A DNA stretch of 64,000 nt from NCBI RefSeq assembly GCF_037076455.1, contig NZ_AP028679.1, forward strand, positions 4,107,501-4,171,500, written 5' to 3'. This document shows, in pieces, positions 1-64,000 of this stretch; the first letter of the stretch is position 1, and the number at the start of each line of letters is the position of its first letter. The notes under the pieces are model-generated. The model was not told the origin of the DNA and searched no databases. It saw nothing but the letters and a program-made list of their open reading frames with translations. Made by a program: the position numbers and the translations under genes. This DNA comes from Desulfoferula mesophila (GTDB lineage Bacteria > Desulfobacterota > Desulfarculia > Desulfarculales > Desulfarculaceae).

Positions 1-24
1 CGGCCACGGCAAAATGCAAGCCAC

Positions 25-54
25 GGGCCAGGCGCTAGCCTGGCCCTTTCTTTT
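25..54 (+). terminator. Rho-independent terminator of an upstream gene
   Basis: A perfect 9-bp stem (25-33 paired with 38-46, GGGCCAGGC/GCCTGGCCC) with a 4-nt loop is followed by a T-rich run (47-54). It would end a plus-strand transcript entering from outside the window. Confidence 0.75.
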
Positions 55-150
55 GGCGTGGGTGGTGGCGGGGACGCGCCGCCGCCCCGAGGCGGGCCGC
101 TGATTTTTTCTCGCGCTTAAAAATCCCAGGCGATCCGGCCCGCGACCCGC

Positions 151-489
151 TCAGGCCTCACTTGGGAGGTTGAGTTTGTCCTGCCAGATCATGCGCAACA
201 GTTCCAGGTCTTGGGCGTAGTCGCTTTTCGTTTCGTCCTGGTCGTATTCCAGACGTTCCAGCACCTCGACGATGAAATTGTCCGCGCCCTGCTCGCTCCA
301 CTCGGATTGCAGCCGCCGGTCGGGGTGAGAACCCCGCGCAAGCTGGAAACGATAGCGGTTCATCAGGCTTTTCAGATCCTTGGCCGAGTATAGATAGCAA
401 TTTCCGCTTATCCTGGATTGGATCCGGAACACCCCCATCTCCGGCTTCATGCTCTTGTACATTTCCTTGAGTTCTTTTTTGTCGGCCAT
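151..489 (-). CDS. GIY-YIG nuclease-family small protein
   Basis: The 112-residue protein is a stand-alone domain of the GIY-YIG superfamily: a GVFRI strand near residue 19 takes the place of the GIY motif, and CYLYS near residue 31 the place of YIG. A later HPDRRLQ..W segment and the acidic EVLE strand follow the fold order. Members cleave or nick DNA with one metal ion, but the motif is degenerate (no GIY, no YIG glycine), so activity is uncertain. It starts 3 nt after the stop of the DUF6530 gene and must share its transcript. No extra DNA-binding domain is visible. Confidence 0.65.
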   Translation of the reverse strand: MADKKELKEMYKSMKPEMGVFRIQSRISGNCYLYSAKDLKSLMNRYRFQLARGSHPDRRLQSEWSEQGADNFIVEVLERLEYDQDETKSDYAQDLELLRMIWQDKLNLPSEA

Positions 490-492
490 CGC

Positions 493-972
493 TCAATAAC
501 CCATTTCCCTTAAAATCCGGGCCAGCATCTTAAGCCGCTCTCCGATCAGCTCATCGTCACGGTGCAGGGCCTCTGAAAATAGCTGCATGTCTTCATCGAT
601 CTTTTCGTTGTCCAGGCAGACGGCGACGGTCATGGCCTCTCCCTGCAGGCCGACCCTGGCGATTTGGGCCTGGTCCTGGTCGTAGAGCTTCTCGTAGCGG
701 TAGGCCTCCCTGAAATGAAGCAGGGACTGACAGATCATGATCCCCAAATCCAGCACGCGGTGCAGGGGCAATTCCTCTGATTGCCGGGACCACTTGCCCC
801 CCGTATGCCGCCAAACCTTGGCGGATATCTCGACCTTGCCCCGTTCGTTCCATTGGGCCAGCCCCAAGGAAAGGCCCTTGGCATCGGAATGATTGGCGTA
901 GCGGCCGTCCACCTTCTCGTAGTCCTCCACCACGAAAACCGGCTTGTGCTTAAGGTATGTAGGGACCTTCAT
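493..972 (-). CDS. DUF6530 family protein
   Basis: The 159-residue protein is soluble, with no signal peptide or membrane segment. The N-terminal pattern (LKHKPV, VDGRYANHSDAKGLSLGLAQW, KVWRHTGGKWSRQSEELP) matches what I recall of DUF6530, a family of unknown function. It is the first gene of a two-gene operon with the GIY-YIG protein. A consensus promoter overlapped by two palindromic operators lies just upstream (992-1050), so expression is probably repressed under most conditions. The family name rests on memory of its conserved N-terminus. Confidence 0.6.
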   Translation of the reverse strand: MKVPTYLKHKPVFVVEDYEKVDGRYANHSDAKGLSLGLAQWNERGKVEISAKVWRHTGGKWSRQSEELPLHRVLDLGIMICQSLLHFREAYRYEKLYDQDQAQIARVGLQGEAMTVAVCLDNEKIDEDMQLFSEALHRDDELIGERLKMLARILREMGY

Positions 973-991
973 GCGGCCTGCCCTTTCCCTT

Positions 992-1024
992 TTTAGTAAT
1001 TTACTAAATTAGTAATTTATTAAA
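992..1024 (-). promoter_or_regulatory. Tandem palindromic operators
   Basis: 992-1008 is a perfect 17-nt palindrome (TTTAGTAA-T-TTACTAAA). 1009-1023 is a second copy with one mismatch (TTAGTAA-T-TTATTAA). Centres are 16 nt apart. The sites overlap the -10 box and the likely start point of the DUF6530 operon, the classic place for a dimeric repressor. Their AT content contrasts sharply with the surrounding DNA. The regulator is not adjacent. Confidence 0.7.
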
Positions 1025-1050
1025 TTAACAGGCCCCGGCCGCGCTGTCAA
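1022..1050 (-). promoter_or_regulatory. Sigma70-type promoter of DUF6530 operon
   Basis: On the minus strand, TTGACA (1045-1050) is followed by a 17-nt spacer and TAATTT (1022-1027). The start codon is 50 nt further down. The -10 box lies inside the second operator. Confidence 0.65.
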
Positions 1051-1088
1051 CCAGGGGACCGAGCAAGTTAAGAGGGATGTGAGACAAA

Positions 1089-1203
1089 GGCAGACGCTGC
1101 AGGGCAAGGCGGCAGGCGAACGAGGGACGCAGGCGTAGTCTACCTACGCCGAGGACCGAGTGACGCCGACAACGCCGCCATGCGGCGTCTGGCGCAGCCG
1201 CCT
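1089..1203 (+). repeat. Dispersed palindromic repeat, copy A
   Basis: This is one of seven related copies of about 120 bp. It has the central dyad GGCGTAG/CTACGCC and the right end CTGGCGCAGCCG. The right end touches the stop codon (1203-1205) of the minus-strand gene 1203-1577. Confidence 0.75.
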
Positions 1204-1577
1204 TAGTGCTTGCCGGCTATCACCAGCCGCAACCTCCTCATCCGCCGCTTGATGAGATAGCCCAAGGCGTCGCGGGCCGTGCGCAGCAGGGCCTGGTCCT
1301 CGCGGTCCAGGGGCAGGCAGTCTTCCCGGCGTTGCCGGACCCGCCAAAACGCCAAGCCCAAACCCAGCAGAAGCAGCCCCGCCAGGCCCAGCAGCAGGTA
1401 CAGGCCCAGGCTCGAGGACTCGCTGACCGACGGCGGGGGCGCGGGCGGCCAGAAGGGCGGGGGATCGGCCACGCGAACCACCAAGCAGCCGGGCAGAGCG
1501 GCAAAACAGGCCGTCAGTGGAATGGCCAAGCGGCCAGCCCGATTGTGGAATTTTGAAATCTGTTGACATATACCCAT
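1203..1577 (-). CDS. Small membrane protein, possible lipoprotein
   Basis: The 124-residue frame has a signal-like N-terminal hydrophobic stretch ending in LPGC, a proline-rich linker, one strong transmembrane helix (about residues 56-78) and a basic cytoplasmic tail rich in arginine. An internal TTG start (MAIPLTACF...) would place LPGC as a lipobox close to the N-terminus and is a reasonable alternative. No good ribosome binding site is visible for either start. The first codons overlap the plus-strand phage promoter at 1563-1591, which makes the long start less likely. I do not recognise a family; it could be a host gene or part of the neighbouring phage block. Confidence 0.45.
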   Translation of the reverse strand: MGICQQISKFHNRAGRLAIPLTACFAALPGCLVVRVADPPPFWPPAPPPSVSESSSLGLYLLLGLAGLLLLGLGLAFWRVRQRREDCLPLDREDQALLRTARDALGYLIKRRMRRLRLVIAGKH

Positions 1578-1591
1578 AAAGGCTATATTAA
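1563..1591 (+). promoter_or_regulatory. Sigma70-type promoter of phage block
   Basis: TTGACA (1563-1568), a 17-nt spacer and TATTAA (1586-1591) form a near-consensus promoter 70 nt upstream of the Mor-type activator gene. It is the only good promoter seen for the phage block. Confidence 0.7.
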
Positions 1592-1663
1592 CCTGAGCTG
1601 CGAGTGCTTCACCAATAGCACACCGGCAGGATCGTTTTGAACCAAAAGCTTCAAGGAGAAAAC

Positions 1664-1981
1664 ATGGAACAGAACCTTTTGAGGGGTCCGGGCCTGGTGC
1701 CCGGCTGGATGAAGCGGGTGCAGGCCGAGCAGCTCCCCGAGGTGTACCAGGAGATCGCCGGGGTCATCGGGCTGGAGCCCACCCTGCAACTGGCCCAGGT
1801 GTTCTCGGGCAACAGCGTGTACTTCCCCAAGCTGGAGCGCTGTCTGCTGGATTTGCGCAACCAGCTCATCCGCGACGAGTTCGACGGGGCCAACACCCGC
1901 CAACTGGCCCGGCGCTGGGGGCTCTCCACCCGCCACCTGCGCTACATCCTGCACCCCGAGCGCCCCGGTAGTGACAACTAG
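1664..1981 (+). CDS. Mor/C-type transcription activator
   Basis: The 105-residue protein matches the Mor transcription-activator family of Mu-like phages. These proteins dimerise through an N-terminal alpha/beta region and bind DNA with a C-terminal helix-turn-helix to switch on middle or late genes. Here the VIGLEPTLQLAQVF segment is the dimerisation region and NTRQLARRWGLSTRHLRYIL (about residues 77-96) is the HTH. The ATG at 1664 is chosen because AAGGAG lies 8 nt upstream; an in-frame TTG at 1637 lacks this. As first gene after the promoter at 1563 it probably controls the downstream structural genes, though no Mor binding site was identified. Confidence 0.8.
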   Translation: MEQNLLRGPGLVPGWMKRVQAEQLPEVYQEIAGVIGLEPTLQLAQVFSGNSVYFPKLERCLLDLRNQLIRDEFDGANTRQLARRWGLSTRHLRYILHPERPGSDN

Positions 1982-2096
1982 ACCGCTTGGCCCCCGACCC
2001 GCTCCCCCCAATCCCCCCTCGTACAACCCGACCCGGAGACCGCCCAAGGAAGCAGCGCCGCGCGCTTCCTGGGGAAGACGTATTTGTGCGCCCCCG

Positions 2097-2127
2097 GCCT
2101 GGGCCGCCCCCCATGGGGGGCCTAGGC
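2097..2127 (+). other. GC-rich stem-loop between activator and late genes
   Basis: A perfect CCCCCCATGGGGGG palindrome (2107-2120) is extended by GCCT/AGGC arms with bulges. It sits in the 194-nt gap after the Mor-type gene and has no T-run. It may be an attenuator or a pause site; no other element was seen in the gap. Confidence 0.4.
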
Positions 2128-2175
2128 TAGCCCCAACATCACACCGGCGGCCCCGGCCGCCGACAGGAGGCGAGC

Positions 2176-2346
2176 ATGAGCCTGATGAAGACCAAGACCT
2201 TTTGGACCGGCCTGGCCGGTTTATTCACCGCGGTGGGCGCCTACTACGCCGGGGAGGCCTCTCTGGGGGAGGCCATGCAGACCGGCCTCACCGGCCTGGT
2301 GGCCATCTTCCTGCGCCAGGGCCTCTTGGGCCTCGCCCAAGACTAG
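2176..2346 (+). CDS. Holin-like small phage membrane protein
   Basis: A 56-residue protein begins at ATG 2176 with a strong GGAGG 7 nt upstream. After MKTKTFWTGLAGL it has two hydrophobic stretches (about residues 9-24 and 36-52) separated by a short acidic turn. That layout is seen in small holin-like proteins next to terminase genes in Mu-like phages. Such proteins would open the inner membrane for lysis, but no endolysin is encoded here. The assignment rests on size, topology and position only. Confidence 0.6.
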   Translation: MSLMKTKTFWTGLAGLFTAVGAYYAGEASLGEAMQTGLTGLVAIFLRQGLLGLAQD

Positions 2347-2350
2347 GTCC

Positions 2351-2608
2351 GTGGGCGAGGAGGAGATCAAGGTGGCTCTGGAAAGCCTGCGCGGCCAACT
2401 CCAGCGGCTGGACACGGTGCTCAAGATGAGCGTGGCCGAGCAACGGCGCATCAACGCCGACCTGGCCGCCGGGGCCCAATCCCTGGGCGGCCAGTGCCGA
2501 GGACTGGACCAACGCCTGGACCGCCTGGAGACCCGCCTGGCCGCCTATACCGGAGGCCTCTTCACCCTGTGGCTGCTGTTCCAGGTGGCCCAAAGCCTGT
2601 GGAGGTAG
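2351..2608 (+). CDS. Phage coiled-coil protein with C-terminal membrane anchor
   Basis: An 85-residue protein (GTG start) begins 4 nt after the holin-like gene. Residues 5-65 are charged and heptad-like with many leucines (coiled coil), followed by a C-terminal hydrophobic helix (about residues 66-83). Small coiled-coil membrane proteins at this position are common in Mu-like phages (the DUF2730/gp25 neighbourhood), although those usually carry the helix at the N-terminus. It may be a spanin-like or lysis accessory protein; function is not established from sequence. Confidence 0.5.
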   Translation: MGEEEIKVALESLRGQLQRLDTVLKMSVAEQRRINADLAAGAQSLGGQCRGLDQRLDRLETRLAAYTGGLFTLWLLFQVAQSLWR

Positions 2609-2610
2609 CC

Positions 2611-2847
2611 GTGGAAAGAACATCGCGCCTGATCGCCAGGGGCCTCAAGGCCGAGAAACGTGAACGCCTCAATCAGTTGGAGATCAAGATCGACCGGCTG
2701 GGCAAGGACATCAACTACTACCTCTACAACTTCGACGGGGTTGAGGCCATGCGCATCGACCACGCCGAGCAGGCCATGGAAGAGCTGGTGGCTGCGGTGC
2801 GCGAATACAAGGCCCTGGACCGGGAGATCCAGGAGATGGCCGAGTGA
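2611..2847 (+). CDS. Small phage coiled-coil protein
   Basis: A 78-residue, highly charged helical protein starts at GTG 2611, two nt after the previous stop, with GGAGG just upstream. The segment INYYLYNFDGVEAMRIDHAEQ interrupts two helices. It overlaps the next gene by 4 nt, so translation is coupled. Position immediately before the small terminase is that of Mu gp26-like proteins, which have no defined role. I do not recognise a more specific family. Confidence 0.5.
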   Translation: MERTSRLIARGLKAEKRERLNQLEIKIDRLGKDINYYLYNFDGVEAMRIDHAEQAMEELVAAVREYKALDREIQEMAE

Positions 2848-3296
2848 GCCCCACCGTCCATCAGCTGCGTGAGCAGGCCCGCTCCCGCTTCATGGCCGGG
2901 CTGGAAACCGAAGCGGTGGCCGCCGAGCTGGGGCTCAAGCCCCAGCGGGTGGCCGCCTGGGCCGCGGCCGAGAACTGGGCCGCCCGCCGCCGGGCCTGGT
3001 GGTCCGATCCCCGGGGCGCGGCCGCCGCCCTGCGCCAGCTGTTGGGCCGCCGGGTGGAAGAACTCATGGCCTTGGGCGAGCTTTCGCCCCAGGACGCCGA
3101 CCATTTGGCCAAGATCGCCGCCGCCTGCGCCCGCCTGGAGCGCGAGGGCTACGACCTCAAGGCCGCGGCGGTGGAGGTAGGCGAGCGCCTGGCCGCCCTG
3201 GCCGGCGAGGAGCCGGACAGCGAGGCCCAGCGGGCCTGGCTGGGGCGTTTGCTGGAAAAGCTCTTCACCCGCCTGGAAGGCGAGGCCGGGGCGTGA
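2844..3296 (+). CDS. Putative phage terminase small subunit
   Basis: This 150-residue protein opens with a helix-turn-helix-like segment (VAAELGLKPQRVAAWAAAENW, about residues 25-45) and continues as alpha-helical and alanine-rich. The HTH followed by W-rich residues and a helical oligomerisation region is the layout of small terminases, which recognise packaging DNA and load it onto the large subunit. The GTG start overlaps the upstream stop, and the stop overlaps the large-terminase start. Position directly before TerL is the main support; sequence similarity alone is weak. Confidence 0.65.
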   Translation: MSPTVHQLREQARSRFMAGLETEAVAAELGLKPQRVAAWAAAENWAARRRAWWSDPRGAAAALRQLLGRRVEELMALGELSPQDADHLAKIAAACARLEREGYDLKAAAVEVGERLAALAGEEPDSEAQRAWLGRLLEKLFTRLEGEAGA

Positions 3297-4768
3297 GCAG
3301 CGCCGCCGCCCGCAAGATGAGCGCCGCCCGCTTTCGCCAGCGGGCCGCCGAGGTGGTGGGCCGCCTGCACACCGAGGCCGGGGCCTTTGGCCCGGACGAC
3401 CCGTCCCCCCAGGTTCGCAAGTCCCGCGCCGCCGAGGACCCCCTGTATTTCTGCCGCCTGTATCTGCCCCACTATTTTTGCGACGCCTTCGCCCCCTTTC
3501 ACCACGAGCTGGTGGAGCTACTCACCCCGCGCGGCAGCGCGGTGGTGCCGGTGGCCGTGGCCGCGCCGCGCGGCTTTGCCAAGACCACCCTGGTCTCCTT
3601 CGGCTACGTGCTGCACAAGTTGCTGTTCAACAAACGGCGCTTCGTGGTGATCGGCTCGGACACCGCCGACTTGGCCGGGAACCTCACCGCCTATCTGCGC
3701 CTGGAGCTGGGGCTCAACCCCCGCCTGGCCGAGGACTTCGGCCCCGGCTGCCGGGCGGAGGGCCCGGCCGGGGACTTCGTGGTGGGCGGCCACGCCCGGG
3801 TTTTGGCCCGGGGCAGCGGCCAGCGCCTCCGGGGCCTCAAGCACGGCCGCCACCGGCCCGATCTGGTGATCCTGGACGATCTGGAGAACGACAAGAACGT
3901 ACGCAATCCCCGCCTGGTGCGCGAGTGCCTGGAGTGGATCACCCAGGCGGTGTACCCGGCCCTGGACCCCGGCGGCAGCCTGTTCATCATCGGCACCATC
4001 CTGGCCCGCTCCAGCGCCCTGGCGGTGATGGTCAACAGCCCCGAGGAGCCCTGGAAGGGCTACACCCGCCGGGTGTACCGGGCCCTGGACGACGAGGGCC
4101 GCTCCCTGTGGCCCGCCCGCCATCCCGAGGCCGCCCTCTTGGAGCAGAAGCGGCTCATGGGCTCCAAGGCCTTCAACACCGAAAAGCAGAACGACCCCCG
4201 CGACGAGGACGGCCTGTTCCAGGAACAGTGGCTGCGCTCCTACCACCCGGCCGAGTTGCCCGGGCGGGAGCTGGCCGTGGCCGGTTTCCTGGACCCCTCC
4301 CTGGCCACCGGCAGCCACGGCGATTTCAAGGCGGTGGTCACCGTGGGCCTGGACCGCGAGCGCCAGGTCTTCTACGTGCTGGACGCCTTTATCCGCCGCT
4401 GTTCCCTGGACCAGCTCATCCGCGCGGTGCTCCGGCGTCTGGCCCGCCACCAGTACCTGGTGTTCGGCATCGAGGACAACGTGTTCCAGCGCCTCTTGTT
4501 GGACCAGTTCGCCGCCGCCGCCGCCGAGGCCGGGGTGAGCCTGCCGCTCCGGGGAGTGACCCAGCGGCTGTCCAAGGAGCTACGCCTGGCCGGGCTCAGC
4601 CCCCTGGTGGAGCGGGGCCTGGTGCGTTTCCGGCCCGAGCACTCCGACCAGGGCGAGCTGATCGAGCAGTTGCTTCACTTCCCCTCCCCCAACGTGCACG
4701 ACGACGGCCCCGACGCCCTGGAAGGGGCGGTGGGCCTGGTCAAATCCACGGGGCCCAACGTCTGGTGA
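3293..4768 (+). CDS. Phage terminase large subunit
   Basis: The 491-residue packaging motor has an ATPase domain with a Walker A-like APRGFAKTT (residues 91-99) and Walker B LVILDD (191-196), then a C-terminal RNase H-like nuclease with the first metal aspartate in FLDPSLATG (D334), a second in HGDFKAV (D344) and a terminal HDDGPDAL motif. It translocates and cuts DNA during head filling. The GTG at 3293 overlaps the small-subunit stop; the frame is open farther upstream but that part is the other gene. All catalytic motifs are intact, which argues against decay. Confidence 0.9.
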   Translation: MSSAAARKMSAARFRQRAAEVVGRLHTEAGAFGPDDPSPQVRKSRAAEDPLYFCRLYLPHYFCDAFAPFHHELVELLTPRGSAVVPVAVAAPRGFAKTTLVSFGYVLHKLLFNKRRFVVIGSDTADLAGNLTAYLRLELGLNPRLAEDFGPGCRAEGPAGDFVVGGHARVLARGSGQRLRGLKHGRHRPDLVILDDLENDKNVRNPRLVRECLEWITQAVYPALDPGGSLFIIGTILARSSALAVMVNSPEEPWKGYTRRVYRALDDEGRSLWPARHPEAALLEQKRLMGSKAFNTEKQNDPRDEDGLFQEQWLRSYHPAELPGRELAVAGFLDPSLATGSHGDFKAVVTVGLDRERQVFYVLDAFIRRCSLDQLIRAVLRRLARHQYLVFGIEDNVFQRLLLDQFAAAAAEAGVSLPLRGVTQRLSKELRLAGLSPLVERGLVRFRPEHSDQGELIEQLLHFPSPNVHDDGPDALEGAVGLVKSTGPNVW

Positions 4769-4776
4769 GGAATTAC

Positions 4777-6243
4777 ATGAAAAACTGGCTGAGCAATCGA
4801 CTGAACCGCCGCCGCGCCAAGCGCCTGGAGCTGCCCCCGCCCCCGCCCGGCCCCCCGCCCTTTTTGGGCGGCGGCGCGGCCACCGGCCGGGCCCGCCAAC
4901 TGGGGGCCTACCAGGGCTGGGTCTTCGCGGCGGTGAGCACCATCGCCCGGCGCATGGCCGGGGTGCCGCTGCGTCTGCAACAGGCCCAGGGACTGGAGGT
5001 GGGCGCCCACCCGGTGCTGGACCTGATGGCCCGGCCCAACCCGCTCAACACCGGGCGGGAGCTGCGCTACACCCTGGCCCTGCATCTGGAGCTGACCGGC
5101 ATGGCCTTCGTGCTGGTACTCAACAACGCCCTGGGCCGCCCGGCCGAGCTGTGGCCCCTGAACCCGGCCGACCTCATCGAGATAAGCACCGGGCCCGACA
5201 CCCGCCGGCCCATCACCGGCTTCGTGTTCAGCGGGCCGGGGGGCAAGCGCACCGTGTACCGCCCGTCCGAGCTGCTCTACTTCCGCCACCCCAGCCCGGC
5301 CAGCCTGGTCTACGGGGCCAGCCCCATCGAGGCCATGGCCCACGCCTTTGACATCGACCTGGCGGTGCGGGTCTATCAGCGCAACTTCTTCAGGAACTCG
5401 GCCCGCCCCGAGGTGGTGCTCTCCACCGAGCAGCGCCTCACCGAGGACGAGGCCCGCCGGGTGCTGACCCGCTGGCGCCAAAAGCACCAGGGCCTGGCCC
5501 ACGTCTTCGAGCCCACGGTATTGGACGGCGGGCTCAAGGCCACCCCCCTGGCCTACTCGGCCAAGGACTTCGAGTTCGCCCAGCTGGCCGGCTGGACCCA
5601 GGACAACATCCTGGCCGCCTACGGGGTGCCGGCGGGCAAGCTGGGCCTGGTCAAGGACGTGAACCGGGCCAACGCCCAGGGCATCGAGGTGACCTTCAAC
5701 TCCGAGTGCGTGCGCCCCCGCCTGGAGCTGTGGGAAGACGTGCTCAACGCCTTCCTGCTGCCCCGCTACGGCGCGAACCTCCGGCTCAAGTTCGACAACC
5801 CGGTGCCCTCCGACCGCTCCCAGACCCACAAGGAGGCCATGGAGCAGCTGGACCGGGGAGCGATGACCATCAACGAGTACCGCGCCCTGCAAGGGCGCAC
5901 CCCGGTGACCTGGGGCGACGAGCCCTACACCCCGCCGACCCAGCAAAACGCCGCGCCCGCCTGGGGCCTGGCCCCGCAGTTCCCCCCGGAGCTGGAGCCC
6001 CAGGTGCGTTCCGCCCTGGAACAGGCCTGGCCCCGCCTGGAGGGGCGGTTTGCCGGGTGGTCGCGGGCCAAGGTGGCCCGGGAGCTGGCCGAGCGGCCCC
6101 AGGCCGTGGAGGGCCTGCTGCCCCAGGGCCTCAGCCCGGCGCGGCGCGCCGCCCTGGTTCGGGAGCTGACCCGCTGCCTGACCCGGGGCCTGGATATAGA
6201 GCAAACCCTCGCCAAGCTGGGCCGGGCGGCCCAAGGAGAGTAG
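4777..6243 (+). CDS. HK97-type portal protein
   Basis: The 488-residue protein matches the HK97 family of dodecameric portals, the DNA gate at one head vertex. Typical landmarks are GWVFAAVSTIARRMAGVPLR near residue 47, LNPADLIEI, YRPSELLYFRHPSP, GASPIEAMAHAF, and the clip/stem region QDNILAAYGVPAGKLGL. The C-terminus carries an extra proline-rich and helical tail of about 80 residues. It follows TerL by 8 nt and precedes the protease by 2 nt, as in HK97. Confidence 0.9.
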   Translation: MKNWLSNRLNRRRAKRLELPPPPPGPPPFLGGGAATGRARQLGAYQGWVFAAVSTIARRMAGVPLRLQQAQGLEVGAHPVLDLMARPNPLNTGRELRYTLALHLELTGMAFVLVLNNALGRPAELWPLNPADLIEISTGPDTRRPITGFVFSGPGGKRTVYRPSELLYFRHPSPASLVYGASPIEAMAHAFDIDLAVRVYQRNFFRNSARPEVVLSTEQRLTEDEARRVLTRWRQKHQGLAHVFEPTVLDGGLKATPLAYSAKDFEFAQLAGWTQDNILAAYGVPAGKLGLVKDVNRANAQGIEVTFNSECVRPRLELWEDVLNAFLLPRYGANLRLKFDNPVPSDRSQTHKEAMEQLDRGAMTINEYRALQGRTPVTWGDEPYTPPTQQNAAPAWGLAPQFPPELEPQVRSALEQAWPRLEGRFAGWSRAKVARELAERPQAVEGLLPQGLSPARRAALVRELTRCLTRGLDIEQTLAKLGRAAQGE

Positions 6244-6245
6244 CC

Positions 6246-6893
6246 ATGAAACTGGTGCACAAGGTTATGGACTTCGAGGTGGGCCAGGCGGACGAAGCGG
6301 CCCGCACCTTCTGGGCAGTGGCCTCCAGCCCCACGGTGGACCGCCAGGGCGACCTCATCGAGCCCGCAGGCTGGGACTTCGCCAACTTCCTCAAGAACCC
6401 GGTGATCCCCTGGTCCCACGACTACGCCTCGCCCCCGGTGGCCCGGGCCCTGGCGGTGAAGGTGGAAAACGGCCGCCTGCTGTTCAAGGCCCAGTTCCCC
6501 ACCGCCGAGGAATACGCCTTTGCCGACACCATCTACCGGCTCTACAAGGGCGGCTATCTGCGGGCCTTTTCCGTGGGCTTCGCCCCCCTGGAGAGCGAGG
6601 CGGCCACCCACAAGCTGGGCGGCCGCACCATCAGCGGAACCCGTTACACCAGGCAGGAGCTCTACGAGATCTCCTGCGTGACCCTGCCGGCCAACCCCGA
6701 GGCCCTGGTGGCCCTGGGGCTCGGCGGTCCGCGCCCCAACCCCAGCCCGGCAGCCCCCTTCACCCCATCCCCGGCGCGGACCCCGGGCGCTCCCGGCGCG
6801 GTGCACCCCCTGGCCGCGCGGGCCCTGGCCCAGGCGGCCCTGGGCGAGCTCATCGCCGCCCGCCTGCGCTACCACCTGGGCCTTCTCAACTGA
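6246..6893 (+). CDS. HK97-family prohead protease
   Basis: This 215-residue serine protease trims the capsid protein during maturation. Family landmarks are VDRQGDLIEP (about residues 31-40), the catalytic histidine in PWSHDY (H58), the catalytic serine in AFSVGF (S109), and the YEISCVTLPANPEAL strand. The last 50 residues are proline-rich and then helical, as is common for the self-cleaved tail. Both catalytic residues are present. Confidence 0.88.
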   Translation: MKLVHKVMDFEVGQADEAARTFWAVASSPTVDRQGDLIEPAGWDFANFLKNPVIPWSHDYASPPVARALAVKVENGRLLFKAQFPTAEEYAFADTIYRLYKGGYLRAFSVGFAPLESEAATHKLGGRTISGTRYTRQELYEISCVTLPANPEALVALGLGGPRPNPSPAAPFTPSPARTPGAPGAVHPLAARALAQAALGELIAARLRYHLGLLN

Positions 6894-6922
6894 AACCAAC
6901 CTAGCCGATAGGAGCCGAGAAC

Positions 6923-8149
6923 ATGAAACAAGCCAAGATCATCGAACTGTTGGAGCAGGCCACCGGCCTGTCGTTGGACGAGGAAAGCCTCAAGGGGCTC
7001 ATCGACACCCGCCTGGAAAAGCTGCTCAGCGCGGTGGAGCCCCGTCAGGTCTCCCTGGGCGGCGAGCTCAACGGCGGCGGCCTGGGGCTCAGCAAGTACC
7101 TGGGCGACGTGCGCCGCCTGGGCATGGGCCAGGCCCCCCGCCATCTGGCGGCCGACGAGCTGGTGAGCCTGAACTCCCCGGCCCAGAAGGCCCTGGAGGC
7201 GCCCCAGGCCAAGGACCTGCGCGAAGGCGCCACCACCGCCGGGGGCTATCTGGTGCCCACCGAGCAGGCCGGCGAGGTACTCAACCTGGTCAACAACTTC
7301 AGCGCGGTCAAATCCCTGTGCCGCCAGGTGCCCATGACCGGCCGCCAGATCACCTTCCCCACCATCAGCGGCGGGCTCACGGCCTATTGGGTGCCCGAGG
7401 CCAGCGACACCGAGACCTACGGCCTGGGCGACGGCGTGGCCCACGGCGAGAAGCCGCGCAGCGACGCCACCTTCGGCCAGCTGGCCCTCACCGCCCACGT
7501 GCTGGCGGTGAAGGTGGTGGTCTCTAACCAGCTGTTGGACGACTCCGACCCCGGCGTGGACCAGGTGCTGCAAAACCTGTTCGCCGAGACCATCGGCCAG
7601 GCCTTTGACGTGGCCTGCCTGCGGGGAACCGGCGCGGCCACCGATCCCATCACCGGCCTGGTGGGCAAGATATCCACCAACGCCCTGAGCGTCAGCGGCG
7701 ATCTCAGTTTCGACGACCTGGCCGGGCTGATCTTCGCGGTGTACCAGAACGCCCCCCACGCCGCCTCGGTGCCGGTGCTGGGCCATCCCAAGGCCGAGAA
7801 GGTGCTGATGACCCTCAAGGACACCAACGGCGACTACGTCTACCGCCAGCCGGGCCAGCCCCGGGCCGAGAGCCAGGGCCAGCCCATGGTGTGGGGCGAG
7901 CCCTTTGTGCGCGACCCCAACATTCTCACCAACCTGGGCACCGGCACCAACGAGACCCGCCTGTTCGCGGGCGACTTCGCCGGCAGCGCCCTGGTGGGCC
8001 AGCGCCAGGGCCTGGTGGTCAAGACCAACCCCTGGGCCGAGCCCTACTTCTCCTACAACCAAACCGCCTTCCTGGCCGAGGTGCGCATCGGCTTCAACCT
8101 GAGCGACGAGAAGCGTTTCGCCATGCTCAGCGCGGTGCCCACCGCCTAG
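6923..8149 (+). CDS. HK97-fold major capsid protein
   Basis: The 408-residue protein has the HK97 capsid plan: an N-terminal helical, charged delta/scaffold-like region (about residues 1-100), then the mature shell start around GATTAGGYLVPTEQAGEVL, the E-loop region, PTISGGLTAYWVPEAS, and a C-terminal A-domain with FNLSDEKRFAML. It is preceded by TAGGAG. The protease immediately upstream presumably removes the N-terminal region. Capsid and portal are both full length. Confidence 0.9.
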   Translation: MKQAKIIELLEQATGLSLDEESLKGLIDTRLEKLLSAVEPRQVSLGGELNGGGLGLSKYLGDVRRLGMGQAPRHLAADELVSLNSPAQKALEAPQAKDLREGATTAGGYLVPTEQAGEVLNLVNNFSAVKSLCRQVPMTGRQITFPTISGGLTAYWVPEASDTETYGLGDGVAHGEKPRSDATFGQLALTAHVLAVKVVVSNQLLDDSDPGVDQVLQNLFAETIGQAFDVACLRGTGAATDPITGLVGKISTNALSVSGDLSFDDLAGLIFAVYQNAPHAASVPVLGHPKAEKVLMTLKDTNGDYVYRQPGQPRAESQGQPMVWGEPFVRDPNILTNLGTGTNETRLFAGDFAGSALVGQRQGLVVKTNPWAEPYFSYNQTAFLAEVRIGFNLSDEKRFAMLSAVPTA

Positions 8150-8158
8150 CCCCAACCC

Positions 8159-8185
8159 GCCCCGGAAGCCCCGCGCCTCCGGGGC
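8159..8185 (+). other. Stem-loop after capsid gene
   Basis: A perfect 8-bp stem GCCCCGGA/TCCGGGGC (8159-8166 with 8178-8185) with an 11-nt loop follows the capsid stop. There is no T-run. It could lower read-through or stabilise the abundant capsid message. The rest of the 149-nt gap shows no gene. Confidence 0.45.
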
Positions 8186-8298
8186 CCCACGGAGCAGCCG
8201 CCATGCCCAAGAGCTAAGTCAAAATCATATCGGGGCCCCCTTGCCACACGGCCGTTTTTCGGCCTCCCGTGGCCAAGACCCCGGCCCGGAGCTGAACC

Positions 8299-8910
8299 AT
8301 GGCCCTATCCATCGACGCCCTGACCTCCCTGGCCCAAGTGAAGCAGTACCTGGGCCTCAGCGCCGCCACCCACGACGCCCTGCTGGAGGGGCTCATCGAG
8401 GCGGTGAGCGCCCAGTTCAACGCCTTTTGCGGGCGCAAGCTCATGGCCCGTGACTACTCCCATGTGAGCGGCGACGCGGCCTATGACCCGGACAACGCCC
8501 TGCTCTCGGGCTCGGGCTATCCCGAACTGCTGCTGCCCCAATATCCGGTGATCAACCTGAGCAGCCTGGTGGTGGAAGGCCGGAGCCTCGCGCCTTCGGA
8601 AAACGGGAGCACCGGCTGGCTCTTGGACGCCGGGGCAGGGGTGCTCAGCCTCATCGGCCTGGTGTTTCCCCGGGGCTCGCACAACCTGGGGGTGGTGTAC
8701 CGGGCCGGCTTTGGCGCCGCCCCGGCCGACCTGGCCCAGGCGGCGGTGGAGCAGAGCGCCATGCGCTTCCAGGAGTCGGCCGCCGGCCAGGGCCGCCTGG
8801 GGATAAGCGCCCGCACCCTGGCCGACGGTTCGGTGAGCTACCACTCCGGCGAGCTGCTGCCCCAGGTGCGCGCGGTGTTGGAGCGCTACCGCAACCGGAG
8901 CCTGCTGTGA
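8299..8910 (+). CDS. Phage head-tail connector (gp6-like)
   Basis: The 203-residue protein has the gp6-like connector start (ALTSLAQVKQYLGLS, then ALLEGLIEAVSAQFNAFCGRKL), followed by a beta-rich middle and a C-terminal helix that includes AVEQSAMRFQES. Such proteins form the adaptor ring under the portal. It overlaps the next gene by 4 nt. Confidence 0.8.
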   Translation: MALSIDALTSLAQVKQYLGLSAATHDALLEGLIEAVSAQFNAFCGRKLMARDYSHVSGDAAYDPDNALLSGSGYPELLLPQYPVINLSSLVVEGRSLAPSENGSTGWLLDAGAGVLSLIGLVFPRGSHNLGVVYRAGFGAAPADLAQAAVEQSAMRFQESAAGQGRLGISARTLADGSVSYHSGELLPQVRAVLERYRNRSLL

Positions 8911-9350
8911 TCGGCCTGAGCGCCCGCCTGGAGGGGGAGAACCCCTTCACCCGTTTGGAGCGGGTCTTGCCCGAGGTGCTGCGCGCCTCATTAGAGCAAG
9001 CGCTCGAAGTTGGTCTGGCCGCCGCCCTGGCCCGCATGCGCCCCGGCGGGGGCGGGCCCCAGATTCGCTCCGGCCGCCTAGCCGCCAGCCTGGCTACCGA
9101 GGTGTATAAGGACGGCGACGCATGGGTGGGCCGCCTGAGCGCCGACGCCCCCTACGCCGCGGCCCAGGAACACGGGGCCGTGATCCAGGCTAATAAGGCC
9201 AAGTATTTGAAATTCCAGGTGCAGGGGCGCTGGGTCCAGAAGCAGCGGGTGGAGCTGCCCGCCCGGCCCTATCTGCGCCCCGGGGCCGAGGCCGCCGCCG
9301 AAGCCCTTAAGGAAATCGTCAGCCAAAAACTAAGGGAGGCCCTGGCATGA
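8907..9350 (+). CDS. HK97 gp10-like head-tail joining protein
   Basis: The 147-residue protein shows the gp10/virion morphogenesis pattern: a helical N-terminus, then TGRLAASL-like IRSGRLAASLATEVY, APYAAAQEHGAV, and the C-terminal PARPYLRPGAEAA before a final helix. These small proteins complete the neck or tail-tube top. The GTG start overlaps the upstream TGA, and the stop overlaps the next ATG. Confidence 0.75.
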   Translation: MIGLSARLEGENPFTRLERVLPEVLRASLEQALEVGLAAALARMRPGGGGPQIRSGRLAASLATEVYKDGDAWVGRLSADAPYAAAQEHGAVIQANKAKYLKFQVQGRWVQKQRVELPARPYLRPGAEAAAEALKEIVSQKLREALA

Positions 9351-9775
9351 CCCGCGCCCAGATCATCGCGGATTTGATCAATTGCCTTAAGGCCATGGGC
9401 CCGGCCCAGGGCCAGCCATTGGCCGCAGCCACCGTGGAGCGGGGCATTCACCTGGCCCACGAGCTGCCCGAGCTGCCCGGCCTGGCCTTGTTCAACCAAA
9501 AGCTCGAAACCACCGAGGAGAGCGACCGCAGCGCCCAGCGCCGCCTGGTGTTGCATCTGTGGGGCGCGGTCCACGCGGTGGACGGCGACTTCAGCCAGTT
9601 GGATCAGCTAATCGCCGGGGTTTACGCGGCGTTGGCCGATCCGGCCCTCAATCCCCACTGGGCCCTGACCACCACCGGCAACCTGGAGCTGTACGAAGGC
9701 GGGGCTGGCGATCCCCTGGGAATCTTCGACCTGGAGCTGAGCGTGACCTACGAATCGGCCCTGGGCATCATTTGA
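9347..9775 (+). CDS. Putative tail terminator protein
   Basis: This 142-residue protein lies between the gp10-like and tail-tube genes, the usual place of the tail terminator (gpU/gp17-like), which caps the tail tube at the neck. It has an alpha-beta-beta look (RAQIIADLINCLKAM then KLETTEESDRSAQRRLVLHLWGAV, later DLELSVTYES). Assignment is mostly by position. Confidence 0.6.
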   Translation: MTRAQIIADLINCLKAMGPAQGQPLAAATVERGIHLAHELPELPGLALFNQKLETTEESDRSAQRRLVLHLWGAVHAVDGDFSQLDQLIAGVYAALADPALNPHWALTTTGNLELYEGGAGDPLGIFDLELSVTYESALGII

Positions 9776-9803
9776 GCAAATACTCTAACTTAAGGAGAAC
9801 GAC

Positions 9804-10838
9804 ATGAGCAGCGGCAAGGAGATCAAGGCCGCCCTGGCCCAGGCCGGCGTGTGGGGCCAGGCCGTGGCCTGCAGCGACGGCGACGCCCTGTACATCACCA
9901 ACGAGTCGGTGAGCCAGAGCATCGAGCACCTGCCCGACGACTCGGCGGGACAGGATTTTTACACCGCCAGCGACCAGGGGCTCATCACCTGCGGCGGGGC
10001 CATGGGGGCCTATCTGCGCTACCAGAGCCTGGGGGTGCTTCTGGCCCTGGCCCTGGGCTCGGCCGAGGCCCCCAACGCCCAGGGCGGCAGCGGCTACCTG
10101 CACCGCCTGGTGATGACCGGCGGCCTGGAGGGGCTCTTCGGCACCCTGGCGGTGGCCAAGGGCTTCTCGGTACACGAGTTCGCCTCGGTCAAGGTGGACG
10201 GCCTGACCATCGAGGGCTCGGCCGGCCAGCCGGTGACCGTGAGCTTCGATCTTATCTGCGATGGCCTGAGCCTCAACGTGGACACCGGGGCCAACACCCT
10301 GGCGGGCATGACCGCCCTGGCCGCGCCGGTGCGCGGCGAGCGGGTGCTGTTCCGCCAGGCGGCTTTCCGGCTTAATGACGCCTCCGGCGCGGCGCTGAGC
10401 TCCGGCGACGCCATCCACCCCAGCCGCTTTTCCCTGAGCCTCAAGCGCGGCCTCACCGGCGACCACCTGGCCGGCAACAACGACAAGATCAGCGAGCCGG
10501 TCACCGGGTCCTTCCCCGAGGTGAGCCTGACCCTGGAGTTCCCCACCTACACCAGCGACACCTACCTGAGCGACCTGGGCAGCCACACCCAGAAAAAGCT
10601 CTCCATCGTCTTCACCGGCGTGGAGATCGAGTCCGGGGTCAACTTCGGCCTGAGCCTGGCCATGCCCCACCTGGTGATCACCAACGCCGAGGCGGCGGTG
10701 GACAAGGCGGGCAAGATCGCCCATCCCGTGACCCTGGACGTGCTGGCCCCGGCCTCCGAGGTGGCGGGCATGAGCGGGCTTTTGGCTCCCCTGGCCCTGG
10801 AGCTCACCAACACCCGGGACGCGGCCCTGCTGGCCTAA
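9804..10838 (+). CDS. Phage tail tube protein
   Basis: The 344-residue protein matches the phage tail tube family: a beta-rich protein with LYITNESVSQSIEHLPDDSAGQ near the start, a middle SVKVDGLTIEGSAGQPVTVSF sheet, and FSLSLKRGLTGDH in the second half. Its presence implies that at least the start of a tail module was inherited, yet no tape-measure chaperone or tape-measure gene follows. A clear ribosome binding site (AAGGAG) precedes the ATG. Confidence 0.75.
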   Translation: MSSGKEIKAALAQAGVWGQAVACSDGDALYITNESVSQSIEHLPDDSAGQDFYTASDQGLITCGGAMGAYLRYQSLGVLLALALGSAEAPNAQGGSGYLHRLVMTGGLEGLFGTLAVAKGFSVHEFASVKVDGLTIEGSAGQPVTVSFDLICDGLSLNVDTGANTLAGMTALAAPVRGERVLFRQAAFRLNDASGAALSSGDAIHPSRFSLSLKRGLTGDHLAGNNDKISEPVTGSFPEVSLTLEFPTYTSDTYLSDLGSHTQKKLSIVFTGVEIESGVNFGLSLAMPHLVITNAEAAVDKAGKIAHPVTLDVLAPASEVAGMSGLLAPLALELTNTRDAALLA

Positions 10839-10891
10839 GCCGGGGATAAAGGCAGAAAAGGCTTTATTCGCCATCCCCCGGCGGGTATCGT

Positions 10892-10930
10892 AACCGGGTC
10901 GGACCCAGCGTCCGATCCGGTTTTTTATTT
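10892..10930 (+). terminator. Rho-independent terminator of phage block
   Basis: Arms AACCGG-g-TCGGAC (10892-10904) and GTCCGA-t-CCGGTT (10910-10922) flank a 5-nt loop and run into TTTTTTATTTT. It cleanly ends the phage transcription unit 50 nt after the tail-tube stop. Confidence 0.85.
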
Positions 10931-10960
10931 TCCCCGCCACCCCAACCGGAGGCCGCAGCC

Positions 10961-11503
10961 ATGGAAACCATCCCACCCCTCGCCCCCAAGGTGCCGCTGG
11001 AGGAGATGAGCCTGGAACAGCGCATCGGCGCGGCCAAGCTGCTCATGGTGGAACTGGAAGGCGGCCTCAGCGACGGGGTGAGCTACCTGGCCCCGGACGG
11101 CGGCGAGACCCTGCCCCTGTACCGGGCCGACATCCTGGGCCTGGAGAGTTGGCTGGCCGCCGGGCGCCTGCTGGTCCTGGTGGCCCGCCCCGGCCTGGCC
11201 GCGGCCGAGGCCCTGGCCCGGCGCCTGGGGGCCGTGCTGCGCACCTCGGGCGGGGACAAGGGCATCCTGTTCAAGCAGGCGGTCTGGGAAAACCAGGTGT
11301 CGCCCGTGGAAGCGGTTTACCTGGGCCGCGACATGGACGACCTGCCCGCCCTGGGCTTGGCCGGGCTGGCCGCCTGCCCCCCCGAGGCCCCGGAATGGGT
11401 GCGCTCGGTGTGTCATCTGGTCACCGAGGCCCCGGCGGGGCGGGGGGCGGTGCGCGAGCTAGTGGACCGCCTGTTGGCCGACTACCTGCCGGAGACGATC
11501 TAG
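10961..11503 (+). CDS. KdsC-like HAD protein with lost catalytic motifs
   Basis: The 180-residue protein aligns by pattern with KdsC (Kdo-8-phosphate phosphatase): LSDGVSYLAPDGGETLPLY, a conserved lysine (K100), YLGRDMDDLPAL and a C-terminal GRGAVRELVDRLL. However, the nucleophile motif DxD is ELE (E31, E33), the motif II Ser/Thr position reads VAR, and GDDxND is GRDMDD. Phosphatase activity by the HAD mechanism is therefore unlikely. It may be a regulatory or structural pseudoenzyme, or a decaying paralogue. It lies 2 nt before the DUF3786 gene and is probably co-transcribed with it. Confidence 0.7.
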   Translation: METIPPLAPKVPLEEMSLEQRIGAAKLLMVELEGGLSDGVSYLAPDGGETLPLYRADILGLESWLAAGRLLVLVARPGLAAAEALARRLGAVLRTSGGDKGILFKQAVWENQVSPVEAVYLGRDMDDLPALGLAGLAACPPEAPEWVRSVCHLVTEAPAGRGAVRELVDRLLADYLPETI

Positions 11504-11505
11504 CC

Positions 11506-12129
11506 GTGTTCGATTCGGAAAAGCCCGACGTCTATGAAAAGGTGTACCTGGGCCTGGTGGAGCGCCTGGCCGGCGTGGATTTCGCCGGAGCCGCCGCCTC
11601 CCTGGGCCTGGAGCGCCAAGGCGCCGGTTGCCTGGTGCCCCTGCTGGGCGGTGAGTACCTGGTGGGCCCCACCGGGGTGAGCCTGGCCGAGGGCGGCAAG
11701 GCCTTCATCACCCATCGCATCGTCTTGGCCTGGTACCTGTTGCACGCGGGCAGCGGCGAGCCCAGCGGGAGCATGGTCCCCTACCGGGAGCTGCCCGGCG
11801 GGGCGGATTTTGCCCGCGCCTTGCAAACCTTGGTGCATCAGCGCCTGGCCGAGGGCTTCGCGGGCCGCCTGGCCCAGCTCAAGCGAGCAGCCGCCTCCCT
11901 GGGCGCCGAGGAGTTGGAGTCCTCCAGCCCCCACGACGGGGCCTGGCGCTTCGCGGCCCTGCCCAAGTTGCCCTTGGAGCTACGCTTCTACGACGCGGAC
12001 GATGAGTTCCCCGCCGAGGCCAAGGTGCTCTACGACCTCACCGCCCCCAACTTCCTGGACCTGGAGTGCCTGGCCGCCCTGGCCCATATCCTGGTGCTGG
12101 AGCTGGAGCGGGCGGCGCGAAACTCCTAG
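11506..12129 (+). CDS. DUF3786 domain protein
   Basis: The 207-residue soluble protein (GTG start) shows the DUF3786 pattern: an opening helix, LVPLLGGEYLVGP, the HRIVLAWYLLHAGSGEPSG segment, VPYRELPGGADF, and LPLELRFYDADDEFPAEAKVLYD. The domain is widespread in strict anaerobes and often sits near corrinoid or Fe-S proteins, but its function is unknown. It has no cysteine cluster of its own here. It is coupled to the KdsC-like gene. Confidence 0.75.
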   Translation: MFDSEKPDVYEKVYLGLVERLAGVDFAGAAASLGLERQGAGCLVPLLGGEYLVGPTGVSLAEGGKAFITHRIVLAWYLLHAGSGEPSGSMVPYRELPGGADFARALQTLVHQRLAEGFAGRLAQLKRAAASLGAEELESSSPHDGAWRFAALPKLPLELRFYDADDEFPAEAKVLYDLTAPNFLDLECLAALAHILVLELERAARNS

Positions 12130-12169
12130 GGGCCTACCGCCCGGGCCATGGTTGGGATAAACTGACAAC

Positions 12170-12715
12170 ATGCGCGTTTTACTGCACATCTGCTGCGGGC
12201 CCTGTTCCATCATGCCCGTGGCCGCCCTGCGCGAGGAGGGGGCGGAGATTCGGGGCCTGTTCTACAACCCCAACATCATGCCCTACACCGAGAACCTTAG
12301 GCGGCGCGAGACCCTGGAGGCCTGGGCCGCCGGCGAGGACCTGCCGCTGATCGTGCAGGACGAGTACCAGCCCGAGGAGTGGCTGAGAAACGTGGCCTGG
12401 CGGGAAAACCAGCGCTGCGCCCCCTGCCTGTCCCAGCGCCTGGAGCGGGCGGCGGCGGTGGCCAAGCGGGGGAACTACGATTTTTTCAGCACCACCCTGC
12501 TCTACTCGGTGCGCCAAAAGCACGAGCTGATCTCCGAGCTGGGCCAGTCCATCGGCAAAAAACGCGGGGTCAAGTTCCTCTACCGCGACTGGCGGCCTTA
12601 CTGGCGCCAGGGCATCGAGCGCTCCCAGGAGCTGGGCCTGTACCGCCAGCAATACTGCGGCTGCATCTTCTCCGAGCGCGACCGCTACCTGCCCCAGCCG
12701 GGCCACCCCGCCTGA
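12170..12715 (+). CDS. queH: Epoxyqueuosine reductase QueH
   Basis: The 181-residue protein is the QueH (DUF208) type of epoxyqueuosine reductase, which performs the last step of queuosine synthesis in tRNA using an Fe-S cluster and a second metal. The cysteine signature is complete: LHICCGPCS at the N-terminus (C9, C10, C13), RCAPC in the middle and YCGCIFSE near the C-terminus. FYNPNI and ISTTLLYS-like FSTTLLYS motifs also match. It appears to be a single-gene unit. Confidence 0.9.
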   Translation: MRVLLHICCGPCSIMPVAALREEGAEIRGLFYNPNIMPYTENLRRRETLEAWAAGEDLPLIVQDEYQPEEWLRNVAWRENQRCAPCLSQRLERAAAVAKRGNYDFFSTTLLYSVRQKHELISELGQSIGKKRGVKFLYRDWRPYWRQGIERSQELGLYRQQYCGCIFSERDRYLPQPGHPA

Positions 12716-12781
12716 GCCCCCGACCCGCTTGCCAGCCCGGAGCGCCTGCCGTAGGATGAGGGCATCAATCGGAGAAAGCCC

Positions 12782-13729
12782 ATGCGCATCCTAGTGGCCA
12801 GCCTCAATTTTCCCGCCGTGGCCCAGACCCTTGCGGGCAACCTGCCCGGCGACGAGATAGTCCCCACCCCCGAGCCCGAGCTGGCCCAGGCCTGCAAGAG
12901 CGCCCAGGTGGTGGTGCCCACCATGGCCCGCATCCCGGCCGAGGTGATTAGGGGCAGCGGGCTTCAGCTCATCCACCAGTGGGGGGTGGGTCTGGAAGGG
13001 GTGGACATCGCCGCGGCCACCGCCGAGGGCATCCCGGTGTGCAACGTGCCCGCCGACCAGGCGGTGGAAAACGCCGAGAGCACCTCGGAGCACGCGGTGT
13101 TTCTGATGATGGCCGTGGCCCGGCGGCTCAACCGCTTTGCCGACACCTTCCGCCAGGGGCCCTGGGGCACACCCCTGGGTACCTCCCTGTTCGGGCGGCG
13201 GGCCCTCATCGTGGGCCTGGGCCGGGTGGGCCAAGCCCTGACCCGGCGGCTGGGGGACCTGGGCATGGAGGTGGCGGGCATCAAGGCCCACCCCGACCCC
13301 GCCCTAGCCGAGGCCCTGGGTCTCATCGAGCTGGCCGGGCCCGAGGATCTGCACCGCCTGCTGGGGGCCAGCGATTTCGTGGCCGCCACCCTCACCGCCA
13401 ACCCCAGCACCGTGGGCATGTTCGACCAGGCCGCCTTCGCGGCCATGCGGCCGGGGGCCTTTCTGGTCAACGTGGGCCGGGGCTCGGTGGTGGACGAGGC
13501 CGCCCTGCTGGCCGCCCTGGACGCGGGGCATCTGGGCGGGGCGGGGCTGGACGTCTTCGCAGCCGAGCCCCCCGCGCCGGATAACCCCCTGCTGCACCAT
13601 CCGCTGGTGGTGGCCACCCCCCACATCGGCGGGGTCACCGAGCAGAGCTTCGCGGCCATCGGCCGCCGGCTGGCCGCCAACATCGAGCGCCTGCGCCGGG
13701 GCGAGCCCCTGCTGTTCCGGGCCAACTGA
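12782..13729 (+). CDS. D-isomer-specific 2-hydroxyacid dehydrogenase
   Basis: The 315-residue NAD-dependent dehydrogenase belongs to the D-3-phosphoglycerate/hydroxyacid dehydrogenase superfamily. Visible are IHQWGVGLEGVD, the nucleotide-binding GLGRVG after ALIV, NVGRGSVVDEAAL (catalytic Arg region), DVFAAEPP (Glu) and TPHIGG (His). It reduces a 2-keto acid or oxidises a 2-hydroxyacid; the substrate cannot be read from the sequence. It lacks the C-terminal ACT domain of many SerA enzymes. GGAGAA precedes the ATG. Confidence 0.85.
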   Translation: MRILVASLNFPAVAQTLAGNLPGDEIVPTPEPELAQACKSAQVVVPTMARIPAEVIRGSGLQLIHQWGVGLEGVDIAAATAEGIPVCNVPADQAVENAESTSEHAVFLMMAVARRLNRFADTFRQGPWGTPLGTSLFGRRALIVGLGRVGQALTRRLGDLGMEVAGIKAHPDPALAEALGLIELAGPEDLHRLLGASDFVAATLTANPSTVGMFDQAAFAAMRPGAFLVNVGRGSVVDEAALLAALDAGHLGGAGLDVFAAEPPAPDNPLLHHPLVVATPHIGGVTEQSFAAIGRRLAANIERLRRGEPLLFRAN

Positions 13730-13756
13730 GCCCTCCCCCGGAGGGTTACCAAGCAC

Positions 13757-13787
13757 AAAAAAAGGGGCGCGCCCTTGGGCGCGCCCC
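13757..13787 (-). terminator. Rho-independent terminator, minus strand
   Basis: An 11-bp perfect stem (13764-13774 with 13777-13787, GGGGCGCGCCC/GGGCGCGCCCC) is followed on the minus strand by seven T (13757-13763). It ends the minus-strand gene 13813-14163; the plus strand lacks a T-run. Confidence 0.8.
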
Positions 13788-13812
13788 GATATGGCTCGTT
13801 GAGCGACGGGAA

Positions 13813-14163
13813 CTAGGCGGGTTTTTCCTCCTCGCCGGTCTTGGCGGCCTCGGGCACCTCCTCGGCCGAAGCGGAGTCTTCCATGGCGGCCAGCTTGGCC
13901 TTGAGCTCGGCCACTTCATTCTTGTAGCGCTCGGCGTCCTCGTCAGTGCCCGGCGCGGGGCTGAAGGGCTCCAGGGCGGACTCGCCCTCGGCGCGCTTCT
14001 TGTCCTTCATCTCCTCGGCACCCAGATAGGTGGCCAAGACCCCACCCAGGATCAGAATGGGCGGTAGGACGCCCTTGAGCAGCCACAGGAATTCATCCCA
14101 CCAGGCGAAGATGCCGATGATTCCCAACAATAAGGCAACCAGTCCACCCACCAATGCCACCAT
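13813..14163 (-). CDS. Small inner-membrane protein
   Basis: The 116-residue protein has two hydrophobic helices (about residues 3-21 and 28-48) joined by WWDEFLWLLKG, then a long charged cytoplasmic tail with a short coiled coil (NEVAELKAKLAAMED) and an acidic end. AGGAGG lies upstream of the ATG. The membrane portion resembles small uncharacterised proteins seen in related anaerobes; no function is known to me. It has its own likely promoter (14240-14268) and terminator. Confidence 0.65.
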   Translation of the reverse strand: MVALVGGLVALLLGIIGIFAWWDEFLWLLKGVLPPILILGGVLATYLGAEEMKDKKRAEGESALEPFSPAPGTDEDAERYKNEVAELKAKLAAMEDSASAEEVPEAAKTGEEEKPA

Positions 14164-14239
14164 CGCTATATCCTCCTTCAGAGAAAGTTTATTATCGCGG
14201 ATAGGCGGGTGGCCGTGTGGTGCCGTCCCGCTCTTTTCT

Positions 14240-14268
14240 AGGTAACATGGGGCCTAGGTGCCTGTCAA
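14240..14268 (-). promoter_or_regulatory. Possible promoter of small membrane protein gene
   Basis: On the minus strand, TTGACA (14263-14268) is 17 nt from TTACCT (14240-14245). The -35 is consensus, the -10 weak. Confidence 0.4.
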
Positions 14269-14287
14269 ACCTTTGCGACTCCAGGGG

Positions 14288-14755
14288 TTAGCCCCTGAAG
14301 GCTCCGTAGACCCGCTGATCGCTGGCTCCCCGCTCCACCAAAACCCGTTTGAAGCGCTCCGGCCGGGGCACCCCGCTCAGGCGCAGTTCCACCTCGCCCT
14401 CGGGACCCTTGGCGAACACGTGCACGTGGGCCACCCCCAACAGGCGCTGGGAAATGCCCCGGCGCAGGTCCACCAAGGTGATGTCGCCGATCTTCACCTC
14501 CTGCTTCACATGGGAGGGGAAGGTGCGCTCCACCTCCAGGGTGTCGGCATCGACCCGGTACATGCGGGTGAAGCGGGTGATGGCCACGTAGGCCGCGATG
14601 AGCGAGGCCAGCAACTGGCCCAGGGCGGGCGAGATCCAGGTCTCGGCGTTTATCTGGGGACCGGCCAGGAAGATGAAGATGCCGAAGTACCACACCCCGA
14701 AGGACTGCCAGGCGGGCCGAAACTCCGCATACTCGCCGATGGGGGTTGGGGCCAC
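14288..14755 (-). CDS. Membrane-anchored bacterial PH-like domain protein
   Basis: The 155-residue protein has two membrane helices (about residues 18-35 and 44-62, around FGVWYFGIFIFLAGP and LLASLIAAYVAI) followed by a beta-rich domain (TRMYRVDADTLEVERTF, then KIGDITLVDLRRGISQRLLGVAHVHVFA). This is the pattern of bPH2/YdbS-type proteins, where a PH fold is fused to membrane segments. Cellular role is unknown. It lies downstream of the flavoprotein gene on the same strand, 156 nt away. Confidence 0.6.
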   Translation of the reverse strand: MAPTPIGEYAEFRPAWQSFGVWYFGIFIFLAGPQINAETWISPALGQLLASLIAAYVAITRFTRMYRVDADTLEVERTFPSHVKQEVKIGDITLVDLRRGISQRLLGVAHVHVFAKGPEGEVELRLSGVPRPERFKRVLVERGASDQRVYGAFRG

Positions 14756-14911
14756 GCTAACCTCCTTTGGCCCTGGGGCCTGATGCCGAAATATACCCGG
14801 GTCAGCCTATAACGCCCCGGAGGCTTTGGCAAGACATGCCGTGGGCCTAGCACGCCCCGGCGCGCCGGGGAACCAAGGCGGGGACGCGCGGGCGCAGGCA
14901 GGCTCAAGCGA

Positions 14912-17905
14912 TTACTTTAGCCTGGCGAAACGTCCGGACCATTGCTGGCGGGCGCTTTGCTGGCGGGCGCAATCCGGGCAGATGTATTCCCCCAGGCGGT
15001 GGGGCTTGTGGTGCTTTTCCAGACGGCCGGCCAGGCGCTCCAGATAGGCGGCAGGGGCGTAGGGCTGGCCGCAGCTCGAACACTTGACCAGCTCCATGTC
15101 CTTGAGCACGGTGCCCACCAGGGTGGTCTTGCGCTTGCCGTTGTCGTCCACCAGCCGGATGGCCCCGGTGGGGCAGGCGTTGGCGCAGGAGCCGCAGCCG
15201 ATGCACCGGTCGGCGGCGCGCTCCAGGTCCAGGATCACCCCCCGCTCGGTCTTGGTGTCTTCCAGGACCAGGGCGTTGACCCCCACCTCGGCGCAGGCGC
15301 TCTGGCACAGGCCGCAGCCGATGCACAAGTCGCAGCGCAGGCAGCGCTTGGCCTCGTTCAGGCCCATCTCGTCGGTAAGGCCCAGCTCGGCCTGGTCGAA
15401 GGTGGCCGCGCGCACCTTGGGGTCCAGCTTGGGGATGTCCGGGCGCTCGAGGTGAATCTTTTCCTCGGCCCCCATCATCAGGGTCTCCACCTGGGCCCGG
15501 GGACGGGGATAGATCAGCGCTTCGTCGAGCTTTTCGCCGCTCAGGTAGGCGTCCATGGCCAGGGCGGAGCGCTTGCCCGCGGCCACCGCCTCCACCACCG
15601 TGGCCGGGCCGGTCACCGCGTCGCCGCCGGCGAAGAGCCATTCCAGGGAGGTCTGGCCACTGTCCGGGTCGGCCATCACCGTCCTGGCGCACAGGCTGGA
15701 ATCCTGGGCCCAGGGGCCCAGGCAGGTCAGGTCGGGCCGCTGGCTGATGGCCGCGATCACCGCCCCGGCGGGCATGACGAAATCGCTGCCCTCCACCGGC
15801 TGGGGACGGCGGCGCCCGGAGGCGTCGGGCGGGCCCAGCTCGGCGCGCAGGCACTTGAGCCCGGTCACCTGGCCGCCTTCGCCCATCACCGCAATGGGAA
15901 CGGTCAGGAAGGCGATGTCGATGCCCTCGGCCAGGGCGTCTTCGATCTCCTCGTCGTGGGCCGGCATCTCGCCCCGGGTGCGGCGGTAGCTGATGGTCAC
16001 CTCGCAGCCCAGGCGGCGGCAGGTGCGCGCCGCGTCCATGGCCGCGTTGCCGCCGCCCACCACCACCACCCGCTCGGCGGGCTTGCCCTGGGTGCCCAGC
16101 GACACCCCGCGCAGGAAGGTGATGGCGTCGTGCACCTGGGGATAGTTCTCTTCCCCCTCGATGCCCAGGGTAAAGCCCTGTTGGGCCCCGATGCCCAGGT
16201 AGACCGCCTCGTAGCCCTCGGCCTTGAGCTGGTCCAGGGTGAAGTCGCGCCCCAGGGCCTGGCCCTGGCGGATATCCACCCCCACCTCGGCGATGGCCAC
16301 CACCTCGGCGTCGATCACCTCCCGGGGCAGGCGGTAGGCCGGGATGCCCATGAAAGTGGTGCCGCCCATGACCTCCTGGGCCTCGAACAGGGTCACTTCG
16401 TGGCCCTGCACGGCCAGGAAATAGGCGGCGGTCAGGCCGGCGGGCCCGCCGCCGATCACCGCCACCCGCTTGCCGCTGGGCGGCGCGGTCTGGGGCCGGG
16501 GATAGCCGCCTTCGGCCAGGGCGTGGCGCGCGGCCACCGCCTTCATGGCCCTGATGGAGATGGGCTGGTCCATCTGGGCCCGGAGGCAGGAGCGCTCGCA
16601 GGGCGCCGGGCACACCAGGCCGCAGATATAGGGCAAGGGGTTGTCCTGGCGGATCACCCTCACCGCCTCGCTGTACTTGCCCTGGCCGATCAGGGCGATG
16701 AACGAGGGGATGTCTATGCCCGCCGGGCAGCCGTAATGGCAGGGGGCCACCGTGGGCTTGTTGCAGTCGTAGGTGGGGCAGGAGCGCCCGGCCGCGTGGG
16801 CCTCCCACTCGTCGTGGAAGTAGCGCAGGGAGCTTACCAGGGGCCAGGCCGCCGGAGAGCCCATGCGCTCCAGTTGGGCGGTGATGGCCTCCAGCTGCTC
16901 CAGCGTCTCGGGGCCGCCCCGGCGCAGGGTGAGCTGGATGGTAAGGCGCACGGCGTGCCAGGTGAGGCTGCGCGAGTCCTCGGAGGGATGCTCGCCCAGC
17001 TGGGCCAGGCGGATCAGGGCCCGGCGGGTGAGGTCCACGATGCAGGTTTCCGGGCCCACCGCGTACAGGGTGCCGAAACCGGGCCGCACCCCGGCGATCA
17101 TCATCTCCTCTGGGGCCATGGTCAGGCCGCCCGCGTCGGCGGGCAAAAAGCCGCCCACCCCGGAATCCAAGGCCAGGGCCTTGACCGATCCGTCCAGCTT
17201 GATGCCGCCCACCTGCTCCAGGATGCGCGACAGGGGCTGGCCCAGTTCCACCTCCACCAGGCCCTTGCTGGCGGTGGCGCCTCCCACGGTGATCAGCCGG
17301 GTGGCGGGCTGGGCCTGGCGCTCCGGGCCGGGGCCGGGGTGCTTGAGGATGCGCAAAACCTGGTACCAGGTCTCCAGGCAGTGGGTCAGGCGCACGCGGC
17401 CGTTCTGGGTCGCGGGCGGGGGGCCGTCCCCCACCAGAACCTTGAGCTCCAGCTCGCGCCCGGCGGGGATGCCCCGGCGGGCCAGCTGGTCCATGGCGTC
17501 CAGGAGCACCGGGCGCAGGTAATCCAGGCTGGGGTCCAGCAAAATCAGGGCCTGGCGGGCTCCGGTGACCAGGTGGGCCAGGTACAGGGCCTCGATGACC
17601 CCGTAGGGGTCGTGGCTCAACAGGCTGGACTCGGCCAGGCCCTGGGGGTCGCGCAGGCGGGCGTCCGCCACCATCTCGCCCTGCTGCTTGGCCCGGGCGA
17701 AATCCCACCAGTTCAGGAAAATGGGCTGACCCGCCTCCTTGCGCCGCCTGAGGCCGGAGTCGCGCAGGCGCACCACCGCCTCCAGCAGGTCCATCTTGGT
17801 AATGGCAAAGCCCCCGGCGTCCAGATAATGGTCCAGTTGGGGAAGTTGGTCGTCTTTCAGACGCTCAAGAAGGGGATAGGGAACGTCGGTGGCTGGAGAG
17901 CTCAT
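14912..17905 (-). CDS. NAD(P)H-linked FAD/Fe-S oxidoreductase (NuoF-like SLBB + GltD-like + 2[4Fe-4S])
   Basis: The 997-residue multidomain flavoprotein reads: N-terminal region with an SLBB domain (about 203-290) as in NuoF/HydB proteins but without the usual FMN/NADH motifs before it; two cysteine groups (C376, C381, C389, C393 and C428, C432, C436, C440) as in glutamate synthase small subunit; FAD site GGGPAG (485-490); NAD(P) site GGGNAA (617-622); GGDAVTGPATVVEAV; two [4Fe-4S] ferredoxin motifs (C855-C871, C901-C911); and a C-terminal CxxC pair (C942/C945, C976/C979) that may bind zinc. It probably moves electrons between NAD(P)H and the ferredoxin and molybdenum subunits encoded upstream. 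A consensus -10 box directly upstream suggests its own promoter. The physiological direction is unknown. Confidence 0.85.
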   Translation of the reverse strand: MSSPATDVPYPLLERLKDDQLPQLDHYLDAGGFAITKMDLLEAVVRLRDSGLRRRKEAGQPIFLNWWDFARAKQQGEMVADARLRDPQGLAESSLLSHDPYGVIEALYLAHLVTGARQALILLDPSLDYLRPVLLDAMDQLARRGIPAGRELELKVLVGDGPPPATQNGRVRLTHCLETWYQVLRILKHPGPGPERQAQPATRLITVGGATASKGLVEVELGQPLSRILEQVGGIKLDGSVKALALDSGVGGFLPADAGGLTMAPEEMMIAGVRPGFGTLYAVGPETCIVDLTRRALIRLAQLGEHPSEDSRSLTWHAVRLTIQLTLRRGGPETLEQLEAITAQLERMGSPAAWPLVSSLRYFHDEWEAHAAGRSCPTYDCNKPTVAPCHYGCPAGIDIPSFIALIGQGKYSEAVRVIRQDNPLPYICGLVCPAPCERSCLRAQMDQPISIRAMKAVAARHALAEGGYPRPQTAPPSGKRVAVIGGGPAGLTAAYFLAVQGHEVTLFEAQEVMGGTTFMGIPAYRLPREVIDAEVVAIAEVGVDIRQGQALGRDFTLDQLKAEGYEAVYLGIGAQQGFTLGIEGEENYPQVHDAITFLRGVSLGTQGKPAERVVVVGGGNAAMDAARTCRRLGCEVTISYRRTRGEMPAHDEEIEDALAEGIDIAFLTVPIAVMGEGGQVTGLKCLRAELGPPDASGRRRPQPVEGSDFVMPAGAVIAAISQRPDLTCLGPWAQDSSLCARTVMADPDSGQTSLEWLFAGGDAVTGPATVVEAVAAGKRSALAMDAYLSGEKLDEALIYPRPRAQVETLMMGAEEKIHLERPDIPKLDPKVRAATFDQAELGLTDEMGLNEAKRCLRCDLCIGCGLCQSACAEVGVNALVLEDTKTERGVILDLERAADRCIGCGSCANACPTGAIRLVDDNGKRKTTLVGTVLKDMELVKCSSCGQPYAPAAYLERLAGRLEKHHKPHRLGEYICPDCARQQSARQQWSGRFARLK

Positions 17906-17970
17906 GTCAGTCTGCCTCTTGGCTGTTAATGGGCTTCTAAGGCGAAAAAAGGGCCGCTGAACTGGGGAGG

Positions 17971-17999
17971 ATTATATACCCCCATTTTCCCTCGGCCAA
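17971..17999 (-). promoter_or_regulatory. Promoter of flavoprotein gene
   Basis: On the minus strand, TTGGCC (17994-17999), a 17-nt spacer and a perfect TATAAT (17971-17976) lie 66 nt upstream of the flavoprotein start. Confidence 0.65.
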
Positions 18000-18045
18000 G
18001 CCTATCATCCCTCCCGCGAACCGGGCAACCACGCGGCGAGAGGCG

Positions 18046-18076
18046 TAAAAACGCCCCCGGCCGGGAACCGGGGGCG
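18046..18076 (-). terminator. Rho-independent terminator between ferredoxin and flavoprotein genes
   Basis: A 9-bp stem (18052-18060 with 18068-18076, CGCCCCCGG/CCGGGGGCG) is followed on the minus strand by TTTTTA. It separates the molybdoenzyme/ferredoxin transcript from the flavoprotein gene. Confidence 0.75.
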
Positions 18077-18177
18077 GGACGATCACCCCCGCGGAGCGCG
18101 CCGCGGTCGGGTCGGCCGGGGCCGGCGCGGTTTTCCCGCCCCGGGCCCCGGGCATTATCCATGGCCGCGCGCGGGGC

Positions 18178-18696
18178 CTAACCCTTGGGGTTGAAGGCGT
18201 CGCGGGCTATCTGGGCCGCGAAGCGCTCCCGGCGGCCGGAGGGCAGCTTGTCCGCCACGCCGAACTCCAGGCACTGGGTCAGGCACTTGGTCACGCAAGC
18301 GGGCTTGAGGCCCTCGTCCAAGCGGTCCTTGCAATAGTCGCACTTGACCGCCTTGGCCGCCGCGGGGTCCCACTGGCAGGCCCCCCAGGGACAGGCGGTG
18401 ATGCAGCTCTTGCAGCCGATGCACAGGTTGGGCTCGATGAACACGATGCCGTCGCCGGCGCGCTTCTGGATGGCCCCGGAGGGACATACGTCCAGGCACC
18501 AGGGGTCTTCGCAATGGAAGCAGGGCATGAACACGAAGCGCACCCGGGGGAGGCTCTTGATTTCCACCGGGCCCACCGACATGTTCTTGCACAGGGCCGG
18601 GCCGACGGGCAGGGATTTGTTGCTCTTGCAGCTAACCTCGCAGGCCAGGCAGCCTATGCAGCGCTCCGAATCCTGCAAAAGATAATATTTACTCAC
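18178..18696 (-). CDS. Four-cluster ferredoxin subunit (DmsB/PsrB/HycB-like)
   Basis: The 172-residue electron-transfer subunit binds four [4Fe-4S] clusters: CIGCLACEVSC near residue 13, CFHCEDPWCLDVCP near 60, CIGCKSCITACP near 93 and CDYC...CVTKC near 120-140. This is the beta-subunit plan of the CISM molybdoenzyme family. The GTG at 18696 is chosen because GAGGAG lies 8 nt upstream; an in-frame TTG five codons earlier overlaps that site. No signal peptide or membrane anchor is present, so it should work in the cytoplasm with the adjacent catalytic subunit. Confidence 0.88.
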   Translation of the reverse strand: MSKYYLLQDSERCIGCLACEVSCKSNKSLPVGPALCKNMSVGPVEIKSLPRVRFVFMPCFHCEDPWCLDVCPSGAIQKRAGDGIVFIEPNLCIGCKSCITACPWGACQWDPAAAKAVKCDYCKDRLDEGLKPACVTKCLTQCLEFGVADKLPSGRRERFAAQIARDAFNPKG

Positions 18697-18741
18697 TTTA
18701 TCGCTCCTCAACTGGTGAGGTTTATGGCGGCTGGGTTTGCC

Positions 18742-20874
18742 TTAAGCCTTCTTGACCGAGATCACCGTTTCGGTGAGGCAGTTGCCTCCCCCGGCGGGGT
18801 CATAGGAGGTCAGCTTGCCCTTCATCAGCCTCTGGTCGGCCATGCCCTTGCCATAGGTGCGGGTCTGCAGGGGCACGGTGCGCCCGAAGCCGTGAACCAT
18901 GAAGGCCGCCTCGGGGTGGATGAACTCGGTGAGCCTCACCTTGCCCTTGGTGCTGTAGCCGTTGGATTTCACCTCGATGGTGTCGCCGTCGCCGATGCCC
19001 AACTCCCCGCCGGTGGCCTTGTTGATCCACAGGGCGTTTTCGCTCATCAGCTCGTTGAGCAGGGGGTTGTTCATGGTGTGGGCGTGGTTGTGATAGGCCA
19101 CCCGGCCGAACACCAGGTTGAACTGGCCCGGCTCGTTGGCCGGGGGATCGTAGAAGGGGGCCAGGCTGGGCAGGCCGGCCTCGTCCAGTGCCGGGCTGAT
19201 CATCTCGACCTTGCCCGAGGCGGTCTTGAAGCCCAGGCCGGTGTCGCGGTCGCGCCGTTCCTCCTTGCTCACCAGGCCCAGCACGCCCTTGGAGCGCAGC
19301 TCCTCCAGGCTTACGTCGGTGCCCTCCAACTGGTAGGCCCAGATGTCCTCCAGGGTTTCGAACTCCAGGGGCTCGCTCTTGCCCAGGCGCCTTAGAATCT
19401 CGCGGAAGATCCACCAGGCGGGCCGGCTGTCGAAACGCGGCGAGATGCACTGGTCGCGGAGCTGCAGGTTGGGCTTGGCGCCCTTCTTCTCGGCGATGAT
19501 GCTGCCCCGCTCCAGGAAGGTGGCCTCGGGCAGGATCACGTCGGCATACCAGGCGGTTTCCGAATAGTTCACGTCGATGGAGACGATCAGGTCCAGCTTG
19601 TCCAGGGCCTGCTTCATGACGTCCGGGTCGGGCAGGCTGGTCAGGGGGTCGTGGCGGTAGGCGATGTAGGCCCCCATGGGATAGGGCTCGCCGCTCAGGA
19701 TGGCCGGGAACAACAGGTGCATGAGCCCCGGACCCTTGTCGAAGTGCTTGAACTTGGTGCCCACGCCGTCCACCCGGGGGTCCTCCACCTTGGGGGCGCG
19801 CTGGTCCAGCTTGTTCAGGCCCTTCAAGCCGTAGTCGCCGGTGCCCTTGGCGATGATCAGCCCGCCGGTCTGCTCGATGTTGCCCATGAGCGCGTTGAGG
19901 ATATGGGCGGTGCGGCTGGTGTAGAAGGACTGGCGGTGCCGGGCGGTCATCCAGCCCAGGTGGAAGATGACGTTGGGCCGGTCGGCGGCGATCTCGCGGA
20001 TGGCCGCCTTGATCTCCCCGGCGGGCACGCCGGTCATCTTCTCGGCCCATTCGGGGGTGGTTTCCTTTACGGACTCCCGCAGCTCATCCAGGCCCACGAC
20101 CCACTTTTTGACGAAATCGGCGTCGTAGAGGTTTTCGGCCAGCACCACGTGGATAAAGGCCAGGTTGAGGGCGTACTCGGTGTTGGGCCGGATCATCCAA
20201 AAGCGGCTGGCCTTGGAGGCGGTGAGGGTGGCCCGCACGTCGATGTAGGTGCACTTGGCGCCCTTGCCCAGGGCGTCCATGAAGTCCTTGACCTCTTTTA
20301 CCTGCAGCGACTCGATCATGTTGCGGCCGTAGAGCACCAAATGCTTGGTGTTCTTGATGTCCATGCCCAGGCCCTTGCGCCCCATGCCGAACAGGCTCTG
20401 GCTGGCGTGCTGAGCGTTGCGGCCGCAGGTACAGTCGTGGTTGAAATAGTTGGGCGAACCCAGGGATTTCACGAAAGTCTTTTGCAGGTCGGCAAAGGGG
20501 CCGCCCCGGTCGGAAAAGGCGATGCCCTTGCCGCCGAACTTGTCGATGACCCCTTGCAGCTTTTCGGCGATGTAGTCCAGGGCCTCGTCCCAGCTGGCCC
20601 GGCGCCATTGGCCGCCGCCCCGGGCCCCGGTGCGGATCAGGGGATATTGGGGCCGCTCGTCGTCGTTCTCAAAGGCGATGGCCGCCGCGCCCTTGGCGCA
20701 AAGGCTGGTGCCCATGGTCTTGTCGTTGGGATTGCCCTGAATCCAAACCACTCGACCGTCTTGCACCTCCACCTGAATGGGGCAGCGCACCGCGCACATC
20801 CCGCAAAGGCTATAGACCGTCCTGCGTCCGGGGCTGTCCACCCCTTTGACGTTAGGAGCTTTGTTGCCGTCCAT
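18742..20874 (-). CDS. Molybdopterin oxidoreductase catalytic subunit (PsrA/PhsA-like, cytoplasmic)
   Basis: The 710-residue enzyme belongs to the DMSO-reductase superfamily. An N-terminal [4Fe-4S] site is visible (C24, C27, C31, C59). The probable Mo ligand is a cysteine in HDCTCGRN (C148 or C150), as in thiosulfate/polysulfide reductases. Later motifs include LHRIRPNTEYAL-like MIRPNTEYALNLA, the central Mo-cofactor region and the C-terminal beta barrel (FNLVFGRVAYHNHAHTMNN). No twin-arginine signal precedes C24 and no NrfD/PsrC-type anchor gene is nearby, so the complex appears cytoplasmic and soluble. The substrate cannot be assigned: thiosulfate, polysulfide or an organic compound are all possible. 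Confidence 0.85.
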   Translation of the reverse strand: MDGNKAPNVKGVDSPGRRTVYSLCGMCAVRCPIQVEVQDGRVVWIQGNPNDKTMGTSLCAKGAAAIAFENDDERPQYPLIRTGARGGGQWRRASWDEALDYIAEKLQGVIDKFGGKGIAFSDRGGPFADLQKTFVKSLGSPNYFNHDCTCGRNAQHASQSLFGMGRKGLGMDIKNTKHLVLYGRNMIESLQVKEVKDFMDALGKGAKCTYIDVRATLTASKASRFWMIRPNTEYALNLAFIHVVLAENLYDADFVKKWVVGLDELRESVKETTPEWAEKMTGVPAGEIKAAIREIAADRPNVIFHLGWMTARHRQSFYTSRTAHILNALMGNIEQTGGLIIAKGTGDYGLKGLNKLDQRAPKVEDPRVDGVGTKFKHFDKGPGLMHLLFPAILSGEPYPMGAYIAYRHDPLTSLPDPDVMKQALDKLDLIVSIDVNYSETAWYADVILPEATFLERGSIIAEKKGAKPNLQLRDQCISPRFDSRPAWWIFREILRRLGKSEPLEFETLEDIWAYQLEGTDVSLEELRSKGVLGLVSKEERRDRDTGLGFKTASGKVEMISPALDEAGLPSLAPFYDPPANEPGQFNLVFGRVAYHNHAHTMNNPLLNELMSENALWINKATGGELGIGDGDTIEVKSNGYSTKGKVRLTEFIHPEAAFMVHGFGRTVPLQTRTYGKGMADQRLMKGKLTSYDPAGGGNCLTETVISVKKA

Positions 20875-21309
20875 TTTTCTTTGCTCCCTGGATAGTTAAA
20901 TCCGCAACCCGGCCCAGGCGAAACGCCATGGGCAGCGGTGCGCCAGCGCATCGCGGGGGTTCCCCGGACCCGGTGTTAATATCGCCGGAAACTGGTTTCT
21001 CCACTAAAAATCTCACCACAGTATAACCTATCTAATAGCTAGGAATACCATGGGTCTGCCAATCAACCCATATTGATACACCACTTACCTGCCCTTCGTC
21101 CAGCCCACCGGACACTTGCCCCGACTCGGGCCGCCCCGGGCGAGGCGCCGCCGGCCGCGGGAGCCCTGACGGCGCAAGGATATCACGCCGGGGGCCGTAA
21201 ACGGTTGACGCCTTCGGGGGGGTGGTGGTACATAAGCCTGGGAGCAGGGTCCGGGAGCGATCCTTGGCCGAACAGCCCGAACCTCCCTATAATTTTATAG
21301 GCCTATAGA
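20875..21309. other. 435-nt intergenic region
   Basis: This gap lies between the minus-strand molybdoenzyme gene and the plus-strand tRNA genes. The part at 20990-21080 is AT-rich and should hold the divergent promoters; on the minus strand a TATACT-like -10 occurs around 21021-21026 but no convincing -35 was found. The 21280-21305 stretch (CCTATAATTTTATAGG) contains a TATAAT that may serve the tRNA transcript. No protein-coding signal was seen. Confidence 0.5.
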
Positions 21310-21397
21310 GGAGGGATGGCCGAGTGGTCTATGGCGGCGGCCTTGAAAGCCGTTGAGTCGCAAGGCTCCGTGGGTTCGAATCCTACTCCCTCCGCCA
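21310..21397 (+). tRNA. tRNA-Ser (anticodon UGA)
   Basis: The 88-nt sequence folds as a class II tRNA: 7-bp acceptor GGAGGGA/TCCCTCC, D arm, anticodon loop CTTGAAA with anticodon TGA, a long variable arm, GGTTCGAATCC T arm, discriminator G and encoded CCA. Confidence 0.95.
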
Positions 21398-21457
21398 AGC
21401 AATTAGCGCCGCAGAGGCGGTGACGGTACAATATCAAGGGCCCAAGGGGCCGGCCGC

Positions 21458-21550
21458 GGAGAGATGACCGAGAGGCCGAAGGTGCTCGCCTGCTAAGCGA
21501 GTGTGGGGCGTAAAACTCCACCGAGGGTTCGAATCCCTCTCTCTCCGCCA
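21458..21550 (+). tRNA. tRNA-Ser (anticodon GCU)
   Basis: The 93-nt class II tRNA has acceptor GGAGAGA/TCTCTCC, anticodon loop CTGCTAA with anticodon GCT, a long variable arm, GGTTCGAATCC T arm, discriminator G and encoded CCA. It lies 60 nt after the UGA isoacceptor and is probably on the same transcript. Confidence 0.95.
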
Positions 21551-21565
21551 CTTTTTCAAGCGCCA

Positions 21566-21605
21566 AGGCGCGGTTTGGGCACTGCCGGACCGCGCCTTTT
21601 TCTTT
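21566..21605 (+). terminator. Rho-independent terminator after tRNA genes
   Basis: A 9-bp perfect stem AGGCGCGGT/ACCGCGCCT (21566-21574 with 21589-21597) is followed by TTTTTCTTT. Confidence 0.8.
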
Positions 21606-21626
21606 CCCCCCCTCTCCCGAGGCGCC

Positions 21627-23480
21627 ATGCTGTTCGCCCAGATCATAGCCTTCGTCCTGGTCCTGGCCGTTTTCGAGGCCTACCAGCCCGGTCCGCCCCA
21701 GCTCAGCGCCACGGAAAGCTACCTGGCCTCGGCGGCCCTGGCCGCCCTGTTGTGGCTGGCGGCGCGCCTGGCGGTGAGCATGCACTTCAGCCGCCTGCGG
21801 GGCCCCCGCCCCCCGGCCGACCCGGCCAAGAGCGGACGACGTCTGGTCACCAAGCTGCATTTGGCGGCCATCGTCTGCCTGCTTTTGATCACCACCCTGG
21901 CCGAGCTCAAGGTCCACCTGCTGGGTTGGCCGGGCATGGCCACCTGGGAGAGCCTCCGGGGCCTGGCCGCCCTGGGGCTCTACCTGCTGCTCCTGACCGT
22001 GGTCTACGGCGCCGCCTACCGTTTGGAGCGGGCGGTGGGCCTGGGGGGCCTGGGGCGGCGCGACTACATCAACGGCCAGCTGCGCCTGGTGGCCCCGGTG
22101 GTCTTCCCCTGGCTGGCCGTGAGCCTGGTGCAGGACCTCATCTCCCACGCCTGGCCCGCGGCCGGGGCCTGGCTGGCCACCGGCCTGGGCAACCTGGTCT
22201 ATCTGCTGTGCTTTATCCTGGCCCTGTCGTTGTTGTTCCCGGTGCTGGTCAAACACTGGTGGGGCTGCGCCCCCCTGGAGCCCGGCCGGGTGCGCCAGGT
22301 GTCCCAGACCGTGCTGGAGCACACCGGGGTGAAGGTGGGCGGCATCCTAAGCTGGCCCCTGATGGGCGGGCGCCTTTTGACCGCCGGGGTGCTGGGCCTG
22401 TTGCCCCGGCTGCGCTATCTGCTCATCACCCCGGCGCTGGCCGAGGCCCTGGACAACCGGGAGCTGGCCGCCGTGGTGGCCCACGAGGCGGGCCACGTGG
22501 CCCATCGCCACCTGTGGTTTTATCTCATGTTCTTCGCGGGCCTGTTTTTGGCCGCCTATGCCCTGGCCGAGCCCCTGGCCCTGCTCTTGGGCGGCCTGGT
22601 GTGGTGGCTGGCGGGCAGCGCCTGGGGCGTGGGGATTCTGGGCGCCCAGGGGGCGGAGGGGGCCTTCAGCATCCTGGCCGCCCTGCCCCTGCTGGCCCTG
22701 TTGGTGGTCTACCTGCGCCTGGTCATGGGCTTTTTCATGCGCCACTTCGAGCGCCAGGCCGACTTCTACTCCCTCAGGGTCATGGGCGAGGCCGCGCCCC
22801 TGAGCGCCGCCCTGGAAAAAATCGCCTTCATGTCCGGCGACACCCGCGACGTGCCCTCCTGGCATCACTTTTCCATCGCCCAGCGGGTGCGGGCCCTGGA
22901 GGCGGCCCAGGCCGATCCCCGGCGGGTAGCGGCCCAGGCCCGGCTCATCCGCCGGGGCTTGGGGGTGTTCTTCCTGGGCCTGGCCTTGGTGGTGGGCGGC
23001 GGCCTGGCCACCGAGAGCCTGGGCCTGGACGCCTCGCTGCGCCAGGCCACCCTGGAGCGCATCCTGGTCTCCGAGCTGGAACGCAACCCCCGCGACGCCC
23101 GCCTGCAGATGCAGATGGGCATCCTGCTCTACGAGCGGGGCCAGGAGCGCCGCTCCCTGGAGCACCTGCGCCGCGCCGCGGCCCTGGCCCCCCGCGATCC
23201 GGAGGTGCTCAACGGCCTGGCCTGGTTTTTGGCCACGGCCCAAGACCCGGCCCTGCGCCGCCCGTCCCAGGCGGTGGCCCTGGCCCAAAAGGCGGTGGCC
23301 CTGGCCCCGCTGCCCCACATCTGGGACACCCTGGCCGAGGCCTATTTCGCGGCCGGCCAGCCCCAGCGTGCGGTGGCCGCCGCCCGCGCCGCCCTGGCCG
23401 CCCGGCCCGACGAGCGCCACGAGTATTACCAGGCCCAGCTCCGGCGCTTTTTGTCCGCCGCCCAGGGAGCGCGCCCATGA
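21627..23480 (+). CDS. M48 family membrane metalloprotease with TPR domain
   Basis: The 617-residue protein combines a multi-spanning membrane region (about 6-8 helices in residues 1-400), a zinc protease site HEAGH (about residues 288-292, with a third ligand in FERQADFYS), and a C-terminal TPR segment (about 490-600: LQMQMGILLYERGQERRSLEHLRRAAALAP and following repeats). M48 enzymes cleave misfolded or specific membrane proteins; the TPR part likely recruits partners. The frame is open back through the tRNA, but the ATG at 21627 follows the tRNA terminator and starts a typical membrane helix. It overlaps the next gene by 4 nt. Confidence 0.85.
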   Translation: MLFAQIIAFVLVLAVFEAYQPGPPQLSATESYLASAALAALLWLAARLAVSMHFSRLRGPRPPADPAKSGRRLVTKLHLAAIVCLLLITTLAELKVHLLGWPGMATWESLRGLAALGLYLLLLTVVYGAAYRLERAVGLGGLGRRDYINGQLRLVAPVVFPWLAVSLVQDLISHAWPAAGAWLATGLGNLVYLLCFILALSLLFPVLVKHWWGCAPLEPGRVRQVSQTVLEHTGVKVGGILSWPLMGGRLLTAGVLGLLPRLRYLLITPALAEALDNRELAAVVAHEAGHVAHRHLWFYLMFFAGLFLAAYALAEPLALLLGGLVWWLAGSAWGVGILGAQGAEGAFSILAALPLLALLVVYLRLVMGFFMRHFERQADFYSLRVMGEAAPLSAALEKIAFMSGDTRDVPSWHHFSIAQRVRALEAAQADPRRVAAQARLIRRGLGVFFLGLALVVGGGLATESLGLDASLRQATLERILVSELERNPRDARLQMQMGILLYERGQERRSLEHLRRAAALAPRDPEVLNGLAWFLATAQDPALRRPSQAVALAQKAVALAPLPHIWDTLAEAYFAAGQPQRAVAAARAALAARPDERHEYYQAQLRRFLSAAQGARP

Positions 23481-24847
23481 ACCGCCCCCGAGCGGCGGTG
23501 ATCGGCCTGGACTGCCTGGAGCCCTCCCTGGTCTTCGAGCGCTTCGCGGGCCGCCTGCCCCACCTGGAAGAGCTGATGAACCGGGGCCGCTGGGGGAGGC
23601 TGGCCAGCACCATCCCGCCCATCACCGTGCCCGCCTGGATGTGCATGGCCACCGGCCAGGATCCCGGCCAGCTGGGCGTCTACGGCTTCCGCAACCGCCG
23701 CGAGCCCTCCTACGGCCCCCTGGCCACCGCCTCCGCCCAATGGGTGCAAGCGCCGCGCCTGTGGGATCTGGCCACCGCCGCCGGGCTCACCTCGGTGGTG
23801 CTGGGCTGGCCCCTCACCTACCCCGCCGCCCCGCTCAAGGGGGCCATGGTCAGCGGGCCGCTGACCCCCGAAGGGGCCGTGGACGGGGTGTGGCCCCCCA
23901 GCCTGGCCCCCCGCCTGAGCCGTTGGGCCGGGGGTGAGTACCTCTACGACGTCAAGGAGTTCCGCACCGCCCCCCGCGAGGAGCTTTTCGCCCGGCTGGA
24001 GCAGATGGCCCGGCGACGCTTCGCCGTGGCCCGGGGCCTCTACCGCCTGTACGAGCCCGACCTGTTCATGATGGTGGAGATGTCCTCGGACCGCTTGCAG
24101 CACGCCTTTTGGGCCGAGCCAACGCGCCTGGCCGAGCACTACCAACTGCTGGACTCCCTGGTGGGCGAGCTGCTGGCCTGCCTGGAGCCGGACACGCTGG
24201 TGCTGGTGGTCAGCGACCACGGGGCCCGGCCCCTGGAGGGCGGCCTGGCCCTGAACCAGTGGCTGCGCCGCCAGGGCTACCTCAAGCTCAAGCGCCCGCC
24301 GGAGGGCCCCGCCCCCCTGAGCCCGGAGATGGTGGATTGGCCCCGCACCCAGGCCTGGGCCGACGGCGGCTACTATGGGCGGGTCTACCTGAACCTGGCC
24401 GGGCGCGAGCCCTCGGGCGCGGTGCCGCCGGGCGAGGCCCCGGAGCTGCTGGCCCGCCTGAGCGCCGAGCTCATGGCCCTGGCCGGGCCGGACGGCCGCC
24501 CCCTGGGCAACCGGGTGTACCGGCCCGGGGAAATCTACCTCGAGACCAGGGGCCTGCCCCCGGAGCTGATCGTCTATCCCGGCGACCTGGGCTGGCGGGC
24601 CCTGGCCACGGTGTGGCCCACCGAAGAGCCCCTGTTCACCGCGGGCAACGACACCGGCCCGGACGGGGCCAACCACGCCGCCCATGGGATGCTCATCGCC
24701 GCCCCGGCCGCCAAAGGCCGCCTGGACCAAGCGGGGCGGGAAGTCAGCGGGGCCCGCTTGTACGACGTCTTCGAGAGCCTGCGCGGCCACCTGGAGCTGC
24801 CTCCGGGCCGATCCGGACCGGGACTGGCGTGGGACTGGCTGAAATAA
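23477..24847 (+). CDS. Alkaline phosphatase superfamily hydrolase (phosphodiesterase/nucleotide pyrophosphatase type)
   Basis: The 456-residue soluble enzyme keeps the two-metal site of the superfamily: D12 in GLDCLE, nucleophile T50 in PITVPAW, D205 and H209 in SSDRLQH, D247 and H248 in VSDHG, and the C-terminal histidine in NHAAHG (about H400/H403). It should hydrolyse a phosphodiester or related ester, but the substrate is unknown. Coupled translation with the M48 protease suggests a joint envelope role. Compare the degenerate relative at 27129-28487. Confidence 0.8.
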   Translation: MNRPRAAVIGLDCLEPSLVFERFAGRLPHLEELMNRGRWGRLASTIPPITVPAWMCMATGQDPGQLGVYGFRNRREPSYGPLATASAQWVQAPRLWDLATAAGLTSVVLGWPLTYPAAPLKGAMVSGPLTPEGAVDGVWPPSLAPRLSRWAGGEYLYDVKEFRTAPREELFARLEQMARRRFAVARGLYRLYEPDLFMMVEMSSDRLQHAFWAEPTRLAEHYQLLDSLVGELLACLEPDTLVLVVSDHGARPLEGGLALNQWLRRQGYLKLKRPPEGPAPLSPEMVDWPRTQAWADGGYYGRVYLNLAGREPSGAVPPGEAPELLARLSAELMALAGPDGRPLGNRVYRPGEIYLETRGLPPELIVYPGDLGWRALATVWPTEEPLFTAGNDTGPDGANHAAHGMLIAAPAAKGRLDQAGREVSGARLYDVFESLRGHLELPPGRSGPGLAWDWLK

Positions 24848-24992
24848 CTGAATGATTTTTGCCTCAAAAAATTTTGCTTTCCGCCGCTCGGGGCGCGTAT
24901 CGTTGTTATATAGGGACAGGAACCAAGGTAAACCGCGCCCACGGGCCTTCCCGGGGGCGCCTGAAACGAAAAGACTGTGGAGGTATTGAGAT

Positions 24993-25697
24993 ATGCGAAA
25001 ACACACCAGCGCCCTCACCTGCCTGTTGGCCAGCTTGACCCTGCTCGTGGCCCTGGCGGTGGTTCCGGCCTTTGCCGGCGAAAAAGACACCGCGGTCCTG
25101 AAGGTGGACGAGGCTTCGGTGGTGGTCCAGAAGATGATGGGCACCGAGGATAAAGGCGTGGCCCGCGACCTGCTAAAGAAGGCTAAGGCCGTGGGCATCT
25201 TCCCCGGCGTGTTCAAGGCCGGCTTCATCCTGGGCGGCGAGGGCGGCACGGGCGTGATCCTGGCCCGCAACGCCAAGGGCGCCTGGAGCGGACCCGCCTT
25301 CTATACCATTGCCGGTGCCAGCGTGGGCCTGCAGATCGGCGCTTCCTCCACCGACTTCATGATGATGATCATGACCGACAACGGCCTTAAGGGCATCCTC
25401 AAGGGCCATGCCAAGCTGGGCGGCGACGCCAGCGTGGCCGCCGGTCCCCTGGGCCGCTCCGCCAGTGGCGGCAGCAACTTCGCGGGCAAGGACAGCGACA
25501 TCTACTCCTACTCCATGAGCGCCGGCGCCTTTGCCGGGGTTTCCCTGAACGGCGCGGGCCTGGAGTTCGACCAGAAGCGCAGCGACGCCTACTATGGCAA
25601 GGTCTACACCCCCGAGCAGATCCTGGTGCAGCACAAGGCCATGGCTCCCGGCTCGGCTCAGAAGCTCATCGCCGAGCTGAACAAGTACGCCAAGTAA
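24993..25697 (+). CDS. Exported SYLF/Ysc84 domain protein
   Basis: The 234-residue protein has a signal peptide (residues 1-28, ending AFA-G) and a SYLF (Ysc84 actin-binding-like) domain with the typical ARDLLKKAKAVGIFPGVFKAGF, GGEGGTGVIL, FYTIAGASVGLQIGASSTD and GAFAGVSLNGAGLEFDQ segments. The domain binds lipids; in bacteria these are periplasmic or outer-membrane associated proteins of unclear function. A strong terminator follows, so it is a single-gene unit. Confidence 0.88.
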   Translation: MRKHTSALTCLLASLTLLVALAVVPAFAGEKDTAVLKVDEASVVVQKMMGTEDKGVARDLLKKAKAVGIFPGVFKAGFILGGEGGTGVILARNAKGAWSGPAFYTIAGASVGLQIGASSTDFMMMIMTDNGLKGILKGHAKLGGDASVAAGPLGRSASGGSNFAGKDSDIYSYSMSAGAFAGVSLNGAGLEFDQKRSDAYYGKVYTPEQILVQHKAMAPGSAQKLIAELNKYAK

Positions 25698-25718
25698 GCC
25701 CGACCCATTCGCAACCAG

Positions 25719-25746
25719 CCCCCGGCCCCGGCCGGGGGTTTTTTAT
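25719..25746 (+). terminator. Rho-independent terminator after SYLF gene
   Basis: A 9-bp stem CCCCCGGCC/GGCCGGGGG (25719-25727 with 25730-25738) runs into TTTTTTATT. Confidence 0.85.
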
Positions 25747-25770
25747 TGGGTTGGGAGCCGAAGGCTCTTG

Positions 25771-25800
25771 CAGGTTGGGTAGAGCGCAGCGAAACCCAAC
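25771..25800. repeat. AGGTTGGGTAG-type hairpin repeat
   Basis: GTTGGGT (25774-25780) pairs with ACCCAAC (25794-25800). An inverted, related copy lies at 26261-26305 and a third at 42997-43035. The three enclose or adjoin the other repeat types in the two gene-free clusters. Confidence 0.55.
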
Positions 25801-25934
25801 ATCTCGGCGGGTGGCCCGGACAGCTCGGCTGTCTGGGCCGCGAGGCCCTGGACCGAGCGGCAAGAGGTGCGATGACAAGGCCGCCCGGGTAGGGGCGGAG
25901 TTTATCCCCGCCCTTTTACTTTCAGGCATAGTCC

Positions 25935-26137
25935 GTCATCGCGAGGAGCATCCCGGCAAGGGATGCAACGCGGCGAGCTTCGCTTTCCTCCAGGTGGGAC
26001 GGCCCGTGGCTTGGCGGGCGGGTTGGCCTGGTCCTTCACACCTCGGCATGACGATGGGAAACGGAAGATTGCCGCGTCGCGGCGGGAAAGCCGCCCTTTC
26101 CATGCCGACCCATCTCACCGCCGCTCCTCGCAATGAC
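25935..26137. repeat. GTCATTGCGAGG-type element with terminal inverted repeats
   Basis: 15-nt ends (25935-25949 and 26123-26137) are inverted copies with one mismatch (GTCATCGCGAGGAGC versus GTCATTGCGAGGAGC). Interior pieces (26040-26075) carry related words. Sequences of this kind are familiar dispersed repeats in many Gram-negative genomes. The gap 25747-26481 contains no convincing gene. Confidence 0.55.
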
Positions 26138-26260
26138 AACTATTGACTGGAGGCTGGCGACAAAAGAGAGGCGCGGCACTCGGGCGGGGGAGGCGGGGCG
26201 GAAGCTCGCTCTGCGGGCTGAGATTGCTTCGTCGCGGCAAGGCTGCAGCTCGCAACGGCA

Positions 26261-26305
26261 ATAGGCTTTGTTGGGTTTCGGGCTGGGCCCTCTACCCAAC
26301 CTACG
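26261..26305. repeat. AGGTTGGGTAG-type hairpin repeat, inverted copy
   Basis: GTTGGGT (26270-26276) and ACCCAAC (26294-26300) form a hairpin; the element is in opposite orientation to 25771-25800. Confidence 0.5.
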
Positions 26306-26344
26306 CTAATGCTTGGATTGCGCCAGGGACGGTGCATTTCCCAG

Positions 26345-26466
26345 CGGCACAGCCAGGGGTTCGTGGGGCAGGCGTCCGGCGAGCGCAGACCGCAGGCGTA
26401 TCGCCAATACGCCGAGGTCTAAGCGATACCGGCAACACCGCCCACGGGCGCCTGGCGCAGCCGCCG
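26345..26466 (+). repeat. Dispersed palindromic repeat, copy B
   Basis: The central dyad is GGCGTAT/ATACGCC (around 26395-26414) and the right end CTGGCGCAGCCG. The right end lies 15 nt from the stop codon (26482) of the minus-strand APS-kinase-like gene. Confidence 0.75.
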
Positions 26467-26481
26467 TAGCCGCCAAGCCGC

Positions 26482-27132
26482 CTAGAGGTAACCCAGATCC
26501 TTGAGCTGCTCGGTCAGCTTGGCCTCTTCCTCGGGCGTGTAGGCTCCCCCCTCGCCCTGGCTCGGGGCCTGGGGCTGCGGGGCCGCTCGTTCTCCGGCGG
26601 GGGGAATCAGGCGGGCCGCTTCCAGGTAGGCCAGAATCTTGTCCAGACTCTCCCGGGGGCTCTCCTGGCCGGTGAGGCAGCGCACCTCCGGGTCTTCGGG
26701 CGGCTCCCAGGGGCCGCCCAGGCCGCTGAACTCCCTGCCCCCGTCGCGCTCCAGGGCCTGTTGGTACACTCCCCCCGCGTCGCGGTTGATGAGCTGCTCC
26801 AGGGGGCAGTCCAAAAACACCTCCACGTATTGGCCCAGCTCGGCGCGCAGCTCGCGGCGGGTGGCGGCCAGGGGGGCGAGGGCGCTGACCACGCAGGCGG
26901 CTCCGGCCCGGTTGACCAGGCCGGCGGCCCAGGCGGCGCGCAGGTTGGCGGTGTGGTGGTCTTGGGGGCTTAGTCCCAGCTCCGGGCCCAGGCGGGCCCG
27001 GGCCTCGCCGCCATCCAGGTGGGCGGCGGCCACCCCGCGCCGGGCCAGCTCACCCACCAGCAGGCGGCCCAGGGTGGTCTTGCCCGCGCAGGACAGGCCG
27101 GTGAGCCAGACGGTGAAACCGTCCGGGATCAT
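26482..27132 (-). CDS. APS-kinase-like protein with a transplanted C-terminal tail
   Basis: The 216-residue protein has the P-loop of adenylylsulfate kinases (GLSCAGKTT, residues 12-20) and follows the CysC order: LDGGEARARLG where CysC has DGDNVRHGL, GLSPQDHHTANLR for FSPEDREENIRR, VVSALAPL, EVFLDCPLEQLINRDAGGVYQQA. Several substrate-contact positions differ, so phosphorylation of APS is not assured. After a Pro-rich linker the C-terminus ends EEEAKLTEQLKDLGYL, a tail normally found at the end of alkaline-phosphatase-superfamily proteins, such as the type encoded by the overlapping upstream gene. The 4-nt overlap couples the two. Confidence 0.7.
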   Translation of the reverse strand: MIPDGFTVWLTGLSCAGKTTLGRLLVGELARRGVAAAHLDGGEARARLGPELGLSPQDHHTANLRAAWAAGLVNRAGAACVVSALAPLAATRRELRAELGQYVEVFLDCPLEQLINRDAGGVYQQALERDGGREFSGLGGPWEPPEDPEVRCLTGQESPRESLDKILAYLEAARLIPPAGERAAPQPQAPSQGEGGAYTPEEEAKLTEQLKDLGYL

Positions 27133-28487
27133 AACAGGCTTTGGCCGTCCAGGCTGGGGGGCGCGTTGAGGCCCAGCAGGGCCAGCAGGGTGGGGGCCAA
27201 GTCCTCCAGGCGGTGAGGCTCGGGCTTGAGGCCCTCCTTGATCCCGCTGATGTAGAACAGGGCGTCGTTTCGGCTGGGGCAGCCGGGCCGCTCGGGCTCG
27301 GCCAGCAGGCCGCTCACCCCCAGGTTGGCCTTGAGCTCATAGCCCTGCACCGCCTCCACCACCAGGTCCGGAGCCTTGGCCAGCTGCGGCCCGGAGTAAA
27401 GCTCCTCGCGGCGGTGCACCTTGGCCACCAGGGGCTCGCCGGTCTCGGGGTGCTCCAGGCCGCTGAGGCGGTGGATCAGCTCCTCGCGCAGGTCCTCGTA
27501 GGGCCGGCCCTGGGCCACGCTGCCCTTTTGCTCCCGCCCCTCCAGGTTCAGATAGACCCGGCCGGGAATGAGGCTGTAGGCCTTGCTGTCGCCGTGCAGG
27601 TTCTTGAGCTCCTTCTTGCCCTTGCCGAACAAGAGGTAGCCGTTGGCCTCCAGCCACTGGTTCAGATACACCGAGCCCCGGCAGCGGGTCGTGCCGTAGC
27701 CGCTCACCAGCACCAGGGGGCAGGAGGGGGGAAGCAGCTCGGTGAGCTCGCCCAGATAGCCGTCCAGAAGGCGATAGAACGCGGCCATACGCTGGCCCCG
27801 GTTCTCGCCGCCCTGCTCCCAGGCGTCCCAGAACAACCGGTTGATGTGGTCCGTGCCGGTGAGGTGCAGCTGGAAAAACTCCCAGTCGTCCTCGCGCATG
27901 AGCTGGAAGGCGGCCTTGAAGCGGCGGCTCATGGCCTCGCCCAGCTCGGCCAGGAAGAAGTCCATCTCCTCGGCGGCCAGGCCCACGTCGGCCTCGATGC
28001 GGTAATCCATCTCCATGAGCCGGGGGGCCAGCTCCACCGGGTAGGTGGCCTGGGACAGGTCGGGGCTCAAAAACCCGCTGACCATGAAGCCGTTGACCTT
28101 CTTGGGGGGGAAGGTCATGGGCACGTTCATCACCCCCACCTTGACTCCGCCCCGGCCCAGAGTCTCCCACAGGGTGGGGGCCTTGATGTCCATGGAGGAG
28201 GGGATGATCACCGAGAAGGGGTCCGGGTGGCGCTCCACCAGGCCGAACACCCCGTGCTTGCCCGGATTCACCCCGGTCATGTAGTTGGTCCAGGCCACGG
28301 TGGGAACCGTGGGCAGGGTGGAGGTCAGCCCGGCGCTGGCCCCCTGGGCCAGGATGTGCCCCAGGTTGGGCATCAGGCCGCCACCTCCGGCCTTTTGGGC
28401 GAAGGGCAGGCTGATCCCATCCATGGACAAAACGAAAATACGCTTTTTCTGCGGTTCGCGGCTGAAAAGGCGTTTGAGTATACTCAC
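27129..28487 (-). CDS. Phosphodiesterase-like AlkP-superfamily protein with degenerate metal site
   Basis: The 452-residue protein shares the fold landmarks of the superfamily (FVLSMDGIS with D23, [21 protein letters not shown]). Yet the metal motifs are altered: DRxxH reads D213-H214-I-N-R217, the VSDHG motif reads VSGYG (G263, Y264), and the C-terminal histidine motif reads PSRND (405-408). The active relative at 23477-24847 keeps all these ligands. Catalysis by the normal two-metal route is therefore doubtful. It ends right after the DGQSLL motif without the usual GYL tail, which instead ends the next gene. No signal peptide is visible. Confidence 0.7.
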
Positions 28488-28603
28488 TTAACTCCCCTAT
28501 TCGCCAAGGGAAAATCCTTCCCAACTCTAGCCGGGCCTCCGCGGGGTGTCAAGTGGCTTGCCCCCCGCGCCCCGCGGCGGCGGGCCCCACGACGTCGCCG
28601 GCC

Positions 28604-28631
28604 TTGACTTGGGCCAGGGGTGTGGTAGAAA
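28604..28631 (+). promoter_or_regulatory. Probable promoter of ileS-lspA-lgt-gcvH
   Basis: TTGACT (28604-28609), a 16-nt spacer and TAGAAA (28626-28631) lie 45 nt before the ileS start. Confidence 0.5.
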
Positions 28632-28675
28632 TTCGAACTCTTAAAGGTAGTTTACGTCACACCGGGGTATGCCGC

Positions 28676-31474
28676 ATGGACTACAAAAAGACCCTAAATC
28701 TCCCCAGCACCAAGTTTCCCATGAAGGCCAACCTTCCCCAGCGGGAGCCGGAGATGCTCAAGCGCTGGGAAGAGGAAGGGCTCTACCAACAGCTTCGCCA
28801 ACAGGCGAAGGGCCGTCAGAAGTATATTTTGCACGACGGCCCGCCCTATGCCAACGGAAACATCCACATGGGCACCGCCTTCAACAAGGTGCTCAAGGAC
28901 ATCATCGTCAAGTCCCGCCAGATGAGCGGCAAGGACGCGGTGTACGTGCCGGGCTGGGACTGCCACGGGCTGCCCATCGAGCACGAGGTGGACAAGAAGC
29001 TGGGCGGCAAGAAGGCCCAGATGGGCCAGTTGGCGGTGCGCAAGGCCTGCCGGGCCTACGCCAAGAAGTTCATCGACACCCAGCGCAAGGAGTTCATGCG
29101 CCTGGGGGTCTTGGGCGACTGGTTCCACCCCTACCTGACCATGAGCTACGACTACGAGGCGGTCACCGCCGGCGAGCTGGCCAAGTTCTACGAGCTGGGC
29201 GGGGTGTATCACTCCAAGAAGCCCATCTACTGGTGCAATTCCTGCCAGACCGCCCTGGCCGAGGCCGAGGTGGAATACGCCGAGCACACCAGCCCCAGCA
29301 TCTACGTGGCCTTCCCGGTCACCGACGACCTGGGGGCCAAGTACCCCGAGTTGGCCGGCAAGCCGGTGTACCTGGTGATCTGGACCACCACCCCCTGGAC
29401 CATCCCGGCCAACCTGGCCGTGGCCGCCAACCCCGAGCTGGACTACGTGGCGGTGGAGCACCAGGGCAAGGTCTACATCCTGGCCGAGCGCCTGGCGGCC
29501 ATAAACATGGACGCCTTCGGCTTCGACGGCTGGGTTAAGCTGACCGACATCGACCCCCACGACATCGAGGGCCTGAGGGCCAAGCATCCCCTGTACGACC
29601 GCGAGTCGGTGGGCGTGTTGGCCGACTACGTGACCCTGGAGGCGGGCACCGGGCTGGTGCACACCGCGCCGGGCCACGGCCGCGAGGACTACGAGACCGG
29701 CCTCAAATACGGCCTGGAGGCCTACAGCCCGGTCAACGACCAGGGCCGCTTCGAAAACGACGTGGAGTTCTTCGCGGGCCAGGAGGTTTTCGAGGCCAAC
29801 GCCTCGGTGCTGGCCAAGCTCAGCGAGGTGGGGGCCCTGTTGGCCACCGAAAAAATCAGCCACTCCTACCCCCACTGCTGGCGCTGCAAGAGCCCGGTGA
29901 TCTTCAGGGCCACGGCCCAGTGGTTCATCTCCATGGAGGAAAACGACCTTAGAAAGCGCACCCTGGAAGCGATCCAGAACCAGATCAACTTCGTGCCCCG
30001 CTGGGGCCGGGAGCGCATCTACGGCATGATCGAAAACCGCCCCGACTGGTGCATCAGCCGCCAGCGGGCCTGGGGCGTGCCCATCATCGTGTTCCAGTGC
30101 GCCTCCTGCGGCGAGTACGTGCTCACCCCGGAGATGGCCGCCAAGGTGGTGGCCGCCTTCCGCCAAGAGGGCGCCGACGCCTGGTTCGCCCACGACGCCA
30201 AGGAACTGCTGGGCGATCTGGCGGTGTGCCCCATCTGCGGCCACACCGAGCTGAACAAGGAAAAGGACATCCTGGACGTGTGGTTCGACTCGGGCACCAG
30301 CCAGGCGGCGGTGCTGGAGCCCAACCCAGACCTCACCTGGCCGGCCGACCTGTACCTGGAGGGCAGCGACCAGCACCGCGGCTGGTTCCACAGCTCGCTG
30401 TTGTGCGCCATGGGCACCAAGGGCGAGCCGCCGTACCGCATGGTGCTCACCCACGGCTTCGTGGTCGACGGCGACGGCCGCAAGATGTCCAAGAGCTTGG
30501 GCAACGTGATCCCGCCCCAAAAGGTCATCGACCAGTACGGCGCGGAGATCCTGCGCCTGTGGGTGGCCTCGGAGGACTACACCGACGACATCCGCATCAG
30601 CCCGGACATCCTCAAGCAGTTGGCCGAGGCCTATCGCCGCATCCGCAACACCATGCGCTTCATGATGGGCAACCTGGACGACTTCGACCCCGCCACCGAC
30701 CAGGTGGCCCCGGCGGACATGGGCGAGATGGACCGCCTGATGCTGCACCGGCTGCAGGAGCTCATCGCCCGCTGCCTGGGCGGCTACCAGGAGTTCAACT
30801 TCCACACCGTGTTCCACGGCCTGCACAACTTCTGCGTGGTGGACCTCTCGGGCTTCTACCTGGACGTGATCAAGGACCGCCTGTACACCAGCGCCCCGGC
30901 CGGACCCGAGCGCCGCGGCGCCCAGACGGTGGTGTATCGCCTCTTGGACGCCATGGTGCGCCTGAGCGCGCCCATCATGTCCTTCACCGCCGAGGAGGCC
31001 TGGGAGTACGTGCCCGGGGCCAAGGCGACCCAGCCCAGCGTGCACATGGCCGAGCTGCCCGTGGTGGACGAGGCCCTCATGGACGCCGAGCTGGCCAAGC
31101 GCTGGAAGCGCCTGTTGACGCTTCGCGGCGAGGTGAACAAGGCCCTGGACATCGCCCGCAAGGACAAGCTGGTGGGCAACTCCCTGCAGGCGGTGCTTTC
31201 GCTGACCGCCGACGCCGACACCCTGGAGTTCCTGGGGCAAAACGCAGCGGCCTTCGCCGAGATCACCATGGTCAGCGAGCTGAGGCTGCTGGACGCCGCG
31301 CCCGAGGGCCCCACCCTGGCCAGCGAGGAAATCGAGGGCCTGGTCATTTTGGTGGAGCCCACCGAGGCGTCCAAGTGCCCCCGCTGCTGGATGCACAGCA
31401 AGACCGTGGGCGAGGACACCGAGCATCCCGAGCTGTGCTCCCGCTGCGCGGCGGTGGTGCGGGAGATCGCCTAG
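28676..31474 (+). CDS. ileS: Isoleucyl-tRNA synthetase
   Basis: The 932-residue class I synthetase charges tRNA-Ile. HIGH corresponds to [10 protein letters not shown] (57-66), KMSKS to residues 603-607, and the bacterial C-terminal zinc finger is complete (C901, C904, C921, C924). The editing domain ([13 protein letters not shown]) is present. The ATG at 28676 gives the standard bacterial IleS N-terminus (DYKKTLNLP). Three further genes follow closely, forming the common ileS-lspA lipoprotein arrangement. Confidence 0.97.
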
Positions 31475-31477
31475 ATC

Positions 31478-31945
31478 GTGTGGCGCCGCCTGGGCAGGCT
31501 GTCCGTCATCGCCCTGGCCGTGGCCGGGGCGGATCAACTGCTCAAGGCGGTGATGGTCCCCTGGTTGCAAGACGGGCCCGTCACGCTGGTCCCCGGCTTC
31601 GCCCGCCTGGTGCTGGCCTACAACACCGGGGCCGCCTTCAGCAGCTTCGCCGGCGTGACCGGGGCCCGCTGGGCCCTGGTGGGGGCCACCCTGGTGGCCC
31701 TGACCGTGGCCGTCTGGGCCGCCGCCGGGCCCCTGGGCCGCCACCGCGGGACCCTGTGGTCCCTGGCGCTCATCTGCGGCGGGGCCCTGGGCAACCTCAT
31801 CGACCGCCTGCGCCTGGGATCGGTGGTGGACTTCGTGGACCTTTATGCGGGAAACTGGCACTGGCCGGTGTTCAACCTGGCCGACACCGCCATCACCGTG
31901 GGCGGCGTGTACCTGGCCTGGACCCTCATCCGGGGCAAGGCCTAA
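31478..31945 (+). CDS. lspA: Lipoprotein signal peptidase II
   Basis: The 155-residue, four-helix membrane aspartic protease removes signal peptides from diacylated prolipoproteins. Conserved blocks are DQLLK near the N-terminus, YNTGAAFS, GALGNLIDRL (first catalytic Asp) and FNLADTAI (second). The GTG start is 3 nt after the ileS stop. Lgt, which acts one step earlier in the same pathway, is encoded next. Confidence 0.93.
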   Translation: MWRRLGRLSVIALAVAGADQLLKAVMVPWLQDGPVTLVPGFARLVLAYNTGAAFSSFAGVTGARWALVGATLVALTVAVWAAAGPLGRHRGTLWSLALICGGALGNLIDRLRLGSVVDFVDLYAGNWHWPVFNLADTAITVGGVYLAWTLIRGKA

Positions 31946-31971
31946 CCGAAGCCTAACTTAGGGAGTCCTCC

Positions 31972-32748
31972 GTGTTCCCCGTCCTGTTCAGCATCGGCCC
32001 CCTGACCCTGCACACCTACGGCGTGCTCCTAGCCCTGGGCGCGGCCCTGGGCCTGTGGCTTTTGACCCACCTGGCCAAAAAGCAGGGCCTGGACCCGGAC
32101 CGGGTGATGAGCCTGTCCTTGTGGCTACTCATCAGCGGCCTGGTGGGCTCGCGCCTGTTGTTCGTCCTCCTGGAGCCCGCCCAGTTCAAGAGCGCCCCCT
32201 GGAGGGTATTGGCCATCTGGGAGGGCGGCCTGGTGTTCTACGGCGGGGTGGCCGCCGCCTTGGTGGTGGGGCTCATCCTCATGCGCCGCTGGCGCCTGCC
32301 GGTGCTCACCCTCCTGGATTGCGCGGCCCCGGCCCTGGCCCTGGGCCAGGCCCTGGGGCGCTTCGGCTGTTTCAGCGCCGGTTGCTGCTACGGCCGGGTC
32401 TGGGAAGGCGGCTGGTGCGCGGTCACCTTCAGCGATCCCCTCACCCTGGCCCCCCGGGATCTGCCCCTGCACCCCACCCAGCTCTACACCGCGGGCGCGC
32501 TGCTCATCATTCTGGGAGTGCTCCTGCTGCTCTGGCGCCACCGGCGTTTCGCGGGGCAGATTTTCTTCGCCTATGGGTTCCTGCACGGCATCGCCAGGGT
32601 TATAATCGAGACGTTTAGAGCCGATTGGCGGGGCGAACCCTTCCTGGGTTTCACCCCCACCGGTTGGTTCGCCCTGGGCCTGGCCGTGGTCAGCGCCGCG
32701 GCCCTGATCTACTTGCAGCGAAAAAACGCCGCCAAACAGGGAGGCTGA
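31972..32748 (+). CDS. lgt: Prolipoprotein diacylglyceryl transferase
   Basis: The 258-residue, seven-helix enzyme adds diacylglycerol to the lipobox cysteine. It has the N-terminal HTYGVLLALG motif, WEGGLVFYGG, the signature GRFGCFSAGCCYG (the cysteine-rich version seen in many Desulfobacterota instead of GRIGNFINGE) and HPTQLY. GTG start, GGGAG 8 nt upstream. Confidence 0.93.
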   Translation: MFPVLFSIGPLTLHTYGVLLALGAALGLWLLTHLAKKQGLDPDRVMSLSLWLLISGLVGSRLLFVLLEPAQFKSAPWRVLAIWEGGLVFYGGVAAALVVGLILMRRWRLPVLTLLDCAAPALALGQALGRFGCFSAGCCYGRVWEGGWCAVTFSDPLTLAPRDLPLHPTQLYTAGALLIILGVLLLLWRHRRFAGQIFFAYGFLHGIARVIIETFRADWRGEPFLGFTPTGWFALGLAVVSAAALIYLQRKNAAKQGG

Positions 32749-32751
32749 GCC

Positions 32752-33132
32752 TTGGATTTCCCCGACGATCTCAAATATCATCCCGAACACATGTGGGTCC
32801 GTCTGGAAGACGGCGACGTGGCCACGGTGGGCATCACCGATTTCGCCCAGGAGCAGTTGGGCACGGTGATCTTCGTGGACCTGCCGGACGCGGAGCAGGA
32901 GATAAGCCAGGGCGAGGAGCTGGGCGCGGTGGAAAGCGCCAAGAGCGTCAGCGACCTCATCAGCCCGGTCACCGGCGTGGTGCTCAGGGTCAACCAGGCC
33001 TTGGAAGACACCCCGGACCTGATCAACCTGGAGCCCTACACCGGGGGCTGGATCGCCAGGGTGAAGCTGGAAGACCCCGCCGAGTTGGACGAACTGATGG
33101 ACGCCGGGGTATACGAGGCCGATCTGGACTAG
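32752..33132 (+). CDS. gcvH: Glycine cleavage system H protein
   Basis: The 126-residue lipoyl carrier protein shows WVRLEDGDVATVGITDFAQEQLG, VIFVDLP and the lipoylation site ESAKSVSDLISP (K near residue 63). It shuttles the aminomethyl group between the P, T and L proteins, none of which is in the window. TTG start, 3 nt after lgt, so its expression is tied to lipoprotein maturation. Confidence 0.9.
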   Translation: MDFPDDLKYHPEHMWVRLEDGDVATVGITDFAQEQLGTVIFVDLPDAEQEISQGEELGAVESAKSVSDLISPVTGVVLRVNQALEDTPDLINLEPYTGGWIARVKLEDPAELDELMDAGVYEADLD

Positions 33133-33160
33133 GACCGCTCCGGGACGGGGCGCTCCGTCC

Positions 33161-34318
33161 TCAGGCGGGGCCCACCACCCGGTTGCGGCCCAGCGCCTTG
33201 GCCTGGTAGAGCCTCTGATCGGCCTGGTTTAACACCTGCTGGTAGTTGCGCCCGTCTTGGGGATAAAGGGCCACCCCCAGGCTGACGGTCACTTGGTCGG
33301 CCACCTTGCCGTCCGGCAGCTTGAAACGGTGGGACCCTATGGCCGCGCGCAGGTTTTCGGCGGCGGCCAGGGCCTCGTCGGCGTTTAGCGCCTCCAACAC
33401 CACCAAGAATTCCTCGCCCCCATAGCGCACCACCCGGTCTTGGTTGCGCACGTTTTTTATTATCACCATCCCCAGATCGCGCAGCAGGTGGTCCCCCGCC
33501 GGATGGCCGTGGGTGTCGTTGTAGTCCTTGAAGTGGTCGATGTCCAACATGATCAAGGCGTAACGCCGCCGGGGACGGCCGTCCGGCCCGCCGTCCAGGT
33601 AGCGGATAACCCGGTCCAGGCCGGCCCGGTTGCGCAGGCCGGTTAGCTTGTCGCGGTAGGCCATGCGCTCGGTGGAGTCGAAGGCCTTGAGCACCACCCG
33701 GTCCAGGTAGAACACCGCCAACAGCCCCACCGAAACCACCATGACCAACTGCACAAAAAACAGCAGGCCCATGGTCTCCCAGGCCTGGGAAAACTCCCGG
33801 TTCATTATCAACCGCCGGTGGGCATGGTGGTCATGAATGCGCAGATAATATTTGGAGAACACGACGTCGAACTGATCGCGCAGGGCGGCAAGACGCCCCG
33901 CGCCGTCCTTCCAGCCGCCCCCCATGAACTCATCCAGGTTCTTCAGATATTCGGCGTAGGCACTTCGCAGCTCCAGGGTGCGCCGGCGTATCCTGGTCCC
34001 GATTTCCCCCTGGGGCAGGGTATCGGCGTATTGCTGCAGCTCCGCCAAGGCCGTTCCGGCCTGGGCGCGATTTCTTCGATAGGCCTTGAGGTCTTGCTCG
34101 TCACCCTGGCCGCGGTAATAAGCCCCGGCCTCCAGCAACATCTGATACATGGCCGAATGGAAAGTGTCGGACGCCTCCAGGTGGCTGGCGAACAGCCTCA
34201 GGCCTTCCGTTTCGCCATGGAGCTTGCTGATGCTGAACCAATAAAAAGCATAGGTGGCCAGCAACGCGACGAACAAAAACCCCACCGCCAATTTAAAGCC
34301 GATATGCCGGTTACCCAT
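33161..34318 (-). CDS. Membrane diguanylate cyclase (GGDEF)
   Basis: The 385-residue protein has a transmembrane helix at about residues 8-28, a helical periplasmic region (31-185), a second helix (about 188-210) and a C-terminal GGDEF domain with the active motif YGGEEF and a feedback I-site RNQD five residues before it. It makes cyclic di-GMP from GTP in response to an unknown periplasmic cue. All active-site residues appear intact. No other cyclic di-GMP gene is in the window. Confidence 0.9.
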   Translation of the reverse strand: MGNRHIGFKLAVGFLFVALLATYAFYWFSISKLHGETEGLRLFASHLEASDTFHSAMYQMLLEAGAYYRGQGDEQDLKAYRRNRAQAGTALAELQQYADTLPQGEIGTRIRRRTLELRSAYAEYLKNLDEFMGGGWKDGAGRLAALRDQFDVVFSKYYLRIHDHHAHRRLIMNREFSQAWETMGLLFFVQLVMVVSVGLLAVFYLDRVVLKAFDSTERMAYRDKLTGLRNRAGLDRVIRYLDGGPDGRPRRRYALIMLDIDHFKDYNDTHGHPAGDHLLRDLGMVIIKNVRNQDRVVRYGGEEFLVVLEALNADEALAAAENLRAAIGSHRFKLPDGKVADQVTVSLGVALYPQDGRNYQQVLNQADQRLYQAKALGRNRVVGPA

Positions 34319-34441
34319 GCATGCTTCCCTGCACCATCAAGGTCATACTCCACTTATACTATTAGGGATTTGTGGTTAACTCGGGATTGAATTTAACTAT
34401 AAACCAAACCCGCCCGAAAAGAACAGAGCCCCCGCGCCCCT

Positions 34442-34470
34442 TTGACATTACCTACCGGCCGAATTAAACT
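34442..34470 (+). promoter_or_regulatory. Sigma70-type promoter of His-rich peptide/Ktr genes
   Basis: TTGACA (34442-34447), 17-nt spacer and TAAACT (34465-34470). Transcription would start about 30 nt before the His-rich open frame. Confidence 0.65.
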
Positions 34471-34504
34471 TGTTGAAGCGCACCCAATGGAGGAGGCCGA
34501 GCCT

Positions 34505-34690
34505 ATGTGTCAATGTTGCGGTAAAACCGGTCACGACCACCAGCACCCCCATGGGGACCAGGAGGGTCACGTCCACGAGCACGGCCACGAAGGAGGCCAC
34601 CATTGCCAGGGGCACGGACAAGCCCCCGACGCGCCCCGTCCCCTGATAAGCTTGATTCAACCCGTTAAGCCCAGCCCCCGCGCTGATTAA
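34505..34690 (+). CDS. Histidine/cysteine-rich small protein
   Basis: The 61-residue protein contains 11 histidines and 4 cysteines, nearly all in the first 37 residues (CQCC, then HDHQHPH, HVHEHGHE, HHC). The second half is plain and proline-containing. The composition points to binding of Zn, Ni, Co or Cu, either as a chaperone, a buffer or a sensor. The ATG at 34505 has AGGAGG 8 nt upstream; an in-frame ATG at 34487 lies before that site. A consensus promoter precedes it, and the trkH/ktrB gene follows 37 nt later. I do not know a named family. Confidence 0.65.
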   Translation: MCQCCGKTGHDHQHPHGDQEGHVHEHGHEGGHHCQGHGQAPDAPRPLISLIQPVKPSPRAD

Positions 34691-34727
34691 GCCCTGAGGG
34701 GAGGTCCCACCTCCCCGGCGCCAACCC

Positions 34728-36071
34728 ATGCCCAAATGGTTGTCCCCTTCGCGCCTGGTGCTGGCGTCGTTCGCCCTTTTCATTTTTTTGGGCGCGGCGC
34801 TTTTGGCCATGCCGGTGATGCAGGGCCCCGCGGGGGTGAGCCTGTTGGACTGCCTGTTCACCGCCACCAGCGCGGTCTGCGTAACCGGACTCATCACCGT
34901 GGACACCGCCACCGCCTGGTCCCCCTGGGGCCAAGGGCTCATCCTGGTGCTTTTGCAGGCCGGCGGCCTGGGCATCATGACCTTTTCGGTGGCCCTGTTG
35001 TACCTGGCCCGGAAACGGCCGGGGCCGCGCACCCACCTGGCCCTCAAGGGGGCCCTGGGCCCGGTGCCCGGCGGGGAAATAGGCCGCCTGGTGGCCGACG
35101 TGCTGCTCTACACCTTTTTGCTGGAGGGCCTGGGCGCGGCGGTGCTCTTCGTGCGCTTCCTGGCTGATTTTCCCGTCCAGACCGCCGGGGCCCTGGCCGT
35201 GTTCCACTCGGTCAGCGCCTTTTGCAATGCGGGCTTCAGCCTGTTCAGCGACAACCTGGTGGCCTACGCCGAAGACCCCACGGTGAACCTGGTCATCCTG
35301 GGCCTGGTGGTGTTGGGCGGCCTGGGCTTCGTGGTGCTCAGGGAATTGGTGGGCCGCCTGCGCCGCCCCAAGGACGAGCTGCCCCGGCGGCTGTCCCTGC
35401 AGGCCCGGCTGGTGCTGTTCACCACCGGAGCCCTCATCGCCGGGGGCATGGTGGCCCTGCTCACCGCCGAATGGCTGGGCCAGGGCCCGGCCTGGCGCCA
35501 GGGCCCCTGGACCCTCTTGTTCCAGGCCATCACCCCGCGCACCGCCGGTTTCAACACCGTGCCCATGGACCAGCTCACCAACGCCTCGTTGGTGGTGACC
35601 ATGGTGCTCATGTTCATCGGGGCCTCGCCGGGTTCCTGCGGCGGCGGCGTCAAGACCACCACCATCGCGGTGCTGTGGTCCCTGGCCATGAACCGCCTCC
35701 GGGGCCGGGCCGGGGCCGAGGCCTGGGGCCGTTCGGTGCCCGAGCGCCAGGTGGAGCTGGCCCTGTTGTTGGTGCTGGGCACTGCCGCGGTACTCATGGT
35801 GGCGGTGGTGCTGCTGAGCGCCGTGGGCCTGGCCGACGGCGGCCACGTGCGCGGCGACTTCATCAGCCTGGCCTTCGAGGCCACCAGCGCCCTGGGCACG
35901 GTGGGGCTCTCTCTGGGGGCCACTCCGGCGCTCACCCCGGCGGGCAAGGTCATCATCATCGCGCTGATGTTCCTGGGCCGCCTGGGCCCCCTGGCCTTCG
36001 TCTACTCCGTGGCCCAGTCCCTGCGCGACCGGGGCTACCGCCTGGCCGAAGAGCGGGTGATCATGGGCTAG
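34728..36071 (+). CDS. ktrB: Potassium uptake protein, TrkH/KtrB family
   Basis: The 447-residue membrane protein has the four-fold M1-P-M2 repeat. Selectivity-filter segments are visible: SAVCVTGL, SAFCNAGFS, TAGFNT and ALGTVGLS, each with the filter glycine. Size and the short N-terminus fit KtrB rather than the longer TrkH. The cytoplasmic regulatory partner is encoded 69 nt downstream. No good ribosome binding site is near the ATG; GGGGAGG (34698-34704) is part of a hairpin 22 nt away. Confidence 0.88.
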   Translation: MPKWLSPSRLVLASFALFIFLGAALLAMPVMQGPAGVSLLDCLFTATSAVCVTGLITVDTATAWSPWGQGLILVLLQAGGLGIMTFSVALLYLARKRPGPRTHLALKGALGPVPGGEIGRLVADVLLYTFLLEGLGAAVLFVRFLADFPVQTAGALAVFHSVSAFCNAGFSLFSDNLVAYAEDPTVNLVILGLVVLGGLGFVVLRELVGRLRRPKDELPRRLSLQARLVLFTTGALIAGGMVALLTAEWLGQGPAWRQGPWTLLFQAITPRTAGFNTVPMDQLTNASLVVTMVLMFIGASPGSCGGGVKTTTIAVLWSLAMNRLRGRAGAEAWGRSVPERQVELALLLVLGTAAVLMVAVVLLSAVGLADGGHVRGDFISLAFEATSALGTVGLSLGATPALTPAGKVIIIALMFLGRLGPLAFVYSVAQSLRDRGYRLAEERVIMG

Positions 36072-36140
36072 GCCCCGCCCGGCCTGGCAAAGGCGGGCAC
36101 AGGTAGTATGCTATCGCCATAGGCAAGTTGGGAGGTTCCC

Positions 36141-36794
36141 ATGAACCTGGCGGTTATCGGACTGGGGCAATTCGGCTCGTCCCTTGCCCTGGAGCTCAAA
36201 AAACTCAAGCACCACGTCACGGCCCTGGACTCCGACGCCCGGGCGGTGGCTAGGGTGCAAGACGTGGTGGACCAGGCGGTGGTGGCCGACTGCACCGATC
36301 GCAGCCTGTTGGAAGAGCTGGGCCTGGGCCTGGTGGACGGGGCGGTGATCAGCGTGGGGGACCATCTGGGAGCCAGCATCCTCACCACCTTGCACCTCAA
36401 GGAGATGGGGGTGGGCCGCATAGTGGCCAAGGCCACCAGCCCCGAGCACGAAAAAATCCTCAAGCGGGTGGGAGCCGGGGAGGTGGTGTTTCCCGAGCGC
36501 GACGCCGCCCAGCGTCTGGCCCGTTCGCTGGCCGACCCCAACCTTTTGGACTTTTTGCCCATCGGCGACGAGTTTTCCGTGGCCGAGCTGGCTCCGCCGG
36601 CGGCCATCGTGGGCAAGAGCCTGGCCGAGCTGAACCTGCGCCGCAAGTACGAGGTGAACGTCATCGCGGTGCGCGAGTTGGTGCCCGAGCGCACCCATCT
36701 GGTTCCCGGGCCCGATTACGTACTCAAAGACAGCGACGTTTTGGTGGTGGCCGGCCGCCAGGAAGACCTGGAAAGGCTGCGCCAGGCCAAGTGA
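36141..36794 (+). CDS. ktrA: Potassium channel regulatory protein KtrA (RCK)
   Basis: The 217-residue cytoplasmic gating subunit has an N-terminal Rossmann RCK domain (VIGLGQFGSSLA, with the acidic residue of ALDSD for nucleotide) and a C-terminal RCK_C domain (VGKSLAELNLRRKYEVNVIAV, VLVVAGRQEDLERL). It forms an octameric ring under KtrB and responds to ATP/ADP or NAD(H). GGGAGG precedes the ATG. Its stop overlaps the start of the MFS gene by 4 nt. Confidence 0.9.
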   Translation: MNLAVIGLGQFGSSLALELKKLKHHVTALDSDARAVARVQDVVDQAVVADCTDRSLLEELGLGLVDGAVISVGDHLGASILTTLHLKEMGVGRIVAKATSPEHEKILKRVGAGEVVFPERDAAQRLARSLADPNLLDFLPIGDEFSVAELAPPAAIVGKSLAELNLRRKYEVNVIAVRELVPERTHLVPGPDYVLKDSDVLVVAGRQEDLERLRQAK

Positions 36795-38017
36795 GCCAAC
36801 CCGCCTATCGCGGCCCTCTGTACATCCTGGGGGTCACCACCTTCGTGGCCATGACCGGGGTGGGCATCATCGTGCCCTTCCTGCCCCTGTACGCCCGCGA
36901 CCTGGGGGCCAGCGGGATCATGCTGGGGCTCATCTTCAGCTCCTTTTCCCTGTCCCGGGCCCTGGTGGTGCCCTGGCTGGGGGGCTTTTCCGACCGCTGG
37001 GGGCGCAAGCCCTTCATCATCACCGGCATGGCCGGTTACGGGGTCACCAGCCTGCTGTTCATGCTGGCCGACAGTGCCGAGGCCCTGGTGCTCACCCGCC
37101 TGCTGCAGGGCGTGTTCGCGGCCATGGTGTTGCCGGTGGCCATGGCCCTGGTGGCCGACATCACCCCGCCGGGCATGGAGGGCCGCTCCTTCGGGGCCTT
37201 CAACATGTTCTTCCTGCTGGGCTTCGGCATCGGCCCCGTCATCGGGGGCTCGGTCTACGAGTACTTTGGGCTCAACGCCAATTTCGTGCTCATGTTCGTC
37301 CTGAGCGTGGCCGCCGCCATAACCGTGGCCCTCACCGTGTCCGAACCCGGAGCCGAGCTGCGCACGGGGGGCAAGCGGGGTTTTCGGGAGATGGTACTCC
37401 TTTGCCGCGACCGCGGTTTCATGGCCATCATGCTGGCCCGCATGGGCGCGGCGGCGGGCATGAGCTGCTTCATCTCCTTCATGCCCCTGGTGGCCACCGG
37501 CCACAACCTGAACACCATGGGGGTGGGCCTGTGCCTCACCGCCAACGTGCTCTTGAGCACCGCCATGCAGCGCCCCGCCGGTTGGCTGGCCGACCGTATG
37601 CCCCGCCTGCCCCTGGCCGCCGGCGGCCTGGCCCTCTCGGGGATAATGAAGATGCTCATCCCCTGGGGCAGCGACCTCACCTCCCTGATGCTCCTGTCCA
37701 TGGGCGACGGGGTGTTCTCCGGGCTGTCCTTGCCCGCGCTCACCGCCATGGCCGTGAGCCGGGGCAAGGACCTGGGCTCGGGTATGGGGCTCACCACCGG
37801 GGCCTTTACCATGGCCCTTAGCGTGGGGGTTTTCGTGGGGCCCATCTGCGCGGGGTGGAGCGTGGATGTCAGCGGCGTCAGCGGCACGGCCCTGTGGCTG
37901 GGCGGCGGGGCGGCCGTGGTTTCGGCCCTGGCGCTATGGCTGCTTTATGCCGGCATCCAAAACCGAGGGGACGGCGCCGGGCCGCGGCAGACGGCGGCCT
38001 TGGATCACCTGCCCTAG
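36791..38017 (+). CDS. Major facilitator superfamily transporter
   Basis: The 408-residue, 12-helix protein has the MFS loop 2-3 motif (GGFSDRWGRKPF) and a weaker repeat in the second half (GWLADRMPRLPL). It is drug:proton-antiporter-like, but the substrate is unknown. The GTG start is translationally coupled to ktrA. Its last 84 nt overlap the 3' end of the convergent gene 37934-38722. Confidence 0.85.
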   Translation: MSQPAYRGPLYILGVTTFVAMTGVGIIVPFLPLYARDLGASGIMLGLIFSSFSLSRALVVPWLGGFSDRWGRKPFIITGMAGYGVTSLLFMLADSAEALVLTRLLQGVFAAMVLPVAMALVADITPPGMEGRSFGAFNMFFLLGFGIGPVIGGSVYEYFGLNANFVLMFVLSVAAAITVALTVSEPGAELRTGGKRGFREMVLLCRDRGFMAIMLARMGAAAGMSCFISFMPLVATGHNLNTMGVGLCLTANVLLSTAMQRPAGWLADRMPRLPLAAGGLALSGIMKMLIPWGSDLTSLMLLSMGDGVFSGLSLPALTAMAVSRGKDLGSGMGLTTGAFTMALSVGVFVGPICAGWSVDVSGVSGTALWLGGGAAVVSALALWLLYAGIQNRGDGAGPRQTAALDHLP

Positions 38018-38722
38018 GGTGTGCGCCGCCCAAAGCAGAAAGCCCAGGGACAAAAGCATTTCGGCGGGCTCCTGGTCCCGCCAGTAGATGAGGCCGCTCT
38101 GGCCGAAGCCGGCCGCGGTCCCCTGTTGCAGCGCCAGCAAAAATCCCACAATGAAGTAGCCGTAGAGCAGGGCCGTGGGCAGGAAATACAGGCTCAGGCT
38201 CCAAGGCGGCACCACCAGCTCCAAAAGGGAGCGCCAGGCGGGCCCTAGCCGTAGCCAGGCGGCCGGACGCCTCCAGAGGCGCCAGCTAAGGCCCAAGGCC
38301 AGGCCCACCACCACGTATAGGAAAGAAATCTTGCCCTGCACCGCCTTGAGGTTGTGCAAGGACACCTCGCGCTGGGTGTTGTGCTCGGCGAACCACTGGG
38401 GCAGGGCGTAGCCCAACAAGCGCTCACCCCAGCTTATCTCCTCCCCGGCCACTAGCAGCAGGCCCAGGCCCAGCAGGAGCACCACCCAGAAGTGCCCGGC
38501 CGGGGCCCGGCCCCAAAGGCGCGCGGCGGCGAACAGGCAAAGCACCCCCGCCGCCGCGTAGCAGGCGAACTGGGCGTATTCCAACAGACCGTCTTCCTGC
38601 ACCAGGTCGTAGTAAAGGATCGGCGCCTGGAACTTGATCCCTATAAGCACCAGGGCCAGCGCCAGCGGCAGAAAAAAGATAAGCCAAGGCCCGGGCCAGC
38701 CGGCCCGGTCGATACGTGTCAT
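37934..38722 (-). CDS. Multi-spanning membrane protein of unknown function
   Basis: The 262-residue protein has about 7 hydrophobic helices and a conserved-looking loop GEEISWGERLLGYALPQWFAEHNTQREVSLHN (shown here only in part: EEISWGERLLG ... NTQREVSLHN), which I have seen in uncharacterised membrane proteins. The ATG at 38722 is chosen for the GGAGGTG upstream; the frame extends another 42 codons but those lack a membrane pattern. It overlaps the MFS gene tail-to-tail by 84 nt. Confidence 0.7.
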   Translation of the reverse strand: MTRIDRAGWPGPWLIFFLPLALALVLIGIKFQAPILYYDLVQEDGLLEYAQFACYAAAGVLCLFAAARLWGRAPAGHFWVVLLLGLGLLLVAGEEISWGERLLGYALPQWFAEHNTQREVSLHNLKAVQGKISFLYVVVGLALGLSWRLWRRPAAWLRLGPAWRSLLELVVPPWSLSLYFLPTALLYGYFIVGFLLALQQGTAAGFGQSGLIYWRDQEPAEMLLSLGFLLWAAHTLGQVIQGRRLPRPGAVPSVLDAGIKQP

Positions 38723-38944
38723 GATGTTTCCCACCTCCGGGCCGGCCTGGCGCCGGCCCTCCCGCGGACCAAGCGGGTGCATCGCGTATAAACCGGCACG
38801 CCCACCCGGCGTGCCGCGCAACAGGCGTTTCCATACTAGGCAGCCCAAGACGGGGTTGTCCAGGGCCTTACGGCTGTTGTTGCCACCCCGACGCCCTGCG
38901 GGGCTTTTCGGCCTCCAGGCCCCTGAATCAAGCCTCGCCCCGCC

Positions 38945-38973
38945 TTGACTTTCCCCCCACCCCGCAGTAGATT
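38945..38973 (+). promoter_or_regulatory. Probable promoter of gatB-mtnA-ilvE
   Basis: TTGACT (38945-38950), 17-nt spacer and TAGATT (38968-38973), 43 nt before the gatB start. Confidence 0.55.
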
Positions 38974-39015
38974 CATTCCTTGACTCGCAACCTCAGATAA
39001 GTTCAGGAAACCGCG

Positions 39016-40449
39016 ATGGAATACGAGGCGGTCATAGGGCTGGAGGTCCACGCCCAGCTCCTCACCGAGTCCAAGATTTTCTGCGGCTGCTCCACCAAGT
39101 TCGGCGCGCCGCCCAACACCCACGTCTGCCCGGTGTGCCTGGGTATGCCCGGCGTGTTGCCGGTCCTCAACGAACGGGTGGTGGAGTTCACCATCCGGGC
39201 CGGGCTGGCCACCAATTGCGCGGTGCAGCCCCGTAGCGTGTGGGCCCGCAAAAACTACTTCTACCCGGACCTGCCCAAGAACTACCAGATCAGCCAATAC
39301 GAGCTGCCCATCTGCCTGGACGGCCGGCTGGACATCCAGGTGGAGGGGCAAGAGTCCCGGCGCATCGGCATCACCCGCATCCACATGGAAGAAGACGCGG
39401 GCAAGCTGGTGCACGACCCCGGCCTGCCGGTGAGCTACGTGGACTACAACCGCACCGGAGTGCCGCTGATGGAGATCGTCAGCGAGCCGGACCTGCGCTC
39501 CCCGGCCGAGGCGGGGGCCTATCTGCGGGCCCTGCGCGATATCCTGGTCTACCTGGAGGTCTGCGACGGCAACATGGAGGAAGGCTCCTTCCGCTGCGAC
39601 GCCAACGTGAGCCTTCGGCCCCTGGGCCAGAAGGAGCTGGGCACCAAGGCCGAGCTCAAGAACATGAACTCCTTCCGGGGCGTGGAAAAGGCCCTGGAGT
39701 ACGAGATTCGCCGCCAGCGGGCCGTGTTGGACGAAGGCGGCAAGGTGCGCCAGGAGACCCGCCTGTGGGACGCCGACCAGGGCAAGAGCTTCGGCATGCG
39801 GGGCAAGGAAGAGGCCCACGACTACCGCTATCTGCCCGACCCGGATCTGTTGCCCCTGGAGATAGGCCCGGAGTGGGTGGAGCGGGTGCGGGCCGCCCTG
39901 CCCGAGCTGCCCGCGGCCAAGCTGGCGCGCTTCATGGCCGACTACGGCCTGAGCGACTACGACGCCGGGGTGCTCACCGCCTCCCGGCCCTTGGCCGACT
40001 ACTACGAGGCGGCGCTCGCCGCTGGGGCTCCGGCCAAGGCGGCGGCCAACTGGGTGACCAGCGACCTGTTGGGCGCGCTCAAGGCCCAGAACCTGGAGAT
40101 CGAGCAAAGCCCCCTGGCCCCGGCGGGCCTGGCCGGGCTCATCAAGCTCATCGAGGCGGGCACCATCAGCGGCAAGATGGCCAAGGAGGTGTTCGCCGAA
40201 ATGCTCTCCTCGGGCACCGACGCCGAGGCCATCGTCCAGGCCAAGGGCCTGAGCCAGGTGAGCGACGAGGACGAGCTCGCGACCCTGCTCCAGGAGATAT
40301 TCGCGGCCAACCCGGCCGAGGTGGAGGCCTTCAAGGGCGGCAAGAAAAAGCTCATGGGCTTTTTCGTGGGCCAGGTGATGCAAAAGACCAAGGGTCAGGC
40401 CAACCCCAAGCTGGTCAACCAGCTCATCAACCAGCTGCTGGGGAGCTAG
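39016..40449 (+). CDS. gatB: Asp-tRNA(Asn)/Glu-tRNA(Gln) amidotransferase subunit B
   Basis: The 477-residue subunit opens with [21 protein letters not shown] and has the zinc-site cysteines (CGCS, CPVCLG), [29 protein letters not shown] and the C-terminal helical tail domain that binds tRNA. With GatA and GatC, not encoded here, it transamidates mischarged Glu-tRNA(Gln) or Asp-tRNA(Asn). The stop is followed 2 nt later by mtnA. Confidence 0.95.
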
Positions 40450-40451
40450 CC

Positions 40452-41492
<1,041 letters not shown>

Positions 41493-41510
41493 CCCTGTAG
41501 GGAGAGCACG

Positions 41511-42584
41511 ATGGAGTGTAGAAAAGAACTGCTGCCTGCCGACAGCTGCAAGCCCAAGCCCACCGACGAGTCCAAGCTCGGTTTCGGCCAGATATTCTGC
41601 GACCACATGTTCCTGATGGATTACGAAAAGGGCAAGGACTGGCACGACCCGCGCATTGTGCCCTACGGCCCGCTGGCCCTGTCCCCGGCCGCCCTGGTGT
41701 TGCACTACGGCCAGGAGGTCTTCGAGGGGCTCAAGGCCTATCGCGGGGTGGACGGCGGCATCTACATGTTTAGGCCCCAGGCCAACCTCGAGCGCATGAA
41801 CCGCTCCAACAAGCGCCTGTGCATCCCCGAGCTGCCGGTGCAGGAGACCCTGGAGCACCTGTTCGAGCTGGTCAAGACCGAGCATGAGTGGGTGCCCACC
41901 CTGGAGGGCACCAGCCTCTACATCCGGCCCACGGTCATCGCCACGGAGGCCTGCCTGGGGGTCAAGGTCAGCTCCAAGTACCTCTACTTCGTCATCATGG
42001 GGCCGGTGGGGGCCTACTACCCCGAGGGCTTCAACCCGGTGAGGATCTACGTGGAGGAAAACTACGTGCGCGCCTCGGTGGGCGGCGTGGGCGAGGCCAA
42101 GACCATGGGCAACTACGCGGCCAGCCTGTTGGCCGCCGAGGAGGCCCACGCCAAGGGCTTCACCCAGGTGCTGTGGCTGGACGCCTGCGACAGGAAGAGC
42201 ATCGAGGAAGTGGGCACCATGAACATGTTCTTCGTCATCGACGGGGAAGTGATCACCAGCCCCCTGCACGGCTCCATCCTGCCGGGCATCACCCGCGACT
42301 CGGTCTTGACCATGTGCCGCCACTGGGACCTCAATGTCTCCGAGCGCAAGCTGACCATCGACGAGGTGCTGGAGGCCCAGGCCGCCGGCAAGCTGGAGGA
42401 GGCCTTCGGCACCGGCACCGCCGCGGTGATCAGCCCGGTGGGCTCCATCCACTACCGGGGCACCGACTACACCGTGGCCGACGGCCAGACCGGCCCCCTG
42501 AGCCACAAGCTCTACGACGAGCTGACCGGCATCCAGTTGGGCAAGCGCCCCGACCCCTTCGGCTGGGTGGTCAAGGTCAAGTAG
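41511..42584 (+). CDS. ilvE: Branched-chain amino acid aminotransferase
   Basis: The 357-residue fold-type IV PLP enzyme is of the longer, BCAT2-like group: LHYGQEVFEGLKAYRG, FRPQANLERMNRSN, YIRPTVIATE, the PLP lysine in GEAKTMGNYAASLLA, LWLDACDRKSIEEVGTMNMFFV, and GTGTAAVISPVG. It interconverts Leu, Ile and Val with their keto acids; the neighbour mtnA suggests it may also finish methionine salvage by aminating KMTB, which is inference. A terminator follows. Confidence 0.93.
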   Translation: MECRKELLPADSCKPKPTDESKLGFGQIFCDHMFLMDYEKGKDWHDPRIVPYGPLALSPAALVLHYGQEVFEGLKAYRGVDGGIYMFRPQANLERMNRSNKRLCIPELPVQETLEHLFELVKTEHEWVPTLEGTSLYIRPTVIATEACLGVKVSSKYLYFVIMGPVGAYYPEGFNPVRIYVEENYVRASVGGVGEAKTMGNYAASLLAAEEAHAKGFTQVLWLDACDRKSIEEVGTMNMFFVIDGEVITSPLHGSILPGITRDSVLTMCRHWDLNVSERKLTIDEVLEAQAAGKLEEAFGTGTAAVISPVGSIHYRGTDYTVADGQTGPLSHKLYDELTGIQLGKRPDPFGWVVKVK

Positions 42585-42605
42585 CCCCGCCTGCCTTACA
42601 AGCAC

Positions 42606-42641
42606 AAGCCCCCGCCCGGCAACGGGCGGGGGCTTTTAGTT
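42606..42641 (+). terminator. Rho-independent terminator after ilvE
   Basis: A 13-bp perfect stem (42606-42618 with 42623-42635) with a GCAA tetraloop is followed by TTAGTTT. Confidence 0.85.
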
Positions 42642-42684
42642 TAGGCGCGGCGTTGTTTGATTGTCGCCCGCCCCTGTCTCATCT

Positions 42685-42966
42685 TGTCGTGGCGAGGTGC
42701 GTAGCGACCAAGCAACCTCTGTCCAGTAAAGACATCCGCGTTCAACACTCCCAGCCAATAGCGGTCATTGCGAGGCCGGGCAGCGGCAAACCCTCGGTGG
42801 AACCAGGCCGTCCGGTCTGCCCGGCCGTGGCAATCTTCCATTTCCCTCGTCATGCCTGCGCGAGGAATACACGGCCACACCGCCCCCCTGCCCCAACCCC
42901 TCCCGCTTGGGGGAAAGCAAAGATCACCACGTCGCATCTTTTCCAAGATGCTCCTCGTGATGACAG
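42685..42966. repeat. GTCATTGCGAGG-type repeats, cluster 2
   Basis: Several related words occur: GTCGTGGCGAGG around 42685, GTCATTGCGAGG around 42764-42776, GGCCGTGGCAATCTTC around 42823-42839, and GCTCCTCGTGATGAC at 42950-42964, the inverted end. They match the 25935-26137 element in type. With the next three repeats they fill the 788-nt gene-free gap 42585-43372. Confidence 0.5.
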
Positions 42967-42996
42967 CTATCGCTTTATAAAATTATTCAGAGCCGT

Positions 42997-43035
42997 GTAG
43001 GTTGGCGTAGAGGGCTTCCCAGCCCGAAACCCAAC
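42997..43035. repeat. AGGTTGGGTAG-type hairpin repeat, third copy
   Basis: TAGGTTGGCGTAGAGGGC ... GCCCGAAACCCAAC is a degenerate copy of the hairpins at 25771 and 26261. Confidence 0.45.
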
Positions 43036-43071
43036 AATTCCCCTCGACGCCCCAAACCGGCACATCCCCCG

Positions 43072-43230
43072 GGCACAGCCAGGGAGGGCCAAGCAAAGCG
43101 GCGGCGAGCGCAGACCGCAGGCGTATTGCTACGGCCCAAGCGATGCCGCCAACGCGGCATGGCGCTTACTGGCGCAGCCGGCACACCCACCCGGCATAGC
43201 CAGCCGCCGGCAGAGTAAAGCGGCAGGCGA
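43072..43230 (+). repeat. Dispersed palindromic repeat, copy C plus partial copy
   Basis: 43072-43180 is a full but eroded copy (GAGCGCAGACCGCAGGCGTA present, right end CTGGCGCAGCCGG). It is followed directly by a partial left half (43180-43230, with CATAGCCAGCCGCCGGCAGA). Orientation matches copy D. Confidence 0.65.
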
Positions 43231-43261
43231 AAGTGCTCTTTCTCCCAGCGGGTTTGTCAGG

Positions 43262-43371
43262 TGTCCGTGGGCAAGGCATCCGGCGAGCGCAGACCGCAGG
43301 CGTAGCCTAAGCTACGTTGAGGTCTAAGCGATGCCGGCAACACAGCCCACGGGCAGCTGGCGAAGCCGCCC
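43262..43371 (+). repeat. Dispersed palindromic repeat, copy D
   Basis: It contains GAGCGCAGACCGCAGGCGTAG, the CTACG half of the central dyad, and the right end CTGGCGAAGCCG. The right end abuts the engB stop codon (43373-43375). Confidence 0.75.
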
Positions 43372-43372
43372 G

Positions 43373-43959
<587 letters not shown>

Positions 43960-43963
<4 letters not shown>

Positions 43964-45138
43964 GGCAGCGCCTGGGGGCAGTAGCGTTCCAGGTACTCGC
44001 GCAGGCGCGCCAGGGCCCGCTCGATGTTCTCCAGGCTGTTGCAATAGCTGAAGCGCAGGAAGCCGTGGCCGCCGGGGCCGAAGTCGCGGCCGGGGGCCAT
44101 GGCCACCCCCACCTTGTCCAGGATGTCGAAGGCCAGCTTGTAGTCGTCGGGGTCCAGGTGGCGGCAGCTGGTGAGCACGTAGAAGGCGCCCTGGGGCTCC
44201 ACGGGGATGGAGAAGCCCAGCGCCCGAAGGCCGTCGATGATCACCCGGCGGCGGGAGTTGTACACCTCGCGCATGCGCACCACGTCGGGCCAGGCGTGCT
44301 TGAGGGCGGCGATGCCCGCGTACTGGCTGACCGAGGGGGCGCAGATGGCGAAGTTCTGGTGCATCTTCTGCAAGGGCCGCACGTAGTGGGGCGGGGCGAT
44401 GACGTAGCCCAAACGCCAGCCGCACATGGCGTAGCGCTTGGAAAAGCCGTCCAGCACGAAGGCGTTGTCACTGTACTCCAGGATGGTGTGCTCCTCGCCG
44501 GAGTAGACCAGGCCGTGGTAGATCTCGTCGTTGAGCAGATAGGGGCCGCTCGGCTTGCCCGGCACCAACTCGGCGATGGCCGCCAGGCGGTCCGGGGTGG
44601 CCACCTGGCCGCTGGGGTTGGAGGGGCTGTTGATGAACACCGCCTTGGTCTTGGGCCCCATGGCCGCGCCGATCTCGGCCGGGCGGAACTGGAAGCCCTC
44701 CTGTTCGCGCACCGGCACCCGCACCGGCACCCCACCCACGAAGCTGATGAAGTTGTCGTAGCAGGCGTAGTGGGGGTCGGAGATGATCACCTCCTGCTCC
44801 TGCTCCAAAAGGGCCGAAAACACCAGGAGCATGGCCGTGCTGGTGCCCGCGGTCACCATCACCCGGGCCGGGTCCACGCTCACCCCGTAGTGCTCGGCGT
44901 AATACTCGGCGATGGCCTCGCGCAGCTCCCGGAGCCCCAAGGAGTGGGTGTAGTGGTGACGGCCGTCACGGATGGCCTTCATGGCCGCCTCGGTGATCAC
45001 CTCCGGGGTCTCGAAGTCGGGCTCGCCCACCTCCAGGTGGATGATGTCCCGGCCCGCGGCCTCCAGCTCCTGGGCGCGCTCCAGCACGTCCATGACTATA
45101 AAGGGCGGTATCTGCTTGGCTCTGGCGCTGATGCCCAT
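43960..45138 (-). CDS. PLP-dependent class I/II aminotransferase (aspartate-aminotransferase-like)
   Basis: The 392-residue fold-type I enzyme has LEVGEPDFETP, HHYTHSLGLRELREAIAEYY, TAGTSTAMLLVF, NSPSNPSGQVAT, NDEIYHGLVYSG, the PLP lysine in LDGFSKRYAMCGWRLGY, and FLRFSYCNSLENIERAL. It moves amino groups between amino and keto acids; exact substrates (Asp, Phe, Ala or Glu-type) cannot be read. It is first gene of a unit with engB. Confidence 0.88.
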
Positions 45139-45176
45139 GGCTACTTCCGCTGTTTGAATGTTGGCCCTAACGACCG

Positions 45177-45206
45177 GGGCGGGAGGGGCCGCCGCCCTTC
45201 CCGCCC
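45177..45206 (-). terminator. GC-rich stem-loop after hisG
   Basis: A 13-bp stem with one mismatch (45177-45189 with 45194-45206) and 4-nt loop lies 22 nt past the hisG stop on the minus strand. The T-run is missing, so termination may be partial. Confidence 0.45.
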
Positions 45207-45228
45207 GGATGCCCGCCCTCCGGGTGGG

Positions 45229-46104
45229 CTAGATTACCTTGTTGAGCGAGTACTCGATGATGCCCTCGGCCCCGCGCTCCATGAGCAGGGGGATCAGATC
45301 GCGCACCACCGACTCCTCCACCACCGTCTCCACGCTGAACCAGTCGCTGTTGTAAAGCGGCGACACGGTGGGGGCGTTGAGGCTGGGCAGGGCTTCCACC
45401 ACGTCCTGCACCTTGATCTTGGGCACGTTCATCTTGAGCGCCACCAGCTTCTCGGCCACCAGAGCGCCCTTAAGAAGCAGGGCGATCTGCTGAATCTTCT
45501 TGCGCTTGTCCGGGTCTTCCCAGGCGGCCTTGTTGGCGATGAGCTGGGTGGTGGACTGCATGAGCTCGGCGATGATCTTCAGGCCGTGGGCCCGAATGGT
45601 GCTGCCGGTCTCGGTGACCTCCACGATGGCGTCGGCCAGGCCGTTGACCACCTTGGCCTCGGTGGCCCCCCAGGAGAAGTGCACGCTGACGTCGATGCCC
45701 GCCTCCTCGAAGTAGCGCTTGGTGAAGTTGACCATCTCGGTGGCCACCCGCTTGCCGTTCAGATCCTCGGGGCGGTTGACCGGCGAGTCCTTGGCCACGG
45801 CCAACACCCAGCGGGCCGGACGGGTGGAGACCTTGGAGTAGATCAGCTCCTCCACGAACACCACTTCCGAGTCGTTTTCCTTGATCCAGTCCATGCCGGT
45901 GATGCCGGCGTCCAGGGTGCCCGACTCCACGTAGCGGCTCATCTCCTGGGCCCGGCAGATGGAGCACTCGATGGTCTCGTCGTTAATTTCGGGGAAGTAG
46001 GAGCGGCCGTTGACGTTGATGCGCCAACCGGCCCGGCCGAAGAGCCGGACCGTGGAATCCTGCAGGCTCCCCTTGGGTACCCCCAGCTTCAGCGGTGTGG
46101 TCAT
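45229..46104 (-). CDS. hisG: ATP phosphoribosyltransferase (long form)
   Basis: The 291-residue enzyme catalyses the first step of histidine synthesis. It begins [18 protein letters not shown], continues with [20 protein letters not shown], the PRPP loop [14 protein letters not shown], and ends with the HisG_C regulatory domain ([30 protein letters not shown]) that binds histidine. The C-terminal domain marks the long, HisZ-independent type. The start overlaps the hisI stop by 4 nt. Confidence 0.94.
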
Positions 46105-46478
46105 TTGCCGTAAACCTCCTTGGGGTCGAACACGGGCTCGCCTTCGCTCACCAACTCGTCACCCTGCACCCGGCGGAAGAAGCACGAGCGCATGCCGGTG
46201 TGGCAGGCGGCGCCGCCGATCTGCTCCACCTTGAACAGCACGGTGTCGTCGTCGCAATCCACGTATATGGCCTTGATCTTCTGCACATTGCCGCTGGTGC
46301 CGCCCTTGTGCCAGAGCTCCTGGCGGGAGCGGGACCAGTAGTGCACCTCGCCGGTTTCCAGGCTCTTGGCCCAGGACTCGGGGTTGATATAGGCCATCAT
46401 CAATACGTCGCCGGTTTGGGCATCCTGGGCTATGGCCGGGATCAGGCCGCCGGTTTTCTTGAAATCCAGTTCAATCAT
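46101..46478 (-). CDS. hisI: Phosphoribosyl-AMP cyclohydrolase
   Basis: The 125-residue HisI opens the adenine ring in the third step of histidine synthesis. Metal and zinc motifs are present: [10 protein letters not shown] (three Asp for Mg) and CHTG...SCFFR (zinc cysteines, plus the first Cys of VDCD). The pyrophosphohydrolase HisE is not fused to it. First gene of hisI-hisG. Confidence 0.94.
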
Positions 46479-46522
46479 AACTGCTTAGGGCTCCTTGAGC
46501 CGGGTAAAAAGTTGAATTAATC

Positions 46523-46551
46523 TTTTTATAGCCCGCTGGGGGGGTTGTCAA
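46523..46551 (-). promoter_or_regulatory. Promoter of hisI-hisG
   Basis: On the minus strand TTGACA (46546-46551) is followed by TATAAAAA. A 15-nt spacer gives TATAAA (46525-46530), a 17-nt spacer TAAAAA (46523-46528). Confidence 0.55.
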
Positions 46552-46579
46552 GGGAGGGAGGCGGCGGGAATTAGCGCCG

Positions 46580-47647
46580 TCACGGCAAAGTAACGTGGGC
46601 CCCCCCCGCCTCTTTGCCGGCCAGCTGCCCGCAGGCCGCGCTGATGTCCTGCCCCCGGCTCTGGCGCACCAGGGCCGTGACGTGCCGCTCGATCAAAAGC
46701 CCCTGAAAGGCCTCCACCGCCTGGTCGCTGGGTCGCGCGAACTCCGAGCCCTCGTGGGGGTTGAAGGCGATGAGGTTCACCTTGGCCCTAAGCCCCTGCA
46801 GCCAGCGGACCAGGGCCGCCGCGTGCTCGGGCTGGTCGTTCACCCCGCCCAGGAGCACGTATTCGAAGGTGATGCGCCGGGTGGGCTTGAGGGGGTAGGC
46901 CAGGAGCGCCTGTTTGAGGGCGGCCAGGCTCCAACGCCGGTTCACCGGCATCAGCCGGTCGCGCAGCTCGTCGGTGGGGGCGTTGAGGCTCACCGCCAGG
47001 GCCGCCGGGCTGGCCGCGGCCAGGGCGGGCAGACCGGCCACCACCCCGGAGGTGGACACGGTGACCTTGCGCTGGCTCATGGCCAGGCCGTGGCTGCCCA
47101 ACAGGTGCCCCAGGGCCAGGTTCACCGCCTCCAGATTATCCAGCGGCTCGCCCATGCCCATGAACACGATGTTGGTCAAGGGGCGGTCCGCATCGGCCAG
47201 GCGGCGGGCGGCCAACACCTGGCCCATGATCTCGTGGGGCCTGAGGTTGCGTTTGAAGCCCAGGGTGGCGGTGCGGCAAAAGGCGCAGCCCATGCGGCAG
47301 CCCACCTGGCTGGACACGCACAGGGTGGAGTGCTCCTCCTCGGGGATCAACACGCTCTCCACCGCGTGGCCGTCGGCCAGCTTGAACAGCAGCTTCCGGG
47401 TGCCGTCGGACGAGGTCTCCACCAGGGCGGGTTCCAGGTTGGCCAGGCGGGCGGCCTGGGCCAGCTTCTCCCGAAAGCCCTTGCTCAGGCTGGTCATCTG
47501 GGCGAAATCCGTGGCCCCGTGCTGGTAGAGCCACTGCAACACCTGGCGGGCCCGGTAGGGCTTTTCGCCCAGGGCCAACACCAAGTCCTGCACCCGGGCC
47601 GGGCTCAGGTCGCGCAACTCGGGGCGCTTGTCCGTGGTGGTATTCAT
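46580..47647 (-). CDS. rlmN: Dual-specificity 23S rRNA/tRNA C2-adenosine methyltransferase RlmN
   Basis: The 355-residue radical SAM enzyme methylates A2503 of 23S rRNA and A37 of some tRNAs. Seen are KPYRARQVLQWLY (N-terminal domain), SSQVGCRMGCAFCRTATLGFKRNL with the CxxxCxxC cluster site, GMGEPLDN, VSTSGVV, and a C-terminal catalytic cysteine in the SAACGQL segment. The ATG at 47647 gives the usual N-terminus. Confidence 0.95.
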   Translation of the reverse strand: MNTTTDKRPELRDLSPARVQDLVLALGEKPYRARQVLQWLYQHGATDFAQMTSLSKGFREKLAQAARLANLEPALVETSSDGTRKLLFKLADGHAVESVLIPEEEHSTLCVSSQVGCRMGCAFCRTATLGFKRNLRPHEIMGQVLAARRLADADRPLTNIVFMGMGEPLDNLEAVNLALGHLLGSHGLAMSQRKVTVSTSGVVAGLPALAAASPAALAVSLNAPTDELRDRLMPVNRRWSLAALKQALLAYPLKPTRRITFEYVLLGGVNDQPEHAAALVRWLQGLRAKVNLIAFNPHEGSEFARPSDQAVEAFQGLLIERHVTALVRQSRGQDISAACGQLAGKEAGGAHVTLP

Positions 47648-47721
47648 GCCCCTAGTGTACCTCCCCCGGAGCGGCCCGCCACCGGGGGCCGCTCCGGGAC
47701 AGGGGCGGACTTTTGCGTGGC

Positions 47722-48717
47722 TCAGTCGACTTCCTCTATGCAGATGGCCCGCCGCTTCATGGCCAGGGCCGTCTTGATCAGCAGCATGAGGATCACCAGG
47801 TTCAGGATGACCAGGATCACGATGGCCGCCACCTTGAAAAAGGCCAGGCCGCTCTGGTGGTACATCAAAAGGGTGCCGATGGCCAGGGCGTCCAGGGGGA
47901 AGGAATAGGCCCACCAGGACAGGAAAAACTTGATCCTAAAGAACAGCTTGATCTGGAAAAGGATCAGGATGAACAGGAACAGGCCGAAGTAATAGAGCAG
48001 GTTGCCCGAGGGGTTCAGGCCGCCCAGCAGCTTGGTCAGGGAGATGAAGCCGATCACCGGCGGGGCGAAGAGGATGAACAGGGTGGGCATCAGCTTGTCG
48101 GGTATGGGGTTGTGAAAGATCATCCGGTTGATCACCAGGGTGGTCAGGATGAGCCACCAGAACAGGCCGATGCTGAAGAAAAACCAGGACAACTCCGGCG
48201 AGAAGTGCTTCACTCCGGCGATGGGAATGATGATGCAGCCCACCACGGGAATGAACCAAGAGGGGTTGATGTGCTGGATCTTGTACTTGTCGTGCTGGAT
48301 CCAGGCACTCATGATCACGATGGTGAAGATGAACTGGATTACCACCCCGATCCACCAGAGGTACTTGGACAGGGCCAGGTTGCTCCCCAAAAAAATGATG
48401 CTGGCGATGAGGAACAGCTTGGCCAGGATGGGATAGAAATTCATCTTGATGGGGTGGTTGAATTCCTTCTTCACCTCGTCGAAGTAGCGGATGATCTTCA
48501 GGCTGTAGGTGCCCAGGACCACCAGGCTGACCGCTATGGAGAAGATCAGCAGATAGGGGCTGAGCGCGAAGGGCGTCTCCAGTATCTCCTCGGCCTTTTG
48601 CCAGGCCAGGGTGAAGCCGATCAGGCCCAGGCATATGGCCAGGAACGAAATGGGAAAATTCTTCAACCTGCTCAGGTTGTATTCACCAGTGGCCGTTAAT
48701 TGAGAATTCTCTGCCAT
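47722..48717 (-). CDS. SLAC1/TehA family anion channel or exporter
   Basis: The 331-residue protein has ten hydrophobic helices and the family opening LKNFPISFLAICLGLIGFTLAWQ, plus SWWAYSFPLDALAIGTLL near the end. Relatives include plant SLAC1, bacterial TehA and fungal sulfite exporters. Its codons and residues are less GC-driven than those of its neighbours (many Ile and Phe). A DsrE-like protein is encoded 77 nt upstream on the same strand, which makes sulfite or another sulfur oxyanion a reasonable guess for the substrate. Confidence 0.82.
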   Translation of the reverse strand: MAENSQLTATGEYNLSRLKNFPISFLAICLGLIGFTLAWQKAEEILETPFALSPYLLIFSIAVSLVVLGTYSLKIIRYFDEVKKEFNHPIKMNFYPILAKLFLIASIIFLGSNLALSKYLWWIGVVIQFIFTIVIMSAWIQHDKYKIQHINPSWFIPVVGCIIIPIAGVKHFSPELSWFFFSIGLFWWLILTTLVINRMIFHNPIPDKLMPTLFILFAPPVIGFISLTKLLGGLNPSGNLLYYFGLFLFILILFQIKLFFRIKFFLSWWAYSFPLDALAIGTLLMYHQSGLAFFKVAAIVILVILNLVILMLLIKTALAMKRRAICIEEVD

Positions 48718-48794
48718 TTTACATACCTCGTTGTCCGCCGGGCGGCCGCCGCTCGGATGGCGGCCGCCCGGCGAGCCTCAGGGGCCGCGGGGCC

Positions 48795-49157
48795 CTAGAA
48801 GGTGAAAACCTTGTACTCGGGATCGGTCATCATCTTGACCAGCACCGGGGCGCCGGAGAGCACGGTTCCGTTGACCAGGTCGTCCGGCCCCACCAGGCGC
48901 TTGTCCGCGCAGGCCTTGCACACGTGAATGGGCGCCTTCAACTCCACCAGTTTGTCCAGCAACTCCTTCATGTGCTCGCCCGTGGAGGCGCGAATGCCCT
49001 CGGCCATGCCCCACTGGGCCCAGTGGATGGCGTCGTCGATGAGGAACGCCTCGGTGTCGTGGCCCGCCTCGGCGGTGAGCGCGGCGAACTGCATGGCCCG
49101 GGTGGCCCCGCCGGACTTCTCGAAACCCTTGGACAGCACGTACAGGAACTTGTTCAT
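48795..49157 (-). CDS. DsrE/DsrF-like sulfur-carrier-family protein
   Basis: The 120-residue soluble protein has the DsrE fold pattern: FLYVLSKGFEKSGGATRAMQFAALTAEAGHDTEAFLIDDAI, then PIHVCKACADKR with two cysteines, and VLVKMMTDPEYKVFTF. In sulfur metabolism DsrE-like proteins transfer persulfide sulfur via a cysteine in the ...VCxxC region. The cysteine pair (about residues 79 and 82) fits. It precedes the SLAC1 family gene. Confidence 0.8.
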   Translation of the reverse strand: MNKFLYVLSKGFEKSGGATRAMQFAALTAEAGHDTEAFLIDDAIHWAQWGMAEGIRASTGEHMKELLDKLVELKAPIHVCKACADKRLVGPDDLVNGTVLSGAPVLVKMMTDPEYKVFTF

Positions 49158-49323
49158 GAGCTAATCTCCCAGATACTTGATTGGATATAAGCGAACTATT
49201 TGTAGGGCTATATAGGCAAGGAGCGTGCCGGGGCGCAGCCGCCGGCAACGGTGTAGGACAATATGCTGTTATAGCTGAAAAATAAAATCGGCGGCCCGGA
49301 CGAGCCGGAGGGGAGCGGCCGAA

Positions 49324-49358
49324 TTAACGCCTTAACGTTTTGTTAATGCGCTTTAACG
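49324..49358. repeat. Cluster of TTAACG words
   Basis: TTAACG occurs at 49324, 49332 and 49353, with TTAATG at 49343. The AT-rich patch lies between the DUF188 stop and the DsrE-like gene, about 170 nt upstream of the latter's start codon. It could be a binding array; spacing is irregular (8, 11, 10). Confidence 0.35.
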
Positions 49359-49364
49359 AAATGT

Positions 49365-49820
49365 TCAGTCCTGGTTAAGCTGGGCGGTGAGCAGGCGGTC
49401 CAGGGCGTCGTTGAAGTTGCGACGGTCCTTGGGGCCGTAAGGGGCCGGGCCGCCGGTGATCACCCCGGTCTCGCGCAGGTCGCTCATGAAGTCGCGCATG
49501 CTAAGGCGCTCGCGCACGTTCTCCTCGGTGTACAGCTCGCCCCGGGGGTTGAGGCCCCAGGCCCCCTTGGCCACCACCTGGGCGGCCAGGGGCAGGTCGG
49601 TGGTTATCACCAGGTCGCCGGGCTGCAGGTGCTCGGCGATGTAGCGGTCGGCCGCGTCCATGTCGCCGGGCACCACCACCAGGCTCACCAGGGAGTTGGT
49701 GGGGCGGCCCACCTGGCGGTCGGCCACCATGGTCACCGGCACCTGCAGGCGCTGGGAGGCCTTGAAAACCACTTCCTTTACCGGCCGGGGGCAGCCGTCG
49801 GCGTCGATCCAAATACGCAA
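49365..49820 (-). CDS. YaiI/YqxD family (DUF188) protein
   Basis: The 151-residue protein has the signature IDADGCPRPVK at the N-terminus, DMDAADRYIAEHL, DLVITTDLPLAA and PRGELYTEENVRERL. The fold is PIN/NYN nuclease-like with conserved aspartates, and it may act on RNA, but no substrate is established. It starts 9 nt after the HAD gene and is probably in the same operon. Confidence 0.88.
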   Translation of the reverse strand: MRIWIDADGCPRPVKEVVFKASQRLQVPVTMVADRQVGRPTNSLVSLVVVPGDMDAADRYIAEHLQPGDLVITTDLPLAAQVVAKGAWGLNPRGELYTEENVRERLSMRDFMSDLRETGVITGGPAPYGPKDRRNFNDALDRLLTAQLNQD

Positions 49821-49828
49821 AACAAGTC

Positions 49829-50788
49829 CTATTCGAAAAGGTTAAGCCAGTCGCGGCGCATGCTCACCACGTCCCAGCCCTTTTGCCGGGCCAGCTCCAA
49901 GAGTTCCGGCCGGGTGTACACCGCCTCTTTGGGGTCGTCGTGGTCCACCACCAGCACCAGGTGGGTCAAGGGGTTGGCCCCGGCCATCCTGAGCAGCCAG
50001 GAATCGCCGGTGGAGTTGCCCGCGGCCAGCACCGGGGCCCGCCCGGCGGCGAAGTACATGTTCAGGGCCTTGTTGGCCCCCAGGTTGAGGAACTTGAGAT
50101 CCAGCCCGCCGGTGCGCACCAACTCCACCCGGCCCTCCCGCTCCCGGGGCTCGGCCTGGTAGCGGGTGCCGATGACATGGGCGGGCTCCACCCCCAAATC
50201 GGCGCAGATGGCCATGAGCGACAGCTCGTCGGCCCCGGAGTTGAGGTAGACCGTGAAGCCCTTGGCCTGGAGCAGGGCCACCAGCTCGCGCATGGGCCGG
50301 TACACCGTGTCCCGGAAGGGCCTCTGGTGCTGGGGGTGGAGGCCCTGGTTCCACACCCGGCTCACCAGCTGGCGGTATTGGGCGAAGCTCATGCCCTTGA
50401 AGGGCAAGCTTAGCACCTGATCCAAATGTTTGCGTATAAAGCGGCGGTCTTGCCTCCCAGCGGCCCGGCAAAGCTCGGCCTCTTGGGCTCCCTGCTCGGC
50501 GAAGGCGGGGCAGATGGCCTTGAGGCGGGCCAGGGCCACCTCCAGGACGAAGAAGTTGGGCCGCTCGGTGATGAGGGTGCCGTCCAGGTCAAAGGCGGCC
50601 ACCCGCTGGGGCGCGGGCACGAAGCCGGGCGAGGCGGGGTTGGCCGCCTGGGTGGCGAAGTCCAGGATCTTACCGCGCAGGGGTTGGTTCCAGGAGGCCA
50701 GAGGCTCTCCGGCCGCAGCCGTGGTCACCAAAAGGACCAGGATAAGCGCCGTCAGGCCCAGCCGACGCGCGATGATTTGCAGTGGCAT
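49829..50788 (-). CDS. Exported HAD-family phosphatase
   Basis: The 319-residue protein has a signal peptide (residues 1-26, ending TAAA-G) and a HAD domain with FDLDGTL (D67 nucleophile, D69), a motif II serine in LNSGAD, a lysine near GANKALNMYF, and GNSTGDSWLL as motif IV. The insert between motifs I and II is helical, like phosphoserine-phosphatase-type HADs. It probably removes phosphate from a small metabolite in the periplasm. Confidence 0.8.
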   Translation of the reverse strand: MPLQIIARRLGLTALILVLLVTTAAAGEPLASWNQPLRGKILDFATQAANPASPGFVPAPQRVAAFDLDGTLITERPNFFVLEVALARLKAICPAFAEQGAQEAELCRAAGRQDRRFIRKHLDQVLSLPFKGMSFAQYRQLVSRVWNQGLHPQHQRPFRDTVYRPMRELVALLQAKGFTVYLNSGADELSLMAICADLGVEPAHVIGTRYQAEPREREGRVELVRTGGLDLKFLNLGANKALNMYFAAGRAPVLAAGNSTGDSWLLRMAGANPLTHLVLVVDHDDPKEAVYTRPELLELARQKGWDVVSMRRDWLNLFE

Positions 50789-50810
50789 GTCCAGGAATTC
50801 CTTTCGGGGT

Positions 50811-51233
50811 TCACTCGCTCAGGACGCGGCGCACTTCCAGGAGCAGGTCGCCCAGGTCAAAGGGCTTTTGCAACACCCCCTTGGGTTGGGGATGAAAACC
50901 TTCCATCAATTTGCGGTCGCTGCCGCGTCCGCTGGTGATGACGATGCGAACCTCGGGGTCCATCTCCCCGATGGCCTTGGCCGCGGCCCGGCCGTCCATC
51001 CTGGGCATGGTCAGATCCATGAGCACCAGGGCGAAGGGCCGCGCCTGTTGGTGGGCCCGGCGATAGGCCTCCACTCCCTCGGCCCCGTCGACGGCCAGCT
51101 CCACCTGGTAGCCGAAGGCCTGCAGGGCCTCCAGGCAGATGTCGCGCACCAGCGCCTCGTCATCCACCACCAGCAGCCTCTGGCCGTGCCCCCGGGGCAG
51201 GCCCTGGAGGGTATTACCTAGCCGTTGATTCAA
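50811..51233 (-). CDS. Stand-alone response-regulator receiver
   Basis: The 140-residue protein is a lone REC domain: acidic pair D24/D25, phospho-acceptor D73 in LMDLTMPRMDG, Thr/Ser in ITSGRG and the lysine in LQKPFD. The sequence resembles receivers found at the end of hybrid histidine kinases, but no kinase gene or output domain is adjacent. It may serve a phosphorelay encoded elsewhere, or be a fragment left from a hybrid kinase. Confidence 0.85.
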   Translation of the reverse strand: MNQRLGNTLQGLPRGHGQRLLVVDDEALVRDICLEALQAFGYQVELAVDGAEGVEAYRRAHQQARPFALVLMDLTMPRMDGRAAAKAIGEMDPEVRIVITSGRGSDRKLMEGFHPQPKGVLQKPFDLGDLLLEVRRVLSE

Positions 51234-51482
51234 AGTGCCTCTCGCCCCCGGGAACTTGACCCTGCCGACTCGCGGCCCGCCCCTGAAACATTCTTGCCAG
51301 GATGCCTAAAGCGCGGCCATTAATCAAGCCACAAGCCGCCAAAATTAGCGGCCCTCGGTTGGGAGCCCGCTTCGGCGGCCCGGCAAAACATCCACCGCCG
51401 GGGCTTGTGAGCCGGGGCGGGGCGTGTCATAGTGAGGCAACTTGCCCCGCTGGCGGGGCGTTTGTTCAGGCGGAGGTTGAGC

Positions 51483-52670
51483 TTGCGCGTCGGCATGGTG
51501 GTGCAGCGCTACGGCGAGGGGGTGGACGGCGGGGCCGAGGTGCACTGCCGGGCCGTGGCCCGCCGCCTGGCCCAGCGGGGCCACCAGGTCACGGTGCTCA
51601 CCACCACCGCCCAGGACTATCTCTCCTGGGCCAACCACTTCCCCCCCGGCAATAGCGAGCTGGAGGGGGTGGCGCTCAGGCGCTTTCCGGTGGCCCGGCG
51701 GCGCTGGATGAAGCCCTTCAACCTATGGTCGCGCAAGGTCTACCGGGGCGGCCAGCCCATCGACGTGCAGTGGCGCTGGCTGGTGCGCCAGGGGCCCTAT
51801 TGCCCCGCGCTGCTGGAGCACCTGGTGGAGCGCGAGGACGACTACGAGGCCATCGTCTTTTTCACCTACCTGTATTTCCCCACCGCCGCGGGCCTGCCCC
51901 TGGTGCCCCGCCGGGCCCTGCTGGTGCCCACGGCCCACGACGAGCCCACGCTGTATCTGCCGGTGTTCCGGCCGGTGTTCCACCTGCCCCGCTCAATCAT
52001 CTACAACACCGCCAGCGAGCGGGAGTTGGTGGAGCGGGTCACGGGCAACCGCCAGGTTCCCGGCCGGGTGGTGGCCCTGGGCATCGACCCGCCGGCCGCC
52101 GGCGGCGGAGCCGAGTTCAAAAAGCGCCACGGCATCGAGGGCCCCATGGCCCTGTACCTGGGCCGGGTGGACGTGATGAAGGGCTGCCGGGAGATGCTGG
52201 AGCACTTCGCCCGCCTGGCCTCCGAGCCGGACCTGGCCGGGCTCAAACTGGTGCTGGTGGGCAAGCAACGCATGGAGGTGCCCAAGCATCCGGGGGTGCT
52301 CGGCCTGGGCTTCGTTGACGACGCCGAGCGCGACGCGGCCCTGGACGCCGCCGATTTTCTGGTGATGCCCTCGCCCCACGAGAGCCTGTCCATGGTAACC
52401 CTGGAGGCCTCGGCGGCGGGCAAGCCGGTGCTGGTCAACGCGGCCTGCGAAGTGCTGGACCAATACGTGGGCCAGGCCGGGGCGGGCCTGAGCTACCGGG
52501 ACTACGAGCAGTTCCGGGCGGCGGTGCGGGAACTGCTGGCCGAGCCCCGGCGGGCCGCGGCCCTGGGCCAAGCCGGGGCCGCCTACGTGGCCGACCACTA
52601 CGGCTGGGAGCCGGTGCTCACCGCCTACGAACAAGAGATGGGCTGGGTGGCCGAGCAGGCGGAATTATAA
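51483..52670 (+). CDS. GT4-family glycosyltransferase
   Basis: The 395-residue protein has the GT-B fold of family 4: N-terminal MVVQRYGEGVDGGAEVHCRAVARRLAQRGHQVTVLT, and a C-terminal donor domain with LYLGRVDVMKGC, VLGLGFVDDAERDAAL and MPSPHESLSMVTLEASAAGKPVLV (the E-x7-E motif). TTG at 51483 is chosen because GGAGG lies 6 nt before it. It likely adds a sugar to a surface polysaccharide. A second, unrelated-looking GT4 gene follows after a repeat. Confidence 0.85.
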   Translation: MRVGMVVQRYGEGVDGGAEVHCRAVARRLAQRGHQVTVLTTTAQDYLSWANHFPPGNSELEGVALRRFPVARRRWMKPFNLWSRKVYRGGQPIDVQWRWLVRQGPYCPALLEHLVEREDDYEAIVFFTYLYFPTAAGLPLVPRRALLVPTAHDEPTLYLPVFRPVFHLPRSIIYNTASERELVERVTGNRQVPGRVVALGIDPPAAGGGAEFKKRHGIEGPMALYLGRVDVMKGCREMLEHFARLASEPDLAGLKLVLVGKQRMEVPKHPGVLGLGFVDDAERDAALDAADFLVMPSPHESLSMVTLEASAAGKPVLVNAACEVLDQYVGQAGAGLSYRDYEQFRAAVRELLAEPRRAAALGQAGAAYVADHYGWEPVLTAYEQEMGWVAEQAEL

Positions 52671-52695
52671 TTCCCATATTGCGAGTACTGGGGCC

Positions 52696-52943
52696 GCCCC
52701 CACATTTCAGGAAGGTCGGGCGGCACCTGTTAGCGAACAATACTTATGAAAAAAGAAGCTCTCAAACTAAAATTCTCTCGGCACTCGGCACCGGCACAGC
52801 CAGCCGACGGCAGACAAGGCGACCGGCAAGCGAGGGCCGCAGGCGTAGCCGGCGCTGCTACGTCGAGGGCCGAGCGCGGCCGGCAACGCGGTATGCCGGT
52901 GGCTGGCGTAGCCGGACGCCCGACCTTCATGAAATGTGGGGGC
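52696..52943. repeat. Long inverted repeat enclosing palindromic repeat copy E
   Basis: Arms 52696-52721 and 52918-52943 are 26-nt inverted copies with one mismatch. They enclose 196 nt: an AT-rich stretch (52735-52785) and repeat copy E. The right arm ends 7 nt before the start of the next glycosyltransferase. Confidence 0.8.
52792..52915 (+). repeat. Dispersed palindromic repeat, copy E
   Basis: Full-length copy with ends CGGCACAGCCAGCC and GGCTGGCGTAGCCG and central GGCGTAG...CTACG. It is the only copy whose right end faces a start codon rather than a stop codon. Confidence 0.8.
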
Positions 52944-52950
52944 TGAAACC

Positions 52951-54099
52951 GTGCAGATCGGCATCGACATCTGCCGCCTCACCGACGCCTGGACCGGGGT
53001 GGGCAACTACATCGCCAACCTGCTGGCCGGCCTGGCCCAGGTGGACCAGGACAACCAATACGTCCTCTATCCCTATTTTCCGGAGTGCTTCCCCCGCCGG
53101 GTGAGGGACATGGCCCAGTTCGTGCCGCCCCAGGCCAACTTCTCCCTGTGGGGAACCGGACGGCCCGAGCTTCTGGTCAAGCTGCTGTGGTTCAAGCTCA
53201 AGCTGCCCCAGCGCTGGTTCTTGGCCAAACCGGCGGTGACCCACTCCACCAACCTGGCCGGGCCGCGCCTGACCCACGGCAAGCTGGTGGTCACGGTGCA
53301 CGACCTGTCCTTCTGCCGCCAGCCGGACTGGCACAAGGCCGAGAACGTGGCCTTCAGCCTGCGCGCCCTGGGCAACGCGGTGGACAACGCCGACCTACTT
53401 ATCGCCCCCTCGCGCTTCACCGCCCAGGAGTTGGTGGAGCTCTACCCCGCCGCCCAAGGCCGGGTGCGGGTGGTGCCCGAGGCGGTGCTGCCGGCCTATC
53501 GCCCGGCGGAGGACCCCGCCGGGGTGCAAGCGGTGCTGGAGCGCCACGGCCTGGAGCGGCCCTACCTGCTGTTCGTGGGCACCCTGGAGCCGCGCAAGAA
53601 CCTGGTGCGTCTGCTCACCGCCTATGAGCGGCTGTTGGCGGGGGGGCAGGAGGAGTTCGACCTGGTGCTGGCCGGAGGCACCGGCTGGAAGGCGGGGCCC
53701 ATCGAGGAGGCCCTGAGCCACAGTCCGGCGCGGGGGCGGGTGCGCCGTTTGGGCTACGTGCCCGGCCCGGAGCTGCCCGCGCTGTATCAGGGAGCCTGGG
53801 CCCTGGTCTATCCCTCGCTCTACGAAGGCTTCGGCCTGCCGGTGCTGGAGGCCCTGGCCTGCGGCACCCCGGTGGTCACCTCGGCCGCCGCCTCCCTGCC
53901 CGAGGTGGGGGGCGAGGCGGCCCTGTACGTGGACCCCGAGGAGCCGGAGCAGCTTCTGGAGGCCCTGGAGCGCATCACCGGCGAGCCAGGCCTGCGCGAG
54001 GCCTTGGCCACCAAGGCCCTGGCCCAGGCGGGGCGCTTCTCCCAGGCGGCCATGGGCCGGGCTGCCCTGGCGGTCTACCAGGAGGCGGCGAAGCTCTAG
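52951..54099 (+). CDS. GT4-family glycosyltransferase (mannosyltransferase-like)
   Basis: The 382-residue GT-B enzyme has IGIDICRLTDAWTGVGNYIANLLAGLA at the N-terminus, THSTNL, VTVHDLSFCRQPDWH, and the donor-binding part LLFVGTLEPRKNLVRLL, LGYVPGPELPALY and PSLYEGFGLPVLEALACGTPVV. These are typical of group 1 mannosyl- and glucosyltransferases in polysaccharide clusters. GTG 52951 is preferred; an in-frame GTG at 52936 would overlap the inverted-repeat arm. The weak G-rich site upstream is part of that arm. Confidence 0.87.
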   Translation: MQIGIDICRLTDAWTGVGNYIANLLAGLAQVDQDNQYVLYPYFPECFPRRVRDMAQFVPPQANFSLWGTGRPELLVKLLWFKLKLPQRWFLAKPAVTHSTNLAGPRLTHGKLVVTVHDLSFCRQPDWHKAENVAFSLRALGNAVDNADLLIAPSRFTAQELVELYPAAQGRVRVVPEAVLPAYRPAEDPAGVQAVLERHGLERPYLLFVGTLEPRKNLVRLLTAYERLLAGGQEEFDLVLAGGTGWKAGPIEEALSHSPARGRVRRLGYVPGPELPALYQGAWALVYPSLYEGFGLPVLEALACGTPVVTSAAASLPEVGGEAALYVDPEEPEQLLEALERITGEPGLREALATKALAQAGRFSQAAMGRAALAVYQEAAKL

Positions 54100-54119
54100 C
54101 CGCGCCCGCCGAAAAAAGC

Positions 54120-54815
54120 CTAGGGCCGGGGGATGCGCCGCACCCCGTCGGAGGCGGCCACGATCACCTCGCTGGCCAGGCCCAGGAACAGGCCGTGCTC
54201 CACCAGCCCGGCCCGGCCCTCCAGGGAGCGGGCCACCGTGCCCGGATCGGCCATGGGCCCGAAGTTGCAATCGATGATCCAGTTGCCCTGGTCGGTGACC
54301 AGGGGCTTGCCGTCCTCCAAGAGGCGCAGCTTCACCTCGGCCCCCAGGGAGGTCACGTACTCGCTCACCGGGCGCAGGGCAAAGGGCACCACCTCCACCG
54401 GCAGGGCCCACTTGTCGCCCAGGTGTTCGCTGAGCTTGCTCTCGTCCACGATGATGATCTCGCGCCGGGAGGCCTGGGCCACCACCTTTTCGCGCAGCAG
54501 CGCCCCGCCGCCGCCCTTGATCAAATTCAGCGCCGGGTCCACCTCGTCGGCCCCGTCCACGGTCAGATCCATCACCGGGTGCTGGTCCAGGCTGGAGACG
54601 TTGAGCCCCAGGGAGCGGGCCTCGGTTTCCATGGCCAGGGCGCAGGCCACCCCGGTGATGCCCTGCAGCTCGCCCGCGGCCACCTTCTTGGCCAGGCTGC
54701 GCACGAACAACAGGGCCGTGCTGCCGTAGCCCAGGCCCACCACCATGCCCGAACGCACCTCGTCCACCGCCGCGTCGGCCGCCAATTGTTTCAGACGGGT
54801 CTGCTCCTCGCTCAT
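54120..54815 (-). CDS. rpiA: Ribose-5-phosphate isomerase A
   Basis: The 231-residue enzyme of the pentose phosphate pathway shows GMVVGLGYGSTALLFV (the loop usually reads GTGST), DLTVDGADEVDP (catalytic Asp), IKGGGGALLREK, IIVDESKLSEHLG and PVEVVPFA. The G-Y-G-S-T variant is unusual but in a backbone-binding loop. It is a single gene facing the glycosyltransferase. Confidence 0.93.
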   Translation of the reverse strand: MSEEQTRLKQLAADAAVDEVRSGMVVGLGYGSTALLFVRSLAKKVAAGELQGITGVACALAMETEARSLGLNVSSLDQHPVMDLTVDGADEVDPALNLIKGGGGALLREKVVAQASRREIIIVDESKLSEHLGDKWALPVEVVPFALRPVSEYVTSLGAEVKLRLLEDGKPLVTDQGNWIIDCNFGPMADPGTVARSLEGRAGLVEHGLFLGLASEVIVAASDGVRRIPRP

Positions 54816-54885
54816 GCCACTCGCTCCGCCAGGGTTGTTCTCCTGGCCCGAAGGTTTACCACTTTTGGCCCGCTTAGGGCCAGCC

Positions 54886-55461
54886 TCAACGCAGGCCCGC
54901 CTGGGCGGCCAGGTCCTTGAGAAACTCTTCGTGGGGCGGCAGCTCGCCGCTGGCCGCGTAGAGCACCCGGTTGCTGCCGTCGGTTAGCCGCAGGATCGCC
55001 ACGAAATAAGGGGTATAGACCTGGCCCAGGACGTCCACGCAGCGCAGCTTGTAATCGGGCACCACCGGGAAGGGCACCTTGTAGTAGCGCACGTAGCCCG
55101 CCACCTCCTCGTCGCCGTTGCTGGCCCCGACGCCCACCATCTTGATCTTGTCGCCCCAGCCCTTATTCTGGATCAGCCGGTAGAGGGCGTTGACGCTGGG
55201 CGCCTGGCGTTGGCAGTGGGAGCAGTAGATGTTGAGGAACTCCACGATGACCAGGGGGGCGTCCACCTTAATGGGGTCCAGGCCCTCCCCCGCCTTGAGG
55301 CCCAGGTAGGCTCGCTGCCCGGCATCCTCGGGGGCCTGGAATTCCACCGAGGGGAAAGGCTGGCCCACCTTGACCTTGGCCCCCTCCCCCGCGGCCAGGG
55401 CCGGGGCGGCGCTCAGCCACAGCAGCGACAGCAACACGGCCAAAAACTTGCGCATCATCAT
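54886..55461 (-). CDS. Exported TlpA/AhpC-like thioredoxin-fold protein
   Basis: The 191-residue protein has a signal peptide (residues 1-24, ending ALA-A) and a thioredoxin fold with VKVGQPFPSVEF, FLNIYCSHCQRQAP (redox pair CSHC) and FPVVPDYKLRCVDVLGQVYTPYFVAIL, including the cis-proline. It probably reduces or exchanges disulfides in the periplasm. The third cysteine (LRC) is extra. Thioredoxin-like genes accompany Fet iron-transport operons, and one such ABC group lies 4 kb downstream, but linkage is not shown. Confidence 0.83.
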   Translation of the reverse strand: MMMRKFLAVLLSLLWLSAAPALAAGEGAKVKVGQPFPSVEFQAPEDAGQRAYLGLKAGEGLDPIKVDAPLVIVEFLNIYCSHCQRQAPSVNALYRLIQNKGWGDKIKMVGVGASNGDEEVAGYVRYYKVPFPVVPDYKLRCVDVLGQVYTPYFVAILRLTDGSNRVLYAASGELPPHEEFLKDLAAQAGLR

Positions 55462-55618
55462 CCTCCGGTTGGGGCGGCCCGCCTTTATTTCATCCGTTGG
55501 AGCAAGTGTAGCAGAAAGCCACAGGGCCGCGCCGGGGCTTGCCCCGGGGGGGCCGCTCGGCGTAGGCTCAATAAATGAATACCCTTAATTAACCATCGGG
55601 GGACATGGGAGGGAACAA

Positions 55619-56383
55619 ATGAAATTGCGTATTTGCCTTGGCCTTTTCGCGCTGCTGCTGTGGGCCTCCGCCGCCCAGGCGGGCTTGGTCATCCACCAGG
55701 AAACCATGGGCGGGCCCAGCACCATGTATGCCCAGGACAACCAGGTGCGCGCGGGCATGGGCCGGGGGGGCATGATCTACGACCTCAACCACGACACCGT
55801 GACCATGCTCAACCCCGACCGCCAGGTGTATTGGTCGGGCAATCCCAACACCCTCAAGCAACAGATGAACCAGGCCATGGATTCGCGCATAGAAGCGGCC
55901 CTCAAACAGGTGCCGCCGGACCAGCGCGAGCAGATGCGGGCCATGATGAAGCAGCGCATGGGCATGACCAAGACGCCCCCCCAGCCCCCGGACAAGGTGG
56001 AGGTGAAAAAGACCGGCGAGAGCGCCAAGATCGCCGGCTATCAATCCCAGAAGTACCAGGTTTACGTGGACGGCAAGCTGCGCCAGGAGGTGTGGATGGC
56101 CTCGGCGCCCGGCTTCAAGGGCCAGGTGGACCTGACCAAGATGACCAAGCTGGCCCAGGCCATGAACCCCCAGAGCGCCGCGCCCGGCTCGAGCTGGCGC
56201 AACTCTCCGGAGATGACCAAGCTCATGTCCGCGGGCATGCCCATGAAGATGGTGGAGTACTCCAGGGGCGGGCCCATGACCGTGATGACCGTGACCAGCG
56301 TGGAGCAGAAGAAGCTGCCCGCCTCCACCTTCCAGCCTCCGGCCGGGTGGAAGCAGGTGGACTTTAACCAGATGATGCAATGA
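55619..56383 (+). CDS. Exported DUF4412-like protein
   Basis: The 254-residue protein has a signal peptide (residues 1-21) and a beta-rich body with LVIHQETMGG, VRAGMGRGGMIYDLNHDTVTMLNPDRQVYWSG and ESAKIAGYQSQKYQVYVDGKLRQEVWMA, the DUF4412 pattern. A helical, Met/Gln-rich insertion (about 85-118) carries many methionines, which might bind a soft metal. Function is unknown. Repeat copy F begins 11 nt after its stop. Confidence 0.7.
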   Translation: MKLRICLGLFALLLWASAAQAGLVIHQETMGGPSTMYAQDNQVRAGMGRGGMIYDLNHDTVTMLNPDRQVYWSGNPNTLKQQMNQAMDSRIEAALKQVPPDQREQMRAMMKQRMGMTKTPPQPPDKVEVKKTGESAKIAGYQSQKYQVYVDGKLRQEVWMASAPGFKGQVDLTKMTKLAQAMNPQSAAPGSSWRNSPEMTKLMSAGMPMKMVEYSRGGPMTVMTVTSVEQKKLPASTFQPPAGWKQVDFNQMMQ

Positions 56384-56394
56384 TCTAAGGGTGA

Positions 56395-56515
56395 CCGGCT
56401 TCGCCAGCCCCCGGCATACTTCGTCGCCGGCTGTGCTTGGCCCTCGGCGTAGAAAAACTACGCCTGCGGCCCATGCGCGCCGGACGCCTCGTCTGTCGGC
56501 GGCTGGCTGTGCCGG
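56395..56515 (-). repeat. Dispersed palindromic repeat, copy F
   Basis: Inverted relative to the other copies. Central dyad GGCGTAG-aaaaa-CTACGCC is perfect; ends are CGGCTTCGCCAGCC and GGCTGGCTGTGCCG. The end equivalent to the right end of other copies faces the stop of the plus-strand gene 55619-56383. Confidence 0.8.
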
Positions 56516-56535
56516 GATCGGCTTGAAGGGATTTG

Positions 56536-57009
56536 ATGGCCACTAAAAGACCTGATTTGCTGGAACCGGTATTTCGCTTGAAGGATGCCCGGGGCTTACT
56601 GCTGCACTGCTTCGTAGCCGTCATGCTCTTGGCGCTGGTGCTGAGCGCCGGGGCCGCCCCGGCGGCCCAGCGCTGGGAGGGCAGCATCCAGGGCCTGGCC
56701 TGCGTCACCCAGGGCAAGGTGTGCCCCATCAACATGGAGGACCCGCTCATCGCCCTGGAAAAGACCTTCGTGCTGCTCACCGCCCAGGGGGACTGGTACT
56801 ACCTGCCCAACCTAGACCGGGGCATCCTGGCCCGCCACCTCAACCGCCCGGTGGCGGTGGTGGGGGTGCTGGAGCCTGGCTCCAAGGCCGTCATGGTGGA
56901 CAAACTATTCGTGCGCCGGGGAAAACTCTGGCGCGAGGCCTGGAGCCAGGACATGGAGCGCGAGCTTCTGGAACAGCTCGACCGCTGGGGCCGGGGCAAA
57001 AGGGAATAG
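56536..57009 (+). CDS. Small exported protein of unknown function
   Basis: The 157-residue protein has a positively charged N-terminus and a signal or anchor helix (about 24-44, ending AAPAAQ). The mature part (WEGSIQGLACVTQGKVCPINMEDP, FVLLTAQGDWYYLPNLDRGILARHLNRPVAVVGVL) looks beta-barrel (OB-like) with two cysteines that could form a disulfide. ATG 56536 is used; a TTG one codon earlier is equivalent. It is the first of three closely spaced genes. Confidence 0.6.
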   Translation: MATKRPDLLEPVFRLKDARGLLLHCFVAVMLLALVLSAGAAPAAQRWEGSIQGLACVTQGKVCPINMEDPLIALEKTFVLLTAQGDWYYLPNLDRGILARHLNRPVAVVGVLEPGSKAVMVDKLFVRRGKLWREAWSQDMERELLEQLDRWGRGKRE

Positions 57010-57013
57010 CGCC

Positions 57014-57778
57014 TTGGAGTCGATCAACCCGGGCAGCGAGCTCCTAGCCCTGGTCCTCACCCTGGTGCTGATGCTCAGCCACTACCTCTCGCCCCTGATG
57101 CGCCGCCTGCCTGGACTGGGCGAGCGCGGCGTGGCCTCCTTTGCCGGGGGGGTGGCGGTGGCCTATGTTTTTCTGCACATGCTGCCCGAGCTGGTGGAGG
57201 GCAACGCCAACGTGGGCCGCCTGCTGGCGGGGGTGGAACCGCTCACGCCCCTTTTGGACCTGGGCATCTTCATCGTGGCCCTCACCGGTTTCACCGTGTA
57301 CTACGGCCTGGAGCTGGTGGCGGTGCGGGCGGCGGAGAAGGCCCCCGCCGCCGAGGGCAAGGTCTACGCCCTGCACCTGGGCATGTACTGCCTGTACAAT
57401 TTTTTGATCACCTACACCATGCCGCTCAGGGTGCAGAGCGGCCTGGTCTACGCGCTCATCTTCACCGGGGCCATGTCCCTGCACTTCGTCCTGAGCGACC
57501 GCAATTTCAAGCGCCACTTTCCCCGGCGTTTTTCCCTGGCGGGCCGCCTGATCCTGGTGGGCTCCCTGGCCGCCGGATGGGGAGCCGCCGCGCTGAGCGA
57601 GCTTATCAGCGTGTTGGGGGTGAGCCTGATGATCGCCTTTCTCTCGGGCTCCATCCTCTACAACGTGTTCAAGGAGGAATTGCCCGCCGAGCGCAACTCC
57701 AGCTACGCCGGCTTCACCCTGGGCCTGGGCCTGACCACCGCCCTCTTGGCCCTGGAAGCCTATCTTAGCCACCCCTAG
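57014..57778 (+). CDS. Multi-spanning membrane protein, ZIP-transporter-like
   Basis: The 254-residue protein has seven to eight hydrophobic helices. Polar features inside or next to helices (FLHMLPELVEG, LHFVLSDRNFKRHF, FKEELPAERNSSY) recall metal-binding helices of ZIP transporters, but the canonical HN/HE signature of that family is not clear, so this is a tentative link. TTG start, 4 nt after the previous gene. Confidence 0.5.
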   Translation: MESINPGSELLALVLTLVLMLSHYLSPLMRRLPGLGERGVASFAGGVAVAYVFLHMLPELVEGNANVGRLLAGVEPLTPLLDLGIFIVALTGFTVYYGLELVAVRAAEKAPAAEGKVYALHLGMYCLYNFLITYTMPLRVQSGLVYALIFTGAMSLHFVLSDRNFKRHFPRRFSLAGRLILVGSLAAGWGAAALSELISVLGVSLMIAFLSGSILYNVFKEELPAERNSSYAGFTLGLGLTTALLALEAYLSHP

Positions 57779-57798
57779 CCGAGTTGGGACCTGTACCC

Positions 57799-58599
57799 AT
57801 GACCACGGAATTCTTGCAACTGGACGAGGGCCGCATGGCCTTTGAGCAGGCCGGGACGGGCGGCTTGCCCCTGGTGTTTTTGCACGGCTTCGCCTGCAAC
57901 CGCTCCTTTTTCGCCGCCCAGACGGCCCACTTCGGCGCGCGGCGCCGGGTGGTGGCGATAGATTTTCTGGGCCACGGCGAGAGCGACACCCCGGAGATCG
58001 AGTACCGCCTGCCCCGCTTCGCCGCCGATGCGGCCCGCCTGGTGGAGCATTTGGGCCTGGGCGAGGTGGTGGTGGTGGGCCACAGCATGGGCGGGGCGGT
58101 GGCCCTGGAGCTGGCCGCCACGCGGCCGGAGCTGGTGCGCGCGGCGGTGTCGCTGGACACCACCATGGTCTCCTCGGCGGAGCGCACCAACCGGGTGCTG
58201 CCCAACATGCTCCAGGCCCTGAGCGGCCCCCACTACCTGATGGCCGCCCGCGCCTTTGCCGGAAGCCTGGTCTTGCCCAGCGACGGCCCGGAGGTCAAAC
58301 GGCACGTGGAGGCGGTCATGTCCTCGCCGCCCCGCCACGTGCTGACGGAGCTGACCAAGGCGCTGATGGCCTGGAACGGCCCCGACGCCCTGGCCCGCCT
58401 CCGGCGGCCCATGCTCTACGTGGGTTCCCAGAACCCGCTGACCAGCCAGGCCGCGATTTTGGCGGCCAGCCCCTGGGTGCGCTATGCCCAGGCGGCGGGC
58501 AGCGGTCATTTCCTAACCCTGGTGGTGCCCGAGCAGGTCAACCTCATGCTGGAGCGCTGGCTGGCCGTGCTGCCATCCATCGAGGCGGAGCCTCAATAG
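57799..58599 (+). CDS. Alpha/beta-hydrolase fold protein
   Basis: The 266-residue enzyme has the oxyanion HG motif in VFLHGFACN, the nucleophile elbow VVGHSMGGAV, an acid after beta-6/7 in the LYVGSQNPL region and the catalytic histidine in GSGHFLTL. It is a serine esterase/hydrolase of undefined substrate. ATG 57799 is preferred to an in-frame TTG five codons upstream. It ends the small plus-strand group. Confidence 0.85.
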   Translation: MTTEFLQLDEGRMAFEQAGTGGLPLVFLHGFACNRSFFAAQTAHFGARRRVVAIDFLGHGESDTPEIEYRLPRFAADAARLVEHLGLGEVVVVGHSMGGAVALELAATRPELVRAAVSLDTTMVSSAERTNRVLPNMLQALSGPHYLMAARAFAGSLVLPSDGPEVKRHVEAVMSSPPRHVLTELTKALMAWNGPDALARLRRPMLYVGSQNPLTSQAAILAASPWVRYAQAAGSGHFLTLVVPEQVNLMLERWLAVLPSIEAEPQ

Positions 58600-58629
58600 G
58601 CAACGCCGCCTGCCGGGGCTCATGACTCA

Positions 58630-58804
58630 CCGGCACAGCCAGGCAGCGCCAGGCAAGGCAGTATGCCAGGGGCTGGGGATCAACCGGCACAGCCAGCCGC
58701 CGGCAGACAAGGCGTCCGGCGAGGGAGTTCCGCAGGCGTATATGCAATACGCCGAGGAAACGAGCGATGCCGGCAACGCAGTATGCCGGGGGCTGGCGAA
58801 GCCG
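58630..58804 (+). repeat. Dispersed palindromic repeat, copy G with preceding short derivative
   Basis: 58685-58804 is a full copy (ends CGGCACAGCCAGCC and GGCTGGCGAAGCCG; centre GGCGTAT/ATACGCC). 58630-58677 is a short version in which the two ends are joined without the middle (CGGCACAGCC ... AGTATGCCAGGGGCTGG). The right end lies 5 nt from the ABC gene stop codon. Confidence 0.8.
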
Positions 58805-58809
58805 TACGG

Positions 58810-59514
58810 CTAGCCGCAGACGGCGGCCAAAGCCTTCCCCGTCTCCTCCCCTTGCAACTTGCCGTCGGCCATGTTGAGCACCCGGTCGGCGTAGCCCGCG
58901 CAGGTGGGGCTGTGGGTGACCATCACGATGGTCATGCCCTCGGAGCCCAGGCGCTGCAACAGCTCCATCATGCGCCCGGTGTTGGCCTGGTCCAGGTTGC
59001 CGGTGGGCTCGTCGGCCAACAGGATGGGCGGCTGGTTGACCAGGGCCCGGGCCACGGCGGCCCGCTCCTGCTCCCCGCCGCTCACCTGGGAGGGCAACCG
59101 TTTTTCCTTGCCCGCCAGGCCCACCCGCTCCAGGGCCAGGTGGGCCATCTCCAGCTTTTCGCGCCTGGCCAGGCGCTTCACCGCCAAAGGCAGCATCACG
59201 TTCTCGGCCAGGCTGAGGTAGGGCACCAGGTTGAAGGACTGGAACACGAAGCCCAGGTATTCCCGGCGGAAGTCGGCCCGCTGGTCCGGGCCCAGGGTGA
59301 ACACCTCGATGCCGTCCACCAGGTAGGAGCCTTCCTCGGGGGTGTTGAGCGCCCCCAATACGGCCAGCAGGGTGGACTTGCCGCTGCCCGAGGGGCCCAT
59401 CACCGCCACGAACTCGCCGGGGTCGATATCCAGGCTCACCGAGTCCAGGGCCTTGACCTGGGCCGACCCCTTGCCGTAGGCCTTCATCAAATCGCGCGCA
59501 ACTATCAAGCTCAT
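58810..59514 (-). CDS. ABC transporter ATP-binding protein (LolD/MacB/FetD-like)
   Basis: The 234-residue ATPase has Walker A GPSGSGKST, Q-loop FQSFNL, signature VSGGEQERAAVARAL, Walker B ILLADEPTGNLD and H-loop VTHSP. It belongs to the MacB-type exporters that pair with FtsX-like permeases, and such a permease is encoded 10 nt upstream. The stop codon abuts repeat copy G. Confidence 0.92.
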   Translation of the reverse strand: MSLIVARDLMKAYGKGSAQVKALDSVSLDIDPGEFVAVMGPSGSGKSTLLAVLGALNTPEEGSYLVDGIEVFTLGPDQRADFRREYLGFVFQSFNLVPYLSLAENVMLPLAVKRLARREKLEMAHLALERVGLAGKEKRLPSQVSGGEQERAAVARALVNQPPILLADEPTGNLDQANTGRMMELLQRLGSEGMTIVMVTHSPTCAGYADRVLNMADGKLQGEETGKALAAVCG

Positions 59515-59524
59515 GGTCGTTCTC

Positions 59525-60682
59525 CTACAGGGTCCGCAGGGCCTGGGCGGGGTCCAGGCGCGAGGCCATCCAGGCGGGATAAAGGCTGGCCGCCGATCCG
59601 CAGATCAGGGCCAGGGCCAGGGCCGCGCCGGCCAGGGAGGGATCCCAGGCCAGGTGGCCTCCCCCGTCCTGGCTGAACAGGGGCAGGGCCAGTTCGCCGG
59701 CCAGGTGCCCGGCCAGATAGCCCAGGAGCCCGGCTGCGGCCGAGAGAAGCAGGGCTTCGGTGAGTACCACCCGCATTACCTGGCCGCTGCGAAAGCCGAT
59801 GGCCCGGAAGATGCCGATCTCGCCGGTGCGCTCCTTGACGCTGCCCATCATGGTGACCAGCACCACCAGGCCTCCCAAAAGGGCCACCAACAGGGACACC
59901 CCCAGGGCGAAGCGCTTAAAGTGGGCCAGGGCCTCCATGCGGCCCTTGACCACGCTCTGGATGGCCACCGCCTTGGCCCCGGGCAGGGCCTGGTTGATCT
60001 GGGTGACCATGGCCTCGATGGGGCAGTCCTTGCACAGGGCGGCCACCTCCACCAGCGACACCAGCCCCGGCTTGCCCAAGAGCTGCTGGGCCGGGGCCAG
60101 GGGCATGAACAACAGGTGGTCGTCCTGGCTGCCGGTGGGCTCCAGGACGCCGCTGACCGTGAACTCCCGCCCGCCCAGGCTGACCCGGCCGCCGGGGCTC
60201 AGGCCCAAAAGACGGGCCGCCTCGGCGCCGGGGGCCACCTGGCCGTCCAGGGGCTCCTTGCCCGCGAACTTCCACCAGGGCTTGAGGATACTGGCCTCGC
60301 TGAAGTCCACCCCGGCCAGAAGCACCGGGCGGCCCGCCGCCTCGGTGCGCCCCAGGACCATGGGCCCCACCGCGGCGACGTTGGCCGAGTTCTTGATCTT
60401 GCGGATGGCGGCCAGGTCGGCCTGGTAGATCTCCTTGGCGTCGAAGGAAAGCCCACCCAGGCTCAGGCCGCCGTAGGACATGTTGAGCTGGTCGCTCTTG
60501 GGGGTGATGAGGATGTTGGCCCCGTATTTTTCCAGCTTGTGGTTTATCTCGTGGGTAAGAGCCGAGCCCAGGCCCATCAGGGCCACCATGGTGGCCACCC
60601 CGGTGAGCAGCCCGGCCAGCACAAAGGCCGCCTTGGCCTTCTTGCGCCTGAGGTTCAAGAGGGCGATGTCGGTGAGGTTCAT
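59525..60682 (-). CDS. FtsX/MacB-like ABC permease
   Basis: The 385-residue permease has an N-terminal helix (about 17-40), a large periplasmic domain (41-250) and three C-terminal helices, with the typical cytoplasmic loop GSVKERTGEIGIFRAIGFRSGQVMRVVLTEALLL and end YPAWMASRLDPAQALRTL. A CKDC pair in the periplasmic domain might bind metal. Only one permease gene is present, so a homodimer is expected. Confidence 0.9.
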   Translation of the reverse strand: MNLTDIALLNLRRKKAKAAFVLAGLLTGVATMVALMGLGSALTHEINHKLEKYGANILITPKSDQLNMSYGGLSLGGLSFDAKEIYQADLAAIRKIKNSANVAAVGPMVLGRTEAAGRPVLLAGVDFSEASILKPWWKFAGKEPLDGQVAPGAEAARLLGLSPGGRVSLGGREFTVSGVLEPTGSQDDHLLFMPLAPAQQLLGKPGLVSLVEVAALCKDCPIEAMVTQINQALPGAKAVAIQSVVKGRMEALAHFKRFALGVSLLVALLGGLVVLVTMMGSVKERTGEIGIFRAIGFRSGQVMRVVLTEALLLSAAAGLLGYLAGHLAGELALPLFSQDGGGHLAWDPSLAGAALALALICGSAASLYPAWMASRLDPAQALRTL

Positions 60683-60686
60683 AGGG

Positions 60687-61244
60687 TTAGCCCCGCTTGG
60701 TGAAGTTGAAGTAGCGCCGGCCGTCCATGATGTCGGCCAGACGGATGATCACCTTGCCGTTTTCCACCTTCCGCTGCAGGGGCGCGGGGTTGCAGCCGCC
60801 CTTGATCTCGTTGACCTTGATCGAGGGGAAGTGCTTGCCGCAGTTGGCGCAGACCATGTCGTCGCCTTGCTGGTAATAGCCCTTGCCCTCCGGCCAGCAC
60901 ACGTCGCAGGCGTCGTAGGCCGCCCGGATCACCCCGTCGGAGCTTTTGATGACAAAGTAGCGCACCAAGACGCCGCCCTCGCCCTTGAGCTCGAAGTGGC
61001 GGGCCTTGCCGTCGGTGAACAGGGTCTCGTCCAGGGCCACCACCTTTTCGCCGTTGACCGTGGCCAGGGAAGCGGCCTGGGGCGCCTCGCCCGAGCCGGG
61101 GGAAATGAGCCACCAGGACAGGCCGCCGGCCAGGGCCAGCACCGCCACCACCACCAGCGCGGCCAAGCCCTTGGAAGAGCCGCCGCGATTGCTGCCCAGC
61201 ACCTGGGCCTTCTTGTCCATGTTCTTTTTGCTTTGCTTGGTCAT
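60687..61244 (-). CDS. DUF2318 membrane-anchored cysteine-rich protein
   Basis: The 185-residue protein has one N-terminal transmembrane helix (about 31-51) and a periplasmic DUF2318 domain with YDACDVCWPEGKGYYQQGDDMVCANCGKHF and GGCNPAP, the cysteine pattern of this metal-binding family. DUF2318 proteins occur next to FTR1 iron permeases and FtsX/ABC genes. ATG 61244 has AGGAGA upstream; the frame opens 11 codons earlier without that site. The stop lies 4 nt before the permease start. Confidence 0.87.
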   Translation of the reverse strand: MTKQSKKNMDKKAQVLGSNRGGSSKGLAALVVVAVLALAGGLSWWLISPGSGEAPQAASLATVNGEKVVALDETLFTDGKARHFELKGEGGVLVRYFVIKSSDGVIRAAYDACDVCWPEGKGYYQQGDDMVCANCGKHFPSIKVNEIKGGCNPAPLQRKVENGKVIIRLADIMDGRRYFNFTKRG

Positions 61245-61364
61245 GACTATCTCCTGATCTTTGCGTAAACCTCTCAAGGACCCTCAAGGGGGCACGGATG
61301 CGCGCCGCCGCGCCGTTCGGGCGCGCGCCGGGGTCAGGGAGGCGCCGGGCCTCCTGAGAGGTTT

Positions 61365-61715
61365 TTAGATCAGCAGACGGGTGGTGGAGATATACAGCGG
61401 CACCGGAGCACGGGCCCTGGGCCGGGGGGCGGGGCCGGGCCGGGAAGCCGGGGCAAACCAGCCAACCGGGAAGACCGCGCCGGCCAGGGCCGGGGGCATG
61501 ATTCTGAAGCCATGATTGGGGACCAGGGGCCGGTGGTCCTGGGCGGGCGTCTGCACACAGCAACAACCGGACGCGCCCATGGGGCAGGCATCCTGCCCGG
61601 AGCTTGGTTGGCCAGCCTCCGGGCAAGACGAGGGCGCGTCCATGGCCGCGGCGGGTGCGGCATAGGCCAGCGCCAAAAACAACGCCACCGCTATGGCATA
61701 CTTTACTAACGCCAA
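61365..61715 (-). CDS. Small cysteine-rich exported protein
   Basis: The 116-residue protein (TTG start) has a signal peptide (residues 1-24, ending AAA-M) and a short mature part with a cluster of cysteines (SSCPEAG, DACPMGASGCCCVQ), then a hydrophobic/proline-rich end finishing LYISTTRLLI. Similar small Cys-rich leaders precede metal transport genes. It has a good promoter (61746-61774) and heads the DUF2318-FtsX-ABC unit. I do not know a family name. Confidence 0.6.
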   Translation of the reverse strand: MALVKYAIAVALFLALAYAAPAAAMDAPSSCPEAGQPSSGQDACPMGASGCCCVQTPAQDHRPLVPNHGFRIMPPALAGAVFPVGWFAPASRPGPAPRPRARAPVPLYISTTRLLI

Positions 61716-61745
61716 GGGCCCCGCTTCCTCCGTTAAGGTAGTCTA

Positions 61746-61774
61746 AAGATAGCGCCGCCCCCGGCCATAGTCAA
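61746..61774 (-). promoter_or_regulatory. Promoter of DUF2318/ABC unit
   Basis: On the minus strand TTGACT (61769-61774), 17-nt spacer and TATCTT (61746-61751). GACTA occurs in both flanks (in the -35 and just past the -10), a possible operator pair. Confidence 0.6.
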
Positions 61775-61824
61775 CCAAACTAGTAGAGATTATTCGCTCG
61801 CCCCAGCCGAAGCGAGAAAGCCCC

Positions 61825-62466
61825 ATGACCGACCGCCCACCCCGCCTCATACTTTTTTCGCGCCTGCCCAGGGCCGGAGAGGCCAAGACCCGCCTGATCC
61901 CGGCCCTGGGGGCCAAGGGGGCTGCCCGCCTGCAAGAGAGGATGGCCCGCCGCCTGGCCGGGCGCATGCGCCAGCTGGCCGCGCGCCTGCCGTTGGAGCT
62001 GGAGCTTTGCTACACCGGCGGCGACGAGGCCCAAGCCCGGGCCTGGCTGGGCCAGGGCTTCGTCCTGCGCGAGCAGATTCAGGGTCATCTGGGCGAGCGC
62101 ATGGCCGAGGCCCTGGAGCGGGCCCTGGCCCAGGGCGCGCCCCGGGCCGTGTTGGTGGGCAGCGACCTGCCCGGCCTGGGCGCCCCGCTGTTGGCGCGGG
62201 CTTTTGCCGCGTTGGAGAGCTCCCCCCTGGTGCTGGGTCCCAGCGCCGACGGCGGCTACTATCTGGTGGGCCAGAGCCGCACCGCGCCGGGGCTGCTGGA
62301 CGATCCCCATTGGCTCGATCTGGCCGGAGTTTTGGGCCGGGCCAAGGCTCTGGGCCTGGAGCATGCCCTGCTGCCCCCCCAACGCGACCTGGACACCCCG
62401 GACGACCTGGCCCATTGGCGGGCCCACGATCCCCAGGTCAGGGCCTGGACAGACCCAACAGCCTGA
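61825..62466 (+). CDS. TIGR04282/DUF2064 family glycosyltransferase-like protein
   Basis: The 213-residue GT-A-like protein has LILFSRLPRAGEAKTRLIPALG at the N-terminus, QGHLGERMAEALERAL, the LVGSDLPGL nucleotide-metal motif and PSADGGYYLVG. The family is related to nucleotide-sugar transferases and is sometimes linked to arsenosugar synthesis; substrate is unknown. Its last 29 nt overlap the convergent ppsR gene. Confidence 0.83.
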   Translation: MTDRPPRLILFSRLPRAGEAKTRLIPALGAKGAARLQERMARRLAGRMRQLAARLPLELELCYTGGDEAQARAWLGQGFVLREQIQGHLGERMAEALERALAQGAPRAVLVGSDLPGLGAPLLARAFAALESSPLVLGPSADGGYYLVGQSRTAPGLLDDPHWLDLAGVLGRAKALGLEHALLPPQRDLDTPDDLAHWRAHDPQVRAWTDPTA

Positions 62467-63259
62467 CCACCCGCCCGGCCACCTCCTCGATGGGCAGGTT
62501 GGTCACGTCCACCAGCTTGATGCCCTTGAGCATGTCGTAGACCTCGTGGCTGTAGGCCAGCTCCCGGGCCACGTCGCGGGCGTCGGTGTAGCCTTGCACC
62601 ACCCGGCCCTCGTAGCGGCTGCGCCGGATGCGGGCCAGCACGTCCGGGTCGATGGTCAGCCCCACTTTACGCGGCCGTTTGAGGGTGAACAGCTTGGCCG
62701 GGGGGTCCAGGCCCCGCACCAGGGGCACGTTGGCCACCTTGAGGTCGAAGTTGCACGACAGGTACAGGCTGGTGGGGGTCTTGGAGGTGCGGCTCACCCC
62801 CAGGATGATCACGTCGGCCCGGCCCAGGTCGTCCAGTCCCGCCCCGTCGTCGTGGCGCAGGGTGAAGTCGATGGCCGCGGCCAGGTGCATGGATTCCTCT
62901 CCGGCGGCGTGCAGCATGCCCGGATGCAGGCGGGGGCTGGCCCGGAAGCGCCGGGACATGCGGCCAAGAAGGGGCCCCAGCAGGTCGTAGGCCTCCAGGT
63001 CGCGCCGGTGGCGCTGCCCGTGCATGGCATCGCGCAGGCTTTGATCCACCAGGGAATAGATCACCAGGGCCTGGTCGCGCTCGGCCTCCTCCAGGGCCTT
63101 GGCGATCTGGGCGGGGGTCTTCAGGTGGGCGTGGCGCCGGATTTCGGCTTGGATGGAGCGGTTGAACTGGGTCAGGGCGGCCAGGGTGACGCGCTCGGCG
63201 GTCTGGCCGGTGGCGTCGGAAAAGACGTGGACCTTTACCCTGCGCCGCCGCCGGTTCAT
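62438..63259 (-). CDS. ppsR: Bifunctional kinase/pyrophosphorylase regulating PEP synthase or PPDK
   Basis: The 273-residue DUF299 protein phosphorylates and dephosphorylates pyruvate-phosphate dikinase or PEP synthase on a threonine. It opens VKVHVFSDATGQTAERV and has the P-loop-like GVSRTSKT (154-161), TSLYLSCNFDLKVANVPLV and SRYEGRVVQGYTDARDVARELAYS. Whether it serves PPDK or PpsA is not visible here. ATG 63259 overlaps the stop of the DUF3124 gene. Confidence 0.9.
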   Translation of the reverse strand: MNRRRRRVKVHVFSDATGQTAERVTLAALTQFNRSIQAEIRRHAHLKTPAQIAKALEEAERDQALVIYSLVDQSLRDAMHGQRHRRDLEAYDLLGPLLGRMSRRFRASPRLHPGMLHAAGEESMHLAAAIDFTLRHDDGAGLDDLGRADVIILGVSRTSKTPTSLYLSCNFDLKVANVPLVRGLDPPAKLFTLKRPRKVGLTIDPDVLARIRRSRYEGRVVQGYTDARDVARELAYSHEVYDMLKGIKLVDVTNLPIEEVAGRVVRLLGLSRP

Positions 63260-63723
63260 GGCTCCGGTTCCAGGGGCACCCCCTGGGTGGTCAGGCTGAT
63301 GCCCTGTTGCCCGGCGGTGCCCATCATCAACACCTCCACCAGGGGAGCGGGCGCCGGCTGGGCGGCGGACCAGCGGATCAAGATGCTGGGCGTGCCCGTG
63401 CCGGCCGGGCAGGCCGGGGGCAGCAGGCGCAGGGAGGCCAGGGGCTCCAGGCGCTGCTTGCCCTGGACGCACTGGGTGCCCATCTTGCCCTTGCCGTCCA
63501 CCAGGGTGACCGAATCCACGGTGATGGCCTGCTTGCGGCTGATATTGCGCACGTAGACCGTGGCCGTCAAATCCATGCGTCGGCCCCGGTGGTCCACGAT
63601 CGCCTCCTGATACAGCGGGGCGTAGATGGCCCCCTGGCGGGCGGGCTGGGCCCAAGCCGGAACGGCCCCGATCAGCAGAAGCAGGCAAAAGGCGGCGGTC
63701 CAGGCGCGGCGGTGCATGGGCAT
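63256..63723 (-). CDS. Exported DUF3124-like protein
   Basis: The 155-residue protein has a signal peptide (residues 1-26, ending AWA-Q) and a DUF3124-like body: IYAPLYQEAI, LTATVYVRNISRKQAITVDSVTLVDGKGK, and LPPACPAGTGTPSILIRWSA. Two cysteines may form a disulfide. ATG 63723 has AGGAGA 7 nt before it; the frame opens six codons earlier within that site. Function is unknown; it is coupled to ppsR by 4 nt. Confidence 0.72.
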   Translation of the reverse strand: MPMHRRAWTAAFCLLLLIGAVPAWAQPARQGAIYAPLYQEAIVDHRGRRMDLTATVYVRNISRKQAITVDSVTLVDGKGKMGTQCVQGKQRLEPLASLRLLPPACPAGTGTPSILIRWSAAQPAPAPLVEVLMMGTAGQQGISLTTQGVPLEPEP

Positions 63724-63817
63724 GGGTTTCTCTCCTAACAATGGCGATACCTATCTCTAGACTATCCCGTGGGCCCCTCTGCGAACAACGAATAAGTACC
63801 GGGAGCGAGGCCGGTCC

Positions 63818-64000
63818 CTAGCGCCAGGGGCCGGGGGGCAGGCGGAAGGCCAGGAGCAGGGTGCGCTGCAGGGGGAAGTAATTGTCGTCGGACAGCAGGT
63901 ATACCCGCAGGCCGCCCGCGGGCTCCGGCACCACCGCCAGGCCCTCGAAGTTGTCGGTGGCCAGGGGCGGGGCCAGATCGGCCAGGAGCACCGGAACCAG
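63818..64000 (-). CDS. Phytase-type esterase-like protein, 3' end only
   Basis: The last 60 codons of a minus-strand gene run out of the window. The segment TDNFEGLAVVPEPAGGLRVYLLSDDNYFPLQRTLLLAF matches by pattern the C-terminus of the esterase-like activity of phytase family (here only short pieces are decisive: NFEGLAV, LLSDDN, LQRTLLLAF). These are usually exported beta-propeller proteins. The start is outside the window. Confidence 0.7.
   Translation of the reverse strand: MVPVLLADLAPPLATDNFEGLAVVPEPAGGLRVYLLSDDNYFPLQRTLLLAFRLPPGPWR

Follow-up and report, generated by a model that had tools for sequence, protein, structure and literature searches.

A putative MITE with IS1380-type ends and a strand-polar RNA fold between two glycosyltransferase genes of Desulfoferula mesophila

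The repeats ERIC, NEMIS and RUP all have TA termini, and IS630-Spn1 is given as the likely source of RUP in PMC2229807, where a role of RNase III is proposed for NEMIS RNA and an orientation-dependent effect on the stability of upstream mRNA is ascribed to ERIC. RUP of Streptococcus pneumoniae, a MITE of IS630-Spn1, is like the element analysed here in being short, with TA termini and ends that match an IS, but it has an IS630 partner and a length of 107 bp, whereas the present element has IS1380-type ends, about 261 nt and a composite interior. The Correia/NEMIS repeats of Neisseria (107 and 155 bp) share TA termini, a terminal inverted repeat (24-bp TIR) and an RNA stem-loop with it, a likeness of description. 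ERIC/IRU of enterobacteria is also a TA-terminated, co-transcribed intergenic repeat, but has 127 bp and a 7-bp TIR, whereas the arms found here are about 30 nt long and of the IS1380 type; all three comparisons follow the descriptions in PMC2229807. Members of the IS1380 family such as ISAzs3 and ISPa33 resemble the element in their terminal repeat and in insertion at CTAG or CTAA; these IS are 1566–1633 nt long and encode a transposase, whereas the element, of 252–261 nt, codes for nothing, as judged from its length and sequence. According to PMC9208149, IS1380 copies are over-represented between co-directional genes, which fits the positions of the element described below. An IS427-group element is described in PMC4133298 as lying just upstream of +TAA with the TA duplicated, the target supplying its stop codon. 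Titles and abstract beginnings among the literature matches listed contained no IS1380-derived MITE and no such repeat, and six arm strings gave no match in literature text.

We analysed a window of 64,000 nt from the genome of Desulfoferula mesophila (4.48 Mb, one contig), a sulfate-reducer relative. The element and its neighbours, all on the + strand, are as follows.

51432..52670, + strand: upstream glycosyltransferase (Pfam glycosyl transferases group 1), with orthologues in L051-L054
52671..52693, + strand: spacer of 23 nt from the upstream stop codon to the element, with no equivalent in four relatives
52694..52945, + strand: whole element, copy E, interpreted as a MITE of IS1380 type; 252 nt, against 261 typical of the family, aligned with 76 others, absent in 4 of 4 relatives
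52694..52722, + strand: left terminal arm (52696-52721 in the original prediction), from the repeat search; family consensus TAGCCCGCATATTTCATGAGGGTTGGGYGG; resembles IS1380-family ends
52723..52790, + strand: A+T-richer middle, poorly conserved and partly deleted in E, from the alignment of 77 copies
52791..52915, + strand: core hairpin, the repeat copy E proper; at least 44 matches in the own genome; covarying helix
52916..52945, + strand: right terminal arm, overlapping the leader of the next gene, from repeat search, alignment and fold
52951..54099, + strand: downstream glycosyltransferase (Pfam glycosyl transferases group 1), start GTG 52951 from orthologue starts

The original prediction described 26-nt arms with 25 of 26 matches that enclose a repeat copy and reach over the region upstream of the next start codon. 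These observations hold: the repeat search of the window gives arms of 27 nt (52696-52722 and 52917-52943) that are 96% complementary with 194 nt between them, copy E (52791-52915) lies inside, and the right arm ends shortly before the start GTG 52951. An in-frame alternative start, GTG 52936, falls inside the right arm; four homologues start at the equivalent of 52951. The element is oriented in sense with both glycosyltransferases, and its own ends read CC and TG instead of TA. The 23 nt at 52671-52693 may be what is left of another, decayed end.

A DNA search of the own genome with 52690-52950 as query returned 46 rows, some of them partial (40 of 105 first-look candidates were scored). At least 44 match all or part of the interior hairpin (query positions 102-226, that is 52791-52915), and the remaining two rows are the arms matching each other. 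Some of the core matches extend into the right arm, and the flanks of some copies contain the same two arms at the same places; since several copies have the interior flanked by the same arms, the interior is one module of a longer element and the arms are its ends. The arm pattern, allowing up to three mismatches, occurs at 15 places in this genome, and the reversed-pattern control at none. Arm-bearing copies found are E, L002, L004, L005, L007, L035, L057 and L058, with degenerate forms among them (core half deleted in L035 and nearly gone in L057; L058 only 58 nt long), and a further arm match in L059 lies in apparently coding sequence with no partner arm. Within the window the arm pattern matches at E alone. 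Other copies of the core hairpin are located at 1105-1200, 26342-26463, 43072-43181, 43272-43368, 56389-56515 and 58683-58808, which suggests that the core also spreads or survives without IS1380-type ends.

The same ends recur in related genomes. The arm pattern was counted 21–156 times in each of seven same-genus genomes and 69 times in G010, a member of another genus; it was found zero times in G008, G009 and G013, and the reversed control gave zero in all 11 genomes. Of 63 genomes in the class, 10 contain a match to the consensus element, namely eight of the genus (own included), G010 and G058; the match in G058 covers 24 nt only and was counted as chance, leaving nine element-bearing genomes. 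From the fetched loci we extracted 87 distinct elements of 215–365 nt and aligned the 77 of 245–270 nt, E included, over 296 columns, leaving out the 10 that fall outside this range. The typical element length is 261 nt, with variants of 226 nt, 289 nt and about 356 nt; the 226-nt variants L002 and L045 have similar flanks and the same shortened middle. L110, L111, L112 and L084 are longer variants of 355–357 nt, and in L084 extra, different sequence lies within the core hairpin, suggesting exchange of interior modules. Five contigs of G003 (L134, L135, L142, L150, L151) begin or end inside an element, probably through recent amplification that broke the assembly. Solo 25-nt arms (TAGCCC..CATGAGGGCTA or close) with a similar junction and no interior occur at L060:520-544, L083:317-341 and L085:1501-1525, and may be deletion or excision footprints or, alternatively, target-like sequences. 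The consensus element gave no match in plasmids and phages. Shortened arm motifs in viral contigs matched, by eye, mostly in unrelated contexts; exact arm sequences at L188:77-95 and L189:4523-4541 lie within about 120 nt of viral contig ends, as expected for the ends of repeated IS, and the inner parts of L188 and L189 gave no match against plasmids.

Comparison with close relatives (Desulfarculaceae or other proteobacterial MAGs) provides empty sites. In four relatives (L051-L054) the orthologues of the two glycosyltransferases are 70–85% and 80–89% identical, and the gap between the aligned coding parts is 8–17 nt, compared with 283 nt in the window; the element is absent between this gene pair in all four. 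L055 and L056 are not orthologous at the glycosyltransferase junction and are not among these four relatives. Conversely, element L113 of G002 has a clean empty counterpart in the window near 11501 (ATC[TA...TA]GC versus ATCTAGC). L113 is the only clean case, with one TA in the empty allele, among nine junction comparisons; the alignments at the left side of E, at L094, L102 and L130, and at L081 in L163 do not settle the duplication. The case for a two-base duplication comes from this single clean empty site and the target statistics, set beside three comparisons in which the empty allele reads TGA. The family shows these traits of a bacterial MITE: short, dispersed copies sharing both ends, terminal inverted repeats and empty sites.

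The target statistics show a preferred insertion site. TA stands at both ends in 48 of the 87 copies, and 41 of those 48 read YTAR; a pyrimidine precedes the left end in 75 of 87, and a purine follows the right end in 81 of 87. Stop codons and orientation were counted in 85 elements, the two with a flank of less than 190 nt being left out, and at about 40 loci with a 200-nt flank only, open frames are cut at 66 codons. In 60 of the 85, the terminal triplet of the element closes a reading frame with 60 or more open codons (left end 36, right end 41, both ends 17). Among ends reached by a frame of this length, the longest frame is the one of the terminal triplet in 37 of 64 left-end cases (p = 5e-5) and 33 of 65 right-end cases (p = 0.003), with one third expected. 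When the codon is reconstructed with the bases at the opposite end, it is a stop once more in 31 of the 36 cases on the left and 23 of the 41 on the right. Insertion at the TA within a TAR stop codon would restore a stop and leave the protein unharmed, so that such copies would be expected to persist. Within 25 nt beyond the right end, 39 of 85 elements have a possible start codon with 55 or more open codons after it, and 20 of 85 have one beyond the left end; both values are inflated because TTG was counted.

The ends point to the IS1380 family. A search of plasmids with a 31-nt arm query at an E limit of 10 was a weak one and returned 27 records (best E 0.01), of which we examined 11; in eight of these an annotated IS1380-family transposase lies beside the arm match, and in three (H1, H2, H10) it does not. 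Of the eight IS1380 copies, four are ISAzs3 from a single strain and two are ISPa33; the other two are from Acidovorax and Marinobacter. Three of the transposases are PF13701 / NF033539. Left ends of the ISAzs3, ISPa33, Marinobacter and Acidovorax elements agree with the arm at 17–18 of 20 nt and right ends at 13–17 of 20, taking the better of two arm variants with no statistical null, in IS elements that were themselves found by arm similarity. CTAG flanks the eight IS1380 copies on both sides, apart from the right side of one, which reads CTAA; the MITEs are inserted at YTAR. Among the 15 arm matches of the own genome, no two form a pair at 1–2 kb, and four IS1380 proteins gave no tblastn match in 447 kb of window and fetched host loci. 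On these sequence comparisons the element is best read as a MITE with IS1380-type ends, its partner transposase not found in those 447 kb. One of the three records with no such transposase beside the match is a Magnetococcus massalia plasmid, on which a similar miniature element, here in another class of bacteria, forms a 185-nt hairpin with the same terminal sequence and a different interior (L218:2502-2686).

We examined whether substitutions within the family follow the pairing of one strand. RNAalifold gives 50 pairs, 36 of them with at least one two-sided change; 22 are arm pairs, 15 of which are so changed, and the arms were picked by similarity to one consensus, which raises apparent arm pairing. 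In 61 pairs of the consensus fold, chosen by a Watson-Crick share of at least 80% from a pair set derived by folding the consensus of the + strand, G.U occurs 131 times versus 64 for A.C, and 34 pairs favour G.U versus 14 (p = 0.006); columns unpaired in the consensus fold show no direction (90 versus 87). With the copies grouped at 75% identity into 15 clusters, the count of G.U versus A.C falls to 69 versus 55 and is not significant. In the arms, 15 pairs favour G.U and 4 favour A.C; in the core the split is 18 to 10, which is not significant. Once all Watson-Crick-consensus pairs are included and the 80% filter is dropped, G.U exceeds A.C in the arms (109 versus 49) but not in the core (86 versus 89) or the middle (178 versus 189). 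On a tree (simple parsimony), changes from Watson-Crick to G.U number 158 versus 77 to A.C (arms 75 versus 27, core 70 versus 41). The wobble signal stands out in the arms and is fainter in the core.

Stability and genomic orientation have the same polarity. The + strand is more stable than its complement in 73 of 77 copies (mean -141.3 versus -127.5 kcal/mol; the rows are related). With gene orientation taken from codon-usage scoring of 198-nt flanks, the element is in sense in 37 of 52 tandem contexts (p = 0.003); restricted to confident contexts, the figure is 20 of 23 (p = 0.0005), or 19 of 22 when L002 and L045, which look like one shared insertion, are accounted for; 26 of 85 elements lie between convergent and 7 of 85 between divergent genes. 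That one strand folds better and is the sense strand between co-directional genes is shown only statistically. The better-folding strand being the sense strand between such genes, the element would be co-transcribed as a long hairpin within an operon.

At the locus itself, RNA structure prediction across 52680-52980, for which the original prediction had called, yields a very stable fold (-148.6 kcal/mol, z = -5.5; 0 of 100 shuffles as stable). It was proposed that the block conceals the downstream glycosyltransferase's ribosome binding site and opens in response to a signal. The predicted fold agrees with the first half of this proposal: positions -15 to -8 relative to GTG 52951 are fully paired with the left arm present (mean probability of being unpaired 0.00) and less so without it (0.24). 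The second half fares worse, and a regulatory switch is very unlikely. The start codon is predicted to be more open with the left arm (0.45) than without it (0.19; 0.02–0.32 in the four relatives), and no alternative fold of the block was seen. The suggested comparison with relatives lacking the element confirms its absence and shows in addition that masking is not peculiar to E: there, -15 to -8 are unpaired with probabilities of 0.25, 0.00, 0.23 and 0.74, so that predicted masking of the ribosome binding site does not distinguish E. Occlusion by copy E is thus a prediction of the folding model, and element-less relatives are also variably paired. The same gene pair exists without any element in these four relatives, and elsewhere the family occupies tandem, convergent and divergent contexts. 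A riboswitch or described cis-RNA family was rejected, as cmscan of 52300-53300 at E values up to 5 gave three matches, all below gathering scores (best E 0.42); in the whole window, only two tRNAs reach gathering scores. We found no intrinsic terminator in E or in L120. Two promoter-like sites matching 9 of 12 positions, one per strand, lie within 52737-52773 in the middle part of the element, the only ones in 52500-53100, where shuffles give an expectation of 0.2; these candidate promoters inside copy E are unproven, and L120 has none. The alternative offered by the original prediction, insertion of copy E into a long hairpin already present between the genes, had the nesting alone in its favour and now has next to no probability: the four relatives have no hairpin between the glycosyltransferase genes, and the arms surround the same interior in dozens of copies, 77 of them aligned.

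Two further readings concern how the element moves. A folded single strand as the mobile stage, either RNA with a reverse transcriptase as in retrons, the arms corresponding to a1/a2, or single-stranded DNA with a Y1/HUH transposase, would agree with the layout of arm, middle, long hairpin and arm and with the strand polarity of wobble and stability; we nevertheless consider it very unlikely, since the ends resemble those of a DDE-type IS family and the enzymes do not follow the element. Reverse transcriptase (PF00078) is present in three of nine element-bearing genomes (G000, G005, G007) and gave no match in the other six, and Y1_Tnp is present in four of nine, with none in G000, G001, G004, G007 and G010, most of these genomes being incomplete drafts. 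Spread driven by reverse transcriptase was rejected on these counts, as was a Y1/RAYT partner, Y1_Tnp occurring in 8 of 14 genomes with a distribution that does not follow that of the element; in L174 an element and a Y1 match are about 0.95 kb apart. A retron ncRNA (msr-msd) does not describe E, both neighbours of which are glycosyltransferases, reverse transcriptase having no match in six of the nine element-bearing genomes. The only RVT_1 match of the own genome, L131:1396-2322, encodes a 308-aa reverse transcriptase, presumably retron-type from its motif, that follows a 115-aa ORF and, by eye, a transposase-like ORF; nothing element-like was seen beside it. The remaining reading, an IS630/Tc1-type MITE with TA duplication and CTAG preference like RUP, accounts for the YTAR target and for TA at both ends. 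IS630 prefers CTAG, and IS630-related genes are annotated about 0.9 kb from the Magnetococcus element. Yet the arms resemble IS1380 ends, annotated IS1380 copies use the same CTAG/CTAA sites, and DDE_3 (PF13358) has no match in any of the nine element-bearing genomes, so that an IS630 partner was rejected and this origin is highly improbable.

The block is probably one copy of an IS1380-type MITE that is moved by a transposase acting in trans. Its post-transcriptional effect is most likely mild and constitutive, not that of a switch. Its interior consists of an AT-richer stretch and a REP-like hairpin (copy E), and the arms are its IS1380-type terminal inverted repeats. An IS1380 transposase (DDE_Tnp_1_4) supplied in trans would bind both ends and insert the element at a TA within YTAR; where this TA belongs to a stop codon, the protein would stay intact and the copy survive. 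As a hairpin in operon mRNA, the element would have at most a modulating influence on how the transcript is processed, on its stability and on the start of the following gene, like that described for ERIC and NEMIS. Copy E, lying between the two glycosyltransferases, is most likely a tolerated insertion of this kind. A more far-reaching reading, which we put forward tentatively and hold to be doubtful, is that RNA folding of one strand has shaped the evolution of this IS1380-type MITE, with selection visible in its sequence. It would then be a mobile RNA hairpin module lying between cistrons, similar to ERIC but descended from another transposon family. Such a module would land on stop codons, give the preceding gene a stop and often end just before the next start codon, and between co-directional genes it would be kept almost only with the well-folding strand as mRNA.

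The element is of an ordinary kind, a MITE, in a new combination: it joins ends of IS1380 type and a composite, REP-like interior with insertion compatible with stop codons and with folding that is strand-polar. The finding is thereby recast from a local riboregulator to a dispersed mobile element, and stop-codon-compatible insertion is tied to IS1380-type ends. Weak as a glycosyltransferase switch, it merits a transcript experiment as a family of mobile RNA hairpins. The usual view of MITEs is that of parasites at the DNA level; in this family there are signs of strand-specific covariation together with an operon orientation bias, and whether MITE hairpins act as RNA in vivo becomes a directly testable question.
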